Of a DNA stretch of 64,000 bases, positions 1 through 64,000 are shown piece after piece; positions within the stretch are counted from its first letter, which is position 1; each line of letters opens with the position of its first letter. A program made the position numbers and the translations under genes. Source of the stretch: Ponticaulis koreensis DSM 19734 (GTDB lineage: Bacteria; Pseudomonadota; Alphaproteobacteria; Caulobacterales; Hyphomonadaceae). Below the pieces are notes generated by a model, which ran no database searches, was not told the DNA's origin, and saw only the letters and a program-made list of their open reading frames with translations. The stretch spans positions 434,001 to 498,000 of the forward strand of contig NZ_ATVJ01000002.1 of assembly GCF_000420665.1 (NCBI RefSeq), read 5' to 3'.

Positions 1-417
1 GCGATTCGTGAAACCTTCGAAGAAACCGGCCTGATCATCGGCAAGTCCCTCAACGACGAAGCGCGCGCCCCAAAAAACTGGCGTCCATTCCTCGCAGAAG
101 GCGCGCTACCCTGCATGACGAATCTCGAATTCGTCGGTCGCGCTATCACCCCGCCTTACAGGCCACGCCGATTCGATGCGCGATTCTTCATGGCGGACGC
201 TGAAACAGCTCTGATTGACGAGCGACCGGCAGCATCCGGCGCAGAACTTGTGGATGTACGCTGGATTGATCTGGAAGATACAGGCGATATCGACCTTCCC
301 GCCGTCACTCAGATGATGATAGACGAGGTCAAAGCCCGATTAGAGGCTCCGAAGACGCTGCATGACCCACTCTTTTTGCGGTATTCTGCAAAAGGTCACA
401 TTGTTGAGCGTATATAG
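1..417 (+). CDS. Nudix hydrolase, 5' end outside the window
   Basis: Reading frame 1 is open from the first base of the window to the TAG stop, giving 138 visible residues. The first visible residues, AIRETFEETGLI, match the core of the Nudix box (REUXEEXGU), which binds the metal that activates water to cleave nucleoside diphosphates linked to another group. An ATG at 115 lies downstream of this box, so it cannot be the true start. The N-terminal part of the fold is off the left edge. The substrate cannot be read from this fragment. It sits directly upstream of rpmG on the same strand with a gap of about 75 nt. Family assignment is firm and specificity is unknown. Confidence 0.85.
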   Translation, partial: AIRETFEETGLIIGKSLNDEARAPKNWRPFLAEGALPCMTNLEFVGRAITPPYRPRRFDARFFMADAETALIDERPAASGAELVDVRWIDLEDTGDIDLPAVTQMMIDEVKARLEAPKTLHDPLFLRYSAKGHIVERI

Positions 418-491
418 GAAAAACCCCTCTTGACTTACCGGGGCAACACGGTGTTTATGCGCCCTTCGAATTCTAACTGAGGTCTGCTCTC

Positions 492-659
492 ATGGCGAAG
501 CCAGCTACAATCAAGATCCGCCTGAACTCTACTGCAGGCACGGGTTTCTTCTATGTCACAAAGAAAAACCCTCGCAACATCACTGAAAAAATGGTGATGC
601 GTAAGTATGATCCCGTCGTACGTAAGCACGTCGAGTTCAAAGAAGGTAAGATCAAGTAA
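492..659 (+). CDS. rpmG: 50S ribosomal protein L33
   Basis: A 55-residue frame starts [20 protein letters not shown] and continues with YVTKKNPRN, the recognisable L33 signature. L33 is a small protein of the large ribosomal subunit near the E site. The protein is basic, has the length usual for the family and lacks the CxxC zinc ribbon cysteines seen in some paralogues, so this is the zinc-free form. The gene is monocistronic: about 75 nt separate it from the Nudix gene, and a strong intrinsic terminator follows at 683-716. Confidence 0.96.
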
Positions 660-682
660 GATCTGTCTTCTACGGACAAAAC

Positions 683-716
683 AAAAGCCGGTTGCTTTGT
701 GCGCCGGCTTTTTTTT
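683..716 (+). terminator. Rho-independent terminator after rpmG
   Basis: AGCCGG pairs with CCGGCT around a short loop and is followed by a run of eight T on the plus strand. It also has A residues on the left side, so it may work weakly for the minus-strand pleD operon, which ends at 743. Confidence 0.85.
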
Positions 717-742
717 GTGCCTGATTTTTAGAAAATGCGAAC

Positions 743-2107
743 CTAAGCGGCGCGGCTTTTCACCTGATTTCGGCCGGACTGCTTCGCTTCATACAGCGCT
801 TCGTCCGCACGCTTGAGCAGGTCATCAATTGTGCAATCGCTGCCGTAAGACGTTGAGACGCCAAGGCTGACCGTTACATCGAGTTGGTTGCGGCCACGTT
901 CGACAGCGAATGTCTGTGACGCCACGTGACGGCGCAGGCGCTCAGCAACAACACTCGCCATATCACCCGTCGTGTCCGGCATGATGACAACAAACTCTTC
1001 CCCGCCTTGTCGGCAGGGAATGTCAGCGGGACGCACATTCTCACGCATTCGTTCCGCAAACTCGCGAAGCACCTCATCGCCAACGTCATGACCATAAGTG
1101 TCATTGACGCTTTTAAAGTGATCGATGTCCGCAATGAAGACAGACACAGGCTCGCCGCCTGAATTTGCGCGCTGCAGAAACTGATTCAGCTGCTTGTTCA
1201 TATGACGACGGTTATAAAGGCCTGTCAGCTGGTCTGTGATGGCCAGCTCCATGCTCTCATCGAGACGACGACGCACAGCATCAAGATAACGTTTCTTACG
1301 CACCTGCGTCCGCACACGTGCAGACAGCTCTTCGGTATCGATCGGGCGCATGATGATGTCACTTGCGCCAAGGTCCAGCGCGCGCAGCGCTTTGGCCTCT
1401 TCTTCGAAGTCGGCAACAATCAACACCGGCAAATCACGCGTCGCAAGCTGAGATTTGAAATGCGCACACAGACGTAGCGGATCAAAAGAATCAGATGCCA
1501 GCGACAAAACAATCAGATCGATGCCCGCCTTTTCCTTAGCCGCAAGATTGCGCGCCTCAGACCAGAGAATCGGGCGGTGCTCTTGCTTGAGCGATAATGC
1601 GATACGACGTGCCTGACGTTCATTATCATCGATGATCAGAACGCGTGCAGGCTCGATGGGCCCGCCAGGCTCTTCACCTTCAATGACGCCGATACGGCGA
1701 CCATTAGCTTCTCGAGACCGCAGCTCGTCCATAACGAGTTTGAACTTGGTCAGCGCACGGATGCGGGACATCAAGGCAAAGTCATCAACCGGCTTAGTCA
1801 GAAAGTCATCCGCACCAGCCAACAGGCCTTTCAGGCGGTGATCGCGGTCGCCCAGTGCGGTGACCATAACAACCGGAATGTGTTGGGTATCCTGATCCGT
1901 TTTCAGGATCTGGCAGGCCTCGAAGCCGTCCATGACAGGCATCATCACGTCGAGCAGGATAATGTCAGGGCGCTGTTCGCGTGCCATATCAATGGCTTCC
2001 TGACCATTCGAAGCGGTGATCACCTCGAAGTATTCATGGCTCAATTTAGCCTGAAGCAGTTTTCTGTTCGCAGAGATATCGTCGACGACGAGGACCCGAG
2101 CGCTCAC
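743..2107 (-). CDS. pleD: Diguanylate cyclase response regulator PleD
   Basis: Predicted 454 residues, the same length as Caulobacter PleD from memory. The order is a receiver domain with phosphoacceptor D53 (IILLDVMMP), a second degenerate receiver domain, and a C-terminal GGDEF domain. The active site is GGEEF near residue 370, preceded five residues earlier by RPAD, the RxxD inhibitory site that binds c-di-GMP. The enzyme makes c-di-GMP from two GTP; phosphorylation of D53 drives dimerisation and activation in the known family, controlling the swarmer-to-stalked transition. I chose the GTG start at 2107 because its GTG overlaps the TGA stop of divK and the protein then begins [10 protein letters not shown]. 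The frame stays open upstream inside divK, but that extension is not credible. Confidence 0.95.
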
Positions 2108-2496
2108 TGAACGGGCTCTCTTTCGGTCAGTTTCTGAACCTGATTGAGAAATGGCATCATCTGGATTGGCTTGGACATGTAAGCCTCGCATCCAGCTTCG
2201 CGAACGCGTTCTTCATCGGATCGCATGGCGAAAGCGGTAACCGCCATGACCGGAATATCAGCCAGATCGTCATCATCCTTAATCCAACGTGTCAGATCGA
2301 GGCCGGACACTTCCGGAAGGTTGATATCCATGATGATGAGAGCGGGTTTGTGTTCACGTGCAATTTCAAGGGTTTTCAGGCCATCACGGCTCTGAACCGC
2401 CTCATAACCGAACGCACCAAGCAGGTCGCAGAACAATTTCATGTTCAGCTCATTGTCCTCAACGACAAGAACTTTTTTGCGTTCAGTGACCGACAT
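2104..2496 (-). CDS. divK: Single-domain response regulator DivK
   Basis: A 130-residue stand-alone receiver domain. Acidic pocket residues E13/D14, phosphoacceptor D57 (IIMDINLP), the switch TAFAM and the conserved lysine in MSKPI are all present. [10 protein letters not shown] and [13 protein letters not shown] are very close to Caulobacter DivK. In that system DivK is phosphorylated by DivJ, dephosphorylated by PleC, and inhibits CtrA activity through DivL/CckA. It is followed by pleD with a 4-nt stop/start overlap, so the two are translationally coupled. The kinase and phosphatase genes are not in this window. Confidence 0.96.
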
Positions 2497-2611
2497 TAGC
2501 CCAGCATCTTCCTTGAGAATCGTCCCGATGAACTTTCAAGGGGACATTTAACCCGGATAGTCTTAATCCTTGTTTACAACACTTGCTGAAAGCTCGCACC
2601 GTTCTGTTAAG

Positions 2612-3973
2612 ATGCTGACAATGGATCGTCATCATACGCCGTCCCAAGCTCCCAGATTGTGCCGGAATTGCTCGAAAATCCGGCCTTCGGGCTCCCTGTG
2701 CCCTCACTGCAGTTCAGACCACTACATTGCGCATAAAGAGATAAAAGAACTCTCAATTGCACACATAGATTGTGATGCATTTTTCGCCTCAATCGAGAAA
2801 CGCGACAATCCCGATCTGCAAGGAAAACCGGTTATTGTGGGCGGTGGCAAGCGAGGTGTGGTTGCAACGTGCTGCTATATGGCTCGCCTGTTTGGTGTGC
2901 GCTCTGCCATGCCCATGTTCAAGGCGCTGAAGCTCTGCCCGAATGCCGTGGTGGTGCGTCCGGATTTCGATAAATACAAAACCGCTTCCAGAGCGATCCG
3001 TGCCAGCATGGATTCCCTGACACCGCTGGTGCAGCAGGTCTCGATTGATGAGGCTTATCTGGACCTGTCAGGCACAGAAAAGCTTCACGGCAAAGCGCCA
3101 GCCGAAATGCTGGGCGAACTTCAGAACAACATCCAGCGTGATGTCGGCATCACCGTTTCCATCGGTCTGTCTTACAACAAGTTTCTGGCCAAATCGGCGT
3201 CCGATCTCGATAAGCCAAACGGCTTTGCCATGATTGGAAAAGCCGAAGCGCGAGAATTCCTGGCGCCCCGCCCTGTCGACTTCATTCATGGTGTCGGCCC
3301 CGCCCTCGCAAGGCAGGTCAGCCAGAAGGGATACGAGACGCTGGGCGGCCTGCAAATGGCCGAACTGAAACAGCTAATCGGCCTGTTCGGGGAAACCGGT
3401 CTCTGGCTGCACGAACGCGCTAACGGTATCGATAAACGCCCTGTAGACCCACGGTCGGAACGCAAATCCGTGTCCGCCGAAACGACCTTCTTTGAAGACT
3501 GCTCTGACAAAGAACTGCTGATCGACCATCTCTGGTGGCTCTGCGAGAAAGTTGCACTACGTTCAAAGGAAATCGGGGTCGCAGGCAATGTGCTGACTCT
3601 GAAACTGAAGACGAGTGATTTCAAAACGCGTACAAGACGCATGACGCTCACACGACCGACCCAGCTTGCGCAGGTTATGTTCCGCCAGGGCCAGACACTT
3701 CTCGGCAAGGAAGTTGATGGCGCCCGCTTCCGGCTTATCGGAATTGGCATTTCCGATCTGGAGCAGGCAGGCGCAGATATGGCCGACCTGATTGACCCCG
3801 GCGCATTGAAGCGCGCGCGTGCAGAACGGGCAGCCGACATCGCAAAGACAAAATTCGGCTCAAACGCCATTTCCACTGGACGCGGCATTCGTGTACAGGC
3901 GGACAGGCAAAGCCGGAAACAATCTGATACACAAAAGACTTCGGACCAGACATCCAGACATAAGGACACCTGA
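2612..3973 (+). CDS. dinB: DNA polymerase IV (Y family) with N-terminal zinc ribbon
   Basis: Y-family translesion polymerase of about 453 residues. After a short N-terminal segment with CRNC and CPHC, a likely zinc ribbon typical of alphaproteobacterial DinB, come the catalytic motifs IDCDAFFASIE and SIDEAYLDLSG, which carry the metal-binding acidic residues, and SIGLSYNKFLAK. The C-terminal region holds the little-finger domain. It copies past damaged bases with low fidelity. ATG 2612 is the first ATG in frame; ATG 2621 is equally possible and a TTG at 2570 is less likely because it has no ribosome site. It heads a tight operon: ridA starts 2 nt after its stop. I see no LexA box, but I cannot exclude one. 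Confidence 0.93.
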   Translation: MLTMDRHHTPSQAPRLCRNCSKIRPSGSLCPHCSSDHYIAHKEIKELSIAHIDCDAFFASIEKRDNPDLQGKPVIVGGGKRGVVATCCYMARLFGVRSAMPMFKALKLCPNAVVVRPDFDKYKTASRAIRASMDSLTPLVQQVSIDEAYLDLSGTEKLHGKAPAEMLGELQNNIQRDVGITVSIGLSYNKFLAKSASDLDKPNGFAMIGKAEAREFLAPRPVDFIHGVGPALARQVSQKGYETLGGLQMAELKQLIGLFGETGLWLHERANGIDKRPVDPRSERKSVSAETTFFEDCSDKELLIDHLWWLCEKVALRSKEIGVAGNVLTLKLKTSDFKTRTRRMTLTRPTQLAQVMFRQGQTLLGKEVDGARFRLIGIGISDLEQAGADMADLIDPGALKRARAERAADIAKTKFGSNAISTGRGIRVQADRQSRKQSDTQKTSDQTSRHKDT

Positions 3974-3974
3974 C

Positions 3975-4430
3975 ATGACCCCTGAAGAAAAACTCGTAGA
4001 GCTTGGTATTCAGCTGCCGACACCTGCTGCGCCAGTGGCAAACTATGTTCCGTTCGTCATCACAGGCAAAACGCTTTTCGTGTCAGGTCAGGTCAGCATG
4101 GGCGTCAACGGCCTGGTCATGGGCCGTCTGGGTGAAGGTATGGACACAGCAGCGGGTCAGTATGCTGCGCGCCTGTGCGGTATCAATCTGCTCGCACAGT
4201 GCAAAGCAGCCGTAGGTGAGCTCTCCAACATCAAGCGCGTTGTGAAGCTTGGTGGCTTCGTGAATGCAGCGTCCTCATTCGTGGAAATTCCGCAAGTCAT
4301 CAATGGCTGCTCAGACCTGATGGTTGACGTGCTCGGCGATGCTGGGCGTCACGCACGCTCGGCCGTAGCCTGCCCGACCCTGCCACTTGGCTGCGCAGTT
4401 GAAGTCGACGGCATTTTTGAAATCGCATAA
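3975..4430 (+). CDS. RidA family protein
   Basis: 151 residues of the YjgF/YER057c/UK114 fold. The conserved RHARSAV segment carries the arginine that binds substrate carboxylate in RidA, and VEVDGIFEI matches the C-terminal glutamate segment. The length of about 150 and the MTPEEKLVELG start fit the longer RidA-like subgroup rather than the 128-residue classical RidA. Classical members hydrolyse reactive enamines and imines released by pyridoxal-phosphate enzymes; whether this subgroup does so is uncertain. The gene begins 2 nt after dinB and its TAA stop shares one base with the ATG of the next gene. Confidence 0.88.
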   Translation: MTPEEKLVELGIQLPTPAAPVANYVPFVITGKTLFVSGQVSMGVNGLVMGRLGEGMDTAAGQYAARLCGINLLAQCKAAVGELSNIKRVVKLGGFVNAASSFVEIPQVINGCSDLMVDVLGDAGRHARSAVACPTLPLGCAVEVDGIFEIA

Positions 4431-5155
4431 TGCCACTTACGTTTGATCTGCCGGCCTTTGCCTACGCCCATCGGGGGCTCTGGTCGGCTGATCTGCCTGA
4501 AAATTCTCTGGAAGCTTTCAAACGGGCGTCAGAGCATGGGTTCGGCGCCGAATGCGATGTCCATCTGTCGGCTGATGGCGTACCCATGGTCTTTCACGAC
4601 TTCACGCTTGAGCGGATGACCGACACACAAGGTGCAATAACGGACGCGAGCGCAGACGAGCTTCACGCGCTACATCTGGCAGGCACTGGCCACACAATTC
4701 CGACTTTATCAGACGTGCTTTCCGCCATGGGCGATCAGCCTTTGCTGGTTGAACTCAAAGCAGACGAGACGACTGATTTGCCTGGCCTCGCAGCCGCAAC
4801 CCTGATGAGCGTGGCAGAAGCGCAAGGGCCTGTGGCGATTATGAGCTTCAGCCCGTCGCTGATCAGAATCTGTAAACAGATCACATCACACATAACGCTC
4901 GGCCTTCTGGCTGATCCCCGGCGCATTGAGACGCCTGAAGGCCGCGTGGGCTTTTTCGGAATCGTAAAAGATATCCAACCGGATTATCTCGGGCCCAACG
5001 TCTCCCAGCTCACGCATTTCAGGGATAGCAATCTGCCACTCGCAAGCTGGACCGTTCGCGACGAAACGAGCCTTGAAGGATGCCGGTCACTTAATGCGGC
5101 ACCGATCTTTGAAAATCTTCCGACAGACCTCGTCAGAGCGCATTTCGCTTCCTAG
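4430..5155 (+). CDS. Glycerophosphodiester phosphodiesterase
   Basis: 241 residues with the GDPD TIM-barrel motifs: AHRGLW..LPENSLEAF, ECDVHLSADGVPMVFHD and VELKAD. The paired HRG/HD histidines and the glutamate/aspartate metal ligands are present. It should hydrolyse glycerophosphodiesters to glycerol-3-phosphate and an alcohol. There is no signal peptide, so it should be cytoplasmic (UgpQ-like). It overlaps ridA by one base and is followed 9 nt later by a GNAT gene, so it is in the dinB operon. No link between this reaction and lesion bypass is evident. Confidence 0.9.
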   Translation: MPLTFDLPAFAYAHRGLWSADLPENSLEAFKRASEHGFGAECDVHLSADGVPMVFHDFTLERMTDTQGAITDASADELHALHLAGTGHTIPTLSDVLSAMGDQPLLVELKADETTDLPGLAAATLMSVAEAQGPVAIMSFSPSLIRICKQITSHITLGLLADPRRIETPEGRVGFFGIVKDIQPDYLGPNVSQLTHFRDSNLPLASWTVRDETSLEGCRSLNAAPIFENLPTDLVRAHFAS

Positions 5156-5164
5156 ATTAGGTGC

Positions 5165-6337
5165 ATGTCCGAGTTGCAGCTGAAAACCGTTTCCTCCCTG
5201 TCAGCTGTCGATCCGGCGGCATGGAATGCTGCCGCCAATCCATCGAGCGAACCCTTCGATCCGTTTCTCAGCTGGGAATTTCTCGAAGCACTGGAAAGCT
5301 GCGGCGCTGCCACCCGCGAGACAGGCTGGTCACCGCTCCATCTCATCATCGAAAATGTGGACGGCGAGCTGACGGCGGCGATGCCGCTTTATGCCAAAGC
5401 GCATTCTCAGGGCGAGTATATCTTCGACTATGCCTGGGCAGACGCCTATGAGCGTGCAGGCGGTGACTACTACCCTAAGCTGTTGAGCGCTGTACCGTTC
5501 ACACCGGTTACGGGGCGGCGGCTTCTCGTACGCGATGGCGAGATCGACAAGCGCGGTCTTCAGCACGCGCTTCTGTCAGGCGCAATCCAGCTTGCGCAGA
5601 ACAACGACCTCTCGTCACTGCATATCAATTTCGTCGAGCAGGATTTATACGACGATCTCGGAGAGCTCGGCCTGCTGCAGCGCACGGATAAGCAATTCCA
5701 CTTCGAAAACCGTGGCTATGAGGACTTTGACGCTTTCCTGGCGGAGCTATCGTCAGCCAAGCGCAAAAACCTGCGCAAAGAGCGCAAGAAAGCTCAGCAA
5801 GGCCTGACATTCGAGTGGCTGACCGGTGACGAGATCCAACCGCATCACTGGGATGCATTCTTCGAATTCTACATGGATACCGGTAGCCGCAAATGGGGCT
5901 TTCCATACATCAACCGGGCGACATTCGACCTGATCCATGACCGGCTTCGCGAGCATGCGCTCCTGATCTTCGCCTGCGAGGACGGAAAGCCGATTGCGGG
6001 CGCGCTGAACTTCATCGGCTCTGAGACGCTATTCGGTCGCTACTGGGGACGTCTGGAAGAGCGCCCGTTTCTGCATTTCGAGGTCTGCTATTATCAGGCC
6101 ATCGATTTTGCCATTGAACGCGGACTGAAACGCGTTGAAGCTGGCGCACAGGGCGGACACAAACTCGCACGCGGCTACGGCCCCGTGACGACGCATTCTG
6201 TCCACTGGATTGGACATGAAGGATTACGTCGCGCAGTCGATCAATATCTGGAACAGGAACGCTACGCCGTCGCTGACGAGAATGAATACCTCCTCGCGCG
6301 GCAGCCGTTCAAAAACAAAGGGGAAGAGACACAATGA
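5165..6337 (+). CDS. GNAT/FemAB-like protein, DUF482 (COG3146)
   Basis: 390 residues. The segments FDPFLSWEFLEALE, SAKRKNLRKERKKA, DTGSRKWGFPYINRATF and RGLKRVEAGAQGGHKLARGY are typical of the DUF482/COG3146 family, a double-GNAT fold related to FemAB aminoacyltransferases. Members are often described as involved in peptidoglycan biosynthesis, but as far as I recall no reaction is firmly established. No signal peptide or membrane segment is visible. Its TGA overlaps the ATG of the HIT gene by 4 nt, so the two are probably translationally coupled. Confidence 0.85.
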   Translation: MSELQLKTVSSLSAVDPAAWNAAANPSSEPFDPFLSWEFLEALESCGAATRETGWSPLHLIIENVDGELTAAMPLYAKAHSQGEYIFDYAWADAYERAGGDYYPKLLSAVPFTPVTGRRLLVRDGEIDKRGLQHALLSGAIQLAQNNDLSSLHINFVEQDLYDDLGELGLLQRTDKQFHFENRGYEDFDAFLAELSSAKRKNLRKERKKAQQGLTFEWLTGDEIQPHHWDAFFEFYMDTGSRKWGFPYINRATFDLIHDRLREHALLIFACEDGKPIAGALNFIGSETLFGRYWGRLEERPFLHFEVCYYQAIDFAIERGLKRVEAGAQGGHKLARGYGPVTTHSVHWIGHEGLRRAVDQYLEQERYAVADENEYLLARQPFKNKGEETQ

Positions 6338-6771
6338 GCCTTCACGGTGAGTACGACACAGACAATGTCTTCGCGAAAATGCTGCGCGGAGAAATCCCGT
6401 GCGTCAAAGTTTTCGAAGACGACACCGCCCTCGCCTTTATGGACATCTTCCCACAGTCCAAGGGCCATACGCTGGTCATCCCCAAGCGCGCCGAAGCCCG
6501 CAATCTCATTGAAATGCCAGGCGATCTGGTCGGGTCTTACATGCAGCGCGTTCAAAAGGTGGCTAAAGCTGTTTCAAAAGCGCTTGAGCCGGACGGCATA
6601 GTCGTCACTCAGTTCAATGGCGCGCCAGCCGGTCAGACGGTCTTCCATCTGCACTTCCACATCATCCCGCGCTATGAAGGGGACAGCCTTAAAGGGCACA
6701 GCCACGGACAACAGGCAGACATGTCTGAACTCAACGCGCTTGCCGATAAAATCAGCAGCTGCATAGAATAG
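6334..6771 (+). CDS. HIT family protein (Hint-like nucleotide hydrolase)
   Basis: 145 residues ending in the histidine triad HLHFHIIPR, with the N-terminal DNVFAKMLRGEIPC and FMDIFPQSKGHTLVIPK typical of HinT-type proteins. Family members hydrolyse purine nucleoside phosphoramidates and aminoacyl-adenylates through a nucleotidyl-histidine intermediate. It is the last gene of the dinB operon and overlaps the DUF482 gene by 4 nt. No strong terminator follows immediately; an AT-rich stretch separates it from the small gene at 6857. Confidence 0.93.
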   Translation: MSLHGEYDTDNVFAKMLRGEIPCVKVFEDDTALAFMDIFPQSKGHTLVIPKRAEARNLIEMPGDLVGSYMQRVQKVAKAVSKALEPDGIVVTQFNGAPAGQTVFHLHFHIIPRYEGDSLKGHSHGQQADMSELNALADKISSCIE

Positions 6772-6840
6772 GTATTTTTCTGCATTTGGATTTTGCTTTT
6801 TCCGCAAATCATCCTACCTTGAGATCTGGTTTTAACAGCA

Positions 6841-6856
6841 GAAAGGAGGTGATCCG
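6841..6856 (+). promoter_or_regulatory. Extended Shine-Dalgarno leader
   Basis: AAAGGAGGTGATCC lies 1 nt before an ATG at 6857. It is the exact complement of the 3' end of 16S rRNA over about 14 bases, far longer than any other ribosome site in this window. The ATG sits so close that either spacing is unusual or the whole element binds the 16S tail for another purpose. Confidence 0.75.
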
Positions 6857-6937
6857 ATGTCTAGTGAGGTCCTGCAGGTGGTGAAAATGCTTGAGTGTGA
6901 GATCAACGTATCGGAGCAGCCTCTGGTACGTGGATAA
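6857..6937 (+). CDS. 26-residue small protein or leader-type ORF
   Basis: An ATG frame of 26 codons, MSSEVLQVVKMLECEINVSE then QPLVRG, ends at TAA 6935-6937. It follows an extended Shine-Dalgarno sequence and ends inside a small hairpin (CGTGG 6929-6933 with CCACG 6941-6945, the stop codon in the loop). A perfect 10-bp terminator stem follows at 6981-7003. The unit is therefore a discrete transcript of about 150-200 nt with one short frame. There is no run of a single amino acid as in attenuation leaders, and no same-strand gene downstream to attenuate. I do not recognise the peptide. It may be a real small protein or a dual-function RNA. Confidence 0.55.
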   Translation: MSSEVLQVVKMLECEINVSEQPLVRG

Positions 6938-6980
6938 ACACCACGTCTTCTGACAAGTATTTGAGGCACCTAGTCTCACG

Positions 6981-7006
6981 AAGGCCACGCTCTGCGTGGC
7001 CTTTTT
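6981..7006 (+). terminator. Rho-independent terminator of the small transcript
   Basis: AAGGCCACGC pairs perfectly with GCGTGGCCTT around a TCT loop, followed by TTT. The T run is only on the plus strand, so it ends the 6857 transcript and not the minus-strand gene that stops at 7021. Confidence 0.9.
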
Positions 7007-7020
7007 GATTCTGGAAAATG

Positions 7021-8277
7021 CTAGTGCTGGCTCAGATAATCGAGCGCGGCATCCATTGGGCCGTCGCGACCGCATTCATCACGCGCGTCTGCAAAATTGA
7101 AATAGCCACGAGGACGGAAGAATTCACGCGGCGTGCCGTCCACGTGGAACAGCTTCTCGGTGGTTAGCTTCACCTTAACGCCGGTTTCTTTGAGCGTGTG
7201 ATCGGTGATGCCGCCCAGAAGGCGCGCCATATCCGTGCCGAATGTTGCTGCGCCAATAGCGTCAAAGCCAACTGTCAGCCCCTCGCCCATGCTCGCCGTC
7301 CAACGACCAGACAGCACAGCCACAGCCGCGTTGAACGTCCAACTACGTGGCTCGACTTCCTCTGACCAGCTACGCTTCACCCCGAAATCGCGTTGATCGC
7401 TCGGCAGCTCATGACGCTGATACATGGTCTGAGCAGAGATAAAGCGGGAGAGAATGCCGCGTGCAACAAGCGCAGTTCCGCCGCTCGCTGTATCGCGCAG
7501 GTCGAGCACAAGTCCGTTCACGTTCGGCAGCGTGTTCAGAGCATAGTCAAAGGCCTGAACCGTCTCGTTATAGCCCAGACTATCATTGAAACGGATGACA
7601 CCATAACGGCGGCCGAGATGAGATACGCTGCTCACGCTGAGAAGGTTCGTATCCCGGCGAAGGCGCGCGTGATAAAGCGTTGGCAGCTCGACCGTCCACT
7701 CAAGACCGTCATGATAGAGGCCAATTCGGCGCAGCCAACCTTTACGCCCCGCCGCCATAACACGCGCGGCATAGCTGCGACGTTCGTCATTCAGCGCATA
7801 CGGATAAAGTCCGATGAAGTCAGCAACGGCCTGATCGACCGGCTTGCCTTCAAGCGACGTGATGACCGCTCCCGGGCGAATCCCAACCTGCATAGCCGGC
7901 GATCCACGGCGGACATCCATGATCTGATAGCCGCCGGCCGTTTTCTCGACCCAGAGATCGGCAAAACTTGGCACAAGCGCATAATCGTCGAGCAGGCCCG
8001 TCGATGTGATGGAATGATGGTCATAAAGCGCGTGGAAGGCGCTCTGACAAAACGCAATCAGATCATTTCGTCCCTGAAGAGACGGGATCAGATGCTGCAA
8101 CTCGGCGCGTACCGGCGTCAACCCGTTGGGGAAACGCTCCGCATAAGCAAACCGGTTTTCGATGAGGTCAAGCAGCTCATAAGCGTCCGTCTGAACGGCA
8201 TGACGATACTGGTAGTCAGCCTGAGACTGCCCCCACCCCGTCATATTGTTCGAAGACACTAATGTCAGGCCACTCAC
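7021..8277 (-). CDS. S41 family peptidase-like protein
   Basis: 418 residues. A central PDZ-like stretch (VRRGSPAMQVGIRPGAVITSLEG) is followed by the S41 tail-specific protease core: YGVIRFNDS, NGLVLDLRDTASGGTALVARGIL and the serine segment SGRWTASMGEGL. S41 enzymes usually use a Ser-Lys dyad or a Ser-His-Ser-Glu tetrad; I cannot place the base with certainty, so activity is probable, not proven. The start is GTG at 8277 with AAGGGA 9 nt upstream. No signal peptide is visible, which is unusual for this mostly periplasmic family. Three TTAA/CTAA half-sites spaced 11 bp apart lie 70-95 nt upstream and may be CtrA boxes. Confidence 0.8.
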   Translation of the reverse strand: MSGLTLVSSNNMTGWGQSQADYQYRHAVQTDAYELLDLIENRFAYAERFPNGLTPVRAELQHLIPSLQGRNDLIAFCQSAFHALYDHHSITSTGLLDDYALVPSFADLWVEKTAGGYQIMDVRRGSPAMQVGIRPGAVITSLEGKPVDQAVADFIGLYPYALNDERRSYAARVMAAGRKGWLRRIGLYHDGLEWTVELPTLYHARLRRDTNLLSVSSVSHLGRRYGVIRFNDSLGYNETVQAFDYALNTLPNVNGLVLDLRDTASGGTALVARGILSRFISAQTMYQRHELPSDQRDFGVKRSWSEEVEPRSWTFNAAVAVLSGRWTASMGEGLTVGFDAIGAATFGTDMARLLGGITDHTLKETGVKVKLTTEKLFHVDGTPREFFRPRGYFNFADARDECGRDGPMDAALDYLSQH

Positions 8278-8346
8278 CGCATTTTCCCTTAGATGCCCTG
8301 ATTATGTTTCAGGAGCTGTTCACCGGTGAAAATTGGCGATTCAAGA

Positions 8347-8373
8347 TTAACATATCGCTAACCATTGATTAAC
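8347..8373. promoter_or_regulatory. Putative tandem CtrA boxes
   Basis: TTAA at 8347, CTAA at 8358 and TTAA at 8369 each lie 11 bp apart, giving two overlapping TTAA-N7-TTAA-like CtrA boxes that share the middle half-site, each one mismatch from consensus. They lie upstream of the S41 peptidase gene (start 8277, minus strand). Confidence 0.5.
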
Positions 8374-8389
8374 GGCGCGCCAGATGCAG

Positions 8390-8418
8390 AAAACCCGACG
8401 ATCTCTCGCCGGGTTTTT
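8390..8418 (-). terminator. Terminator downstream of clpA
   Basis: AAACCCG pairs with CGGGTTT around a 12-nt loop, with A residues on the left and T residues on the right, so it can act in both directions. It follows the clpA stop on the minus strand by about 25 nt. Confidence 0.8.
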
Positions 8419-8442
8419 AAAAGTTTGCTTTTACGTGCAGGC

Positions 8443-10803
8443 CTAGTTCACAGGGGCCTTTTCATCAGAATCAGGCGCATCGCCATCATCCTCTGACTGG
8501 CTCACTTCTTCCTGCGGCTCTGGCTTCGGGGCCGGGAAAAATTCAAACGTCAGCTCACCTTTGCCTTCATCGCCGTCCTGTTTCAGGTCGACCTTCACAG
8601 CGCCGCCATACTTCAGATCACCAAAGAGCAGCTCCTCGGCCATAGGCTTTTTGAGGTGTTCCTGAATGACACGCGACAATGGACGCGCACCATAATCAGG
8701 ATCGAAGCCTTTATTGCCGAGCCATGACTTCGCGGCATCTGTCATTTCGATTGTCACGTTACGATCAGACAGTTGAGCTTCAAGCTGAAGCACGAACTTC
8801 TCGACCACACGCTCGATGATCGGTTGGGACAGACCGGCGAACGGAATCGTCGCATCCAGACGGTTGCGGAATTCCGGCGTGAAGAGCTTTTTGATTGCTT
8901 CTTCGTCTTCGCCTTCTTTCTTGCCACGGCCAAAACCGATTGAGTTCTTGGCGGATTCGGATGCGCCCGCATTGGTCGTCATGATCAGAATGACATTGCG
9001 GAAGTCGATCTTCTTACCGTTAGAATCGGTCAGCGTGCCGTTATCCATAACCTGCAGCAGGATGTTGAACAGTTCCGGGTGTGCTTTCTCGATCTCGTCG
9101 AGCAGCAGCACGCAGTGTGGATGCTGATCAACGCCATCTGTCAGAAGGCCGCCCTGATCATAGCCGACATAACCTGGAGGCGCGCCGATGAGACGGGACA
9201 CCGTGTGGCGTTCCATATACTCGGACATGTCAAAACGGAGCAGCTCAACGCCCATAAGAGATGCAAGCTGCTTGGCAACTTCTGTCTTACCGACACCCGT
9301 AGGGCCGGAGAAGAGGTAACAACCAATCGGCTTGTTCGGCTCACGAAGACCCGCACGCGACAGTTTGATCGCAGACGAGAGCGCCGTGATCGCAGTTTCC
9401 TGACCGAAAACAACACGCTTCAGATCATTCTCAAGACCTTTAAGCGCTTCGGCATCAGACTTGGTAACTTGCTTAGACGGAATACGCGCCATCTTCGCAA
9501 CAACAGCTTCGATGGTTTCAACATCGATGACTTTCTTGCGCTCCTCTTCCGGCAGTAGCCACTGGCTGGCACCGGCTTCGTCGATCACGTCGATCGCCTT
9601 GTCTGGGAGCTTACGGTCTGTGATGTAGCGCGCAGCCAGCTCAACAGCTGTTTTGATCGCATCATCTGAATATTTCAGGCCGTGGAACTCTTCAAAGTGT
9701 GGGCGCAGACCCTTGAGAATTTTGATCGCATCAGGAACCGTTGGCTCCACAACGTCAATTTTCTGGAAGCGGCGAGCAAGCGCGCGGTCTTTCTCAAAGT
9801 GCTGACGGTACTCTTTGAATGTGGTTGAGCCCATGCAACGCAGGCCACCGGACTGAAGCGCAGGCTTCAGAAGGTTGGACGCGTCCATAGCACCGCCGGA
9901 TGTTGCACCAGCGCCGATCACAGTGTGAATTTCGTCGATAAAGAGTACAGCCTTTTCAAGGCCCTCAAGCTCTTTCATAACCGCTTTAAGGCGTTCCTCA
10001 AAGTCACCGCGGTAACGCGTACCAGCGAGCAGCGCACCCATATCAAGTGAGTAGATGACAGACTCTTTGAGGATTTCTGGCGCTTCGCCATCGACGATGC
10101 GTTTCGCAAGGCCTTCGGCAATCGCAGTTTTACCAACGCCTGGGTCACCCACCAGAAGCGGGTTATTCTTACGGCGGCGGCAAAGCACCTGAATAGAGCG
10201 TTCCACTTCAAGCTGGCGGCCGATCAGCGGATCAATCTTACCTTCGCGAGCCTTCTCATTGAGGTTCACACAGTAAGCATCCAGCGCCTCGTTAGCCGGC
10301 TTTTGCGGCTCTTCCTCGCGCTCACCCGCTGGCTTGGACGGACGTGGCTTGGACATACCAGGCTTTTTCGCAACGCCGTGAGAGATGAAGTTTACTGCAT
10401 CATAGCGCGTCATATCCTGCTCTTGCAGGAAGTAAGCGGCATGGCTCTCACGCTCGGAGAAGATAGAGACGAGCACATTTGCGCCTGTCACTTCATCACG
10501 GCCAGAACTTTCAACGTGCAGGATCGCGCGCTGGACAACACGCTGGAAAGCGGCTGTCGGGCGGACCTGATCATCAAGCTCGTCAACTGAGAGATTAGAC
10601 AGCTCGTCATCAATATAATCGGAGAGGTCGTCCTGAAGCTTTTCGAGATCGACTTTGCAGGCCGACATCACTTCAACTGCGTCCTCATCATCTGTGAGTG
10701 CCAGAAGCAAATGCTCAAGCGTCGCGTACTCGTGGCGCCGTTCGGCAGCCAGCGCGAGGGCTTTTTCAAGAGCGTGTTCGAGGCTTGGGGTCAGTGATGG
10801 CAT
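8443..10803 (-). CDS. clpA: ATP-dependent Clp protease ATP-binding subunit ClpA
   Basis: 786 residues, the usual ClpA length. The N-terminal Clp_N double repeat (about 1-145) docks ClpS. AAA module 1 has Walker [16 protein letters not shown] and Walker [18 protein letters not shown] module 2 has [14 protein letters not shown] and [13 protein letters not shown]. The loop SIGFGRGK carries the IGF tripeptide that docks ClpP. The M domain typical of ClpB is absent. ClpA unfolds substrates and feeds them to ClpP, which is not in this window. It lies 9 nt after clpS. The C-terminal tail is rich in Glu/Asp/Pro, a poorly conserved extension. Confidence 0.97.
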
Positions 10804-10812
10804 AATGGGCCT

Positions 10813-11148
10813 CTAGTCTTCCTTTTCCATTGTACACTGCAGCGGGTGTTCATTCCGCCGCGCGAGATCCAGCACTTGTGCGACTTTCGTTTCTGCGACT
10901 TCGTATGTGAAGACGCCGCACACCCCGACCCCGTGATTATGAACATGGAGCATAATTTGCGTCGCCTGTTCTCGCGACTTATTAAAATAGCGCTCCAATA
11001 CGTAGATGACGAACTCCATCGGTGTGTAGTCGTCATTCAACAACAAGACACGATACATTGAAGGACGTTTCGTCTTTGCCTTAGTACGTGTCGCAATCCC
11101 AATATTGGGATCATCACCGTTGGACTTGTCGCCCTCACCTTCGCTCAT
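10813..11148 (-). CDS. clpS: ClpS adaptor, N-end rule recognition
   Basis: Core [20 protein letters not shown], then [22 protein letters not shown] and a C-terminal [20 protein letters not shown]. The [10 protein letters not shown] and HVHNHG segments form the pocket that binds N-terminal Leu, Phe, Trp or Tyr. ClpS hands these substrates to ClpA, whose gene follows after 9 nt. I chose the start giving [11 protein letters not shown] (111 residues), near the family's usual length. ATG codons at 11160 and 11202 in the same frame would add 4 or 18 residues, and no clear ribosome site decides between them. Confidence 0.9.
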
Positions 11149-11260
11149 ACGGATGGTCATGTCTGAGAGAAGGCGCGAATGTCTGAAATTCGTGTCGGTC
11201 ATGCTTATAAGATAATATCTGTTTTCTGTATCGAAAGCCTGAAGGCAATTTAATTGCGGT

Positions 11261-11668
11261 TCAAGCCTTTTTGACATTGTGATTGAGTTGTTCGACCCAG
11301 TGCGCAAGTCTCTTGCGGTTCGTGCCGAGATCGGAATAGCCCACGCGCGAACGTGAAAAAAGAATGATGCCAGCACGGCCTTCTCCCATTGAGACGACCT
11401 CCAGATCGACGTCATCTTTGAAACGCAGCAATGGCGTCGTGCAAACGAAACTTGCCTGCTTCACGCTCTCATCACGATTTGTCGTGCGAGTGTTCTTTTG
11501 CGCTCCAAAAACTTCGACAGCACAGCTCAAAAGGTCATCAGCCGACATATCAAATTGTGGCAGACGTTCATCCACTTCAGCCTGAGTTTCTACGCCTTCA
11601 GAGGCAAAAAACGCTGAATTCGGCTTTGGCGATCGCTGGATGGTTTTGAGAGATTCTGTGCCTGACAT
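11261..11668 (-). CDS. DUF1499 family protein
   Basis: 135 residues. The C-terminal segment [21 protein letters not shown] is the signature of DUF1499, and the preceding [15 protein letters not shown] also fits. The function of this family is unknown. Members are often short cytoplasmic or membrane-linked proteins; no signal peptide or membrane segment is visible here. The gene is upstream of clpS on the same strand with a gap of more than 100 nt that includes an AT-rich stretch, so co-transcription is uncertain. Confidence 0.75.
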
Positions 11669-11713
11669 TCTGTGAAGATAGTCAAAGTCGGCGTAGAAAC
11701 AAATTCCAAAATG

Positions 11714-11743
11714 AAAAAGGCTGGCACATGGCCAGCCTTTTAA
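11714..11743 (-). terminator. Terminator downstream of the phasin gene
   Basis: AAAAGGCTGG pairs with CCAGCCTTTT around a short loop, symmetric enough to work in both directions. It lies about 35 nt after the phasin stop on the minus strand. Confidence 0.85.
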
Positions 11744-11778
11744 GTGTTTTGGAGTTGGTATGCTTCGGAATTCGAAAC

Positions 11779-12219
11779 TTACGCAGACTTTTGCATCATG
11801 GAGACGAACTCGCCAGCTTGCGTGTTCAGCGGAGCAGATGCTTCGCGAACGAGTGACGCAAACATGCCGGTCATCGCATTCATTTCTTCAAGGTAAGCTT
11901 CGAAAGCAGATTTCGTGAAAGATGCCTGCATTTCCATTGCTTCCTGAACGGATTGAGCACCGCCCATTGAACGAGCCGCTTCAACACCCTTCTCGAACGC
12001 GTCGCGTGAGTAAGATGCTGCGCGTGTGCCCAGCTCTTCGAGGCCCTTGGTTGTGATGCGGGAAGATTCGGCAAACGCTTCCATGTTCTTTTTCTGGAGC
12101 TCGCCAACTTCGCCCATCATTTCCATTGAGCGCTCATATGACTTCTTCATTGTCTCATTTGCAGTCGTTGAGAATGTTTCGAATGCAGTTTCGACAGTTT
12201 TCTTAGCAGATGTAGCCAT
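11779..12219 (-). CDS. Phasin family protein
   Basis: 146 residues, almost entirely alpha-helical and amphipathic, with the phasin pattern VETAFETFSTTANETMKKSYER, ELQKKNMEAFAESSRITTKGLEEL and FTKSAFEAYLEEMNAMTGMFASLVREA. Phasins coat polyhydroxyalkanoate granules and control their number and size. Met, Glu, Lys and Ala are enriched and there is no Cys or Trp, as usual for the family. It is monocistronic, with a terminator after it and a long AT-rich promoter region before it that holds a possible PhaR operator. Confidence 0.92.
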   Translation of the reverse strand: MATSAKKTVETAFETFSTTANETMKKSYERSMEMMGEVGELQKKNMEAFAESSRITTKGLEELGTRAASYSRDAFEKGVEAARSMGGAQSVQEAMEMQASFTKSAFEAYLEEMNAMTGMFASLVREASAPLNTQAGEFVSMMQKSA

Positions 12220-12287
12220 TGGTATTGTCCTTCGCCTCTGGGGTGTTCAACATATAACTCAACTAGTGAGCAATTGCAACATTTTTT

Positions 12288-12298
12288 GTGCGCTGCAC
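12288..12298. promoter_or_regulatory. Possible PhaR operator upstream of phasin
   Basis: GTGCGCTGCAC is a palindrome with a 3-nt centre and the TGC-N3-GCA core reported for PhaR targets in other alphaproteobacteria. A second palindrome, GCAATTGC at 12270-12277, lies next to it. Both are 50-80 nt upstream of the phasin ATG. The phaR gene is not in this window. Confidence 0.4.
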
Positions 12299-12432
12299 AA
12301 TTAATGACTGAGTATGGTTAATGTTCCACAATGGAATTCTGTGAATTTCCCAACGAAAGTGGACACAGCATTAACGAATAAGAAAGTCACCTCACGCACA
12401 CTCCAGCTGTCTTAGAAGGAGCTAGCTTGACC

Positions 12433-13392
12433 ATGGCCCCAACACTTCCGAGCGTAGTTTACCGGAGTTTTGCAGCATTTATCGCATTGATCGCAGCCGC
12501 CTGCGTGATGCCTCTGCAGTCTCATGCTGATGACCGCTATGCCAGTATCGTGATCGATATGGGCTCAGGCCAGGTATTGCACGACCGCTTTGCTGACTCT
12601 CCGCGTTACCCTGCCTCGCTGACGAAAGTCATGACGCTCTACATGGTGTTCAATGCGCTCGATAATGGCGAACTGACACTAGATGAGCAGCTTCCGGTGT
12701 CACGACGCGCTTCACAGGCGCCGCCATCCCGCCTTGGCCTCGCACCGGGCGATACAATCTCTGTGCAGGATGCAATCCTCGCGTTGGTCACAAAGTCCGC
12801 CAATGATGTTGCTGTCGTTGTAGCAGAGCGCCTCGGCGGGTCTGAATCACGCTTCGCGGCGCTGATGACTGTTCAGGCGCGCGCGCTGGGCATGCAGAAC
12901 ACGCGCTTCTATAACGCACACGGGCTGCCTGATACGCGCCAGATTTCTACAGCACGCGATCTGGCCATTCTGGCGCAGAGCATGATGGAAGATCACCCAA
13001 ACCATTACGCATATTTCGCGACACAGGAATTCCGCTACCGCTCGACAACCTATCGCAATCACAACCGCCTGCTTGGCGTTGTGCCGGGCGTTGACGGCAT
13101 CAAAACCGGCTATACCCGCGCATCTGGCTACAACCTGATGGCAACAGCGCAACGTGACGGAAATCGCGTTATTGCGGTGATGCTGGGCGGCGCAACATCC
13201 CGCGCGCGCAACACGCACGTCACAGAACTGCTCGAAGCGGCCTTCACTGCGATTGATATGACGGGACCGGCAGAGCCGGACCTGCGTACACGCATTGCGT
13301 TTCAGGCGATCCAATTCCCTGACAGCGAAAACACAGTGACAGCGCTCGCCAACACACTCCAGCTGGAACAAGGCTCCGCAGGCGGCGAATAA
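12433..13392 (+). CDS. D-alanyl-D-alanine carboxypeptidase (low-molecular-weight PBP)
   Basis: 319 residues with the three serine-penicillin-recognising motifs: SLTK (nucleophile and lysine), SAN and KTGYT. A signal peptide with hydrophobic core FAAFIALIAAACVM ends at SHA before DDRYASIV. It trims the terminal D-Ala from peptidoglycan pentapeptides in the periplasm. The PBP5_C domain of E. coli PBP5 appears reduced or missing, as the protein ends about 60 residues after KTG-containing core elements. AAGGAG lies 12 nt before ATG 12433; a TTG at 12427 is 6 nt closer and may be used instead. A terminator follows at 13418. Confidence 0.92.
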   Translation: MAPTLPSVVYRSFAAFIALIAAACVMPLQSHADDRYASIVIDMGSGQVLHDRFADSPRYPASLTKVMTLYMVFNALDNGELTLDEQLPVSRRASQAPPSRLGLAPGDTISVQDAILALVTKSANDVAVVVAERLGGSESRFAALMTVQARALGMQNTRFYNAHGLPDTRQISTARDLAILAQSMMEDHPNHYAYFATQEFRYRSTTYRNHNRLLGVVPGVDGIKTGYTRASGYNLMATAQRDGNRVIAVMLGGATSRARNTHVTELLEAAFTAIDMTGPAEPDLRTRIAFQAIQFPDSENTVTALANTLQLEQGSAGGE

Positions 13393-13417
13393 CAACGCAT
13401 CACAATTGGTCACACAT

Positions 13418-13446
13418 AAAAAGCCGGGCTCAGCTCCGGCTTTTTT
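13418..13446 (+). terminator. Terminator after the carboxypeptidase gene
   Basis: AAAGCCGG pairs with CCGGCTTT around a short loop, followed by T6 on the plus strand. Confidence 0.88.
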
Positions 13447-13540
13447 CATATCGGCGTAATTTCCGGTGGAAGAGCCCCCCCTCAGACTCGCAAATCCCCG
13501 GTGAACGCGTCATGATTTCGCCAACAGGCGGAGTGATTCG

Positions 13541-15919
13541 ATGCCAGAACTGACAAATAATGAAACCACCGGAGCAGACTGGGCGACTGAAAGCCTGTCC
13601 AGCGCCGCAGTGCTTCTCGCGCGCGACCCCGAATTCGATGCAAACTGCATCACAGAATCTCCGGAATGGGCGGACTATATTCTGACGCTTTCAGGCGCAC
13701 CGGTCTCTGAAGAAGACCGCGCGCAATATCTCTCAGCCATTCAGAACCGTCTCATCTCTCCACTAGCGCCATTGTTTGCCGTCCGCCTGCGCTCTGATGC
13801 GCCAGCGATGCCGCTGACGAGTGACGCGCTTGAGCATCTGGTGTCCGAACGTCTGGCGAACGCGCTGAAGACCGACCTTCTGCGGACTGCCGCCTACGAA
13901 CTCGAAGAACTCGGCCCGGCTCCGCGTGACCCTGAAATCGCTGAGGCGCTTCAGCAGGGCCTCAGCATCGATCTGCTGGAACGCGCGCTCGCACACCCTG
14001 AAGGTATTCGCGGCGCGGTGGCGGCGCTGCATGAGACGATTTCCGAGGAATCTCTCATGGAGACGCCGGTATTTGCCGTCTCCGAGGCAGGCCCGGACGT
14101 GCTTCCGGAACTGTCACGTTACTTCCGCGCTGGCAATGACATCATTCTGAAGCGCTATCTGACCTCCGATACGGACGCTATGTGCGCACTGGCATTGAAC
14201 CTGTCCGCATGTGTTTTCGACGGTCAGGTCGATACAGGCCTGATCGAAGACGCACTCGCTATCCCTGCGCGTCTGGCCGCTGAAACCGGCGCAACAGAGC
14301 TGCCGCTTCTCGTTTGCGGACTTGGCGATGCGCTGATCAAACTCGGCCAGGACTCGTCCAACGAAGCGCGTATCGCGGCAAGCAAATCGCTTCTCGAACA
14401 GGTCAAAGCTGTCTGCGCCAATGTTAGCGACTTCGACATCGACCTGAGCTTCGAGTTGGTGACACCCGAAGTGCTTCAACACTTTGAATGCCTCTGCAAT
14501 GGCATCAATCTGTTCCACCTGAACACAGAAGCGCCAATTCTGAATGACGCTCAGATCAGTGTACTGCGTGACGGCGTTGCTGCGGCCAGCCCTCAGCTCC
14601 TGCCTGCTTTCGAGCGAGCGCTGGCCAATCTCTATTCTTTGGAAAAAGCGCCCGGCGTGGACCGTGAGCGCCTCATGGCTCGCGGCCTGTCAGGTGAAAC
14701 CATCGACACGATCGAGACACACCTGTCAGAAGGTCTGACGCTTCGTCAGGCGACCTCTCGCTGGGTGCTTGGCGATGACATCATTCTCAAAGAATTGAAG
14801 CTACCTGCCGATCTGCTCGATGAGGAAGATCCTTCAATTCTGAAGAATATGGGCTTTTCCCGAAAAGACATTGATTCAGCAGATAAGCACCTTGCCTCCG
14901 CCGTAACGCGCACATTCATTCCGCTTCTGCAACAATCCGGTATAAATCTGGTTGAGAGCTCTGAAGACGAGCTGGCCTGGGCGTATGCCGTAAGCAAAGA
15001 ATTTGACAATATATCAACTGGCTTCGCCGTTGATTTCGATTCCGAAACGATTGAATCCACCGTCCCCGCTGCGCTCTCAGCTGTCGGAGAATCTTCGCTC
15101 GTTTTGTCTGCGAGTAGCGCCGATCTGAAACGCCGCGAAGAAGCCGCGCGACGCATCAACAGCATTCTCGATATGATCGAGGACAGCCGCGAAGCCGAAG
15201 AAAATTATCGTCCGGAAGCTGAACCTGCGCCTGAACCCTACTTTGCGCAGGGCGAGGCCGGACGTGCGCGTCGCCTGCGCCTGCCTGACCGCCGCAAAGG
15301 CTATATTCAGAAGTCTACGGTCGGTGGCCATAAGGTCTATCTGCACACTGGCGAGTTCGAAAATGGCGAGCTCGGTGAGATCTTTATCGATATGCACAAG
15401 GAAGGCGCCGCTTTCCGCTCCCTCATGAATAACTTCGCCATCGCGATTTCTATCGGCCTGCAATATGGCGTGCCGCTCGAAGAATTTGTGGAAGCCTTCG
15501 TCTATACGCGCTTCGACCCGGCAGGCGAAGTCACCGGCAACGACTCGATCAAGCGCGCCACATCCATTCTGGACTATATCTTCCGCGAACTTGCTGTCTC
15601 ATATCTTGGGCGGGAAGACCTGGCAGAGCTCTCTGAAGGTCAGTCACATGACGGCCTCGGTCGCGGCTTGAAAGATGATGTATTCACCTTCCCTGCCGAA
15701 GCTGCACAGATCGTCTCCAAAGGCTTCAGCCGCGGCCAACTGCCAGACAATATCGTCATTCTGGATAAGCGCCGTAATCGCGATGAAGACGGCGAAGATG
15801 AACAAGCCTATCTGGGCGAACCTTGCCCGTCCTGCGGTCATTTTACCCTCGTCAACGACGGGGACGAAACTGTGTGTGAAGCGTGCGGCCTCAAGGGAGA
15901 AGATAACCGGACCAGTTGA
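13541..15919 (+). CDS. TSCPD-domain protein derived from class II ribonucleotide reductase
   Basis: 792 residues. From about residue 585, [44 protein letters not shown] and [18 protein letters not shown] match the C-terminal region of B12-dependent reductases (NrdJ), and the protein ends with a CPSCG..CEACG zinc ribbon as NrdJ does. The first 580 residues are acidic, mostly helical, and lack the glycyl/cysteine-barrel motifs I would expect for catalysis. [15 protein letters not shown] resembles the NrdJ segment just before its linker. GNDIILK and GDDIILK occur at about residues 204 and 409, hinting at internal repetition. It is probably a non-catalytic paralogue; its role is unknown. GGAG lies 8 nt before the ATG. 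Confidence 0.8.
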
Positions 15920-15938
15920 TCCGGTTATCTCTCAATAT

Positions 15939-16529
15939 CTAGCCAACAGCCGGGCTACCCGGCAGGTCCATGGATTGGATAATATCGCCGACGCTGGAAT
16001 GCAGAGCATCGTAATAATGTAGTTCAGGTGCCAGGAAGACGACCAGATGCAGCTGATCCCCTACTGGAATAGCCGCCGCGTCACCCTTGATATTCAACCC
16101 GTTTTCCCATTTTCCGGACAGGCCGAACTCAATGCCGGAATGCCCGTCGATCGTCGTCGGGCGGATATTGTCAGCTTCCATTGTGGTGTAACCGATTGAC
16201 GTCAGGCTGTTGGTCACCAACTCCACAATTTCCAGCTCACTGGACCCAGTTGAATAGAACGGACGCTCCATGCCGCGCGCAACACGGATGAGGCTATCAC
16301 CATCATCGAGCGTGACGAAGTGAACGCGGTTGAGACGCATGCCATCACGTGTAGCGGATCCGCCAAAAAGGGCCTGATCGCTTGAAGGTGAGCTATAGGC
16401 CCAACCTTCCGAAATCTCGACCGTGAATTCAGCCCCGGGGGTGAGCCGCCCGTCGGGCACCTGAAAGCTGGTTGTAGCACACGCAGCCAGAAACAGGCTT
16501 GTCAGTGCAAAAACGAACGATCGGCTCAT
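15939..16529 (-). CDS. Predicted lipoprotein, unknown function
   Basis: 196 residues starting MSRSFVFALTSLFLAACATT, a lipoprotein signal with lipobox LAAC. The mature part carries alternating beta-type strands and no motif I recognise. The ATG at 16529 overlaps the TGA of the upstream gene by 4 nt, which decides the start; a GTG 9 nt further up is open but unlikely. With that gene it forms a two-gene envelope operon. It is convergent with the TSCPD gene, 19 nt between stops, and I see no terminator in the gap. Confidence 0.72.
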   Translation of the reverse strand: MSRSFVFALTSLFLAACATTSFQVPDGRLTPGAEFTVEISEGWAYSSPSSDQALFGGSATRDGMRLNRVHFVTLDDGDSLIRVARGMERPFYSTGSSELEIVELVTNSLTSIGYTTMEADNIRPTTIDGHSGIEFGLSGKWENGLNIKGDAAAIPVGDQLHLVVFLAPELHYYDALHSSVGDIIQSMDLPGSPAVG

Positions 16530-17164
16530 TGATCCCACTCGCTGATGAGACGCTCGACCAGCCGCGCTGCGCCCTCTTCAGAACGCGCATCGCCGCCACT
16601 GACATCAATGTGTGTCATTAATCGTCCCGTCCGACCGTCAAATATATCGAGCCGTGTACGGGAATACTGATCGCGATCTGCGTTAAAACCTGTGAGCGCA
16701 GCCGCTGCGACGCTGGCAAGTATCGTTCCTGAACTCGCCAGGCTCGCATCATGTGAAATGAGGGCCAGTTTCTGAAAATCAGCACAGGTCTGTAGTTGCG
16801 CGACGCCTGCCCCCAAGGTGAATCCTTCAAGGTCGTCGGTAAAACGCGGTTCATCCACAGACACCGCGATGGTTTTCGCAAGAAGAATAGCTTGTCGGTT
16901 ATTGTCCTGATCAAAACACTCAGCTGCTTGCGATAACAGGACGAAACGGCTGCCACTCAATTCAGTTCGAATGGCCGTTTCAAGGTTTCCTTCTGCAGCG
17001 TCAGACCAGTCTGCGTGCCTGAAATCACCACGCGTCGTGAGAAACTCGATATCCGCATCGCTGACCAGAAGGAATTCAACTGGCATCTCCTGAGATTGAG
17101 AGTTTCCTGAAACGGCAAGCGCAAAACCCGTCGCCATCATACACGCTTTCAGAATGTGAAGCAT
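16526..17164 (-). CDS. Predicted secreted protein, unknown function
   Basis: 212 residues starting MLHILKACMMATGFALAVSG, a probable Sec signal peptide cleaved near NSQSQE. Two cysteine-containing segments (AAECFDQDN and LQTCADFQK) could form a disulfide. Segments such as VEFLLVSDADIEFL and DIFDGRTGRLMTHIDV resemble periplasmic proteins with TolB N-domain-like folds, but I cannot name a family. The start is the ATG after GGGGGAC. A GTG 21 nt upstream is open but would put charged residues before the signal peptide. It is translationally coupled to the lipoprotein gene that follows. Confidence 0.65.
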   Translation of the reverse strand: MLHILKACMMATGFALAVSGNSQSQEMPVEFLLVSDADIEFLTTRGDFRHADWSDAAEGNLETAIRTELSGSRFVLLSQAAECFDQDNNRQAILLAKTIAVSVDEPRFTDDLEGFTLGAGVAQLQTCADFQKLALISHDASLASSGTILASVAAAALTGFNADRDQYSRTRLDIFDGRTGRLMTHIDVSGGDARSEEGAARLVERLISEWDQ

Positions 17165-17253
17165 GTTGAGTCCCCCGCCAGACAATCAGAGTAAGATATT
17201 GCCGCCAAATACCACCCTATTAGCTATTGGTGCGCGCCTCCAAGCCTAAATGC

Positions 17254-17289
17254 AAAAAACCTCGCAACCCTTCAGGTCGCGAGGCTTTT
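17254..17289 (-). terminator. Terminator downstream of the MarR gene
   Basis: AACCTCGC pairs with GCGAGGCTT around a 14-nt loop, with six A on the left that become a T run on the minus strand. Confidence 0.8.
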
Positions 17290-17324
17290 GAACTGCCAGA
17301 TTCCGTATTGAACGGATCTACAGA

Positions 17325-17837
17325 CTAAAGGCGATAACGAATTTGATCTGACCAGAAACGCTCCAGGCGGGTCGCTGTACGGTTGAACGCATCCAGATCG
17401 TCCGGACGGACGCTAGCTGTTGGTTCGAGCGCATGAGCCTGACGTTCAAACAGAGCAGCAACCTGCTTGCGAACTTCCTGGCCAGCCGCAGTGAGCTTCA
17501 GGCGGACCGTACGACGGTCGTCGGAGCTGCGTGTCTGAACCAGATAGCCGCCTTCCTGAAGTTTCTTGACGTTGTATGACATGGATGTGCCTGCGAAAGC
17601 GCCACGAGCGCGCAGAGCTGATGCCGGGGTCTCACCATCACCAATTTCATAAAGCAGAAGCGCCTGAACGCCTGTAAGCGAACGTTCGCCGGAACGTTCC
17701 AGATCGTCTTTAACGACGTCATGCAGACGACGGTGAACCTGCTCCAGAAGGGAAAGGCTTTTGAGGAAGGTTTCTCCAACGCTCGCACCTTCATAATCAG
17801 TATGGCTTTTTGCCTCGATCATCATGTTATCACCCAT
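17325..17837 (-). CDS. MarR family transcriptional regulator
   Basis: 170 residues, winged-helix fold: LTGVQALLLYEIGDGETPASALRARGAFAGTSMSYNVKKLQEGGYLVQTRSSDDRRTVRLKLT spans the recognition helix and the wing with its DRR motif. The long helices before and after it would form the dimer interface. It resembles the LdtR/MarR group common in alphaproteobacteria, where targets include cell-wall and motility genes; the ligand is unknown. The start MGDNMMIEAKS has an alternative at the internal Met codons 12-15 nt downstream. The unusually complex AT-rich region 17838-18186 lies upstream and the gene is divergent from a GNAT gene. Confidence 0.85.
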   Translation of the reverse strand: MGDNMMIEAKSHTDYEGASVGETFLKSLSLLEQVHRRLHDVVKDDLERSGERSLTGVQALLLYEIGDGETPASALRARGAFAGTSMSYNVKKLQEGGYLVQTRSSDDRRTVRLKLTAAGQEVRKQVAALFERQAHALEPTASVRPDDLDAFNRTATRLERFWSDQIRYRL

Positions 17838-18186
17838 GTAATTTTGTTTGGTTTTGATGGGTTTTACATGAGCTATGCTAAGAAATCGCTAATCACGAAT
17901 CTAGTCTATAGTTAACATACAACTAACAGGTGCGGCAATTTTTACCCTATACTAGGACTTTTGTTCCATAACGGAACACTTCTTGCCTATACTCCATCTG
18001 TTCTGGCTGGTGACAAAAAAATTTCGAAAATTTTTTTCTGATATTTCCAAAATTATTCCTAAAAAAGTTTCCAGGTTTTTGCGTGCAAGCGTCAGAAATT
18101 CACCTGCCCCCGAGCGCATCGATAATTGTCACACGCGCCGGATCACTTCATGTTGACACCGCTGAACGAATTCGGGAGGGGAACGC
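17838..18186. other. 349-nt AT-rich non-coding region with several regulatory-looking elements
   Basis: This is the longest gene-free stretch of the window and is strikingly AT-rich, with A7/T7 runs at about 18014-18040. It lies between the divergent marR and GNAT genes. I see: a dyad CATGTAA (17835-17841) with TTACATG (17864-17870); TTAA at 17912 and CTAA at 17923 spaced like a CtrA box; the direct repeat CCTATACT at 17946 and 17986, 40 bp apart; and between the repeats the palindrome TGTTCCATAACGGAACA at 17962-17978. I see no convincing ORF, tRNA or terminator in it. Confidence 0.6.
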
Positions 18187-18801
18187 TTGCAATTTTTCGG
18201 CGACGATATTTGCCTACGCGCCGCCAGTCACGGGGACATTGACGCGATCCAAGCAGTCGATCTGGACGCGTCCCGGCTATTCGAACCAACAGGCCTGATT
18301 CAGGACGGACCAGATGGCCCGCAGCCGGTTCCCGCGAAATTTCTGGAAGAAGGTATAAAGTCTGATCTGGCCACCGTTGCTGTATTCAAGCCGGAAGACC
18401 GGATTGTCGGCTTCACACTGGCGCGGCGCGTGTCACCAGATCTGTATCTTGACCAGATATCTGTCTCGCCAGCCTTTGGCCGACGCGGCATTGGCGCAGG
18501 ATTGCTTCAACAGGTCATCGACAAAGCCGACAGTCTGAGGCTGCGCGGCACGGTCTTGTCCACTTTTCGCGATCTCTCCTGGAATGGCCCATTTTACAGA
18601 AAATATGGCTTCACAGAAATTCCGCGCGATCAGATGAAACAGTGGATGCTGCAATTAGAAGCCATCCAGTCTTATACCATGGATGTAAGCCTTCGTTGCT
18701 TCATGCGCCGTCCTGGCAAATGGGACCAACACTGGTTTCGCGTCCCAGGTTTTGAAGGTAGGAGCGACGAAAAGCGTGTTGCAGCCAATCCTGATTCATG
18801 A
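18187..18801 (+). CDS. GNAT family acetyltransferase
   Basis: 204 residues with the GNAT core: LYLDQISVSPAFGRRGIGAGLL carries the acetyl-CoA-binding R/Q-x-x-G-x-G/A motif, and NGPFYRKYGFTEI is the C-terminal strand typical of the family. The substrate is unknown. The start is a TTG preceded by GGGAGGGG 5 nt upstream, the strongest ribosome site in its region; the frame upstream closes without a better start. It ends 12 nt before hemB, so they are probably co-transcribed. Confidence 0.85.
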   Translation: MQFFGDDICLRAASHGDIDAIQAVDLDASRLFEPTGLIQDGPDGPQPVPAKFLEEGIKSDLATVAVFKPEDRIVGFTLARRVSPDLYLDQISVSPAFGRRGIGAGLLQQVIDKADSLRLRGTVLSTFRDLSWNGPFYRKYGFTEIPRDQMKQWMLQLEAIQSYTMDVSLRCFMRRPGKWDQHWFRVPGFEGRSDEKRVAANPDS

Positions 18802-18813
18802 AAACTGCAGGGC

Positions 18814-19815
18814 ATGACTCAGATTGTGCCTTCTAAATACCCGCTCACCCGCATGCGTCGTAACCGTCAGGCTGACTGGAGCCGTCGCCTCACCCGCGAG
18901 ACTTATCTGACAAAAGATGATCTCGTCTGGGCGTTGATTGTTCATGACGGTGAAGAGCCACGCATTCCTGTTACGGCTATGCCGGGCGTCGACCGGCTCA
19001 ATCTGGATGAAGCGGTAAAAGCTGCAAAACGCGCACGGGACCTCGGCATCCCTGCCCTTGCTCTGTTTCCGCATATTGATCCGTCCCGCAAGGATGACAC
19101 TGGCAGTGAAGCGCTCAATGCGAACGGTTTTGTACCGAACGTTATCCGCGCCATTAAAGAAGCCGTTCCGGAAATCGGTGTGATGTGTGACGTCGCGCTC
19201 GATCCGTTCACGACGCACGGCCATGACGGCGTTATGAACGAGAAGAACCAGATCGATAATGATGCGACGCTCAATATGCTGGTTCAGCAAAGCCTTGTTC
19301 AGGCTGCGGCGGGTGTAGACGTTATTGCACCGTCGGACATGATGGACGGCCGTATCGGCGCAATCCGCGAGGCGCTCGAAGCCAACGGCTATAAAGACAC
19401 GATGATCATGTCCTATTCGGCCAAGTATGCGAGCTGCTTCTATGGCCCGTATCGTGAGGCCGTCGGCTCAGGCGCAGTTCTGACGGGCGACAAGAAGACC
19501 TACCAGATGGACTATGGCAATACGGACGAAGCGATCCGTGAGACAGCGCTGGATCTTCAGGAAGGCGCGGACATCGTGATGGTGAAGCCGGGCCTGCCGT
19601 ATCTGGACATCGTCTATCGCGTGTCTTCTACCTTCAACGTGCCGACCATCGTGTTCCAGATTTCCGGCGAGTATGGCCAGATCATGCTGGCGTCCGAAGC
19701 CGGATGGCTGGACCGCGACAAAGCCATTCTGGAAACGCTGTCCAGCTTCAAGCGCGCAGGCGCTGACGGCATTGTCACCTATTTCGCCGAGCGCGCCGCA
19801 GAACTGCTGAGCTAG
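18814..19815 (+). CDS. hemB: Delta-aminolevulinic acid dehydratase (porphobilinogen synthase)
   Basis: 333 residues. The Schiff-base lysines lie in SYSAKYASCFYGPYREA and MVKPGLPYLDI. It condenses two 5-aminolevulinate molecules to porphobilinogen, the second committed step of tetrapyrrole synthesis. The metal-site segment is CDVALDPFTTHGHDG, where zinc-type enzymes have three cysteines; here only one Cys remains and aspartate dominates, so this is the Mg/K-dependent type. It follows a GNAT gene by 12 nt and precedes another by 3 nt. The last residues are NCTYFAERAAELLS-like, normal for the family. Confidence 0.97.
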   Translation: MTQIVPSKYPLTRMRRNRQADWSRRLTRETYLTKDDLVWALIVHDGEEPRIPVTAMPGVDRLNLDEAVKAAKRARDLGIPALALFPHIDPSRKDDTGSEALNANGFVPNVIRAIKEAVPEIGVMCDVALDPFTTHGHDGVMNEKNQIDNDATLNMLVQQSLVQAAAGVDVIAPSDMMDGRIGAIREALEANGYKDTMIMSYSAKYASCFYGPYREAVGSGAVLTGDKKTYQMDYGNTDEAIRETALDLQEGADIVMVKPGLPYLDIVYRVSSTFNVPTIVFQISGEYGQIMLASEAGWLDRDKAILETLSSFKRAGADGIVTYFAERAAELLS

Positions 19816-19818
19816 ATC

Positions 19819-20490
19819 ATGGCAGACCTGTCGAACTACACGCCGAGGCTCCTGCCCGGGACCAGAGTGCTGCGTGGCCGTCTGGTCATCCTTGAGCCTC
19901 TGAACGTTGAAAAGCATGGCGCAGGGCTCGGCAACGCTGTCGCCGGGCCCGGCAATGACGATATCTGGACCTATATGCCGTTCGATCCGGTTGAGAATGC
20001 TGCTGACTTCATCAACGTCTTCTCGGCACTCGCCAGGAAGAATGATTGGCTGCCCTATATCATTACCGACGCCGAGACAGGCGAAGTGCTGGGAACGACA
20101 AGCTATATGCGCCAGCGTCCGGAACATGGCAGCATAGAAGTTGGCTGTGTAGCTTATTCAAAGAAACTCCAGCGTAGCGCACACGCCAGCGAAGCCATCT
20201 ACCTGATGGGGCGCCACATCTTTGATGACCTCGATTACCGCCGCTTTGAATGGAAATGTCACAACGAGAATGAGAAGTCGCGAAACGCGGCTGCCCGCTA
20301 TGGCTTCAAATTCGAAGGTGTGTTCCGCAATGACATGGTCATGAAGGGCAAGAACCGCGACACGGCATGGTTCGCCATAACGGATGATGACTGGCCAGAG
20401 GTCAAGCAGGCTTTTGAACGCTGGCTCTCACCAGACAATTTTGATGAGAACGGCCACCAAAAGCGCAAGCTGGCAGAGTTCCGTACTTAA
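19819..20490 (+). CDS. GNAT acetyltransferase, RimJ/RimL-like
   Basis: 223 residues, COG1670-like: TPRLLPGTRVLRGRLVILEPL at the N terminus, EVGCVAYSKKLQRSAHASEA at the acetyl-CoA loop, and FEWKCHNENEKSRNAAARYGFKFEGVFRNDMVMKGKNRDTAWFA at the C terminus, which is the usual signature of RimJ-like proteins acting on protein N termini or small molecules. The target is unknown. It starts 3 nt after hemB. Its TAA stop overlaps the TAA stop of the convergent gene on the other strand (TTAA at 20487-20490), with no terminator between. Confidence 0.88.
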   Translation: MADLSNYTPRLLPGTRVLRGRLVILEPLNVEKHGAGLGNAVAGPGNDDIWTYMPFDPVENAADFINVFSALARKNDWLPYIITDAETGEVLGTTSYMRQRPEHGSIEVGCVAYSKKLQRSAHASEAIYLMGRHIFDDLDYRRFEWKCHNENEKSRNAAARYGFKFEGVFRNDMVMKGKNRDTAWFAITDDDWPEVKQAFERWLSPDNFDENGHQKRKLAEFRT

Positions 20491-21566
20491 GCCCGAACCG
20501 TGCCGAATAGCGCCATGCGCTCCCATTTGCGGAGCGCTTTTGCCGGCAGGCTTAACAGCTTGCCACGGCCATCAAGTTTGTAGCTCAACTCGCCAACTGC
20601 GCCGAGAATACGGTTCGGCACACTCACCTCGACCATGCCATGACGCATTGGCGCGATGAAGCTCGCCATAAGGCGCTTATACTGAACATCGCCCTGTCCG
20701 AGATGGAATTCAGTCATGCCCTCATGGGACGCCCACTCAGCGAGACTGAATAACAGCGCCATCCCTGGCTGCTGTTTCTGAAAACGTGGCTCATAAGACG
20801 GGAACCAGTAATGCAGGACGTGTTCAGAACGCATGCAATAACAGATCGCTGCGACCTCACCGTCGATCTGAAGCGTTGAAAACACGCCGCGCGCACCATT
20901 CAGATTGCGATGATGGAGTTCCTCCAGAAGCGCTTTAGGCCATTCAATTGAGAACAGATCGAAATGCCCGGCCTCTGCCAGCGCATCGCGCTTTAGTTCG
21001 ATCATGCGCTCGAAGACGGCTTCATCCCAGATATCGTGCTGAATAGTGACGCCATCAGTCTTGAGGAGTTTCTCTGCCTTACGCCATGCGCGGCGGAAAT
21101 TGCTGCTCGCTTCAGAGCGGCTCTCTATATACGCGTCAAAACCGTTTGAGAGGTCGAGCACATAATTGCCATCTCCCGCAAAGCCCTTCAGGCCGTACTG
21201 GAACTGCTGCGCCGGAACAGCGGAAAACGAATATCCACCGATCAGTTTGCTAACCTCATCCGCATCAAAAGAGATGTCTGCGTCAGCTGCGCTGATCACA
21301 CCATGAAGATCATCCATCGGACCCGAAGTCGGTCGCGCCATGCGCATGAAGTTTCGGCGCAATGGTAGAAAACCAACCGGTTTGTCCGAGGCATCTGCGA
21401 AACGCAGAACTTCAACATCGCCGCGTACTGCGTTCACAACATTCTGAAAATCATAAGAGAAGTAAGGGCTGTGCAGGTTTGAGTTCTCACGTTGCATCAT
21501 GTCCCACGCCTGCCGGTCAGATGCGGACAGATTGCTGAGCTTGTTTAAAGAAATTTTTGCAACCAC
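20487..21566 (-). CDS. GNAT/CelD-like acetyltransferase (Acetyltransf_6 type)
   Basis: 359 residues. SPYFSYDFQNVVNAVRGDVEVLRF, GFLPLRRN, SNFRRAWRKAEKLLK and QPGMALLFSLAEWASHEGMTEFHLGQGDVQYKRLM follow the pattern of the double-GNAT CelD/BcsL family, linked to exopolysaccharide or cell-surface modification in other bacteria. No signal peptide is visible. The start is GTG at 21566 with AGGGG about 10 nt upstream. It is divergent from a polysaccharide deacetylase gene, with only 34 nt between the starts, which suggests shared control and a surface-polysaccharide role. The acceptor is unknown. Confidence 0.82.
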   Translation of the reverse strand: MVAKISLNKLSNLSASDRQAWDMMQRENSNLHSPYFSYDFQNVVNAVRGDVEVLRFADASDKPVGFLPLRRNFMRMARPTSGPMDDLHGVISAADADISFDADEVSKLIGGYSFSAVPAQQFQYGLKGFAGDGNYVLDLSNGFDAYIESRSEASSNFRRAWRKAEKLLKTDGVTIQHDIWDEAVFERMIELKRDALAEAGHFDLFSIEWPKALLEELHHRNLNGARGVFSTLQIDGEVAAICYCMRSEHVLHYWFPSYEPRFQKQQPGMALLFSLAEWASHEGMTEFHLGQGDVQYKRLMASFIAPMRHGMVEVSVPNRILGAVGELSYKLDGRGKLLSLPAKALRKWERMALFGTVRA

Positions 21567-21600
21567 GGCCTACCATCCCCTCTCGAATATGGGGGAAATC

Positions 21601-22395
21601 ATGTCAGCCTTGTCTTACCTTTCTCAAAACGCGAACGAGAAACTTCAAGCAAAGCTCGTAAAATATCTGAACCGGCACACGATTTCCATTCCGGAAAGAC
21701 CTGTCGTCAGCTTCTGCTTTGATGACTTCCCACAGTCCGCATTCGATAACGCACTCCCAATGCTGGAAGCGCACAACTGGACCGCGACCTGGTATATCTG
21801 CGGCAGCTATATGAACACTGTGCACCCAAACTACGGACCAATGTTCACGCAGGACGCGCTCAACGCGCTGAAAGACAAAGGCCAGGACATCGGCTGCCAC
21901 ACATTCGATCATTCTCACTTCCCGGAACAGCCCGCTGAAGTTTCGATTTCGGACTGCGTTGCGAACCGTAAGTTCTTCGTCGATCAGGAACTGCCAGAGG
22001 CCCGCAGCTTCGCTTATCCGCGCGGATCCAGCACACTCTTCACGAAGCGCGCACTACTCCCTCACTTTTCAGGGCTGCGCGGCGTTGCGGGCGGCATCAA
22101 TCAGGGTGAAACGGACATTTCGTTGCTGAAAGCGAATGGCATTCAGTCTGATCGCGGCGGTATCGCTGAATGCCTGGACTATCTGAAAGAGCTGGAAAAC
22201 ACGGGTGGCTGGATGATCATCTTCACCCATGATGTACAGGACAAACCAACTGAATGGGGCTGCTCGACCAGTGACTTCCAGGCGCTTGTCGACGCGGTTC
22301 ACGCTACCGGATTTGACGTGCAATCCGTTGGCGACGTGCTCGAAAACATCGGCGCGCATGAAGTATTTGATGGGAAGCGCGTCGCCGTCGAATAA
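21601..22395 (+). CDS. Polysaccharide deacetylase family protein (NodB domain)
   Basis: 264 residues. SFCFDDFPQSAFDNALPML contains the catalytic base aspartate pair, DIGCHTFDHSHF the metal-binding H-x3-H, and SFAYPRG and IIFTHDVQ the remaining NodB motifs. It should remove acetyl groups from N-acetylglucosamine residues in a polysaccharide. No signal peptide is visible, so a lipid-linked or cytoplasmic precursor may be the substrate. I placed the start at ATG 21601, with GGGGGA 5 nt upstream; the open frame runs further but lies in the promoter and the divergent neighbour. Confidence 0.9.
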   Translation: MSALSYLSQNANEKLQAKLVKYLNRHTISIPERPVVSFCFDDFPQSAFDNALPMLEAHNWTATWYICGSYMNTVHPNYGPMFTQDALNALKDKGQDIGCHTFDHSHFPEQPAEVSISDCVANRKFFVDQELPEARSFAYPRGSSTLFTKRALLPHFSGLRGVAGGINQGETDISLLKANGIQSDRGGIAECLDYLKELENTGGWMIIFTHDVQDKPTEWGCSTSDFQALVDAVHATGFDVQSVGDVLENIGAHEVFDGKRVAVE

Positions 22396-22417
22396 ACAGA
22401 CGACGCGCCGTCAGTCA

Positions 22418-23401
22418 TCAGCTCTGAACGTTGACTACAGTACGACCGCGCACTTTACCGCCCAGAATAGCATTCGCGACCTCTGGAACTTCTTCCAGCT
22501 TCACTTCGCTGATCGTGCTTTCGAGTTTAGCCGGATCAAGGTCTTTCGCCAGTCGCCCCCACGCTTCGATACGCTTTGCGCGCCCCGCATTCACTGAATC
22601 GATGCCCGCGAGTGTCACATTGCGCAGGATAAACGGCGCGACACTTGCCGGAAGGTCCATACCCTGTGCCAGACCGCAGGCAGCCACAACGCCCTCATAC
22701 TTGGTTTGCGCCAGCACGTTCGCCAGCGTGTGGCTCCCAACAGAATCGACTGCACCAGCCCATTTCTCGGAGCCGATCGGGCGGCCCGGTTCTGAGAGCG
22801 TGTTGCGATCTACGATATCCGCAGCGCCAAGTGACTTCAGATACTCCGCCTCAGACGGACGCCCCGTAGATGCCAGAACATTATAGCCAAGGCCGGACAG
22901 GATAGAGATCGCAATGGAGCCCACGCCGCAATTTGCACCGGTCACCAGAACATCGCCGCTTGAGGGCGTCAGGCCGCCGTGTTCCAGCGCCAGAATACAT
23001 AGCATGGCCGTGTAGCCAGCCGTACCAATCGCCATGGCGTCTCGCGTCGAGAAAGCTTCCGGAAGCGGGATCACCCACTCGGCAGGCACACGCGCCTTTT
23101 CAGAATAGCCGCCATTGTGCGTCTGGCTGAGACCATAGCCATTCACCAGCACTTTATCACCCGGCTGAAAGTTGATGCTATCAGACGCCTCGACGGTGCC
23201 TGCGAGATCGATACCGCCAATCATCGGATAACTCGCCATGATGCGCTTGCCATTCAGCGCGAGCCCGTCTTTGTAATTGACCGTGGAATACTCGACAGAG
23301 ATGGTCACATCGCCCTCCCCCAGATCAGCCTGATCTATGTTGGTGAGCTTTGTTGCGTAGCCTTCGCCGTCCTTGTCCGTAATGAGTGCGCGGATCGTCA
23401 T
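22418..23401 (-). CDS. Acrylyl-CoA reductase-type quinone oxidoreductase (YhdH/AcuI family)
   Basis: 327 residues of the medium-chain dehydrogenase/reductase superfamily without the catalytic zinc cysteines. VEYSTVNYKDGLALNGK, YPMIGGIDLAGTV and VLVTGANCGVGSIAISILSGLGYNVLASTGR (NADPH Rossmann fold) are typical of YhdH/AcuI, which reduces acryloyl-CoA to propionyl-CoA. It could detoxify acrylate from DMSP or 3-hydroxypropionate metabolism. ATG 23401 follows GGGAGGA by 8 nt, which decides it over the GTG upstream. It lies 96 nt from acetoacetyl-CoA synthetase on the same strand. Confidence 0.85.
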   Translation of the reverse strand: MTIRALITDKDGEGYATKLTNIDQADLGEGDVTISVEYSTVNYKDGLALNGKRIMASYPMIGGIDLAGTVEASDSINFQPGDKVLVNGYGLSQTHNGGYSEKARVPAEWVIPLPEAFSTRDAMAIGTAGYTAMLCILALEHGGLTPSSGDVLVTGANCGVGSIAISILSGLGYNVLASTGRPSEAEYLKSLGAADIVDRNTLSEPGRPIGSEKWAGAVDSVGSHTLANVLAQTKYEGVVAACGLAQGMDLPASVAPFILRNVTLAGIDSVNAGRAKRIEAWGRLAKDLDPAKLESTISEVKLEEVPEVANAILGGKVRGRTVVNVQS

Positions 23402-23497
23402 CTGGTATCCTCCCAATGTGTCTCACCAGAAACTGGCAGAGCGAATGGAAGGATGAAAGCCCTTTATCGAAGGAAACTTACCGCATTTAGCGCTCAG

Positions 23498-25492
23498 TCA
23501 CTCAGACATTCGTCGTGCTGTCTCGACATACCAGTCCAGAACATGTGGGTTCGCCATGGCATCCCGCGTTAGCACTTTAGATGCGTCCTGACCGAGGAAA
23601 ATCTTCTTCAGCGGCACTTCCTGCTTCTTACCGGACAGCGTGCGCGGAACTTCAGGTGCCACGATAATCTCATCGGGCACGAAGCGCGGTGATAGATTGG
23701 ACCGAATATTGGCGTTAATCGCGGATTTCAGGTCGTCACTCAGATCTGATCCGTCCCGAAGGACAACGAACAAAAGCAAACGGCTTTCCTGCCCCAGATA
23801 CTCCAGATCAAGAACCAGTGAGTCCACCACGTCAGGCAATGCCTCAACAGCCGAGTAGATTTCGCTCGTGCCCATGCGAACGCCATGACGGTTGATGGTC
23901 GAGTCCGAGCGGCCATAAATGATACAGCTTCCATCAGGCTGGATTTTCAGCCAGTCGCCATGACACCAGATGCCCGGATACTTTTCGAAATAGCTCGTGC
24001 GGTAGCGTTCCCCGTCATCATCGCCCCAGAAGCGCAGCGGCATGCCTGGCGACGGACGTACACAGACGAGTTCACCCACCTGATCACTCACCGGCTGACC
24101 ATCATCATTCCACGCCTCGACAGCCATGCCGAGCTGGCGACATTGCATCTGTCCCGGCACGACCGGCAGTTCGCGGTTGCCCGTGCAGAAGCATCCACCA
24201 AGATCAGTGCCGCCAGATATATTGCACCACCAGATGTCGGGCGTTCCAATCGCCGCGAATTGGTCTGTGCCCCAGATTTGAGTGGATTCCGGCAGAGGCG
24301 ATCCGGTACTTCCAAGCGCGCGAACTGACGAGAGATCACCGCAGGTCGAAAGGTCCACGCCGTCTTTCTCGCAGCTGACATAGAATGCTGCGCCGGACCC
24401 GAAGAAGGTCACCTTGTGGCGGGCAGCAAAGCGCCAGAGCGTCGTCCAGTCCGTTGCGCCTTTCGGGCCGTTCGGTGCGCCATTGAACAGGCAAATCGTT
24501 GAACCCGCGATGAGGCCTGAGAACTGCGCATTCCACATCACCCAGCCTGTCGATGTGAACCAATGAAACCGCTCATTCAGGCTATTCTCAGCATAGCTCG
24601 GGCCGAGATCCATATGCATGAGATTGACGAAGGAGGTGATGAGCGTGCCGCCAAGCCCCTGTACAATCGGCTTCGGCTTTCCAGTTGTGCCGCTGGAATA
24701 CAAAATCCAGATCGGATGATCGAACGGCACCTTCACCGGCTCGAAACCGGCAACGCCGCTATCGTCTCGCGCGACAGCGTCTTCAAAGCTCTCACAGTTT
24801 GGCACCGATACGGTCGCATAAGGCGTCTGAACCAACAGCGTCGCCTGAACGCTTGGCAGCTCGGCCAGCAGATCGATGACGGTCTGCCCCCGATCCATCG
24901 GTTTGCCAGCATAATGGACGCCATCGGCGGCGATCAGCACTTTCGGCTCAATCTGGGCGAACCGGTCGATCACCGCGCGAACGCCCATATCCAGCGCACA
25001 TAGGCTCCAGACCGCCCCCACACTTGCGCACGCCAGAAACGCGATCATGGTTTCCGGTCCGTTCGGCAGATAGGCGGCGACACGGTCACCTGGCTCTATG
25101 CCAAGGTCTTTGAGTTTGAGCGCAAGCGATATGGCCTTCCGGCGTAGCTCCGGCCAGCTGACTTCGGTCACTTCACCTAATTCATTCTCGCAAATGATAG
25201 CAGGCTGACCCGCAGCATGCGCCGCACCCACATGTTTAAAGACGTGATCGGTGAGATTTACGTGTGCGCCTTTAAACCACTCGCCGCCCGGCATTTTATC
25301 CGTGCACAGCACGCCCTCATAAGGCGTCGGCGACTGCATGCCGCTATAATCCCAGATGCTCTGCCAGAACGCATCGACGTCCGTGACAGACCAGCTGCGA
25401 AGCGCCTCATAGTCAGCGAATTCCAGTCCGCGCTCTGATTTTAGCCAGTCGCGATAGAGCGCGATTTGTGGTCGAAACGGTGCTTTGCTCAC
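23498..25492 (-). CDS. Acetoacetyl-CoA synthetase
   Basis: 664 residues, the usual size. AMP-binding motifs are YSSGTTGKPKPIVQG (P-loop), the A5-like region GGTDLGGCF, HGDWLKI and GRSDSTINRHGVRMGTSEIY, and the acetylation-type lysine in SGKKQEVPLKK near the C terminus. STGWVMWN and SVGAVWS fit acetoacetyl- rather than acetyl-CoA synthetase. It activates acetoacetate to acetoacetyl-CoA, allowing reuse of polyhydroxybutyrate breakdown products, which fits the phasin gene at 11.8 kb. The start is GTG at 25492 after TAGGA. It is 8 nt downstream of the DUF1801 gene. Confidence 0.92.
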   Translation of the reverse strand: MSKAPFRPQIALYRDWLKSERGLEFADYEALRSWSVTDVDAFWQSIWDYSGMQSPTPYEGVLCTDKMPGGEWFKGAHVNLTDHVFKHVGAAHAAGQPAIICENELGEVTEVSWPELRRKAISLALKLKDLGIEPGDRVAAYLPNGPETMIAFLACASVGAVWSLCALDMGVRAVIDRFAQIEPKVLIAADGVHYAGKPMDRGQTVIDLLAELPSVQATLLVQTPYATVSVPNCESFEDAVARDDSGVAGFEPVKVPFDHPIWILYSSGTTGKPKPIVQGLGGTLITSFVNLMHMDLGPSYAENSLNERFHWFTSTGWVMWNAQFSGLIAGSTICLFNGAPNGPKGATDWTTLWRFAARHKVTFFGSGAAFYVSCEKDGVDLSTCGDLSSVRALGSTGSPLPESTQIWGTDQFAAIGTPDIWWCNISGGTDLGGCFCTGNRELPVVPGQMQCRQLGMAVEAWNDDGQPVSDQVGELVCVRPSPGMPLRFWGDDDGERYRTSYFEKYPGIWCHGDWLKIQPDGSCIIYGRSDSTINRHGVRMGTSEIYSAVEALPDVVDSLVLDLEYLGQESRLLLFVVLRDGSDLSDDLKSAINANIRSNLSPRFVPDEIIVAPEVPRTLSGKKQEVPLKKIFLGQDASKVLTRDAMANPHVLDWYVETARRMSE

Positions 25493-25500
25493 GAGTAGTC

Positions 25501-25938
25501 CTATTCAGGCTTCCAGTCAGGATATCTGGACTTCATGTCCTCAAAACCTGCGGTTATCAGCTCTCTCAACACATCGAGATCAATATCGGCGAGCTTGTTG
25601 ATGTAGAGACACGACTTACCGATCTTATACTTCCCGATGCGGTCCAGAATGGCAGAGTGGTCGGTGTATCCTGGCATGATATAGATCACCTGGTTCGCCT
25701 TCCGTGGGCTGAACCCGGTCATCATGAACTCGCCTTCACGGCCACTCTCATATTTGTAGTGGTATCTGCCATAGCCGATGATGCTCGGTCCCCACATACG
25801 CGGCACAAGTTGTGTCACGTCCGCAAAGAGATCGAGGAGCAGTTTTGCATCGGCGCGACGCACATCGTGTTCGACAGTGCTAATAAAGCTTTCCGGCGAA
25901 ACATTCGTCGCTTTGGTTTTATTTTCCGCTTTCGCCAT
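25501..25938 (-). CDS. DUF1801 domain protein
   Basis: 145 residues, with AKLLLDLFADVTQLVPRMWGPSIIGYGRYHYKY, GFSPRKANQVIYIM and GKYKIGKSCLYINKLADID, the characteristic pattern of DUF1801 (YdhG-like). The fold is known to resemble small alpha/beta proteins but the function is not established. It overlaps the end of the upstream dehydrogenase gene by 20 nt and is followed 8 nt later by acetoacetyl-CoA synthetase, so the four minus-strand genes 27328 to 23498 could be one operon. Confidence 0.85.
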   Translation of the reverse strand: MAKAENKTKATNVSPESFISTVEHDVRRADAKLLLDLFADVTQLVPRMWGPSIIGYGRYHYKYESGREGEFMMTGFSPRKANQVIYIMPGYTDHSAILDRIGKYKIGKSCLYINKLADIDLDVLRELITAGFEDMKSRYPDWKPE

Positions 25939-26803
25939 GTTTTACGTCCTGTCCAAGGCGCGTGATCAGGCTGGACGTATCCCAGCGATTACCACCCATA
26001 TCCTGAACGTCAGCGTAGAACTGGTCGACGAGTGCAGCAACAGGAAGCTTCGAGCCGTTCGCGCGGGCTTCTTCCAGAGCAATGCGCAGATCCTTGCGCA
26101 TCCAGTCAATCGCAAAGCCATAGTTGAACTTGCCATTCACCATGGTTTCCCAGCGATTTTCCATTTGCCAGCTTTGCGCTGCGCCTTTGGAGATCGCGTC
26201 AATAACCTTAGCCGGATCAAGACCTGCGTTCTGTGCAAAAGCGAGCCCTTCCGACAGGCCCTGCACAATGCCCGCGATACAAATCTGGTTCACCATTTTG
26301 GCCTGTTGGCCAGCTCCCGGCCCACCGATATGCGTCATCTGCTTCGCGTAAGCGTCCATGATTGGCGCGGCTGCGGCGAAGGCCTCATCAGAACCGCCGC
26401 ACATAATCGTCAGCTGACCGTTTTCCGCACCGGCCTGTCCACCGGACACAGGCGCATCAACGAACATAGCCCCCTCACCGAGCGCGCGATCATAAAGTGA
26501 CCGGGCCAGATGTGCGCTTGCTGTCGTGTGATCAACCAGAACCATGCCTTCTCGCGCGGCAGGAATGACTTCCTCATAGACGACCATCACATCCGGATCA
26601 TCGCCGAGGCAGCTAAATAAAAAGTCAGACGCGGCAACGGCCTCAGCCGGAGTGCTTGCCTTCGCACAGCCATAGGTCTCAACCCAGGCGTCCGATTTTG
26701 CTTCCGTCCGGTTCCAGACAATGACCTCATGGCCAGCTTTCAAAAGGTGCCCCGCCATCGGCGCACCCATGACACCAAGACCAAGAAAACTGCATTTCGC
26801 CAT
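25919..26803 (-). CDS. 3-hydroxyisobutyrate dehydrogenase-family oxidoreductase
   Basis: 294 residues. N-terminal Rossmann motif FLGLGVMGAPMAGHLLKAGH, substrate segment VDAPVSGGQAGAENG and catalytic lysine in GAGQQAKMVNQ define the beta-hydroxyacid dehydrogenase family (MmsB, GarR, GlxR). It oxidises a short 3-hydroxyacid with NAD(P). The exact substrate cannot be read from sequence alone; the asparagine four residues after the lysine fits the family. It overlaps the DUF1801 gene by 20 nt and follows the flavin reductase gene by 12 nt. Confidence 0.88.
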   Translation of the reverse strand: MAKCSFLGLGVMGAPMAGHLLKAGHEVIVWNRTEAKSDAWVETYGCAKASTPAEAVAASDFLFSCLGDDPDVMVVYEEVIPAAREGMVLVDHTTASAHLARSLYDRALGEGAMFVDAPVSGGQAGAENGQLTIMCGGSDEAFAAAAPIMDAYAKQMTHIGGPGAGQQAKMVNQICIAGIVQGLSEGLAFAQNAGLDPAKVIDAISKGAAQSWQMENRWETMVNGKFNYGFAIDWMRKDLRIALEEARANGSKLPVAALVDQFYADVQDMGGNRWDTSSLITRLGQDVKHGESGK

Positions 26804-26815
26804 GAGACCGGTCTC

Positions 26816-27328
26816 CTATTTCAGGTCGGGAATTGAGTGAGACGTGTAATTGCCACGGAAGAAGCCGAGCGCGTCGCCATCGCGAGAGTTGAAGCCGATC
26901 ACGTCGCCGAAGATGACAACGTGGTCGCCGGCTTTTTGTCGCCAGCTCGTCCGGCACACAAACTGGGCCAGCGCGCCTGTATAGACCGGCACACCGTTGG
27001 AATCGCGCGCAAGCTGCTCGCCTTTAAGTTCGGCTTCTACATAGCGTGCAAAATGAGTGGAGACCTCTGCATCGCTCGCTGGCAGCACGTTTACCGAGAA
27101 CAATTCTGACTCGGTAAACAGGTTGTAGCGATCAGACTGGCTATCGATGGACCAGAGGATGATGGGCGGGTGCAGCGACACACTTGAGAAACTATTTACT
27201 GTAATCGCTCTTGGTTTGCCGTTCGCGTCGTCAGTAGCGACGAGACAAACTCCCGTTCCAAAACAACCCAGTGCATCGCGATAAGCGCGCGAATCGAAAC
27301 CGGATTGGTTGGATTTTTCAATGTTCAT
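26816..27328 (-). CDS. Flavin reductase domain protein
   Basis: 170 residues. YRDALGCFGTGVCLVATDDANG and ITVNSFSSVSLHPPIILWSID are the flavin reductase-like (PF01613) signature, and the C-terminal DHVVIFGDVIGF with the final GNY segment completes the FMN-binding barrel. Members pass electrons from NAD(P)H to free flavin for a partner monooxygenase, or are quiescent nitroreductases. No partner oxygenase is nearby. It is the first gene of the minus-strand run toward acetoacetyl-CoA synthetase and is divergent from motB, with 61 nt between the starts. Confidence 0.85.
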   Translation of the reverse strand: MNIEKSNQSGFDSRAYRDALGCFGTGVCLVATDDANGKPRAITVNSFSSVSLHPPIILWSIDSQSDRYNLFTESELFSVNVLPASDAEVSTHFARYVEAELKGEQLARDSNGVPVYTGALAQFVCRTSWRQKAGDHVVIFGDVIGFNSRDGDALGFFRGNYTSHSIPDLK

Positions 27329-27389
27329 GCACTCGGCCTTAACTATGCGGTGTTACGGGTATACCCAAAGAAGAGAGACATGACACACC

Positions 27390-28307
27390 ATGGCCGGCAA
27401 TCAACCGATCGTCATTAAAAAGGTCAAGAAGGTTTCAGGCGGCGGCCACCATGGCGGCGCCTGGAAAGTGGCTTATGCTGACTTCGTGACGGCTATGATG
27501 GCCTTCTTCCTTCTCATGTGGCTCATCAATACGACCAGTCCAGAGCAGAAACGCGGTATCGCGGATTATTTTGCGCCTGCAGCGGTTTCGTCTTCGACTT
27601 CAGGCACAGGTGGTGTCCTCGGTGGCACCGCGATTTCGACGGAAGGCTCCCGCTCTCAGGGCTCTCGCTCTATCATCGAGCAGCTTTCTCCTGAAACGCC
27701 GCGAACTGTGTCTCGTGAAGTTCAGCAGATTCGCGATCCGAGCCAGGCGATCAACCGCATCAATATGGATGTCTCCGAATCAGCCATCAACGCTGCGATG
27801 GCGATCCGTGAGCGCGCCGAGTTTGATCGCGCCGAGCAATCACTGCGTCAGGCGATCGAGAATTTGCCGGAGCTGGCAGAACTTTCGCGTCATCTGATTG
27901 TCGATCAGACACCTGAAGGCATGCGTATCCAGCTTGTCGATCAGGAAGGTCGATCCATGTTCGATCCGGGCTCTTCGGAACCGAACGCCCGTGCCCGCCG
28001 CCTTCTTGAGGCTGTCGGCAGCATTGTCGAACGCCTTCCAAACCGGATTTCCATCTCCGGGCACACCGATAGCCGCGCGAGCGACAATCAGGAGTACTCG
28101 AACTGGGAACTCTCATCTGATCGCGCCAATGCGGCCCGCCGCATTCTCGCTCAGAACGGCGTTGTGCCTGATCGAATTGCACGCGTTAGCGGTCGCGCAG
28201 GCTCAGAACCACTTTATCCGGACGATCCTGACTTGCCAGGAAACCGCAGGATAAGCATAGTCCTGCTTCGGGAAGCACCTGTACTTCCGCCAGATCATGG
28301 TCTCTGA
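27390..28307 (+). CDS. motB: Flagellar motor protein MotB
   Basis: 305 residues. N terminus VIKKVKKVSGGGHHGG precedes the single membrane segment VAYADFVTAMMAFFLLMWL, whose D31 is the proton-carrying aspartate. The plug and linker follow, then an OmpA-like peptidoglycan-binding domain with ISISGHTDSRASDNQEYSNW and ELSSDRANAARRIL. It anchors the stator to the cell wall. No motA is nearby, so the two are separate here, as in Caulobacter. The ribosome site is weak (AGAGAG). This supports a flagellated swarmer cell. Confidence 0.95.
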   Translation: MAGNQPIVIKKVKKVSGGGHHGGAWKVAYADFVTAMMAFFLLMWLINTTSPEQKRGIADYFAPAAVSSSTSGTGGVLGGTAISTEGSRSQGSRSIIEQLSPETPRTVSREVQQIRDPSQAINRINMDVSESAINAAMAIRERAEFDRAEQSLRQAIENLPELAELSRHLIVDQTPEGMRIQLVDQEGRSMFDPGSSEPNARARRLLEAVGSIVERLPNRISISGHTDSRASDNQEYSNWELSSDRANAARRILAQNGVVPDRIARVSGRAGSEPLYPDDPDLPGNRRISIVLLREAPVLPPDHGL

Positions 28308-28353
28308 TCCTCAGAGGCCATTTTCGTCTGGGCCCTGTTGATGTGGAGTGAAT

Positions 28354-30207
28354 ATGATCGCGGACCTCTCAGCCAATTGGCCGATGTATGTCAGCGTAAT
28401 CATCGTGGTGCTGGCGATCGTGTTTTACATGCGCGACACCATGCCGATGGAGCTCATTTCCGTCGGAATTATCGCTGCTCTTCTTCTTCTCTTTTATATT
28501 GTCGACCACACGACACCAGGTTCTGAATCGGTATCGACAGAAGCGCTGCTCGCGGGGTTCGGCAATCCCGCGCTGATAACCATCATGGCCTTGTTGGTGG
28601 TCGGTCAGGGCTTATTCCAGACCGGCGCGCTGGACGGCCCGTCCCGACTGATGATGTCATCTTACTCTGCCCGACCGATGATCACGCTTGTCGGCGCGTT
28701 TGCAGCTGTGTTTGCGACATCAGCTTTCATCAATAACACGCCGGTCGTGGTGATGTTTCTGCCAATCATGGCTGCATTCGCAGAGAAGATGAAAGTCTCC
28801 CCGTCAAAGCTGATGCAGCCCCTGAGCTTTGCATCCGTCTTCGCCGGTATGACGACACTCATTGGTACGTCCACCAACCTTCTGGCCGCTGACATTTACG
28901 AAGAAAAAGCAGGTGTCTCGCTCGGCTTCTTTGAACTCGCACCGATCGGTCTCATTCTGGCGGGCGCTGGCTTTGTCTATATGATCGTCGCCTCGCGTTT
29001 CCTGCTGCCGAGTCGAGAGGGCATGGAAGCTAATCTGGTCAACCGCTCAGGCCGCCAGTTCATCGCGCAGATTGCAATTTCGGACGGCAATCCTCTTGTG
29101 GGCCAGAAAGCTGTCGCGGGCATGTTCCCCGACCTGGAAGGCATGACGGTCCGCATGATTCAACGCGGCGAAGGCTCCTTCCTGCCACCGTTCGAAGACG
29201 TCTCACTCCAGTCTGGCGACCTCATCATCGTTGCAGCGACCCGCAAGACGCTGACAGACACCCTCTCCTCACAGCCGGAATTGCTCCGCCAGATGTGGCA
29301 GTCGCGCGAAGGCGCAGACAGCGACGGTATGGACGAAGATGGCGGCACACCGCGTCTGATGCTTGTTGAGGCTGTCGTGGCCCCTGGCTCACGCATGATT
29401 GGCCGTGCAATCGAACAACTGGGTTTCCGCCGCCTGACCAATACGCTTGTTCTGGGTGTTCAGCGCCGGTCCCGTATGATGCGGGCACGCCTTGGTGAAA
29501 TCCGTCTTGAAGCCGGCGACACACTGCTACTGTGTGGCTCGTCATCATCCTTCAGAGAGTTACGCGCAAGCCGCGACCTTCTGCTTCTGGAATGGTCTCA
29601 GGTCGAGTTGCCCGCAACCGAAAAAAGCCATTATGCGCGCTGGATCACGCTTGGCGTTGTCGTGCTCGCAGCTTCCGGCCTTTTGAATATCCTGCACGCA
29701 TCTGTCATTGGTGCTGTTGCAATGATCCTGACGGGCTGTCTCAACATTCGTCAGGCGACACGTTCACTGGACCTTCGTATCTTCACGCTGATTGCTGCCG
29801 CGATCGCCATGGGTACAGCGCTTGAAAATACCGGTGCGGCGCTCGCGCTTGCGCAGGGAGTCGTCAACTTTATAGAGCCGTTTGGCACGGTGGCAGTACT
29901 TTCGGTGCTCTTCCTTGTCGTGGCCGTACTGACGAACGTTTTGAGCAACTCTGCCACGGCCGTCCTGTTCACACCTATCGCAATTCAGGCCGCCAATCTG
30001 CTCGGCGTTGACCCGAAACCCTTCGTGCTAGCGGTCATCTATGCAGCGAACTGCTGTTTCGCGACTCCGATTGCCTACCAGACCAACCTTCTGGTTATGG
30101 GGCCGGGCCACTACAAGTTCCTGGACTATCTGCGCTTTGGCGGGCCGCTGGTTATCGTGCTCTGGCTGGTATTTACGTTCGTAGCACCTTTGCGCTTCGA
30201 CCTTTGA
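28354..30207 (+). CDS. SLC13/DASS family permease with TrkA-C domains
   Basis: 617 residues. Membrane segments occupy about 10-200 and 410-615, and between them are two TrkA-C (RCK_C) domains with GEGSFLPPFEDVSLQSGDLIIVAATRKTL and AVVAPGSRMIGRAIEQLGFRRLTNTLVLGV. GTSTNLLA and LSNSATAVLFTPIAIQAA are the two substrate-binding hairpin motifs of the DASS/SLC13 fold. Relatives carry sulfate, dicarboxylate or other anions with sodium; the substrate here is unknown. ATG 28354 follows GGAG by 5 nt and is preferred to the GTG at 28348. It is 46 nt after motB and 18 nt before bpt. Confidence 0.9.
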   Translation: MIADLSANWPMYVSVIIVVLAIVFYMRDTMPMELISVGIIAALLLLFYIVDHTTPGSESVSTEALLAGFGNPALITIMALLVVGQGLFQTGALDGPSRLMMSSYSARPMITLVGAFAAVFATSAFINNTPVVVMFLPIMAAFAEKMKVSPSKLMQPLSFASVFAGMTTLIGTSTNLLAADIYEEKAGVSLGFFELAPIGLILAGAGFVYMIVASRFLLPSREGMEANLVNRSGRQFIAQIAISDGNPLVGQKAVAGMFPDLEGMTVRMIQRGEGSFLPPFEDVSLQSGDLIIVAATRKTLTDTLSSQPELLRQMWQSREGADSDGMDEDGGTPRLMLVEAVVAPGSRMIGRAIEQLGFRRLTNTLVLGVQRRSRMMRARLGEIRLEAGDTLLLCGSSSSFRELRASRDLLLLEWSQVELPATEKSHYARWITLGVVVLAASGLLNILHASVIGAVAMILTGCLNIRQATRSLDLRIFTLIAAAIAMGTALENTGAALALAQGVVNFIEPFGTVAVLSVLFLVVAVLTNVLSNSATAVLFTPIAIQAANLLGVDPKPFVLAVIYAANCCFATPIAYQTNLLVMGPGHYKFLDYLRFGGPLVIVLWLVFTFVAPLRFDL

Positions 30208-30225
30208 ATGTCATAGTGATCGCCT

Positions 30226-30981
30226 ATGAAGATAAGTGAATCACCTGCACTGAAAGGCCTTGGTCAGAGACGCGTCCGGTTCTACATCACGAACCCGGCT
30301 CCCTGCCCCTATCTGGAAGGCCAGACCGAGCGGAAAGTCTTCACCAATCTCGCCGTGGAAGACGCGCAATCTCTGCATGATGCGCTGTCTCATGGTGGCT
30401 TCCGTCGCTCGCAGTCGATTGCCTATCGTCCGGCCTGCGCAAGCTGCAAAGCCTGCATGGCGGCGCGCGTGCCTGTCAGCGAGTTCAAATTCACCAAACG
30501 CTGGCGCCGTGTCCTCAATAAGAACAAAGAGCTTGTGCGCACGGCGGTCCGTCCGTCTGCATCGCGCGAACAGTATCGTCTGCTGAAAACCTATCTGGAC
30601 AGCCGTCACGCCGATGGCGGCATGGCGGGTATGGAGCTGCGTGACTATGTTTCCATGGTCGAAGGCTCACCCGTTCCGACTGTAATTTTTGAATACCGCG
30701 CAGGCGATGCCGATGATGCGCCGCTTATGGCTGCTGCCCTGGTAGACGTGCTGAAGGATGGCCTCTCAATGGTCTATTCCTTCTTTGATCCGTCGCTCAC
30801 TGATCGCGGAATGGGCAATTTCATGATCCTCGACCAGATCCGCTATGCGCAGGAGCTCGGACTGGATTATGTGTATCTCGGCTATTGGGTCGAGGGCAGC
30901 CCGAAAATGGACTACAAAGCCGCCTTCCGGCCGATTGAGGTGCTGGACGCTGAAGAGTGGCGTAGACTAGAAGACGAGTAA
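30226..30981 (+). CDS. bpt: Aspartate/glutamate leucyltransferase Bpt
   Basis: 251 residues. FYITNPAPCPYLEGQTERKVF, GFRRSQSIAYRPACASCKACMAARVP, and the GNAT-like C-terminal VYSFFDPSLTDRGMGNFMILDQI and YVYLGYWVEGSPKMDYKAAFRP identify the bacterial ATE/Bpt family. It moves leucine from Leu-tRNA to proteins with N-terminal Asp or Glu, turning them into ClpS-ClpA substrates. clpA and clpS are at 8.4-11.1 kb, so three parts of the N-end rule are in one window. The CxxC pairs at the N terminus may bind metal or heme. It is 18 nt after the permease gene. Confidence 0.95.
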   Translation: MKISESPALKGLGQRRVRFYITNPAPCPYLEGQTERKVFTNLAVEDAQSLHDALSHGGFRRSQSIAYRPACASCKACMAARVPVSEFKFTKRWRRVLNKNKELVRTAVRPSASREQYRLLKTYLDSRHADGGMAGMELRDYVSMVEGSPVPTVIFEYRAGDADDAPLMAAALVDVLKDGLSMVYSFFDPSLTDRGMGNFMILDQIRYAQELGLDYVYLGYWVEGSPKMDYKAAFRPIEVLDAEEWRRLEDE

Positions 30982-31035
30982 GCGTCTCACGGGCATGAGA
31001 TGGGATAAGGCCGCCAGACCGGCCGGGGAGGAAAT

Positions 31036-32160
31036 ATGATCAACCGACGCAATCTGATCGGTGCTGGCCTTCTTGGCGCAGGCGGCGCAGCTGCGGCTTT
31101 TGCCAACCCTGAAACGGCAGCAAACCTCGCCGCGCCAGCGATTTCACGCAACCGCCGTCGCCTCAACATGGTGACAACCTGGCCGAAAGGTCTTCCGGGA
31201 CTTGGCGAAGCGGCTGAGCGTGTTGCCTCCCGCATTCAGGAAGTGTCTGAAGGCCTGATCGAGGTAAATGTCTATGCCGCGGGCGAGTTCGTGCCTGCGT
31301 TTGAGGCTTTCGACGCAGTCGCGAACGGCTCTGCCGACATGTATCACGGCGCCGAGTATTACTGGACGTCCAAATCCACCGCCTTCCCGTTCTTCACCAC
31401 GGTTCCGTTCGGCATGACCGCGCAGGAGTTGATGGGCTGGATCGATTTTGGCGGCGGTCAGGAACTCTGGGATGAGCTCTCCGGCCAGTTCGGCATTAAG
31501 TGCATTCAGGCAACCAATACCGGTCACCAGATGGGCGGCTGGTTCCGCCGCGAGATCAACAGCCTTGACGATCTGGTCGGCCTGAAAATGCGCATTCCGG
31601 GACAAGGCGGCGACGTACTTCGCGCCCTAGGCGGCTCTGCGATTGCGCTTCCGGGCGGCGAAATCTATCAGGCACTCCAGACCGGCAATATCGACGCGAC
31701 CGAGTGGGTTGGCCCGTGGAATGACTATTCCCTCGGTTTCTATCGTGAGGCCCCATATTATTACGGACCGGGCTTCCATGAGCCGGGCGCATCTCTCGCT
31801 GTCGGCATCAACCGGAATGTCTGGGACAGCTTCACCGAGGGTGAACAGCGCCTTATCCAGTCTGTCTGCGAGAGTGTGAACCACACTTCGCTTGGTGAAT
31901 TCACCTTCCAGAACTCCGTCTATCTGGACGTGCTGCGCAATGAGCATAACGTTCAACTGCGCTCCTTCCCTGATGATGTCGTTGCCGCCATGTGGGAAGC
32001 TGCAGCCGATGTCCGCGCTGCCTCAGGTCGCGACGGTGTCGAAAAGCGGATCTATGAGAGTTTTGAAGAGAACCTGCGCCGTATGCGCAATTGGGCGAAC
32101 ATTTCTGACGGCCCTTACTATCGCGCCCGTGAACTCGGCGCGCAGGCCGCTCGCGGATAG
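31036..32160 (+). CDS. dctP: TRAP transporter substrate-binding protein (DctP/TakP type)
   Basis: 374 residues. The start MINRRNLIGAGLLGAGGAAAA has a twin-arginine pair with hydrophobic core, so export by Tat is likely. DctP fold motifs include the GGEIYQALQTGNIDATEWVG helix and GLKMRIPGQGGDVLRALGGS, and the arginine of MRIPG binds the substrate carboxylate in the family. TEWVGPWNDY resembles the TakP group that binds 2-oxo acids as metal salts, but the substrate is not proven. GGGGAGGAAAT precedes the ATG. It is the first of a dctP-dctQ-dctM-cupin set. Confidence 0.93.
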   Translation: MINRRNLIGAGLLGAGGAAAAFANPETAANLAAPAISRNRRRLNMVTTWPKGLPGLGEAAERVASRIQEVSEGLIEVNVYAAGEFVPAFEAFDAVANGSADMYHGAEYYWTSKSTAFPFFTTVPFGMTAQELMGWIDFGGGQELWDELSGQFGIKCIQATNTGHQMGGWFRREINSLDDLVGLKMRIPGQGGDVLRALGGSAIALPGGEIYQALQTGNIDATEWVGPWNDYSLGFYREAPYYYGPGFHEPGASLAVGINRNVWDSFTEGEQRLIQSVCESVNHTSLGEFTFQNSVYLDVLRNEHNVQLRSFPDDVVAAMWEAAADVRAASGRDGVEKRIYESFEENLRRMRNWANISDGPYYRARELGAQAARG

Positions 32161-32174
32161 CGGGGACTTCACAG

Positions 32175-32840
32175 ATGGACCCACAACTCTTCCTCACGCT
32201 AGGCGGATGGCTGAAATGGGCTGGCTTCATATGCTTGCCGCTCTTCATCATCCCGCTAATCACGCTCATCCTGCCGGACCTGACGGAAGGCCTGTCCAAA
32301 GGCCTAGTCAGCATCATTGAAAAGATCACAGACATCGCGCTGGTGATCTCAATTGCCGCCAGCATTCTGCTGCTCTTCTTCCAGCTGACATCGGTCATTG
32401 CCGCCTACGCGTTCGGCCTTTCATGGACCTGGCTGACAGAGCTCGTCATCTACGCATTCGCAACCATGTTTATGGTCGGCGCGGCCGTTGCCCTTCGCGA
32501 TAACGCCCATGTGCGCGTGGATATTCTTCGTCCGAAATTCGGCTCCAAAGGCATGGACTGGATCGAGCTTGCAGGGCTTTACCTCCTGCTCTTCCCGATC
32601 TGCATCCGTATTCTGGAGACAGGCGAGCAAGGCCTCACGCGCACCTGGGCGATCTTTGAAGGCTCCCGCGAAAGCGATGGCCTGCCCATTATGTTCGTCT
32701 TCAAAACGCTTGTGCCGCTATTTGCCGTGCTGATGTTGTCTCAGGGCCTTGCTGAGGCGCTCAAAGCCTCGCTCCGCCTGACAGGAAGAATGCCGGATAT
32801 CGACCACACCCAATCCGGTGGAGGCGAATATGGAGCTTGA
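32175..32840 (+). CDS. dctQ: TRAP transporter small permease subunit DctQ
   Basis: 221 residues with about five hydrophobic segments; the first (LFIIPLITLIL) is an extra one, and the DctQ core begins near SIIEKITDIALVISIAASILLLF. LTELVIYAFATMFMVGAAVALRDNAHVRVDI is the conserved DctQ motif. It forms a membrane complex with DctM for sodium-driven uptake of the DctP ligand. It starts 14 nt after dctP and overlaps dctM by 11 nt. Confidence 0.92.
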   Translation: MDPQLFLTLGGWLKWAGFICLPLFIIPLITLILPDLTEGLSKGLVSIIEKITDIALVISIAASILLLFFQLTSVIAAYAFGLSWTWLTELVIYAFATMFMVGAAVALRDNAHVRVDILRPKFGSKGMDWIELAGLYLLLFPICIRILETGEQGLTRTWAIFEGSRESDGLPIMFVFKTLVPLFAVLMLSQGLAEALKASLRLTGRMPDIDHTQSGGGEYGA

Positions 32841-34410
32841 GATCATTCTTGCTGTAGGCATGTTCCTCGCAGCGATTGGCGCACTTCTGCTCGGCTATCC
32901 TGTTGCGCTGACGCTTGGCGGCATCGCGCTCATCTTCGCCCTCGTCGGCATTGGCCTTGGCGTGTTTCCAGAGCCTCACCTCCTTGCCCTGCCGAGCCGT
33001 ATTATGGGCGGCTCCATCATGCAGAACGAAACGCTGGTCGCGGTGCCTCTCTTCATTCTGATGGGCGTCATTCTGGAACGGTCCAAAGTCGCTGAAGACC
33101 TGCTTCACATCGCCTCTCGCCTGCTGGGCAAGGTGCGCGGCGGCCTCGGCTATGCGGTCATTCTGGTTGGTGCGTTGCTGGCGGCATCTACGGGCATTGT
33201 TGGCGCGACCGTGATCACCATGACGCTGATCGCCCTGCCGACCATGCTGCGCCAGAACTATGATCCTCGCCTTGCGACCGGCACGATTGCCGCCTCGGGA
33301 ACGCTTGGCCAGATCATCCCGCCATCTATCGTTTTGATCCTGCTCGCAGACGCAGTCTCCAACTCGGCGTCACAAGCAGCAAGCCAGATGGGCACCGGCA
33401 CGGCATTCGTTGTCTCCGTAGGCGACCTCTTTGCAGGCGCGCTTCTTCCGGGCTTCCTGCTCGTCAGCCTCTATCTGCTCTATGTCTTCCTGACGTCGAT
33501 CTTCCGTCCGAGTGCCTGCCCGCCTATCGAACAGGATGACAGCCCGCCGCTCACAGCGAAAGAAATCATCTTTGGCCTTGGTGCGCCGCTGTTTCTGATT
33601 ATCGCCGTTCTCGGCGCAATCCTCGCAGGCATTGCCCCGCCAACACAGGCGGCCAGCATCGGCGCGGCGGGTGCGATTATGCTCGCCGGGCTTCGCCTCT
33701 CCGATAATAAGGATGCAGGCCTGCCCCGTGTCATCGTCGCAGCCTTTATCTCCATCGTTGTGATCATCGTCCTGAAAAACGTGCTCGATCTGCGCATGGG
33801 CGTCGAGCATATCAGCGCGGTCAATATGGCCGGCATGATCATCACTTTCCTTGCAGCACTCGTCTTCGTCGCGGGCGTGTTTGCAGGCGGCCTTGTGCTG
33901 CACCATCACAATCAGCTTCTGCCAGCGCTGAAAAGCGCGGTTGAGATCACCTCCATGGTGTTCCTCATCCTGATTGGCGCGAGCCTGTTTAGCCTTGTTT
34001 TCCGCGGTTTTGGCGGCGACGAGTTGGTGCATGAACTTCTGAGCGCTGTTCCGGGTGGCAAATGGGGCGCGCTGATTATCGCCATGCTGGTGATGTTCAT
34101 TCTGGGCTTCTTCCTAGACTTCATCGAGATTGTCTTTGTCGTCGTACCATTGGTCACGCCATCTTTGATTATCGCCGGTTTCGACCCTGTCTGGCTTGCC
34201 ATCATCATGGCGCTGAACCTGCAGACGAGCTTCCTCACGCCGCCATTCGGCTTTGCCCTCTTCTATCTGCGCGGAGCAGCCCCTGACAACGTGAAGACGA
34301 TGGAAATCTGGCGCGGCGCGCTGCCATTTATCGGCTTGCAGCTTCTCATGATCATCGCTGTGATCGCCATTCCGGCGCTCGCGACATGGCTTCCGAGCCT
34401 CACGCAATAG
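32830..34410 (+). CDS. dctM: TRAP transporter large permease subunit DctM
   Basis: 526 residues with about 13 hydrophobic segments, the length of the TakM/DctM group. ETLVAVPLFILMGVILERSKVAEDLL, GLGYAVILVGALLAASTGIVGATVITM and ASGTLGQIIPPSIVLILLAD are the DctM signature segments. It is the ion-coupled channel of the TRAP transporter. The start is ATG 32830 with GGAGG about 6 nt upstream; the GTG 12 nt before has no such site. It overlaps dctQ and is followed 9 nt later by a cupin gene. Confidence 0.94.
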   Translation: MELEIILAVGMFLAAIGALLLGYPVALTLGGIALIFALVGIGLGVFPEPHLLALPSRIMGGSIMQNETLVAVPLFILMGVILERSKVAEDLLHIASRLLGKVRGGLGYAVILVGALLAASTGIVGATVITMTLIALPTMLRQNYDPRLATGTIAASGTLGQIIPPSIVLILLADAVSNSASQAASQMGTGTAFVVSVGDLFAGALLPGFLLVSLYLLYVFLTSIFRPSACPPIEQDDSPPLTAKEIIFGLGAPLFLIIAVLGAILAGIAPPTQAASIGAAGAIMLAGLRLSDNKDAGLPRVIVAAFISIVVIIVLKNVLDLRMGVEHISAVNMAGMIITFLAALVFVAGVFAGGLVLHHHNQLLPALKSAVEITSMVFLILIGASLFSLVFRGFGGDELVHELLSAVPGGKWGALIIAMLVMFILGFFLDFIEIVFVVVPLVTPSLIIAGFDPVWLAIIMALNLQTSFLTPPFGFALFYLRGAAPDNVKTMEIWRGALPFIGLQLLMIIAVIAIPALATWLPSLTQ

Positions 34411-34419
34411 GAGGCCATC

Positions 34420-34971
34420 ATGGCGGGATTTGATAGAGACCAATTCGTTGCGGACTGTATCAACGCCCGTTCCGAGAATGACTCCATGGGCGCGGTCCGC
34501 GAGGTGCTGACACGCGCAATCTCAGATCCGTCTGTCGTCCTGCGTGGCATGGGCGAGCCAACACAGGCAGGCATGGATATTCTCCATCGCTCGCCTACCC
34601 TGACCATCTTCGCCGCGACCTGGACACCGCGCATGAACTTGCTTCCGCACGATCATGACATGTGGGCGCTGATCGGGATCTATACCGGCCGCGAAGACAA
34701 CATCTTCTGGAAAGAAACTGAAAACGGCCTGCAGGCACGCGGCGCCAACTGCCTGTTCGAAGGCGATGTGGCGACGCTCGGGCGGGATGCGATACATTCC
34801 GTGACGAACCCGCTCCTGCGCTTCACCGGCGGCATCCATATTTATGGCGGCGACTATTTTGATGCCCATCGCCATCAATGGGATCCGGAAACTCTGAAAA
34901 AAGAGCCGACCAATGGCGACCGTGTCCGCGCCATGTTTGCTGCGGAGAATGAGCGGTTGAAGGTTCAATAA
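34420..34971 (+). CDS. Cupin-type metal-dependent protein (cysteine dioxygenase-like fold)
   Basis: 183 residues. TWTPRMNLLPHDHDMWALIGIYTG carries the H-x-H metal ligands of a cupin, and TGGIHIYGGDYFDAHRHQWD supplies the second histidine cluster. The pattern is that of the double-stranded beta helix enzymes related to cysteine dioxygenase (COG5553-like). The reaction is unknown. GGAGG precedes the ATG and it begins 9 nt after dctM, so it probably acts on, or senses, the substrate carried by the TRAP transporter. A weak stem (GGCTAG 34978 with CTAGCC 35002) follows. Confidence 0.72.
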   Translation: MAGFDRDQFVADCINARSENDSMGAVREVLTRAISDPSVVLRGMGEPTQAGMDILHRSPTLTIFAATWTPRMNLLPHDHDMWALIGIYTGREDNIFWKETENGLQARGANCLFEGDVATLGRDAIHSVTNPLLRFTGGIHIYGGDYFDAHRHQWDPETLKKEPTNGDRVRAMFAAENERLKVQ

Positions 34972-35072
34972 CTGTTGGCTAGTTCGACTGCGCCCATCGT
35001 CTAGCCTTTAGCTCATCACACTTTTTGTGACCGGCTAACCCGTTAAAAACTCGGAACTTCCCGTCCTGCCCA

Positions 35073-35100
35073 TGTGTTTGAAAGGCATACCCCAAACACA
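35073..35100. promoter_or_regulatory. Inverted repeat before the aldehyde dehydrogenase gene
   Basis: TGTGTTTG at 35073-35080 and CAAACACA at 35093-35100 form a perfect 8-bp dyad with a 12-nt spacer, ending 12 nt before the start codon. It could be an operator or a leader hairpin covering the ribosome site region. Confidence 0.5.
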
Positions 35101-35112
35101 GACAGGACAATT

Positions 35113-36492
35113 ATGACCGAACTGAAAACCGTAAACCCCGCAACTGGCGAAACACTCAACACCTACCCGCTGATGAGCGATACAGAGGTCGCTGAAGCGG
35201 TAAAGCAGTGTCACGAAGCCTATCTGGACTGGCGCCTCACCTCGTATGAGGACCGCGCGAAAATCATCAACAAAGTCGCTGAAGTTCTGCGCGACCGCAA
35301 AGACGAGTTCGCCGAGCTGATGACGAAGGAAACCGGCAAGCTACTGTCTGGTAGTAAGCAGGAAATCGACCTGTGCGCTGGTATTTGTGAATACACCGCC
35401 AAAAACGGCCCGTCTGAACTGGCGGACGAGACCCGCGACCACCCGAATGGCGAGCGTGCCACCGTCACCTATTCCCCGATCGGCGTGGTCTATGGCATCC
35501 AGCCTTGGAACTTCCCGTGCTATCAGGCCATCCGCTATTCCATCGCCAATCTCATGGCGGGCAATGGCGTCCTGCTGAAGCACGCCGAAGCCTGCACAGG
35601 TAGCGGCCTGATGCTGCGTGAAGTATTCGAGGCAGCAGGCCTGCCGAAACACCTCTTCACTGTGCTGCTGATCGACCATGATCAATCAGACGATGTGATC
35701 GAAAACGATCTGGTACGCGGCGTTACCCTCACCGGCTCAGATAAAGCCGGTAAAATCGTCGCCAAAAAAGCTGGCGAGATGCTGAAGAAAACCGTGCTCG
35801 AGCTTGGCTCTAATGATGCCTTCCTCGTACTCGACGATGCAGACCTCGACCTTGCCGTCAAAACATCCGTCACGGCCCGCATCTTTAATAACGGCCAGAC
35901 CTGTGTGAACGGCAAACGCTTCATCGTGACTGAGAAGAACTATGATGCCTTCGTGGAGAAATACACCGAAGCGATGAAAGGCATTCACCTTGGTGACCCG
36001 ATGGTGAAGGACACGCAGCTTGGCCCTATGTCACGCTCAGAGCTCCGTGATGACCTGCACGAGCAAGTGAAGGAGAGTGTCGAGAAAGGCGCGAAAATCC
36101 TATGCGGCGGTGAAATCCCAGACATGCAGGGCGCTTGGTATCCGGCGACTGTTCTGGTGGACGTAAAGCCCGGCCAGCCTGCCTATGATGATGAGCTGTT
36201 TGGCCCCGTCGCGTCAGTCATCAAAGCCAAAGATGACGAAGACGCGATGCGCATTGCCAATGACAGCCGCTACGGCCTTGGCGGCGGCATCTTCTCCACG
36301 AATGTGGAGCGTGCCGAGAAGCTTGCGAAGACGTATTTTGACACCGGCATGGTGGTCATCAATGGCTATGACATTGCCGCGCCGAACCTGCCATTTGGCG
36401 GCGTGAAGAATTCAGGCTTTGGCCGCGAACATGGCGGCTTCGGCATGAAGGAATTCGTCAACGCGAAAGCCGTGTCTGTGCTCGCCGCATAG
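35113..36492 (+). CDS. NAD(P)-dependent succinate-semialdehyde dehydrogenase-like
   Basis: 459 residues of the aldehyde dehydrogenase family. PWNFPCYQAIRYSIANLMAGN, LTGSDKAGKIVAKKAGEMLKKTVLELGSNDAF with the base glutamate, and FNNGQTCVNGKRFIV with the nucleophile cysteine are present. The FNNGQTCVNGKRF and LELGSNDAF forms resemble the YneI/Sad type of succinate-semialdehyde dehydrogenases. It oxidises an aldehyde to a carboxylate. AGGA 8 nt upstream supports ATG 35113; the longer frame from 35074 runs through the inverted repeat. A terminator follows at 36513. Confidence 0.88.
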   Translation: MTELKTVNPATGETLNTYPLMSDTEVAEAVKQCHEAYLDWRLTSYEDRAKIINKVAEVLRDRKDEFAELMTKETGKLLSGSKQEIDLCAGICEYTAKNGPSELADETRDHPNGERATVTYSPIGVVYGIQPWNFPCYQAIRYSIANLMAGNGVLLKHAEACTGSGLMLREVFEAAGLPKHLFTVLLIDHDQSDDVIENDLVRGVTLTGSDKAGKIVAKKAGEMLKKTVLELGSNDAFLVLDDADLDLAVKTSVTARIFNNGQTCVNGKRFIVTEKNYDAFVEKYTEAMKGIHLGDPMVKDTQLGPMSRSELRDDLHEQVKESVEKGAKILCGGEIPDMQGAWYPATVLVDVKPGQPAYDDELFGPVASVIKAKDDEDAMRIANDSRYGLGGGIFSTNVERAEKLAKTYFDTGMVVINGYDIAAPNLPFGGVKNSGFGREHGGFGMKEFVNAKAVSVLAA

Positions 36493-36512
36493 TCCAGCAC
36501 CACTTCCCAAAA

Positions 36513-36543
36513 CAAAAAGCCCGCCATCCCGGCGGGCTTTTTT
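36513..36543 (+). terminator. Terminator after the aldehyde dehydrogenase gene
   Basis: AAAAAGCCCGCC pairs with GGCGGGCTTTTT around a short loop. Symmetric enough to work in both directions. Confidence 0.9.
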
Positions 36544-36554
36544 ATTTTATTTCT

Positions 36555-36600
36555 GCAGCCTTGAGCGCGCTCTAAGTGAAACTTTGTTTCACGAGAACAC
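36555..36600 (+). repeat. Hairpin repeat, family 2, copy 1
   Basis: The core CAGCCTTGAGCGCGCTCTA (36556-36574) is identical to one at 49288-49306. It is followed after one base by the hairpin GTGAAAC-TTT-GTTTCAC (36576-36592) and then GAGAAC. In the 49-kb copy the hairpin has the same 7-bp stem and 3-nt loop but a different sequence. Confidence 0.75.
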
Positions 36601-36610
36601 CTCTTGAAGA

Positions 36611-36658
36611 CAGCCTTGAGCACGACCCATCGCGAAAGTGGCGAAAGCCACGAAGCGG
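36611..36658 (+). repeat. Hairpin repeat, family 2, degenerate copy
   Basis: CAGCCTTGAGCACGACCCAT (36611-36630) shares the first 11 bases of the family-2 core and is likewise followed by a hairpin, GTGGC-GAAA-GCCAC (36638-36651). It lies directly after copy 1 and before the end of lemA (36679). Confidence 0.5.
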
Positions 36659-36678
36659 GCGGTCAAAACAAATCAACT

Positions 36679-37242
36679 CTAGAACTTCACGTCTGGTACG
36701 ACAGAGAGCTGTTCGCGGACTTCGTCGCCAAGGTCGTAGAACTCTTCCGGCTCGAAACCGAACATGCTCGCAAACACAGCCGCAGGGAATGTCTCACGCG
36801 CTGTGTTGTACTGCTGAACAGCAGAGTTGTAGAAGCGGCGCGCCGCAGCGAGCTTGTCTTCAATTGTGGAGAGCTCTTTCTGCAGTTCCAGGAAGTTCGT
36901 GTTCGCTTTGAGGTCCGGATAGGCCTCAGCGAGTGCAAACATCTTACCCAGCGCCGCAGAAAGCATGCCCTCAGCCGCAGCCGATTCAGCCGGCGAGCCT
37001 GCAGCAATCGCAGAGTTACGCGCAGAGATTACTGCATCCAGCGTCTCACGCTCATGGCTGGCATAGCCCTTCACCGTCTCCACGAGGTTCGGGATAAGGT
37101 TGCGACGTTGCTTCAGCTGAACGTCTACATCGGCAAAGGCCTGACGGCATTGCTGGCGCTTGGCCACAAGGCCGTTATAGATGCCGATCACAATGACGGC
37201 GAGAAGGGCAATAATGCCCAGAATTACGTATAAACCAGTCAT
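36679..37242 (-). CDS. lemA: LemA family protein
   Basis: 187 residues. One N-terminal membrane segment (VILGIIALLAVIVIGIYNGLVAKR), then the helical bundle with VDVQLKQRRNLIPNLVETVKGYASHERETL and AYPDLKANTNFLELQKELSTIEDKLAAARRFYNSAVQQYN, the clear LemA signature. The protein is anchored in the inner membrane; its function is poorly known. The usual partner genes for TPM-domain proteins are not adjacent, so the copy is solitary. Downstream, toward 36600, there are two hairpin repeats. Confidence 0.93.
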   Translation of the reverse strand: MTGLYVILGIIALLAVIVIGIYNGLVAKRQQCRQAFADVDVQLKQRRNLIPNLVETVKGYASHERETLDAVISARNSAIAAGSPAESAAAEGMLSAALGKMFALAEAYPDLKANTNFLELQKELSTIEDKLAAARRFYNSAVQQYNTARETFPAAVFASMFGFEPEEFYDLGDEVREQLSVVPDVKF

Positions 37243-37380
37243 GAAAACTGACTCCCCACTTAGTAGAGCGAAAGATTACTGAGAACCGCAGGAAGCGGCA
37301 AGCATCCAGCTCATTTCTCTGACGATTTACACAAGCTCGCTACCCCCGATTTGGGGGATTTCAGGCGGCACATACTCGCC

Positions 37381-37707
37381 TCACCCAATACTCAGCGTTT
37401 CACTGAGCCAGTCGCGGTACTCGCTAAGCGCCGTTTCATCGCGTCGGCAGTAAGACCATTTCTGGTATCGCTGCACAGTGATGAAGCCTGCCCGTTTGAG
37501 AATATCGATGTGACGGCTGACAGTCGGCTGGGCGAGTTTCAGCTTTTCAGCGATGAGATTGATGCAGACACCAAAGGCTTCGGGATCAGCCGTTTCCTGA
37601 TGAGAAAATTGCTGTTTCGCATCGCGTAGCAGGCGCAGGATTTCCATCCGCACCTCGCTGCTCATCGCCTTGATCTGATCTTCACGCCTTGACATATCCA
37701 TATTCAT
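37381..37707 (-). CDS. ArsR family transcriptional regulator
   Basis: 108 residues. SSEVRMEILRLLRDAKQQ, INLIAEKLKLAQPTVSRHIDILKRAGFITVQRYQKWSYCRRDE is a winged helix of the ArsR type with the recognition helix in QPTVSRHIDIL. No clear metal-binding Cys set (such as CVC) is present, so it may sense something other than a metal. It is divergent from an alpha/beta hydrolase gene, and a perfect palindrome covers its start codon, which points to autorepression. ATG codons at 37701 and 37695 are also possible starts. Confidence 0.87.
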   Translation of the reverse strand: MNMDMSRREDQIKAMSSEVRMEILRLLRDAKQQFSHQETADPEAFGVCINLIAEKLKLAQPTVSRHIDILKRAGFITVQRYQKWSYCRRDETALSEYRDWLSETLSIG

Positions 37708-37726
37708 ATAGAAGTTTTGCTATATG
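37705..37726. promoter_or_regulatory. Operator palindrome between arsR and alpha/beta hydrolase
   Basis: CATATAG (37705-37711) and CTATATG (37720-37726) form a perfect 7-bp dyad with an 8-nt AT-rich spacer. It covers the arsR start codon and lies 20 nt before the hydrolase start, so one regulator bound here could block both genes. Confidence 0.7.
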
Positions 37727-37745
37727 TCAATTTATGAGGATGACC

Positions 37746-38555
37746 ATGCTTACACTCGACCAGCGCTATCCGTTTCGCGGATACGAAATCGCGTGGGGAT
37801 CGCTTGGCAGCGGCCCGCCCCTTGTGCTGGTGCATGGCTTTCCATGGTCGTCCCAGTGCTGGCGGAAACTCGCGCCATGGCTCGCGAAATCGCATCAGGT
37901 ATTTGTGTTCGATATGCTGGGCACGGGGCAGTCAGATAAGCCAGCTGATACGCGCCTTGATGAATCCGCACAGTCGGATTTGCTGGTGGAGCTGCTCGCT
38001 CATTGGCAGCTTGAGCGCCCCCGCGTGATCGCACACGACTTTGGCGGGCTGGCCGCCCTTCGCGCGCACTTCATTCACGGTCTGGAGTATCGCTCTCTGC
38101 ACCTGATTGATGCCGTCGCGCTCTTGCCGTCCGGATCACCGTTTTACCGGCACGTCGCCGCGCATGAAGAGGCCTTTGCAGGCTTACCCGACTACGCACA
38201 TGAGGCGCTGTTCCGAGCCTATATCCAGAACGCCGCACATTTGCCGTTGAGCGAGGAGATCTCTGATATCTATCTTCGCCCCTATTCCGGCGAAACGGGC
38301 AGACCCGCCTTTTATCGCCAGATCGCCCATGCCTCGAATGACAATATTGCTGCCCTGGAGCCCCTTTATGCCAAGCCCGACTTTCCGGTGCACATTATCT
38401 GGGGCGAGGAAGACAGCTTTATCCCGATCGAGCGCGGAAGACGGCTGGCCGACCTTCTTCAGGCAGACAGTTTTACACCCATATCCGGCGCAGCCCATCT
38501 GATACAGGAAGACGCGCCGGAGGCTCTCCTCGGCGCGATCCTGACATCACTCTGA
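37746..38555 (+). CDS. Alpha/beta hydrolase with aspartate nucleophile (dehalogenase/epoxide hydrolase type)
   Basis: 269 residues. LVLVHGFPWSSQCWRKLAPWL is the oxyanion-hole HG segment. The nucleophile elbow reads AHDFGGLAA, with aspartate where esterases have serine, as in haloalkane dehalogenases, fluoroacetate dehalogenases and epoxide hydrolases. WGEEDSFIP gives the acid region and GAAHLIQEDAPE the catalytic histidine. It should cleave a carbon-halogen bond or an epoxide. GAGGA 7 nt upstream supports ATG 37746; ATG at 37740 or 37734 is possible. It is divergent from an ArsR gene and shares its operator. Confidence 0.85.
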   Translation: MLTLDQRYPFRGYEIAWGSLGSGPPLVLVHGFPWSSQCWRKLAPWLAKSHQVFVFDMLGTGQSDKPADTRLDESAQSDLLVELLAHWQLERPRVIAHDFGGLAALRAHFIHGLEYRSLHLIDAVALLPSGSPFYRHVAAHEEAFAGLPDYAHEALFRAYIQNAAHLPLSEEISDIYLRPYSGETGRPAFYRQIAHASNDNIAALEPLYAKPDFPVHIIWGEEDSFIPIERGRRLADLLQADSFTPISGAAHLIQEDAPEALLGAILTSL

Positions 38556-38729
38556 TGCATATGTGCCGTCGACTTGATGCGCTGACTTCATCCGCCAGCC
38601 GCATTGCCCCCTACAGGTCTGACTGCAGCTCACCCGGCATGTTCAAAACACACCGTGCATGCCATACAGCTGAATACATACGATCAATTTTACTCGTTCG
38701 ACTCAAAACAAGACCTCAGGAAATAACGT

Positions 38730-39590
38730 TTGCACCAGTTTTCTTTAAGTCTCTTTCCGCTTTTTATATTACTCTTAGCTGGCTGCGGAGCTTCTGCTCC
38801 GGAAGACGACACGCTGCACTCAGTCTCTTACCTCGGTCAAACGCCTCCAGGTATGACACCTGAGCGGTTTGCGCCAGGCGAAGTCTCAACTGACAATCTT
38901 GAGATTGAAGGGGTTTTTACGCCTGAGATGAACGAATTCTATTTCGTCCGGCAGGTACTGGGCGTCGAACCCAGAATCTATCGTTACCGATTGGAAGATA
39001 ACGTCTGGCTGGAAGAAGAATTCTCCGAACGCATAGGAGAGCTGTTCATTTCTGTGGACGGCCAGAGCATGTTTCTTGGGAACCAGTATCGCGAGCGAAC
39101 GGATTCTGGATGGTCTGAGCCGCAAAGTCTGGGGCCTTTGTTCGAAGGATATCCGATCATGCGCCTCACGGCATCCGCGAACGAAACCTATGTTTTCGAC
39201 GAGCGCGAAGAATATGGAATTCTTCGATATTCTCAGCGAATTGACGGCGTACATCAAGCCCCGGAGCCTTTCGGACCGGAGATCAACTCAGGCAGGCTTA
39301 CGGCCCACCCCTTTATCGCACCGGATGAGAGCTATCTGATTTGGGACAGCGAACGCGACGGCGGATATGGCGAGTCAGATTTGTATATCAGTTTCCGTAA
39401 GAGCGACGGGTTCTGGGGCCCAGCAATAAACATGGGGCCTGAAGTCAACACAGAAGGCGATGATACCTATGGAACCATCACGCCAGATGGAAAGTACTTC
39501 TTCTTTCAAAGGATCGATCTGGACGTGCCCGAGGCGAACATTTTCTGGATGGACGCTCAGTTCATAGAGGACTTGAGGACCAGCCAATAG
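38730..39590 (+). CDS. Predicted lipoprotein with TolB/WD40-like propeller repeats
   Basis: 286 residues. The signal peptide SLSLFPLFILLLAGCGAS has lipobox LAGC, so it is lipid-anchored. The repeating pattern of FIAPDESYLIWDSERDGGYGESDLYISFRKSDGFWGPAINMG and TYGTITPDGKYFFFQR is typical of TolB-like/PD40 beta-propellers. The function is unknown. The start is TTG at 38730 after AGGA; there is no ATG before the signal peptide. The 174 nt upstream hold no recognisable element and no obvious terminator follows. Confidence 0.8.
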   Translation: MHQFSLSLFPLFILLLAGCGASAPEDDTLHSVSYLGQTPPGMTPERFAPGEVSTDNLEIEGVFTPEMNEFYFVRQVLGVEPRIYRYRLEDNVWLEEEFSERIGELFISVDGQSMFLGNQYRERTDSGWSEPQSLGPLFEGYPIMRLTASANETYVFDEREEYGILRYSQRIDGVHQAPEPFGPEINSGRLTAHPFIAPDESYLIWDSERDGGYGESDLYISFRKSDGFWGPAINMGPEVNTEGDDTYGTITPDGKYFFFQRIDLDVPEANIFWMDAQFIEDLRTSQ

Positions 39591-39641
39591 ATCAGCCCAT
39601 GACTATCCATCCGCATCAGATTAAAACATCACGCCTTACGC

Positions 39642-39986
39642 TTACTTAGCGCTGATTTCGGATGTCTGTTCCAGTTCAGATTTGAGTGCAGAGAGTTTGT
39701 CGACAGCCCCGGCAGCCATTGGTCCGATCCAACGCTCATGAATCGCCTTGATCGGCATCGGATTGAGATGATTCCAGCGCACGCGTCCCCGCTTTACGGA
39801 GATAATGAGATCGGCGGTCTCCAGCACACGCATATGCTGCATGACGGTCGTCCTGTCTATCTGGCTGAACCTTTCGGCCAACTCTCCCGTCGTCATAGGG
39901 TTATCACGCAGAGCATCCATGATCTGACGCCGCACCGGTGCAGCCAGTGCCTTGAAAACTTTATCCTCATACGCTTCGCTTGACAT
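39642..39986 (-). CDS. ArsR family transcriptional regulator (SRPBCC-linked)
   Basis: 114 residues. FKALAAPVRRQIMDALRDNPMTTGELAERFSQIDRTTVMQHMRVLETADLIISVKRGRVRWNHLNP is a compact winged helix of the ArsR type without metal-binding cysteines. The divergent neighbour is an SRPBCC/AHSA1 protein, a common genomic pairing in which the regulator represses both genes. A perfect palindrome covers its start codon. The C-terminal tail is short and charged. Confidence 0.9.
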   Translation of the reverse strand: MSSEAYEDKVFKALAAPVRRQIMDALRDNPMTTGELAERFSQIDRTTVMQHMRVLETADLIISVKRGRVRWNHLNPMPIKAIHERWIGPMAAGAVDKLSALKSELEQTSEISAK

Positions 39987-40003
39987 GTTATATTTTTATA
40001 ACA
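39986..40003. promoter_or_regulatory. Operator palindrome between arsR and the SRPBCC gene
   Basis: TGTTATA (39986-39992), TTTT, TATAACA (39997-40003): a perfect 7-bp dyad with a 4-nt spacer that starts at the first base of the arsR start codon. Its sequence is unlike the 37705 operator, so the two ArsR proteins should have separate targets. Confidence 0.72.
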
Positions 40004-40060
40004 TTATGAGATGAAGGTCAACCAATTCCGGCACGAAAGCTGGTCAGGATGGAGTGGGTC

Positions 40061-40519
40061 ATGGATCTGAAATTCGAAGTCAGCGCGCGCATCAACAAAC
40101 CGGTTGAAGAGGTGTTCGAAGCCGTGGTGAACCCAGAAAACCTGTCTCAATTCTTCACCACGGGCGGCGCGAAGGGCCGGATTGAAAAGGGCTCTACCGT
40201 AATGTGGTCATTTCATGATTGCCCAGGCGAGTTTCCGGTAGAGGTCGACGAAGTCCAACCAAACCGCCTCATCACCATGAGATGGGATGCCTATGAGCCC
40301 GGCCCCGGAACGCCGGACTATAAAACCACGTTCAAGATGGCCTTCGAACCGACAGAAGATGGCCGCACGCTCGTGACCATTTCGGAATGGGGCTGGCCGA
40401 ATACCGCTTCCGGACTTCAGGGGTCATACGGAAACTGCATGGGCTGGACGCAGATGCTCTGCGCCCTGAAAGCCTGGAAGGAACACGGCATCAATCTGCG
40501 TGAAGGCATGTTCCAATAA
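40061..40519 (+). CDS. SRPBCC/AHSA1 family protein
   Basis: 152 residues. EVSARINKPVEEVFEAVVNPENLSQFFTTGGAKGRIEKGSTVMW and the C-terminal GNCMGWTQMLCALKAWKEHGINLR are typical of the AHSA1 (activator of Hsp90 ATPase-like) branch of the START/Bet v1 fold, which makes a hydrophobic ligand cavity. The ligand is unknown. GGAG 7 nt before ATG 40061 supports this start over the ATG at 40049. It is divergent from the ArsR gene with which such proteins are usually paired. It converges with parC, 13 nt between stops. Confidence 0.87.
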   Translation: MDLKFEVSARINKPVEEVFEAVVNPENLSQFFTTGGAKGRIEKGSTVMWSFHDCPGEFPVEVDEVQPNRLITMRWDAYEPGPGTPDYKTTFKMAFEPTEDGRTLVTISEWGWPNTASGLQGSYGNCMGWTQMLCALKAWKEHGINLREGMFQ

Positions 40520-40532
40520 GCCAACTCCGACA

Positions 40533-42770
40533 TTAACCGTCGAACTTACCGCTGCGCGGGAAGCCACGCATCACCATGCGCCCTGCCCCTGCCCGTCGGC
40601 CGATCCAGTCCTGCCAATCCGGGAAGGTCCGCTGACGGCCAGAAGCCTCTGTCACGACGAAGCCGTCCGCTTCGCTGAACACCATCGCATCGAGCAGGCC
40701 GCCATCCTTATAGGATTGCAGCTTCACGCCCTTACCGCGCGGCATTTCAGGCAATTCAATGACGTCAAAGATCAGAAGCTTACGGTTATCACCAATCACG
40801 GCGACCTTATCACCCACAGCGACCTTGGAGATGAAGAGCGGGCTGTCAGTCGACGTTGTCACCACCTGCTTACCCGCCTTACGCGCAGAGACCAGATCAG
40901 CCTCTGGACAGATAAAGCCATAGCCGGCCTTGGAGGCCATAAAGCGCTTACCTTCAGGGTTGAGGCGGAACATATCCGTGATGGAATGTTCGTCCTCCAG
41001 ATCAATCTGGAAGCGGATAGGCTCGCCTGCGCCGCGCCCGCCCGGCAGCTTGTCACCGCCCAGCGTGAAGGCCCGCCCGTCTGACGACATGAGGATGAGC
41101 TTGTCGGTGGTTTCCATCTGACAACTCAGCGCCAGCCCGTCGCCATCCTTGAACTTCACCTTATCGAGATCGTTATTGTGGCCCTTCAGCGCGCGGATCC
41201 AGCCCTGCTCTGAGAGGACAACCGTAATCGGCTCACGCACGATCAGCGCTTCAGCGATCATATCGCCCACATCAGCGGCTGGCGCTTCACCGAAGAGAGA
41301 CCGGCGACGGCCAAGCTCTGTTTCCGGATCGAACACTTTGCGCGCTTCGTTCAGCCCCTTGGCGACCTCTTTCCACTGCTTGGCAGGGCTTTTGATCAGG
41401 GCTTCCAGCTTGTCGCGCTTTTTCTCAAGCTCAGCATGCTCGCCGCGGATTTCCATCTCTTCCAGCTTGCGAAGAGAGCGCAGACGCATGTTCAGAATAG
41501 CTTCGGCCTGATTTTCCGTCAGGTTGAAGGCGGCCATCAGCTCGGATTTCGGATGGTCTTCCTCGCGGATGATGCGGATCACCTCATCAAGGTTCAGGAA
41601 GGCAACCAGATACCCTTCCAGCACCTCAAGACGGGCGAGCGTCTTATCCAGCTGGTGCTGGGCAATGCGCACAACCACTTCCTGACGGTGGGAAAGATAC
41701 GCCATCAGAACCTCTTTCAGGTTCATCACTTTCGGCGCGCCCTTATCCAGCACGTTCAGGTTCATGGAGAAACGGCTTTCCAGATCGGAGAGCTTATAGA
41801 GGCTCTCCATCAGCATATCCGGGTCAACCGTCTTGGATTTCGGCTCCAGCACGAGGCGGATGTCTTCGGCGCTCTCATCGCGCACATCGCCAAGCAGAGG
41901 CACTTTCTTCGCATCGATCAGCTCAGCCAGGCGCTCGATCAGCTTACCTTTCTGAACCTGATATGGGATCTCGGTGACGACGATCTGCCAGGTACCACGG
42001 CCAAGGTCTTCCTTTTCCCATTTCGCACGGATGCGGAAGCCGCCACGGCCCGTCGCATAGGCCTCGCGAATGGTCTCCTTGCTCTCGACCAGCGTGCCGC
42101 CCGTCGGGAAGTCCGGGCCCGGCATCACTTCCAGAAGCTCGTCCAGCTCGGCGTTTTTATTGTCGACAAGGATCAGGCAGGCATCGATCAGCTCGGCTGC
42201 ATTATGCGGTGGAATGCTGGTCGCCATGCCCACGGCGATACCCGTCGCGCCGTTGGCCAACAGGTTCGGATAGGCCGCCGGCAGAACAACTGGCTCTGAG
42301 TCTTGTTCGTCATAGGTGTCGCGAAAATCGACAGCGTTCTCGTCCAGCCCGTCCAGCAGCAGCTTGGCCGCTGCCGTCATCCTGCTTTCGGTGTAACGCA
42401 TGGCCGCCGCGCTATCGCCGTCAATATTGCCAAAATTGCCCTGACCGTCGACCAGCGGATAGCGAACCGAGAAGCTCTGCGCCAGACGCACCAGCGTGTC
42501 GTAAATCGCGCTATCACCGTGCGGGTGATAGTTACCCATCACCTCACCGACGATTTTCGCACACTTACGATAGCTTGCGTCCGGGTTCAGCTTCAGCTCG
42601 CGCATCGCATACAGAATGCGGCGCTGAACCGGTTTCAGACCGTCGCGCACATCCGGCAGCGCCCGGCTGGTAATGGTGGACAGAGCATAAGCCAGATAGC
42701 GCCGCGACAGCGCTTCGTTCATGCTCTCATCGATGATGTTCTCTTCGCCAGAATCCATCAGGTCAGACAT
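40533..42770 (-). CDS. parC: DNA topoisomerase IV subunit A
   Basis: 745 residues. The catalytic tyrosine is Y126 in [25 protein letters not shown] carries the quinolone-region positions S87 and D91. A coiled coil with the C-gate occupies about 350-490 ([25 protein letters not shown]), and the C-terminal half has degenerate beta-propeller blades. Length and blade number fit ParC rather than GyrA, whose GyrA-box QRRGGKG is absent. It decatenates replicated chromosomes with ParE, which is not in this window. AAGGAG precedes the ATG. Confidence 0.94.
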
Positions 42771-42951
42771 TGGGAAACTCCTTGACCCGCTACTCTATAT
42801 GAGTCGGCGGCAATGTCGTGTGGATAAGCTAGGATTGGTGGGGATATCGGTTTGCGAAATAAGCACGTAGAGAACATTGCACAACTCCACCGAAGCTTGC
42901 TGAGGCAACAATTCCTTCTATAAGTAGCGTTCAAATTAGTGGGGATAAACG

Positions 42952-43878
42952 TTGGCTACTTGGATAGAAGAATTTCACGGAGCAACTCCCGGTACGTCGA
43001 AGAGTCGTAAAAACGCAGATTCGCGGTGGTGTCCTTTCGTCGATACTAAATGCAAGAAAACCCGTTCAGGCGGCGCATGTGCGCTTAAGTCCGCGACTGA
43101 AGAGCCCGTTATTATCTGTCCCAACAGGCTCTACGGTGACAGGTTCAAGGTTATCGCAGAAGTCGCGCAAGAATGCTTCGGCGCGGCGTCTGAGACTGTA
43201 TCGCCCGATGAAATGGCTAGCCGTTTCGCCGCTGGAACTATGACCGGAAACGAAATCATGGTCTACGGACAAGGTTTCGCGGAAGAGATCAGCATTGCGT
43301 CGCCGTCGCCGGAAGGGCGTCGCGGGTCCTTTAAAGTCGATTATATCCTAGCAAAACCATCGTCCGAAGACCTCAGCCCGGTCGCTATCGTTGCTATCGA
43401 GGTCCAGAGTATCGACACAACGAACAGCTATAAAGACACGTCGAACACCTTCTACGCCACGCCGCCCGAAGTGCCGATAGTCCCTTCCGCACATCCGACG
43501 ACAGCGGGCTTCAATTGGGAAAACGTCAACAAGCGTATTCTTCCGCAGGTGATCTATAAGGGCCATGCCCTACGCCGCGAACGTTTGGCGACACACGGAT
43601 TGTTTTTCATCCTACCAGACGCCGTATTTCAACGCATTCTTACACGCCTAGGCGGGAAGCTCTCAGCATATCCGCAGGGGTTAGGTACCGTGACGTTCAA
43701 GACCTATAAGCTTGGCGACGAAGATGCAGAGGGGACACGCCCGCTAGAGTTCGTGCAGCGCTTTACGACGACCGTAGACCAGCTAGCCTATGCATTCGTG
43801 TCGCCGCAAAACCTACCGCCGGAAGGCGCCTATGAAAACCTACTGATTCAGAAGGCGGCTAAGCTAACTAAGCGCTAA
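42952..43878 (+). CDS. Type II restriction endonuclease, NotI family
   Basis: 308 residues, TTG start with GGGGA 7 nt upstream. Cysteines at 27, 34, 43 and 56, in WCPF, TKCKK, GACAL and ICPNRL, match the Cys4 metal site that marks NotI. A PD-(D/E)xK-type core follows: D130 in SFKVDYILA and E150-x-Q152 in AIEVQSIDTTNSYKD, close to the EIQTMD segment of NotI as I remember it. It should cut a GC-rich site; GCGGCCGC is possible but not proven, as this protein is about 75 residues shorter. It is convergent with a C5-cytosine methyltransferase gene, overlapping by 11 nt. CTA codons are frequent, unlike the neighbours, which suggests recent transfer. Confidence 0.85.
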   Translation: MATWIEEFHGATPGTSKSRKNADSRWCPFVDTKCKKTRSGGACALKSATEEPVIICPNRLYGDRFKVIAEVAQECFGAASETVSPDEMASRFAAGTMTGNEIMVYGQGFAEEISIASPSPEGRRGSFKVDYILAKPSSEDLSPVAIVAIEVQSIDTTNSYKDTSNTFYATPPEVPIVPSAHPTTAGFNWENVNKRILPQVIYKGHALRRERLATHGLFFILPDAVFQRILTRLGGKLSAYPQGLGTVTFKTYKLGDEDAEGTRPLEFVQRFTTTVDQLAYAFVSPQNLPPEGAYENLLIQKAAKLTKR

Positions 43879-45004
43879 GGGAAATAGGTTCGCTAGGAAT
43901 CTCTTCGCCCGATTCAATCGCTATAATCGTTTCGGCAATCTTCCGGCCTAACAGAGGCGGTACAGCGTTACCGACTTGCACGTACTGTTCAGTCCTAGAT
44001 CCTGAGAACTCGAACCAGTCAGGGAATGATTGGAAGCGCGCGGCTTCGCGAACGCTGATAGAGCGGTCTTGCTCCGGGTGGATATAAGCGCCCCAATGGA
44101 TATCGCATTTTGTGAGGATGGTCGAAGACAGCCCTTCCCAACGAAGACGCCCGTAGCGCTTTGTATGGTCTGAACGCTTGGCCCGTTTCATACCTTTCGG
44201 AAGAAGGTCGAACGGGATATCGCGCCACGAACCGCCTTGTGGAATATGCTCTAAGCGCTGCATGTTGATTTCGCCTAGGCGTGGCGCGCCGTGGTTCGTG
44301 ACGCCCTTAGAACCTTCTCGTACATATTTCTGGAAGTCGCCTTTAGCACGGCTTCCATACTTGCCGCCTTCGTATGTACCGCCGTTCTCAAGCTCTGGAA
44401 GGTCGCCGATAGCGTCTCTGACAGTGACGAAGGGTAACAGGCCGGGACCATGCGTAGGCATAGGCCAGTGAACAGGAAGACCTAGGCGATTACCTACAAA
44501 GAGAATGCGGCGGCGTTCCTGTGGGATACCATATTCTTCGGCTTTCAGGGTTTTAGCTTCGACACGATAACCTAGGTCCTCGAGCCCTTTTATAATCGCT
44601 TGTATAGCCGCCCCGTTCCCGGCTGATTGCATGCCGGTTACGTTCTCAAGGACTACCCATTTCGGGTTTAACCCTTCCACTATCCGTAGGTATTCAAGGT
44701 ACAACGAAGAACGTTCATCGTGTAAGCCGCGTTGGTGGTTATAGACTGAAAAGCCTTGGCATGGTGGCCCGCCGATAAGAACGTCTAATTCGCTCTTTTT
44801 CAGACCCGCAGCCGATAGGAATTGTTTCGCTGACAGGTTCTCGATAGGACCGCTCAAGAAGCGCGCTTCCGGATGCATCCGGTCAAAGGTTTTACCCGCC
44901 GCTTCGTCAATGTCGTTACCTGCTAAGACCGAGTAGCCAACTTGGCGGAATCCTTCCGAAAGTCCGCCCGCACCGCAAAACAAATCGATAACAGATTTAG
45001 ACAT
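43868..45004 (-). CDS. DNA (cytosine-5)-methyltransferase, modification partner of the NotI-type enzyme
   Basis: 378 residues. Motif I DLFCGAGGLSEGF, motif IV GGPPCQGFS with catalytic C82, motif VI VLENVTGM, motif VIII QERRRILF and motif X QVGNAVPPLLG are all present and intact. The target recognition region between VIII and IX is about 90 residues. It methylates C5 of cytosine and should protect the site cut by the convergent enzyme. Like its partner it uses many CTA and AGG-type codons. ATG 45004 gives the start at MSKSVIDLF; ATG 45013 would add three residues. No control (C) gene is visible. Confidence 0.93.
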   Translation of the reverse strand: MSKSVIDLFCGAGGLSEGFRQVGYSVLAGNDIDEAAGKTFDRMHPEARFLSGPIENLSAKQFLSAAGLKKSELDVLIGGPPCQGFSVYNHQRGLHDERSSLYLEYLRIVEGLNPKWVVLENVTGMQSAGNGAAIQAIIKGLEDLGYRVEAKTLKAEEYGIPQERRRILFVGNRLGLPVHWPMPTHGPGLLPFVTVRDAIGDLPELENGGTYEGGKYGSRAKGDFQKYVREGSKGVTNHGAPRLGEINMQRLEHIPQGGSWRDIPFDLLPKGMKRAKRSDHTKRYGRLRWEGLSSTILTKCDIHWGAYIHPEQDRSISVREAARFQSFPDWFEFSGSRTEQYVQVGNAVPPLLGRKIAETIIAIESGEEIPSEPISLSA

Positions 45005-45260
45005 GAGCCGCATCCCAAATGATCACTATTTGTTCTCATTGCACAAACTAAATCGCAAATCAATATCCACTTAGAGTAGAAATTTATTGCAACTCGATCC
45101 CCAGAAGAGGTATTGTTCACGCTATCCGATTCCTATCTCTAAAAAACCTCTATCGTAGATTTTGTCGACGTGATGTTAATTGGAAACCAGCACGACGAAC
45201 CTGTTCATGGCGTATCACAAACTTATCCCCCGTCCCTGATCCCGCCCCCATACTTCCGGC

Positions 45261-46352
45261 ATGCAAACCTCACCGGAGACAGAGACGAACCGTTTCACGC
45301 CGCTCGCCATAGCGCGGCGGCTGGCGGGCTATATCGCTCGCCTCTCCGGCTTTGTTGAGGATTACCGCGAAGCGCCGCCCGAGGCTTTCCGGGCTTCGCT
45401 CATTCCTGCGCAGGCAGGAATCCCGAACGATCAGGGGGAACCAGATCCCTGCCTCCGCAGGGATGAGCGAGATAGTGGGCACACCACAAGCAACGCGCAG
45501 GCGCAGGCCGGTCGAGCTGGTGAGACCTCACAGCCAATCTACCCGCACAAGCAAAGCGAAGGCGCAGACAGCCCGAGCCAGTGGCGAGGGAACGCTGTCG
45601 AGCAAACGAGTAAACCCCACATGCAGTTGCGCTATAAACAGCGCTTTCTCACCCACATCCGCCGGGTGGAATACACGCTGCGCTGTTACATACTGTGGCT
45701 CGCCGCACAGCTGATCGAGCGCGGCTTTATGCCCTCTGCCCCGCCAGAACGGCAATCGCATCCCGCGCCGGAACAAGACCTGACGGGCCTCATCCGCAAG
45801 CAGGAATTGGAGTTGAGACGGCTGACCAGCGAAACGCCGCGCATTGGTGGTTTCAGCGTCACCACGCCTGACTTTTCCAATAGTCGTAAAGCATCAGAGC
45901 GACGCGGGCTGAGCTTCCGGCCAGACCCGCTGAGCGTGGTGCCGATTGCCGATCTCATGGCCCGAATGGCGCGCCTGCCGCGCGTTTTGAAACGCGCAGA
46001 CCTGTTGGCCGAACGCCTGGTGTGGAAGGCACTCAATTGTCATCCCGAAGCGCCCCGCACCATGACAAGCGACCGCGCAGGCGCAGCCAGCCCAATCCAA
46101 CGGATTGGATTAGCTGGCGAGCAGAAAAGCAAAAGACAGCCACTCTTCTATAAGCCGTTTGAAAACTGGCTGCCGCCCGAAGAGTTATGGGCCTCCAGCG
46201 AGGATGAGGAGGAACGGGGCGACCTAAACTATCTTCATCACCTTGCCCGCGAAGGGCTGAACACAACCGGCTATGGCATACCGCCACCCGGCGCAAATGA
46301 CGCCCTCCCCAGGCTCACACATTTCCAACCACCTGCTATTCGCCCGCTGTGA
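45261..46352 (+). CDS. Hypothetical protein interrupted in frame by palindromic repeats
   Basis: 363 residues, no family recognised. Unique-looking parts are about 1-45, 120-255 (rich in Arg and Leu, helical, RVEYTLRCYILWLAAQLIERG) and 290-363 (FENWLPPEELWASSEDEEE). Between them lie residues encoded by repeats: about 47-69 (SLIPAQAGIPNDQ then PCLRRDE) come from a large palindrome, 96-115 from family-1 repeat A and 269-287 from family-1 repeat B. All keep the frame open. Without them the protein would be about 290 residues. No signal peptide is visible. Whether it is translated is not proven, but the open frame across several inserts argues for selection. Confidence 0.6.
   Translation: MQTSPETETNRFTPLAIARRLAGYIARLSGFVEDYREAPPEAFRASLIPAQAGIPNDQGEPDPCLRRDERDSGHTTSNAQAQAGRAGETSQPIYPHKQSEGADSPSQWRGNAVEQTSKPHMQLRYKQRFLTHIRRVEYTLRCYILWLAAQLIERGFMPSAPPERQSHPAPEQDLTGLIRKQELELRRLTSETPRIGGFSVTTPDFSNSRKASERRGLSFRPDPLSVVPIADLMARMARLPRVLKRADLLAERLVWKALNCHPEAPRTMTSDRAGAASPIQRIGLAGEQKSKRQPLFYKPFENWLPPEELWASSEDEEERGDLNYLHHLAREGLNTTGYGIPPPGANDALPRLTHFQPPAIRPL
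45399..45467 (+). repeat. Large palindromic repeat (REP-like) inside the coding frame
   Basis: The arms 45399-45422 and 45444-45467 are inverted repeats of 24 nt with three mismatches, separated by 21 nt. It is translated as SLIPAQAGI and, on the other arm, CLRRDE. From memory, very similar peptides appear as spurious or inserted translations of interspersed palindromes in many proteobacteria. Confidence 0.8.
45546..45604 (+). repeat. Family-1 hairpin repeat, copy A
   Basis: 59 nt, matching copy C (48375-48433) at 49 of 59 positions in a gap-free hand alignment. GACAG at 45567-45571 can pair with CTGTC at 45595-45599. It lies in the coding frame of the 45261 gene. A more degenerate relative may lie at about 45486-45528. 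Confidence 0.72.
46065..46123 (+). repeat. Family-1 hairpin repeat, copy B
   Basis: Also 59 nt. The flanks resemble A and C (GGCGCAG on the left, CGAGCAG on the right), but the stem is GCCAGC (46086-46091) with GCTGGC (46113-46118), and inside it is a second perfect stem CCAATCC (46092-46098) with GGATTGG (46102-46108). It lies in the coding frame of the 45261 gene. Confidence 0.65.
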
Positions 46353-46379
46353 TCACACATGCGGGCCGATAGTGCTTGT

Positions 46380-46988
46380 CTAAGCATCACTCTGGCGAGG
46401 CGCTGTCAGATATCCGCGGATAAGAAGCACCAGCTCGTCTTCGAATTCCCGGCTTTTCAGCATGTCAGGGTCATCCATCATGGCGGACCGCACGACATTC
46501 AAAATTGACCGGGTCAGAATATAGGACTTCACGCGAGACAAGCTGCCCGGACCGCCCATGCTGGTGTTCAGAAGGGTCTCGATTTCAGCGGAGACGATAT
46601 CCATAACATCGTCGCGCTCGCCTTCCCGCAAACCGGCAAGGTATCGAAGCAAGGCCACCCGCCCGATGACATCCGTGTCGGAGAAATACGCAATCAGAAG
46701 CCGGACGATGTTGCGCGCCCGCTCACCGCGAACCTCAGTCTGCGGCACATGCAGACACTCAATGACCTGGTGCGCAATCCGCTCGCCCTCACGTCGTGCC
46801 AGAGCATAGTACACTGCGTCGCGCCCGTCGAAATACTGGTACAGCGTACCGATGGACACGCCCGCCCTTTCGGCAATGCGGTTGGTCGTAACCTCTGCCT
46901 CTTTGCGCGCCGCCAAAAGCTGAGCCGTTGCATCCAGAATAGCCGTTACTGTCGCTTTTGCCCGTGCCTGATTTGGCTTTTTTCTCAT
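46380..46988 (-). CDS. TetR family transcriptional regulator
   Basis: 202 residues. AILDATAQLLAARKEAEVTTNRIAERAGVSIGTLYQYFDGRDAVYYALARRE is a typical TetR DNA-binding domain, followed by a helical ligand/dimer domain. It is divergent from a sterol desaturase-family gene, its likely target, with 138 nt between the starts. The ligand is probably a lipid or related molecule, by context only. ATG 46988 (MRKKPNQARAK) has AAAGG upstream; the open frame continues for 17 codons but that part is hydrophobic and unlike a TetR N terminus. Confidence 0.88.
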   Translation of the reverse strand: MRKKPNQARAKATVTAILDATAQLLAARKEAEVTTNRIAERAGVSIGTLYQYFDGRDAVYYALARREGERIAHQVIECLHVPQTEVRGERARNIVRLLIAYFSDTDVIGRVALLRYLAGLREGERDDVMDIVSAEIETLLNTSMGGPGSLSRVKSYILTRSILNVVRSAMMDDPDMLKSREFEDELVLLIRGYLTAPRQSDA

Positions 46989-47126
46989 ATTTATCAGACC
47001 TTTGAAAAAACTGAGGAGACAGCTTTCCTGCCCTTTCAAATACGAGTTTCAAAACTGAGGATTACTCATATTATTCCAGAACAGGCAATGTTCAAGCCAG
47101 CGACACGCCATCTGAGGAGACGACAT

Positions 47127-48062
47127 ATGAGCATTTATTCCTACCTGATTTATTTCGGACCGGTTTTTCTTCTCATGATCGCAGCCGAGTATTTTGTCGG
47201 GCGTGCACGCGGTCAGTCACTCTATACGAAGGGTGACACGCTGGCTTCGATTTCCATTGCAGTCGTCCAGCGCGTCATCTCGATGTTGCCGCTGTCACTT
47301 GTGCCGCTGGCTACGCTTTATGCATTTGAGAACTATCGTCTCTTCGAACTTGAGGTGACCGATTGGTGGTATTGGCCGGCTCTGTTTCTGGCCTTCGAGT
47401 TTGCGTATTACTGGTATCATCGACTGAGCCATGAAATCCGCTGGCTGTGGGCGACCCATAGCGTGCACCACTCCATTGAGGAGATGAATATTCTCGCTGC
47501 GTATCGGTTCGGCTGGACCGGTTGGCTTTCCATGGGCAGCCTGATTTTCCTGCCGCTGAGCCTGCTCGGGTTTTCACCGGTTTATGTGGCACTGATGTTT
47601 GCGCTGAACCTCATGTATCAATCCTGGCTGCACACAAATCTTATTCCCAAGCTTGGATGGGTTGAGGGTATTCTGAACACACCGTCTGCACACCGGGTGC
47701 ACCATGCCGTGAACCCGAAGTATCTCGATCGCAATCATGGTGGTGTTCTGATGATCTATGACCGGCTGTTCGGCACCTATCAGCCTGAAGACGCAGATGA
47801 ACCGTGCAAATATGGGCTGGTTAAACCCGTCGGCAGCTTCAACCCGATCCGCATCGCCCTGCATGAATGGATCAATATTTTCCGCGATCTTCGGGCAAAT
47901 TCCGTCCGTCACTGGCCAGGATTTCTGTTCGGGCCACCCGGCTGGCAACCGGATGGACAAGGGCAGACAGCAAAAGTCATTCGTGCGCAGGCTCAGTCGG
48001 CATCAGCGAAGGTGGCCAGCAAGGCCCCACCGGTTGAGAGTCTGGAGGCGCAACAGGTCTGA
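47127..48062 (+). CDS. Sterol desaturase/fatty acid hydroxylase family protein
   Basis: 311 residues with about five membrane segments. The di-iron histidine boxes are YYWYHRLSHE, WATHSVHHS and HRVHHAVN, the pattern of the FA_hydroxylase superfamily. It should hydroxylate or desaturate a membrane lipid with O2. The C-terminal tail is polar and rich in Ala, Gln and Lys (SASAKVASKAPP). GAGGAG lies 9 nt before ATG 47127. It is divergent from a TetR gene and is followed 53 nt later by a small membrane protein. Confidence 0.9.
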   Translation: MSIYSYLIYFGPVFLLMIAAEYFVGRARGQSLYTKGDTLASISIAVVQRVISMLPLSLVPLATLYAFENYRLFELEVTDWWYWPALFLAFEFAYYWYHRLSHEIRWLWATHSVHHSIEEMNILAAYRFGWTGWLSMGSLIFLPLSLLGFSPVYVALMFALNLMYQSWLHTNLIPKLGWVEGILNTPSAHRVHHAVNPKYLDRNHGGVLMIYDRLFGTYQPEDADEPCKYGLVKPVGSFNPIRIALHEWINIFRDLRANSVRHWPGFLFGPPGWQPDGQGQTAKVIRAQAQSASAKVASKAPPVESLEAQQV

Positions 48063-48115
48063 CGGAACTTCCAGTCCGCCTCGCCCGTTGATTTGTCAGA
48101 AAGGAGGTAACAGAG

Positions 48116-48358
48116 ATGAAAACCAATACCCTATTGTCGATTGTGCTGTTTGGCCTCTTTAACGCCGTGATTTTCGGCGCTGGCCTTATTCTGGCACTCG
48201 GCATTTCGCAGTCTGCGACCGGCACAGCGATTGGTATCGTGATATCGGCGCTATTCAGTATCGTGGTGAGTGCATATCTCGCCCTGCATTATGCGCCACG
48301 CCTGCGTGCGCAGTACTGGCGCCGCGAAGGCGAAACGCCCAAAGCGATCTGGTCGTAA
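48116..48358 (+). CDS. Small membrane protein, unknown function
   Basis: 80 residues with two membrane helices (LLSIVLFGLFNAVIFGAGLILALGI and AIGIVISALFSIVVSAYLAL) and a basic C-terminal tail (RLRAQYWRREGE). AAAGGAGGT precedes the ATG, a strong ribosome site. No family recognised. It is 53 nt after the hydroxylase gene and may be in the same operon; a helper role in the membrane is only a guess. Confidence 0.7.
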   Translation: MKTNTLLSIVLFGLFNAVIFGAGLILALGISQSATGTAIGIVISALFSIVVSAYLALHYAPRLRAQYWRREGETPKAIWS

Positions 48359-48374
48359 GCGCGTTCTATCACTT

Positions 48375-48433
48375 CACGAGCGAAGCGAAGGCGCAGACAG
48401 TCTGAACCGAAGGCGATGAAACGCTGTCGAGCA
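48375..48433 (+). repeat. Family-1 hairpin repeat, copy C
   Basis: Intergenic copy between the small membrane protein gene and the end of recO. It shares 49 of 59 bases with copy A. Its stem is GACAG (48396-48400) with CTGTC (48424-48428). Confidence 0.72.
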
Positions 48434-48447
48434 GACAAACAGCACAC

Positions 48448-49188
48448 CTAAAAAACAACAATTTCCATATCTGACAGCCGCCGGAGCATGAGTTCTCTCG
48501 ATCCTGGCGGCGGTTTATGGGCTTCAGCATAGAGCCGGTTGGTAATGAAATGGCCGGTCAGCCTGAAGCCTTTTCCTATGTCTTCAGCGCTGGCGTCAGC
48601 CTCTGAGTTCACCAGAAATTCCGGCAGCTGGAGCAGCTTATCGACATATTCCGGCACTTCCTCACCGCAGGCGGCGCGCCCCGTTCGCGGGCTGACATGG
48701 GTGAGCCCGTTTTTGCGGCCTGAGACAGCGCATTTGGAGAAATCGAGGCCATAGCCAACGGTACGAAGGAAGCCGACTTCCCAGCTCACCATCAGGGCTG
48801 GCCAGAGTTCTCTATCGCCCAACTGGTCGAGCACAAACTCGGTCGCGTCGTACAGCATGGGATAAGCCTGCCCGTCCGGCAAAGAGGTATTCAGAAGTGA
48901 GGTGACCGAATTGAGCGCAGTCAGCGAGAGCCGCGAGGACATGAACATCGCCGCGCGGTTTGCCGTGGCTTCGGAGAGATTGAAATTGCCGAGCTGGTTT
49001 TCATTCCGCGCGCGCCATTCAAGCTCCAGCGTGGTGCCAACTTCAAAGCTCGCGCGTTTCTTGGTGGAGTTGCCGCCATGGATAAATCCGGACTGGCGGC
49101 CATGTTCACGCGTAAAGGCATCGAGGATCAGGCCGGTTTCACCAAACCGGCGACTGCCAAGAACAATGCCCGTATCACGCCATTCCAT
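48448..49188 (-). CDS. recO: DNA repair protein RecO
   Basis: 246 residues. MEWRDTGIVLGSRRFGETGLILDAFTREHGRQSG is the OB-fold domain that binds ssDNA and SSB, followed by the helical domain. The cysteines of the zinc site are reduced to one Cys in FSKCAVSG and one in RAACGEE, where the four-cysteine form is common, so the metal is probably lost. RecO loads RecA with RecR. It follows era on the same strand with a 153-nt gap that holds a hairpin repeat, in contrast to the tight spacing upstream of era. Confidence 0.92.
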   Translation of the reverse strand: MEWRDTGIVLGSRRFGETGLILDAFTREHGRQSGFIHGGNSTKKRASFEVGTTLELEWRARNENQLGNFNLSEATANRAAMFMSSRLSLTALNSVTSLLNTSLPDGQAYPMLYDATEFVLDQLGDRELWPALMVSWEVGFLRTVGYGLDFSKCAVSGRKNGLTHVSPRTGRAACGEEVPEYVDKLLQLPEFLVNSEADASAEDIGKGFRLTGHFITNRLYAEAHKPPPGSRELMLRRLSDMEIVVF

Positions 49189-49287
49189 TACTGGGTTTGC
49201 TCGGTACTAATGCCAGCTCCCGCTGGCGCACCTGCGCCTTCGCAATTGCTTGTGGTGATCAGAATGAACGCAGAAGTTTTTGGTGTA

Positions 49288-49330
49288 CAGCCTTGAGCGC
49301 GCTCTATGCGACGCAAGGCGTCGCGAGAGC
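49288..49330 (+). repeat. Hairpin repeat, family 2, copy 2
   Basis: The 19-nt core is identical to copy 1 at 36556. It is followed by GCGACGC-AAG-GCGTCGC (49308-49324) and GAGAGC. Stem length and loop size equal those of copy 1, but both stem strands differ in a complementary way. It lies between era and recO. Confidence 0.75.
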
Positions 49331-49341
49331 AAATCAGAAAA

Positions 49342-50295
49342 CTACACATCAAAATCCAGTCCCAGAGGGGTGTAGAAATCGCGTTTTTCCATCCAGCGCT
49401 CATCCACCTTTACGAACAGGAAAAGGTGCACTTTACGGTCCAGCATGCCTTCAAGCTCTTCGCGGGCACGCTTGCCGATCTCTTTGATCGTCTGACCGCC
49501 CTTACCCAGAACCATGCTCTTATGGTTTTCGCGGCCAATAATCACCGCCTGCTGGATTTTGACGGAGCCGTCTTTACGCTCTTCCCACGTCTCGGTGTCG
49601 ACCATGAGCTGGTATGGCAGTTCCTGGTGAAGACGCAGCATCAGCTTCTCACGCGTAACCTCAGATGCCAAAAGGCGCATAGGCAAGTCAGCCGTCTGCT
49701 CCGCATCATAGAGATACGGGCTTTCCGGCACGAGGCTCGCCAGATGATCGAGCAGCGAAGCCGTTCCATCGCCATTGGCCGCAGAGATCGGGAAGATTTC
49801 AGAATAGATGCCCTCTTCATTCAGCTTCTGAATGACAGGCAGGATTTCGAGGTGGTCGAATTCGTCAATCTTGTTGAGCGCGAGAATGCCTTTGCGGCCC
49901 AGCGTTTTGAGATCTTCCATAACGCGTCGGTCGTCGTCCATAGACTTCTTCTGCGCACCGGTCAGCGGGCGTTTCAGAATTTCGGCAACCCAGCCGGTCG
50001 CGTCGATCACATGGAGAATGACGTCAGCGTCTTCCGCGCCAGCCAGCGCCGCCTTCACCATGGCACGGTCAAGGCGGCGCTTGGTTTTGAAGATACCCGG
50101 CGTGTCGAGCAGAACAATCTGCGCGTCATTGTGCATGGCGATGCCACGAACCGGGAAGCGCGTCGTCTGAACCTTCTGGGTCACAATGGCGACCTTCTGT
50201 CCAACGAGGCGGTTTACGAGGGTAGACTTACCCGCATTTGGCGCGCCGATTACGGCTACAAAGCCTGCGCGTGTCTGATCAGTTTCAGGCGTCAT
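49342..50295 (-). CDS. era: GTPase Era
   Basis: 317 residues. G1 GAPNAGKSTLVNRL, G3 DTPGIF, G4 NKIDEF and G5 SAANG precede a C-terminal KH domain with VIIGRENHKSMVLGKGGQTIKEIGKRAREELE. Era binds the 3' end of 16S rRNA and helps assemble the 30S subunit. I chose ATG 50295; a TTG at 50304 also overlaps the end of rnc. It follows rnc by overlap, as in most alphaproteobacteria. Confidence 0.96.
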   Translation of the reverse strand: MTPETDQTRAGFVAVIGAPNAGKSTLVNRLVGQKVAIVTQKVQTTRFPVRGIAMHNDAQIVLLDTPGIFKTKRRLDRAMVKAALAGAEDADVILHVIDATGWVAEILKRPLTGAQKKSMDDDRRVMEDLKTLGRKGILALNKIDEFDHLEILPVIQKLNEEGIYSEIFPISAANGDGTASLLDHLASLVPESPYLYDAEQTADLPMRLLASEVTREKLMLRLHQELPYQLMVDTETWEERKDGSVKIQQAVIIGRENHKSMVLGKGGQTIKEIGKRAREELEGMLDRKVHLFLFVKVDERWMEKRDFYTPLGLDFDV

Positions 50296-51061
50296 CCGCC
50301 GCAAATCCTTCTACTGCCCGTTCGACCAGCATCGCACGTGCGGCGGCGCGTTGGGCTTCCTGTTTAGAGTGGCCACGGCCCTCGACCGGTGAGTATTCAC
50401 CGACAAGCACACGGGCTGCAAATTCGGGTGCATGGTCTGGTCCGACCTGCCCGACAATTTCATAGGTTGGCGTGGCAAAGCCTTCGCCCTGCGCCCATTC
50501 CTGAAGCGCAGATTTAGGGTCTTTCGGCCGCTTTCCAACCGATTTGATGAGCGGCGCCCAATAGCGCTCAATCATCGCTTTGGCGGGCTTCATGCCGCCA
50601 TCAAGATACACGGCACCTAGAACCGCCTCGCATATATCCGAAAGGATGGAATTCTTTTGACGACCACCCGCACGCTCCTCGGCCGCATCCAGAATGAGGC
50701 AGTCCTGAAGCTCCAGCTTGCGGGCGACTTCCGCGCAGGCATCACGATTGACCAGCGCATTAAGGCGTGGCGCAAGGCCGCCTTCCGGCTCGCCTTCGAA
50801 CTTCTGGAAGAGAAGCTCCGCGATGACCAGGCCAAGCACACGGTCGCCGAGAAATTCGAGCCGCTCATAGGAGAAACGAGCCGAGAACTCTTGCACGGCG
50901 CTCGCATGCGTCATGGCACGATCGAGAAGCGATTTATCCTTGAATGTGTAGCCGATACGCTCCTCAAGCGCCGCGCACGCCTCATCAGAAAGATGCGGCA
51001 GACGGGCAGCCTGTTTGATCTTGGCGCGAAGGCGTGTGCGTTTCGGACGGATTGGCTTCAC
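50285..51061 (-). CDS. rnc: Ribonuclease III
   Basis: 258 residues. [20 protein letters not shown] is the RNase III signature with the catalytic acidic residues, and [18 protein letters not shown] supplies the second set. The C-terminal dsRNA-binding domain is in [23 protein letters not shown] and [13 protein letters not shown]. The N-terminal [21 protein letters not shown] is an unusual basic extension of about 20 residues. The start is GTG at 51061, overlapping the TGA stop of acpS by 4 nt. Confidence 0.95.
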
Positions 51062-51471
51062 GGATACATGCCCTTCGGAAAGGCCTCAATAATGACCATC
51101 GCAAGTGCATACGGGTCATCATCGGTAATTGAAAGATGGATATGGGCATCCCAGCCCTCAGGGGTCATCTGTTTCAAACGCTCTGCGGCGCCGCCAGTCA
51201 GCTCAAGTGTTGGCTTGCCGGTTGGCAGATTCACAACGCCCATATGCTTCCAATGGACACCGCGGCGGGGAACGCCCGTCCCCAGAGCCTTGGCGCAAGC
51301 TTCCTTCGCTGCGAAGCGTTTTGCATAGGTCTCCGCAGACAGCTTACGGCGTTCTGCAAGCGCAATCTCTGTCGAGGTGTAGACACGGTTTTTGAAGCGC
51401 TCACCAAAGCGTTCAAGCGTGTTACGGATACGGCGAATATCCGCCATGTCCTGCCCCATCCCGATAATCAT
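51058..51471 (-). CDS. acpS: Holo-[acyl-carrier-protein] synthase
   Basis: 137 residues. [14 protein letters not shown] with the magnesium-binding aspartate and [15 protein letters not shown] with the conserved glutamate are the AcpS signatures. It transfers phosphopantetheine from CoA to acyl carrier protein. Its ATG overlaps the stop of pdxJ by 4 nt and its stop overlaps rnc, so pdxJ-acpS-rnc are translationally linked. The lepB gene often found between acpS and rnc is absent. Confidence 0.95.
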
Positions 51472-52211
51472 GCACGCGCCTCATCCATCAGGCGACGCAT
51501 CTCGCGGATCGCGGCTTCGAGGCCTACAAACACGGCTTCGCCGATAATGAAGTGTCCAATATTGAGCTCGGTCAGTTCCGGAATTTCGGCAATTGGTGTC
51601 ACCGTGTCGTATGTCAGACCGTGACCGGCTTGCGGCTCGATACCCAGCTCAACAGCGCGTTCAGCGCAGGCCCGAATGCGTTCCAGTTCTTCACCGGCAA
51701 GCGCGCCCTCGCCCGCCTGACAGAGCTCAACAAACCGACCGGTATGAAATTCTGTAATGCTTGCGCCAAGCTGATGGGCTGCAGCAAGCTGAACCATATC
51801 CGGCTCGATGAAGAGAGACACTTTGGAGCCATTGTCTTTCAGCTGACGAATGAACGGCGCCAGATGATTGTGCTGACGCGCGGCATCCAGACCGCCTTCT
51901 GTCGTTCGCTCCTCGCGTTTTTCAGGCACGAACATCGCCGTTTCCGGTTTGAAACGCAGAGCGATATCCAGCATTTCCGGCGTCGCCGCCATCTCAAGAT
52001 TGATCGGCAGTTCAGATGCGTCGCGAACCCGCTGAAGATCTTCATCACGGATGTGACGACGGTCTTCGCGCAAGTGGATAGTAAGACCATCACCGCCTGC
52101 GCCGCTTACGATTTCCGCCGCACGGAATGGATCCGGATGCAGACCACCGCGCGCGTTCCGAATGGTCGCGACGTGATCAATGTTTACGCCAAGCCGGATG
52201 CGTTCACTCAT
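51468..52211 (-). CDS. pdxJ: Pyridoxine 5'-phosphate synthase
   Basis: 247 residues. [17 protein letters not shown] is the N-terminal signature, and [17 protein letters not shown] carries the histidine and arginine of the phosphate and substrate site. It condenses 1-deoxyxylulose-5-phosphate with 3-amino-2-oxopropyl phosphate to make pyridoxine phosphate. Its ATG overlaps the stop of pyrE by one base, and its stop overlaps acpS. Confidence 0.97.
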
Positions 52212-52795
52212 CAGAACTTTCTCCGGCTTCCCGGCTTCACAGGCTCAAGCTCAGCAAGTTCTGGCGGCAGATCATTCGGATCGTAGTCAGGGAATTCAAT
52301 AGACGCGAGCGACAGTAGCGTCGTGCCGACATCAGCCTTGCCACCTGAACGGTCGATAATGCAGCCACCGCCGACAAGCGTTCCCGGATATTCTTCGAGC
52401 GCTGCAACCGTCTCACGGAAGGACTTACCTGTCGTGACAATGTCTTCCATCAACAGGATGCGATCATCCTCGTTGAATTCAAAGCCGCGTTTATAGACAA
52501 GCACATCGTCTTCATTGCGTTCAGCGAACATTGCGCGCGCGCCAAGCTGACGTGCCATCTCATAGCCTGGAATGATCCCGCCAACTGCAGGCCCCGTCAC
52601 AACGGTGACTTCGCCATATTCAGCCCGCACCCGCTCTGCCAGAGCAGCGCAAAGCATTTCGGAGACCTTCGGCTGAGAAAATACCAAAGCCTTCTGCAGG
52701 AAAACAGGGCTACGGCGGCCAGAAGACAGGATGAAGTGACCTTCCAGCAGAGCATCAGCATCACGGAAAGCCTGAAGCACGTCGTCTGGTGTCAT
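52211..52795 (-). CDS. pyrE: Orotate phosphoribosyltransferase
   Basis: 194 residues. The PRPP-binding loop is [19 protein letters not shown], and [21 protein letters not shown] supplies the rest of the site. It makes orotidine 5'-phosphate from orotate and PRPP in pyrimidine synthesis. It begins 3 nt after the rsh stop and overlaps pdxJ by one base, so the run rsh-pyrE-pdxJ-acpS-rnc-era is one long operon. Confidence 0.95.
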
Positions 52796-52798
52796 AGA

Positions 52799-55039
52799 TT
52801 AGTTCCTTATGCGTTCGGCCCGATCCACTGCCGTCAGCGACCTGAGCGAGGCAAGAATCAGGGAGAGGTGTTTGAGATCTGCAACCTCGATATCAAACAG
52901 AAGGTCCATGAAATCAATGGAGCGCTCACCTGAATTGACGCCCATAATGTTGCTGCCGCTCTTGGCGATGACATCGCAAAGCTCGGCCAGCACGCCCGGA
53001 CGGTTGTGTGCGGTCACCTTGATACGCCCAAGTGCCATGATCCCGCCCGGCGGTTGCCCGGACCAGGAAAGGTCGAACCAGCGCGCTTCGGCTGCATCAT
53101 CGTCGGCAAGACGGTTACAGTCGATGACGTGCACGGTGAGCGGTTCACCCACTTTCTGCATACCGACAATCCGGTCACCCAGAACTGGCGAGCAGTCATG
53201 GCAGAGATGCAAAGCGCCACTGGAAGGCAGGTCGCGAATATCAATCAGGCGGTTTGCCGTTGCTTCGCTGAGACGCATCGCCTCGAACGAGCGAAGAATA
53301 TCGTGTGCGCGCGCAGGGAAAGCCTCGGCAAGCACTTTGCTGACTTCGATTGTCTGCCGCCCGATCGCATCCAGCAGCTGATCGCCGCTCTTTAGTTCCA
53401 TCCGTTTGGCGACCTCATCAAGGTCAACCTGATTGGTTGTCAGATCGAGCGCTTCGAGCGCAGACGACAGCGCCTTCTGGCCTAGCGCGTGGAAACTTTC
53501 CTGCTCGCGGCTACGAACGAGACGACGGATTGCAGACCTCGCGCGCCCTGTCTGTGTCAGCGCCTCCCAGCCCTGGACCACCGCTTTCTCGTCGCCGCGA
53601 ATAATGTCTACAACGTCGCCATTACGAAGCTCCGTCCGCAAAGGACGGGTTTCGCCATTAATGCGGCAGCCTTTACAGCTATCGCCGACATTCGTGTGCA
53701 CCGCATAAGCAAAATCGAGCGGCATGGCGCCTTTAGGCAGAACGATCAGACGTCCTTTCGGCGTGAAGGCGAAGACGTGATCGAGATACATTTCGAGCTT
53801 GGCGTGCTCGTAAAATTCCTGCGCATCCGCACCATCGCCGACCATTTCGGCGAAGGCTGTCAGGCTGGCCGTCGGGTTAAGGCCAACTTCTGCAGCACCT
53901 TCCGCGTCAAAGCCATATTTTGAGTTCTTATAGGACCAGTGAGCCGCAATACCGGTCTCAGCCGTACGGTTCATGTCCTCTGTACGGATTTGCAGCTCGA
54001 TCCGGCGATTGCCAGCAGCCCGCACAGTCGTGTGGATAGAGCGGTATCCGTTCGGCTTCGGCATCGAAATATAATCGCGGAAGCGGTCCTGAAGACAGGA
54101 CCATTTCTGGTGCACTATGCCGAGCATATGATAGCACTCGTCCGGCTCCTGAACGATCATGCGGAAGGCGAAAATGTCAGCGACATCCCGGAAGGAAATG
54201 TCTTTCCGCTTCAGTTTGCGCCAGATGGAATAAGGCTGCTTCTGACGGCCAAAAACGCGCCCTTTCACGCCCGCACTCTCAAGAATTTCCCGAAGATCGC
54301 GACCAACGCGCTCGATATCGTCTGCGCTGCGGGCATTCAACTCTTTCAGACGATGCGTGATCGCGGCATAGGCTTCCGGATTGAGCTGACGGAAGGACAG
54401 GTCCTCGAGTTCAGCTGCAAACTTATAGATACCGACACGGCGCGCGAGCGGCGCATAAATCTCGAGAGTCTCACGCGCGATACGTTTCCGCTTTTCTTCC
54501 TTCGGCACGAAGTGGATCGTACGCATATTGTGAAGCCGGTCAGCCAGCTTCACCAGAAGAACGCGAAGGTCCTGAACAGACGCCAGAATGAATTTCTGGA
54601 AGTTTTCAGCCTGTTTGGACTGTTCCGAGCGATACTCAAGCTCGGTCAGCTTGGTGACGCCTGCAACGAGCTCAGCGACCTCAGTTCCAAAGAGACTATC
54701 AATCTCTTCATAGGTCGCGTCTGTGTCTTCGATGGTATCGTGGAGAAGTCCCGCGACAATGCTGGCTTCGTCCAACTGGATTTCAGTCAGAATACCGGCA
54801 ACAGCGACGGGGTGGGAATAATACGGGTCTCCAGACGCGCGCTTCTGCGTACCATGCTTCATCATGGCGTACACATAGGCTGCGTTTAGCTGGTCTTCCG
54901 CAGCCTGAGGCGCATACGCGTGGACACGGTCGACAAGTTCATACTGTCGAATAATCTTCGTCGGCCCGCCACTGACTGGCGGGCTCAATACAGGTTCAGA
55001 TTTGTCCTGAACAGCAGGTGCGTTTCCATCCGGGGCCAT
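52799..55039 (-). CDS. rsh: Bifunctional (p)ppGpp synthetase/hydrolase (Rsh/SpoT type)
   Basis: 746 residues. The HD hydrolase has HPVAVAGIL and LLHDTIEDTDAT. The synthetase domain has KPNGYRSIHTTVRAAGNRRIELQIRTEDM. TGS, helical and ACT domains follow (RPGVLAELCDVIAKSGSNIMGVNS in the ACT). As the only long RelA/SpoT protein expected in alphaproteobacteria it should both make and degrade (p)ppGpp. It lies 40 nt after rpoZ, whose product forms part of the ppGpp site on RNA polymerase in other proteobacteria. Confidence 0.96.
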   Translation of the reverse strand: MAPDGNAPAVQDKSEPVLSPPVSGGPTKIIRQYELVDRVHAYAPQAAEDQLNAAYVYAMMKHGTQKRASGDPYYSHPVAVAGILTEIQLDEASIVAGLLHDTIEDTDATYEEIDSLFGTEVAELVAGVTKLTELEYRSEQSKQAENFQKFILASVQDLRVLLVKLADRLHNMRTIHFVPKEEKRKRIARETLEIYAPLARRVGIYKFAAELEDLSFRQLNPEAYAAITHRLKELNARSADDIERVGRDLREILESAGVKGRVFGRQKQPYSIWRKLKRKDISFRDVADIFAFRMIVQEPDECYHMLGIVHQKWSCLQDRFRDYISMPKPNGYRSIHTTVRAAGNRRIELQIRTEDMNRTAETGIAAHWSYKNSKYGFDAEGAAEVGLNPTASLTAFAEMVGDGADAQEFYEHAKLEMYLDHVFAFTPKGRLIVLPKGAMPLDFAYAVHTNVGDSCKGCRINGETRPLRTELRNGDVVDIIRGDEKAVVQGWEALTQTGRARSAIRRLVRSREQESFHALGQKALSSALEALDLTTNQVDLDEVAKRMELKSGDQLLDAIGRQTIEVSKVLAEAFPARAHDILRSFEAMRLSEATANRLIDIRDLPSSGALHLCHDCSPVLGDRIVGMQKVGEPLTVHVIDCNRLADDDAAEARWFDLSWSGQPPGGIMALGRIKVTAHNRPGVLAELCDVIAKSGSNIMGVNSGERSIDFMDLLFDIEVADLKHLSLILASLRSLTAVDRAERIRN

Positions 55040-55079
55040 AAAGACAAGATTACCCTACACGCCCGAATTAGAGAACAGC

Positions 55080-55430
55080 TTAGTAGCGGTCTTCGCGAGC
55101 CGACTCGATTTCCTGCTGGTACGCCTTCATCACGTCTTCCTCAGACTGTGCTGGCGCAGCTTCGAGAGCGCGCTGGTCTTCTTCGCGTTCAGTTTCTTCG
55201 GAAGGACGAACTGTCTGAAGGTTAGCGATCAGCGCTTCTTTGACACTGTTCAGATCAACAGCGTCTTCTGCGATTTCGCGCAGCGCAACAACAGGGTCTT
55301 TATCATTGTCGCGGTCCAGACCGAGCGGAGATCCTTCACGGATCATGCGTGCACGGTGTCCAGCGAGAAGAACGAGTTGAAAGCGGTTGTCGACCTTATC
55401 GAGGCAATCCTCAACAGTTACGCGAGCCAT
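55080..55430 (-). CDS. rpoZ: DNA-directed RNA polymerase subunit omega
   Basis: 116 residues. [20 protein letters not shown] and [10 protein letters not shown] are the omega signature; [20 protein letters not shown] completes the conserved part. The C-terminal tail is acidic ([16 protein letters not shown]). Omega helps assemble RNA polymerase and contributes to ppGpp binding. It is immediately upstream of rsh with a 40-nt gap. Confidence 0.96.
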
Positions 55431-55626
55431 TAGACCATCCAGTATCTGGGAAACAATTCTTCTCCCTATACGGGATCGGGAAGTTTTTCAAGGCTTAGGT
55501 CTCAGCGTTTCGCGCCCAATCTGAAGTCACCTGCGACACGTGCTACCACCTGTGCGCAAAATCGTTGATCGAATCCGATCTGTGGATAATGTTGCCCCCT
55601 GTAATCATTGGATTTTGCGAGGTAAA

Positions 55627-56205
55627 GTGGCATTTTATCAAAATGAACGTGTAGCGTTATTTATAGATGGTGCGAACCTCTATTCTGCTGCGAAAACCGT
55701 GGGGGTGGAAATTGATTACCGCAAACTATTGGAGGAGTTCCGCAAGCGCGGAAGGCTCATCCGTGCGTACTATTACACCGCTTTAGTAGAAAACGACGAC
55801 TACTCTCCGATCCGCCCTCTGGTGGATTGGCTGCAGTATAATGGCTTCAACGTGATCACGAAGTCCGCCCGTGAATTCACGGACCGTGACGGACGTCGCC
55901 GCGTCAAAGGCGATATGGATGTCGAAATCACCGTCGATATGATGAATCTCGCCAATCATCTGGATCACATTGTTTTGTTCTCCGGCGATGGCGATCTGAC
56001 ACGTGTCGTGCAGGCTGTGAAAGACAAAGGCGTCCGCGTGAGCGTCGTCTCCACGGTCAAAACACAACCGGCAATGATCTCTGACGATCTTCGCCGTGCG
56101 GCCGATACTTTTATTGACCTGACAGATCTGGCCAAGCTTATTGGACGTCCTCCACGCGACGATGAGCAGAGTTCAGATTATGGCGACGAAGAAGACGACG
56201 ACTAA
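55627..56205 (+). CDS. NYN domain protein (LabA/DUF88)
   Basis: 192 residues starting at GTG 55627 with GAGG 4 nt upstream, giving VAFYQNERVALFIDGANLYSAAK. The NYN signature FIDGANLY, KGDMDVEITVDMM and VLFSGDGDLTRVVQAVKDKGVRVSVVS bears the acidic residues of a PIN-like RNase fold. The protein probably cleaves or binds RNA, but the target is unknown. The C-terminal tail is acidic ([15 protein letters not shown]). The longer frame upstream lies in the rpoZ promoter. It overlaps the UdgB gene by 26 nt. Confidence 0.85.
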   Translation: MAFYQNERVALFIDGANLYSAAKTVGVEIDYRKLLEEFRKRGRLIRAYYYTALVENDDYSPIRPLVDWLQYNGFNVITKSAREFTDRDGRRRVKGDMDVEITVDMMNLANHLDHIVLFSGDGDLTRVVQAVKDKGVRVSVVSTVKTQPAMISDDLRRAADTFIDLTDLAKLIGRPPRDDEQSSDYGDEEDDD

Positions 56206-56857
56206 GAACGCACCGGCAGAGGCCCCCCTTAAATGCCCCCTCTGCCCGCGTCTTGTCGCGTATCGCGAAAAAAACGCTACCGAAGAGCCGGACTGGTTTA
56301 ACGCCCCGGTTCCGAGCTTCGGTGGTAACGATGCCAGGCTGCTAGTCATTGGCCTGGCACCCGGACGCACAGGGGCAAACCGCACAGGCCGCCCCTTCAC
56401 CGGCGACTGGGCTGGCGATCTTCTCTACCCGACACTCGACAAATTCGGCTTCAGTTCCGGCACTTATGATGCGCGCCCTGATGACGGGCTGACGCTTAAC
56501 AAGGCGATGATTACCAACGCTGTGCGCTGCGTCCCGCCGGAAAACAAACCGGTCGGTGCAGAAATCAACGCCTGCAGACCGTTTCTCGAATCCCGTATCG
56601 CCGAGCTTCCTGATCTGAGAGTGATGGTGACGCTCGGAAAAATTTCACACGATTCAACGCTTCGAGCGCTCGGCCTGAAAGTCTCTGCGCACCCGTTCGG
56701 GCACGCCGCTCATTTCACCGTCACAACCCCCTGGCACGACCGCGAGCTCCATATCGTGTCGAGCTATCACTGCTCGCGATACAATACGAACACCGGACGC
56801 CTCACCGAAGAGATGTTCCACGACGTGTTTGAGAAAGCCAAAGAGCTGGCCAGTTAG
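56180..56857 (+). CDS. Uracil-DNA glycosylase, family 5 (UdgB)
   Basis: 225 residues. [29 protein letters not shown] is the motif-1 region of UDG family 5 (GLAPG with no catalytic Asp), and [16 protein letters not shown] is its motif 2. [13 protein letters not shown] with four-residue spaced cysteines near the N terminus, plus [12 protein letters not shown], fits the iron-sulfur cluster set of the family. It removes uracil and other deaminated bases from DNA. The start is ATG 56180 ([10 protein letters not shown]). It overlaps the NYN gene by 26 nt. Confidence 0.9.
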
Positions 56858-57312
56858 CCGCGCTCTTTCATCAGGCGCTGTTTATCGCGGTTCCAATCGC
56901 GCTCTTTAACCGCATGACGCTTGTCGACCGTTTTACGGCCTTTCGCGATGCCGATTTCAAGCTTCGCGATGCCGCGATCATTGAAGTACAGCTTCAAAGG
57001 AATGGCTGTACGCCCCTGACGCTCAATTGCCTGCGCAATGCGTGCAATCTCTCGCCCATGCACAAGGAGCTTACGCTTACGCTTCGGCTCGTGGTTGAAC
57101 CGGTTGGCTGCAGTGTAGATCGGGATGTCCGCATTGATCAGATAGAAACCGCCATCTTCGATGCTCGCATAAGACTCAGCAATATTTGCCTTACCGTTTC
57201 TGAGGCTCTTCACCTCAGACCCGACGAGCACAATGCCTGCCTCAAGCGTATCTTCGATTTCATAGTCGCGACGCGCTCGGCGATTTTCCGCGATCAGATT
57301 TTTTGCGGCCAT
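56854..57312 (-). CDS. smpB: SsrA-binding protein SmpB
   Basis: 152 residues. [40 protein letters not shown] is the SmpB core, and the basic C-terminal tail [27 protein letters not shown] enters the mRNA channel. With tmRNA it rescues stalled ribosomes; I did not find the ssrA gene here. It begins 1 nt after dapA and converges with the UdgB gene, overlapping by 4 nt. Confidence 0.96.
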
Positions 57313-57313
57313 A

Positions 57314-58189
57314 TTAATCCAGCAATCCGGCGACTTTCAGCGCCGCATCAATTTCCTTCTTCACGTCATCATTCGGAGGAAGAAGAGGTAAGCGGATTTC
57401 CGGCTCACACAAGCCCAGGCGTGAAAGCGCGTACTTTGTCGGCCCAGGGCTAGGAGACAGGAAGAGCGCGCGGTGCAGGCGGTAAGCCTTCGCTTCGAAT
57501 GCACGCGCAGCTGCGAAATCACCGTGCAGACACGCCGCATGGAGATCAGCCATCAGCTTCGGCGCTACGTTCGCGGAGACAGAGATACAGCCCTGCCCGC
57601 CCATTGCGTAGAAACCGAGCGCCGTCGGATCATCGCCCGAGAGAAGCACGAAGCCATCTTCGCATGTATCAGCGTGCTTGGTGACGCGCGCGAGGTCGCC
57701 GGTCGCATCTTTAATGCCGACAATATTCGGGTTGGATGAAAGCGCTGCAACTGTTTCCGGCTGGATATCACTGATGGTTCGGCCCGGCACGTTGTAGAGG
57801 ACGAGCGGCATCTGAACGGCATCTGCGATTGCAGAGAAGTGCGCAGCGAGTCCGCGCTGGTCAGGCTTATTGTAATATGGGCAAACAGTCAGAGCGGCAT
57901 CAGCGCCGACTTTCTTGGCATGCTGAACCAGACCAATTGCTTCAGCTGTTGAGTTGGACCCACAGCCTGCAATAACAGGAACACGACCATTCACAATCTC
58001 GACGCAACGCTCGACAACCTGACGGTGCTCTTCATGTGAGAGAGTCGCTGATTCGCCTGTCGTACCGCACGGCACCACGGCGCCAGAGCCCGCCTCTATC
58101 TGACGCTCCACCAGTTTCTCGAACGCATCGAAGTCGACGGCATTGTTACGAAACGGCGTTATGAGGGCAGGAATAGATCCTTGAAACAT
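57314..58189 (-). CDS. dapA: 4-hydroxy-tetrahydrodipicolinate synthase
   Basis: 291 residues. [48 protein letters not shown] is the N-terminal signature, and [11 protein letters not shown] and [15 protein letters not shown] carry the tyrosine and Schiff-base lysine. It condenses pyruvate with aspartate semialdehyde in the lysine and diaminopimelate pathway. It is followed by smpB after 1 nt, a common pairing in this group. Confidence 0.96.
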
Positions 58190-58285
58190 GAAAACTCACT
58201 CTCACAGTTTTTGAGGCGTTGCGGGAACCCGGAGATATACATACGATATATGTAGATTACCACTCAATTACAGAGCCCCATTTTC

Positions 58286-60298
58286 ATGAAGCGACTCTCC
58301 CTGCTGACCCTTAGCTTGATTTCGGTTTTCACTATTCAGTCAGCGTCTGCAATCGAGCCGCCTTCACGAAAGCCTAACCCGCCATACATCTCAAGCGTGC
58401 TATCGCGCACGGATACAGAGCGTCTACGGCTTGGACTGGATGCTGCGCGCGATGGCGACTGGAGCCGCGCCGACGCATACAGGGACTCCATCAACGATCC
58501 GACAGCACGGCGCCTGTTGCTATGGAGATCAGCGGCTTCCAGCCTGAGCGGCGCGGATTTCGCCGAACTCGACCGCGCACTTGAAGAACTCGACGGCTGG
58601 CCGGGCATGAACTCGATTCGCGTCCGCGCCGAAGAAGCCATTGCTGATTCCGATCTGTCACCGGGCGAACGTATCGCCTGGTTGCGTGCCTCCGGCCCGA
58701 TTAGCGGTGAAGGCAAGATTGCTCTCGCCGAGGCTTATATTTCTATTGGTCAACGCGAAGAAGCCGAGCTTCTGATCAAGGATGCATGGCATAACCATAC
58801 CTTCCTTGTGAGCCGCCAGCGCGAAATCGCTAACCAGTATGCTGAAATCCTCGACGTTGAGGATCACATTTATCGCGCCGATCACCTGCTCTGGCGTTCC
58901 CAGCGTAGCGCTGCGAGCGATATGAGCCGCTATCTGCCGTCCGGCTGGGATGCCCTCGTTGATGCCCGTATCGCGCTCGCGACAGGTGCAGCAGGTGTTG
59001 ACCGGCTGATTGGCAATGTTCCCGACAGCCTGCAGCTTAATCCGGGCCTCTTATACGAGCGCTCTAAATGGCGCCGTCGCCGCGGTCGCTGGGAAGATGC
59101 ACGCCCACTTCTCCTCGACATCGACCCGTCCAATCTGCCAGAGGCCGCTCTGGAGCGTATCTGGGAAGAGAAGAACCTGCACCTGCGCCGGACCATTCGC
59201 GATGATGAATGGACTGTCGGCTATCAGCTTGCGTCCACGCACGGGCTCACCTCGGGCGCAGACTTTGCCGAAGGTGAATTCTATGCAGGCTGGATTGCGC
59301 TTCGCTATCTGAACCAGCCCGATGTAGCTGCGGAACACTTTGCAACGCTCGAAGCTGGTGTCTCCACTCCAATCAGCCTCTCTCGTGGCCATTACTGGCT
59401 CGGTGAAGCCTATTCCGCCATGAACCGTACGGAAGACGCACGCGCAGCTTATACGCGCGGTGCTCAGCATCTGACGACCTTTTACGGTCAGCGGTCGGCC
59501 GAACGTCTTGGCGAAACAACGATGCAGCTACCGGATATCGTGACGCCGACGGACGCTGAACGCGAAGAATTCGAGAACATGGATCTCGTGCGCGCTCTGC
59601 GCATGCTGGCCGAAGCAGGCGAAAACTATCAGTTCCGCCGCATTTCATTCCATCTCGACAACCAGCTGAGCAGCGCTGCTCAGTATGAAATGCTGTTTGA
59701 TCTCGCGGACGGCTATCACATCACCATGGCCGGTGTTCGCGGGGCAAAAGCGGGCCTGTCTCAGGATATCGTAGCAACTCGCGCAGCCTACCCTCTATTC
59801 GACTTTCCGATGCCAAGCCCGAACTCCAGCGCAGAGCAGGCCCTGACCATTGCTCTCTCGCGTCAGGAAAGCGAGCTGAACACACGCGCGATTTCCAGCG
59901 CCCGCGCTTATGGCCTGATGCAGATGCTGCACTCTACAGCGCGTAGCCAGGCCCGTCGCGAAGGCGAGCCTTACCGTCGCTCATGGCTGCTTGATGATCC
60001 TGTCTACAATGTCACGCTCGGCCGTGCGCATCTGGGCGATCTGATCGACCAGTTTGACGGCTCCTACATTATGGCTATTGCAGCCTACAATGCGGGCGCC
60101 TCTCGCCCGACACGCTGGATGCGCGAATATGGTGACCCACGCGCCGGAGAGATCGACCCGATCGACTTTATCGAGTCCATTCCATTCTCTGAGACGCGAA
60201 ACTACGTCCAACGTGTGCTTGAGAACACTCAGGTCTACCGATTCCGTCTGGCCGGGCAGCCAACGCAGATCACGCTCACACGTGACCTGTCACGCTGA
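58286..60298 (+). CDS. slt: Soluble lytic murein transglycosylase
   Basis: 670 residues. Signal peptide LLTLSLISVFTIQSASA, then a long alpha-helical superhelix (about 30-480) and the catalytic SLT domain from about 505: ALTIALSRQESELNTRAISSARAYGLMQML with the catalytic glutamate, and MAIAAYNAGASRPTRWM. It cleaves the MurNAc-GlcNAc bond in the periplasm, leaving 1,6-anhydroMurNAc. It is monocistronic, with a divergent dapA gene and 96 nt between the starts. Its stop overlaps the convergent dehydratase gene by 9 nt. Confidence 0.95.
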   Translation: MKRLSLLTLSLISVFTIQSASAIEPPSRKPNPPYISSVLSRTDTERLRLGLDAARDGDWSRADAYRDSINDPTARRLLLWRSAASSLSGADFAELDRALEELDGWPGMNSIRVRAEEAIADSDLSPGERIAWLRASGPISGEGKIALAEAYISIGQREEAELLIKDAWHNHTFLVSRQREIANQYAEILDVEDHIYRADHLLWRSQRSAASDMSRYLPSGWDALVDARIALATGAAGVDRLIGNVPDSLQLNPGLLYERSKWRRRRGRWEDARPLLLDIDPSNLPEAALERIWEEKNLHLRRTIRDDEWTVGYQLASTHGLTSGADFAEGEFYAGWIALRYLNQPDVAAEHFATLEAGVSTPISLSRGHYWLGEAYSAMNRTEDARAAYTRGAQHLTTFYGQRSAERLGETTMQLPDIVTPTDAEREEFENMDLVRALRMLAEAGENYQFRRISFHLDNQLSSAAQYEMLFDLADGYHITMAGVRGAKAGLSQDIVATRAAYPLFDFPMPSPNSSAEQALTIALSRQESELNTRAISSARAYGLMQMLHSTARSQARREGEPYRRSWLLDDPVYNVTLGRAHLGDLIDQFDGSYIMAIAAYNAGASRPTRWMREYGDPRAGEIDPIDFIESIPFSETRNYVQRVLENTQVYRFRLAGQPTQITLTRDLSR

Positions 60299-61279
60299 GG
60301 CAAGAATTTCTGACATCTGGGCGGGATCGATATTCCCGCCAGTGATGATCACGATGACGGGCTGATCAGGCGTGATCTGAACCTTGCCAGCCAGCAGCGC
60401 AGCCAGCGCTGCTGCTCCCCCTGGCTCGGCAACCACTTTCAGATGCCTGAACGCGAACCGCACCGCTTCTCGCGCCTCTTCGTCAGAAATGAGCGCGACA
60501 TCGGATAGGTGTTCTTTGTTGATGGCAAAGGTCAGCTCACCCGGGCTGGGCGAAAGAAGCGCATCACAGATAGAACGCGATTCGGGATCGACCTGCTCGC
60601 GATTGCCGGATTTCAGCGAACGGGCATGGTCGTCAAAGTCTTCAGGCTCTGCACCGACCACTCGAAGCTCCGGCCACTGCTTGTGAACCGCCAGAGACAC
60701 GCCGGCGATGAGACCGCCACCACCGACGCAACAAACCAGTGCTTGCGGCGCTGTGTCATCACTGTACTGGCGCGTAATCTCAACGCCGCAACTACCCTGC
60801 CCTGCAATGATGTGCGGATCATCATAGGACGGCACGACGACTAGGTTTTTCTCTGCTGAAATCTTCGCGGCTATCTCTTCGCGGTCTTCGGTGAAGCGAT
60901 CATAGAAAACGATTTCCGCGCAATCGCGAAGCACGCCTTCAACCTTCACCTTTGGTGCATCAGACGGCATCACGATCGTGGCGGGTACGCCGAGTATTTT
61001 TGCCGCTCTGGCGACGCCTTGCGCATGGTTTCCGGATGAGAACGCCACGACACCGCGCGAGCGTTCATCCTCGGTCAGACGCGACAAGCGATTAAAGGCG
61101 CCCCGAAGCTTGAAGCTACCTGTATGCTGAAGCGGTTCGCATTTAACATAAACCGGCACACCGATGCGTGCATCCAGTTCATCGTTGCGAAAAAGCGGCG
61201 TTTCGCGAACGACGCCTCTCACCTGCTGCGCGGCATCGAGAACGTCTTGAACGGTAGGGACTATTGTTCGGGCTGACAT
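60290..61279 (-). CDS. Threonine/serine dehydratase (PLP-dependent)
   Basis: 329 residues. HTGSFKLRGAFNRL contains the PLP lysine, SSGNHAQGVA the phosphate-binding loop, and CVGGGGLIAGVSLAV the glycine loop. There is no C-terminal ACT or regulatory domain, so it is the short catabolic or biosynthetic single-domain type. It deaminates threonine or serine to the 2-oxo acid. It follows the lipoprotein gene with a 19-nt overlap and may be the last gene of the gspL-gspM-gspN run. Confidence 0.9.
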   Translation of the reverse strand: MSARTIVPTVQDVLDAAQQVRGVVRETPLFRNDELDARIGVPVYVKCEPLQHTGSFKLRGAFNRLSRLTEDERSRGVVAFSSGNHAQGVARAAKILGVPATIVMPSDAPKVKVEGVLRDCAEIVFYDRFTEDREEIAAKISAEKNLVVVPSYDDPHIIAGQGSCGVEITRQYSDDTAPQALVCCVGGGGLIAGVSLAVHKQWPELRVVGAEPEDFDDHARSLKSGNREQVDPESRSICDALLSPSPGELTFAINKEHLSDVALISDEEAREAVRFAFRHLKVVAEPGGAAALAALLAGKVQITPDQPVIVIITGGNIDPAQMSEILASA

Positions 61280-61770
61280 GCTGTGACACCCGCAACAGGA
61301 ACCATCGTGCGCCAGCCTTCGGCATCGATCACCGTCAGGCTTGCCTCAGGGACGCGTTGCCCGCCGACCAGTTGCTCGCCCGGTTCCATTCGAAGCTCGA
61401 CCATGCGTCCGTCACCGAATGCAAAGTCCTGCTCGGTCAGTTGCTGGCCAAAAATATCACCGCCGAGTGCAACACGGTTCAGGTCCGCAACCGCAGCATC
61501 AACCCAAAGCAATGCATCCTCGGAACCTGCTTTGGAGAAGAATATAAATTCGGGCTGCTCGCGGCGCGTCCAGAGGAACAGTCCACACTCGCCAACATTG
61601 AGCGTTTGCGCCGGAAGACCACGCTGCGGCGTCTGTACTTGTGCCAGCGGGCTTGGCGGCGCTGCCTGCCCGGCCTGATTGTTCGCTGAAGTTGGCGTTG
61701 CACAACTAGCGAGAACCGCCAGCGCGCCTGATGCGAGTGAAAGCCGGAATGAATTCATGACGAGTCTCAT
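61261..61770 (-). CDS. Predicted lipoprotein, unknown function
   Basis: 169 residues. MRLVMNSFRLSLASGALAVL leads to a lipobox LASC, then a Pro/Gln-rich linker and a small beta-type domain with LNVGECGLFLWTRREQPEFIFFSKAGSEDALLWVD. This pattern is shared by small hypothetical proteins beside alphaproteobacterial type II secretion genes as I recall, but no function is known. ATG 61770 overlaps the gspN stop by 4 nt; ATG 61758 is an alternative. Confidence 0.7.
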   Translation of the reverse strand: MRLVMNSFRLSLASGALAVLASCATPTSANNQAGQAAPPSPLAQVQTPQRGLPAQTLNVGECGLFLWTRREQPEFIFFSKAGSEDALLWVDAAVADLNRVALGGDIFGQQLTEQDFAFGDGRMVELRMEPGEQLVGGQRVPEASLTVIDAEGWRTMVPVAGVTACQPEQ

Positions 61771-62507
61771 TCAATAGAGTGTCGATAGGTGTAACGGTCC
61801 TGGCCCTCAGAAACAAAGCCCAGAAGCGACAATGCATTCGCCGTATCAGAGTTCTGCGTGAAGACTTCGGCAAAGAAGCTGCCGCGCGCATCAAGACCAA
61901 CTTCAAGGCTCGCGTTCACGCGTTCGCCAGCAGGCGTCGCGCCCGAAAGCGCCACAAGCAAATCACCGTCCGCGCAGCTCACTGGCCCGGAAAGCTCCGG
62001 TCCAACCCAGTTCCAGCGCGCTTCAGTCCGCGTCAGAATATCAGTCCAGACGGTCCCTTCGGCCGTCTCACAAAGCTGGTCATCAATCACGAGCTCGGAG
62101 AGGTTGAGGCGGAACTGGCCGTTCAGATCGCGCACTTCCTGCTGCAGGTTCAACAGATCACGCGTTCCGCCCATGGCGCGGATATCAGCAAGACGCGTGC
62201 GACCACCAAGGCCAGAGGACACTTTCCCCTCGCCGGTAATGCTTCCACCCGACAGAGAAAATTCGCCGGAAACGGCTCCAGTCAGCAGTGCTGTGAGGCT
62301 GGTCCTGAACGCAACATCGCCAACCGGCTGGATGCCATACATCACGTTTTCGACACGTCCATTCCAGACGGTACCGGAAGCAACAGCATACCGCACAGAC
62401 GGGTCACGGCTGGTGACCTGATCCATGACAAAGCGCGCAGGCGTCATCGCGAAGGCAATGATGGCCGCGAGGACAACAACGAGACCGGCAGACAAAAACC
62501 ACTTCAT
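61767..62507 (-). CDS. gspN: Type II secretion system protein N
   Basis: 246 residues. One N-terminal membrane segment (FLSAGLVVVLAAIIAFAMTPARFVMD), then GTVWNGRVENVMYGIQPVGDVAFRTSLTALLTGAVSG and GTVWTDILTRTEARWNW, the repeating pattern typical of GspN. It joins the inner-membrane platform of the type II secretion machine. I chose ATG 62507, with GAGG 7 nt upstream, over the GTG 62510. It overlaps gspM. Confidence 0.88.
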   Translation of the reverse strand: MKWFLSAGLVVVLAAIIAFAMTPARFVMDQVTSRDPSVRYAVASGTVWNGRVENVMYGIQPVGDVAFRTSLTALLTGAVSGEFSLSGGSITGEGKVSSGLGGRTRLADIRAMGGTRDLLNLQQEVRDLNGQFRLNLSELVIDDQLCETAEGTVWTDILTRTEARWNWVGPELSGPVSCADGDLLVALSGATPAGERVNASLEVGLDARGSFFAEVFTQNSDTANALSLLGFVSEGQDRYTYRHSIE

Positions 62508-62989
62508 CACGCGCCCTCACGTTGCAAGAGAACACTTCCGCGAAGCGTGTTGTTTTCAGGTCGCTTTCTCAGTTCCGCGCGCTGAACCGACAGGCCATAC
62601 CTGCCCTCAAGTTCGGTCAGCCAAAGCATGAGTGCCTGCGCATTCACCGTATCAAACCATACTGTTGTCTGGTTTGAGCCAGAGGGTTGCAGGCGAACAA
62701 TCTGAAGCCCTGCCGCTGTAGCCGTACGGCTCAATAGAAGCTCAAGGCTTTCATTTGTCGTCTCGACGCCAGACGGAACCGCTGCGACCTGACTTTCCAA
62801 CTGGGCTATACCCTGAAACACCTGCTGCGCTTCAAGAGACATGCGGCGATACTCGCGCTCTGCATTGTTATGCGCATCACGCAGAGGGACAAACATCAGA
62901 AAATACACTACCAGGATGGCCGTAAGGCCACCTGCTATCAGGATCATCATGCGTTCGCGGCCTGTCAGGCCATGCCACCACTCTCTCAT
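62507..62989 (-). CDS. gspM: Type II secretion system protein M
   Basis: 160 residues. One N-terminal membrane segment (MMILIAGGLTAILVVYFLMFVPL) follows a basic stretch with WHGLTGRER, then a coiled coil and a ferredoxin-like domain. This is the GspM layout, and it binds GspL. Its ATG overlaps the gspL stop by 4 nt and its TGA stop falls at the start of gspN. Confidence 0.9.
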   Translation of the reverse strand: MREWWHGLTGRERMMILIAGGLTAILVVYFLMFVPLRDAHNNAEREYRRMSLEAQQVFQGIAQLESQVAAVPSGVETTNESLELLLSRTATAAGLQIVRLQPSGSNQTTVWFDTVNAQALMLWLTELEGRYGLSVQRAELRKRPENNTLRGSVLLQREGA

Positions 62990-64000
62990 GGCTGACCTCC
63001 AAAGCTTGCTTCACCGACGATGACACCACCCTCCTGACGCGCACCGCCAAGCTCAAGGCTGAGACCGCGGCGTTCAAAGCTATCTCTCAGCCGGTCACGG
63101 CTCTCATAACCCGCAAACTGCAGAGATGCCGTAATCTGGCCCGACGTCCGATCAAAGGTCAGGCCCTGCAGAGAGACACCCTCGACTTCTTCCAGCCCCG
63201 CATAGAGAGCCGCAGAAAGTTCAATAAAGGACGCTCCGCTACCGCCCGGTGCGTTACGCATTTTCAGAGCCACTTCGCGTGACGGGTCAACGACACGCCC
63301 TTCCTCAGGAAAGGCACGGGAATACGCGGTGACCATAGAGTCATAGAGATCATCGCTCGCCTTGTTCAAGCCAATTACGCTGACACCAAGTGAGGCAATC
63401 CATATCAGTAGCGCTGCGGCAGCGAGGCCCAAGGTTGCTGACCAGCCACTCAGCTTGAACTGTCCTTGCGACCGGCGCGCATATGCGCCCTGTCGCAAAT
63501 CAATGCCTGCACCAGCCAGCAGGTTAGGCGCGATAAATGCAACGTAACTGTCCACGCGTGACGTTTCACCCGGCACATCAGTCAGCTGACTGTCGTCGCT
63601 GACAATGTGCTGAACCGATTGAAGGTCAGCCTGCTGCAAAATCGCCGGAACAAGATCAGCCGCAAGATGCGGATCGCATCCATGGAACCGCTCGCCGTCA
63701 TAAATTATGACGCGGCCATCACCGTCGAAAACGAAGGGCTCTCCTTCAGTGAAGAGCGACGTTTCGGGAATAAGCTCAGCACGCGCAAGAAGCTCTGCAG
63801 GAACGACTTCGCAGGCACTTAGCCACTCCGACATGGCATCGTCGGAAACGACGGCGACTGTACGCGTATTCGGGTTTTCCGGTGCACGTGGTCCAATCGC
63901 TATATGAAGCTCGCTGACTGGCTGGCTAAGATCATCTTCGAGCTGGAAAAGAGCTGCCGTGCGCAAATCCGCCATAGACCGCGTAGCTGCGGTGACCGTC
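62986..64000 (-). CDS. gspL: Type II secretion system protein L, N terminus outside the window
   Basis: The frame is open to the right edge, giving 337 visible residues. It holds an actin-like cytoplasmic domain (DLSQPVSELHIAIGPR, VAVVSDDAMSEWLSACEV, DGRVIIYDGER), one membrane segment (ATLGLAAAALLIWIASLGVSVIGL) and a periplasmic ferredoxin-like domain. GspL links the GspE ATPase to the membrane platform. An ATG at 63975 exists, but the upstream residues, up to the window edge, still look like the family's N-terminal helix, so the true start is off the edge. Confidence 0.9.
   Translation of the reverse strand, partial: TVTAATRSMADLRTAALFQLEDDLSQPVSELHIAIGPRAPENPNTRTVAVVSDDAMSEWLSACEVVPAELLARAELIPETSLFTEGEPFVFDGDGRVIIYDGERFHGCDPHLAADLVPAILQQADLQSVQHIVSDDSQLTDVPGETSRVDSYVAFIAPNLLAGAGIDLRQGAYARRSQGQFKLSGWSATLGLAAAALLIWIASLGVSVIGLNKASDDLYDSMVTAYSRAFPEEGRVVDPSREVALKMRNAPGGSGASFIELSAALYAGLEEVEGVSLQGLTFDRTSGQITASLQFAGYESRDRLRDSFERRGLSLELGGARQEGGVIVGEASFGGQP

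Follow-up and report, generated by a model that had tools for sequence, protein, structure and literature searches.

A divergent relative of the CC2171 sRNA family combines a complement of the 16S rRNA tail with a translated-looking micro-ORF

The element described here, from Ponticaulis koreensis DSM 19734, is best explained as a free-standing gene for a structured RNA, predicted to be about 180 nt long, that carries a micro-ORF of the translated type; the peptide itself is best explained as a by-product. Sequence comparison relates it, as a divergent form, to the CC2171 sRNA family (Rfam RF01867), and selection seems to act on ribosome loading, on a short translated length and on the fold. 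We tentatively read it as a ribosome-capturing RNA whose fold would report the availability of 30S subunits, a mechanism that we infer and to which we give a little less than even odds (about 0.45).

The element lies in a window of 64,000 nt (the whole stretch of DNA that was analysed), and its parts are collected in Table 1. A FemAB-like gene and a HIT gene lie upstream on the same strand, and the downstream neighbour is convergent, an S41-type peptidase gene on the minus strand (7021-8277). The statement of an earlier note on this DNA that no same-strand gene follows, and that the element is not an ordinary attenuator, therefore holds in the window. Transcription is predicted to start at about 6827, from a probable promoter that a consensus promoter scan did not find. 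A search of the 64-kb window for tRNAs, tmRNA and Rfam families above their cut-offs returned none; weak matches to ncS54 and SorY overlap the terminator and were not used.

Table 1. Parts of the element in Ponticaulis koreensis DSM 19734 (window coordinates)
Feature	Position	Strand	Basis
Probable promoter: TTGCTT (6793-6798), 16 nt, TACCTT (6815-6820)	6793-6820	+	by eye
Full-length match to RF01867 (CC2171 sRNA), model positions 1-159	6833-7002	+	
Complement of the whole 16S rRNA 3' tail, AGAAAGGAGGTGATCC; Shine-Dalgarno (SD) of the ORF	6840-6855	+	
26-codon ORF, MSSEVLQVVKMLECEINVSEQPLVRG, stop TAA	6857-6937	+	
Helix P1, 5' strand, GTGAG, codons 3-4	6864-6868	+	Hyphomonadaceae alignment
Helix P2, 5' strand, AAATGCTT	6885-6892	+	alignment, covariation
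Hairpin P3, ending 3 nt 5' of the stop codon; loop CAGC, 6917-6920	6906-6931	+	minimum-energy fold
Helix P2, 3' strand, AAGTATTT	6955-6962	+	alignment, covariation
Helix P1, 3' strand, CTCAC, abutting the terminator on its 5' side	6975-6979	+	
Intrinsic terminator and T run	6980-7006	+	

The 14-mer AAAGGAGGTGATCC (6842-6855) occurs exactly at two places in the 3.4-Mb genome, in the element and antisense to the 3' end of the 16S rRNA. The element and the complement of the genome's own 16S tail have 16 bases in common (AGAAAGGAGGTGATCC), and the remaining matches to the 14-mer within the 64-kb window carry three mismatches each. The full complement of the tail that the earlier note had seen before the ATG is thus exact against the organism's own 16S and unique outside rRNA, and the short frame and strong terminator reported after it are likewise borne out, the ORF beginning one base past the complement and the terminator stem having 11 pairs (6980-7004). 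For comparison, 75.4% of Caulobacter start codons are reported to lack an SD (PMC4117421).

The element recurs widely. When 241 bases were compared with 60 relatives and the genome itself, the best match had E ≤ 0.01 in 41 of 61 genomes (57 of 61 at E up to 1, a tally that includes chance and rRNA matches), and beyond the genus the common core consists of the SD and the first codons. A 21-base signature, with at most one mismatch, was present in 69 of a class-wide sample of 385 genomes, usually once per genome, and the reversed pattern gave no match in the same 385; among genomes of the phylum with a completeness of 90% or more, 71 of 397 had an exact copy, and all 71 are Alphaproteobacteria. 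Such class-wide recurrence argues that the element is not a product of chance. A chance match is ruled out by this recurrence together with the genome-wide uniqueness, and a 16S antisense or rRNA fragment by the fact that the tail complement alone is shared and an ORF then follows.

A scan of the wider collection gave at least 117 loci, nearly all with the micro-ORF arrangement (L152 is a clear exception), with Sphingomonas, Ruegeria, Mesorhizobium, Bradyrhizobium, Methylobacterium, Brevundimonas, Azospirillum and others among the genera in the matches listed. Because the scan accepted only R at the start codon and only TC in codon 2, the set is biased at both codons, and the signature search of the 385 genomes is less so. 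From the 179 loci L001-L179 five were left out (L001, L002, L046 and L047 as duplicates or rRNA, L152 as unrelated), and four failed the strict pattern (L027, L034, L059, L061); 170 remained, or 167 after removal of those identical over their first 120 bases. The named locus L114 encodes a peptide identical to that of L023 and L025 from the window's family, in agreement with an assignment of that family to the Hyphomonadaceae. Genome G072 (L221) has the element twice: a CC2171-like copy carries a GATCG variant, and the other lies elsewhere. On viral contigs, ORFs that by eye resemble integrases or recombinases adjoin the element in L182, L183 and L185, and in L183 and L185 (perhaps also L181) the element lies near the contig end, an arrangement suggestive of an attachment site in the gene. 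The perfect SD of L184 belongs to an unrelated phage ORF.

Several features suggest that the ORF is translated. Start codons across the family are ATG, GTG or TTG, with the first base being A at 44, G at 23, T at three and C at none of the 70 places that match the signature with at most one mismatch. The stop lies at one fixed offset in 22/22 Hyphomonadaceae, 19/19 loci of the Rhodobacteraceae group, 7/7 of the Bradyrhizobium group and 94% of 32 sphingomonads, and TAA, TAG and TGA are all used there within lineages; in the Phyllobacteriaceae-like group the stop is at the modal offset in only half of 14 loci. No second offset, in any frame, is a fixed stop written with different stop codons. 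A stop also recurs at one further offset in 22/22 Hyphomonadaceae and 93% of Phyllobacteriaceae-like loci, there only as TGA, within the conserved AGTGAG. A fixed stop position with varied stop codons, together with the choice of start codons, makes the ORF look translated. Its length ranges from 14 to 36 codons, plus two ORFs of 56 and 59 codons and one cut by a contig end. In L034, L037 and L139 (the last from Azospirillum) the ORF is longer, at 56-59 codons, and by eye its product resembles a secreted protein bearing a signal peptide, which sets these three apart from the rest of the loci seen.

The relation of the element to a known sRNA family had gone unnoticed in the earlier note. The RF01867 match in the window scores 31.5 bits against a gathering score of 75 (E 3.2e-5 for 281 bases), which makes the element a divergent relative of the family and not a certified member; genome-wide it is the best place (E 8.8e-5), the next having E 0.35. 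The family reportedly goes back to a 2008 paper on Caulobacter sRNAs, and its Rfam record types it as an sRNA ('caulobacter sRNA CC2171') and names no ORF. Both have the same order of parts, namely a CAAC-type leader, GAAAGGAGGTGATCC, a start codon, a long-range helix between the first codons and the bases 5' of the terminator, and the terminator; the element differs in that its P1 has five pairs of other sequence and in having its own P2 helix, P3 hairpin and peptide. Among the open-licence papers listed, no title or abstract opening described the element, and the word CC2171 was absent from the 12 papers checked for it.

Loci from Rhizobium, Brevundimonas and Falsiroseomonas score over the RF01867 cut-off, and those from Sphingomonas, the Rhodobacteraceae type, Mesorhizobium, Inquilinus and Bradyrhizobium (E 0.043) under it. 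Over the class, E 0.01 was reached in 63 of 241 genomes, eight of them above the cut-off, and two of 14 control genomes matched, Caulobacter (above the cut-off) and Deinobacterium. Four of 20 further places had no such element (L218, L220, L222, L223), two of these being second places in genomes that have a true element, so the weak matches over the class include chance ones. A further model, R1, was made from 22 loci of the Hyphomonadaceae with the SD left out. Of 69 loci from other lineages, 17 gave a full-length match in place at E below 0.01; five further matches at this level were short and lay at terminators. R1 does not reach the CC2171-like loci L132, L137 and L119, so that the SD, the start region and the order of parts carry most of the link to CC2171. 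Within the Hyphomonadaceae R1 was strong in 26 of 37 genomes (including the 22 source loci) and weak or without a match in 11, several of which keep the SD and start with a divergent body.

The region 6835-7008 folds at -70.5 kcal/mol (z -4.9 against shuffles). P1, GTGAG/CTCAC, pairs in 22/22 Hyphomonadaceae loci, and as its strands are invariant there is no covariation at P1; P2 shows changes on both sides at all eight of its pairs. In the Hyphomonadaceae structure, terminator included, 92.7% of cells are paired and 112 cells are changed on both sides, and 0 of 500 shuffles reached this paired share or these double changes; slid controls were at most 55% paired, a comparison that favours the structure over its slid versions because it came from the same 22-sequence alignment. 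For further pair types, one of the five measures, 72 of 500 shuffles did as well. The counterpart of P1 in the CC2171-like group, CATTGTC/GACAATG, has 87.8% of cells paired (1/500 shuffles) and nine double-change cells (3/500 shuffles), with slid controls at most 53% paired. P1 and P2 connect the ORF start to the bases before the terminator, so that the predicted fold encloses the ORF, and the covariation among the aligned sequences supports such a fold. A hairpin around the stop codon, as the earlier note proposed, can be drawn (CGTGG/CCACG) but is absent from the minimum-energy fold; the better-supported hairpin is P3, just 5' of the stop, whose core in the alignment-derived structure is 6910-6927. 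A program found a terminator in 160 of 167 loci, those of L041, L107, L165 and L168 being weak or doubtful, and contig ends truncate some of the seven loci without one; L041 was also omitted from alignment A2, which holds 34 of 35 chosen loci.

The accessibility of the SD differs between lineages. For 91 loci, at most 14 per group, the cost of opening the SD was no different from that in shuffles (p 0.51). In the Hyphomonadaceae it was 4.1 against 4.9 kcal/mol in shuffles and lower in 12 of 14 sequences, and in two further groups it also fell below shuffles; sphingomonads and the mixed rest were about equal to shuffles or slightly above. The SD was more occluded than in shuffles in the Rhodobacteraceae (7.8 against 4.5) and the Bradyrhizobium group (8.7 against 5.9), and both carry internal anti-SD strands. 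Because the cost varies by group, masking would be lineage-specific and not a common principle, and because the SD is occluded in two groups, a single model of an exposed landing pad does not suit every lineage. An internal anti-SD acting as a universal switch, with GAGCAGCCTCT and ATTGGGTC masking the SD in Hyphomonadaceae, was rejected, as covariation puts them in P3 and P2 respectively and the SD in that family is no more masked than in shuffles.

These data bear on the possibility that the RNA is a trans-acting, base-pairing sRNA, in which the part outside the ORF would pair with target mRNAs, and the SD and ORF would mainly mask the seed or control decay. The cataloguing of RF01867 as an sRNA agrees with this, as do the raised SD-opening cost and the internal anti-SD strands (CCCCACCTCC in some Rhodobacteraceae, TCACCTC in Bradyrhizobium). 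However, no seed common to the lineages was seen in the alignments, where the region after the ORF is the most variable part, and seed pairing alone does not explain the fixed position of the stop codon. We consider this explanation unlikely.

Another explanation is that the perfect SD drives high synthesis of a functional micro-peptide that evolves fast between families, much as the earlier note suggested. It draws on the conserved start and stop and on the Hyphomonadaceae, where most loci have MSSE and EQP and the in-frame pN/pS of 0.62 compares with 0.92 and 1.02 in the other frames. Peptides of separate lineages, however, are unrelated past the first residues, and some differ even there (MKDCHQ, MHHEVL); lengths vary; and EQPL falls on hairpin P3, with L020 reading the GAGCAGCCTCT motif in a different frame. 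Pfam and NCBIfam searches with four peptides, MSSEVLQVVKMLECEINVSEQPLVRG among them, found no family. Comparing silent and replacement changes in six groups (105 of 167 loci; only pairs of modal length and at least 70% identity) gave a mixed result: a weak purifying signal in the Hyphomonadaceae and none in the other five groups, with in-frame pN/pS of 0.95, 1.33, 1.25 (from four pairs only), 1.60 and 1.03; off-frame values span 0.42 to 1.96. Since RNA pairing also curbs silent changes and so lowers pS, these ratios are no proof that amino-acid selection is absent. On balance a small protein made at high level is disfavoured, and we judge it decidedly unlikely.

The tail complement is nearly invariant among relatives. 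Over the 70 places with at most one mismatch, mismatches number 13 in the GATCC part, two in the AAAGGAGGTG part and two at the leading G, and six of the 13 in GATCC are A to G, where wobble pairing is still possible. RNase R attack on the 30S subunit starts at the 3' end of 16S rRNA. The RNA might protect the tail or compete for it, covering the anti-SD of idle 30S subunits and so sparing them exonuclease attack or blocking initiation in dormancy; the complement does span the whole tail, beyond the needs of initiation, and degradation of 30S subunits by RNase R is a pathway described in PMC10901742. Against this, the RNA would need an abundance comparable to that of free 30S, and a decoy requires neither a fixed stop codon nor P2, and we hold this role to be very improbable.

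The neighbourhood of the element suggests a link to ribosome rescue. In many Rhodobacteraceae-type loci, unlike the window, arfB follows directly downstream of the element in the same orientation: it starts 16-128 nt past the terminator in 12 of 20 such loci (L063-L177) and about 900 nt past it in three more. In 12 of 23 Hyphomonadaceae loci arfB is divergent and upstream, and in L061, from another family, an ArfB-type ORF is divergent 85 nt upstream; NCBIfam confirmed the identity of two of these proteins as ArfB. No arfB motif was found in the window or in the scanned loci of other groups, many of which reach only 1.5 kb on each side. About 40-60 nt 5' of the SD in several Rhodobacteraceae-type loci (e.g. 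L071, L077, L063) there is a TTGACA-like box followed by the inverted repeat CACAAAATCTGTG, possibly a regulator site. By eye, some Rhodobacteraceae arfB genes look leaderless. We give almost no credence to an ancestral arfB leader or attenuator that became free-standing in the genus of the window, which these positions of arfB would favour, as orientation and distance vary between groups, arfB is missing from the window and the scanned loci of other groups, inspection by eye suggests a separate promoter for some Rhodobacteraceae arfB genes, and the terminator overlaps neither P1 nor P2, leaving no evident antiterminator.

We thus return to the reading of the element as a ribosome-capturing RNA. 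Of the alternatives raised in the earlier note, titration or sensing of free 30S subunits by an RNA agrees better with the data than a small protein does, given a tail complement that hardly varies, an ORF with the behaviour of a translated one and a fold around it; sensing itself is the inferred part. In our proposal a 30S subunit would dock on the perfect tail complement, and pairing along its full length, including the GATCC that abuts the start codon, would be more than initiation calls for and should keep the subunit in standby. For the start codon to reach the P site, this pairing would have to unzip in part and P1 would have to open. The RNA would then exist in a ribosome-loaded state, with P1 and P2 open, and a ribosome-free, closed state, and the loaded fraction would report 30S availability or initiation capacity. 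Output would probably be in trans, through RNA stability or through exposure of the strands freed from P1 and P2.

In favour of this reading we count the tail complement, the recurrence over the class, the start and stop data, amino acids unconserved in most groups, the fold, the matches of R1 and an SD slightly more open than shuffles in the Hyphomonadaceae. Against it we count the occlusion of the SD in two groups, the Hyphomonadaceae pN/pS, the scatter of stops in the Phyllobacteriaceae-like group, the limited reach of R1 (26/37), a structure tested on its own alignment and the variation of GATCC, which is looser than the core and weakens, though it does not remove, the argument for standby on the full tail. 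As a free-standing sensor the proposal is incomplete. A broader form of it, a class-wide gauge of free 30S in the shape of an independent RNA that is most constant where it mirrors the entire 16S tail, and in which occupancy of a micro-ORF indifferent to its peptide holds a conserved fold open, with a historical link to arfB, seems to us rather unlikely.

Small RNAs with some of these properties have been described. Sinorhizobium meliloti, which has dual-function small RNAs, makes rnTrpL/peTrpL, also a small independent transcript with a micro-ORF of similar length; as reported, rnTrpL is leaderless and its peptide functional, whereas the element has an extreme SD and a peptide unconserved across lineages (PMC10117765). 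From the same source, SEP1 of S. meliloti (23 aa, highest TE) was considered, and its pI of 4.18 does not suggest a match. In Staphylococcus aureus, extended SD sites and STAR-motif ORFs likewise bring ribosomes to small ORFs by longer-than-core pairing, but the extension reported there from cryo-EM is two extra pairs, in many mRNAs, and the element has the entire tail complement in one RNA gene (PMC13009471). The Caulobacter sRNAs SisA-D and their sponge CrfA, which binds SisA with the help of Hfq, are alphaproteobacterial small RNAs also built on SD/anti-SD pairing; SisA is described as carrying the anti-SD strand and targeting mRNAs, whereas the RNA described here has the SD strand and is directed at the ribosome (PMC12559287). 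Nothing found in the accessible part of PMC5082802 equates BjsR1 or BjsR3 of Bradyrhizobium with the element.

In summary, the CC2171 sRNA family appears to be spread over many Alphaproteobacteria, to be translated-looking and to be built around a perfect complement of the ribosome's anti-SD. If the gauge reading is true, the RNA would measure ribosome availability directly, and not by way of amino acids, nucleotides or a nascent peptide, and if the element reads ribosome availability, free-ribosome sensing by bacteria would become directly testable in Caulobacter. If there is no such sensing, the element would still be a clear case of an ORF that seems to be selected for its translation and not for its product.
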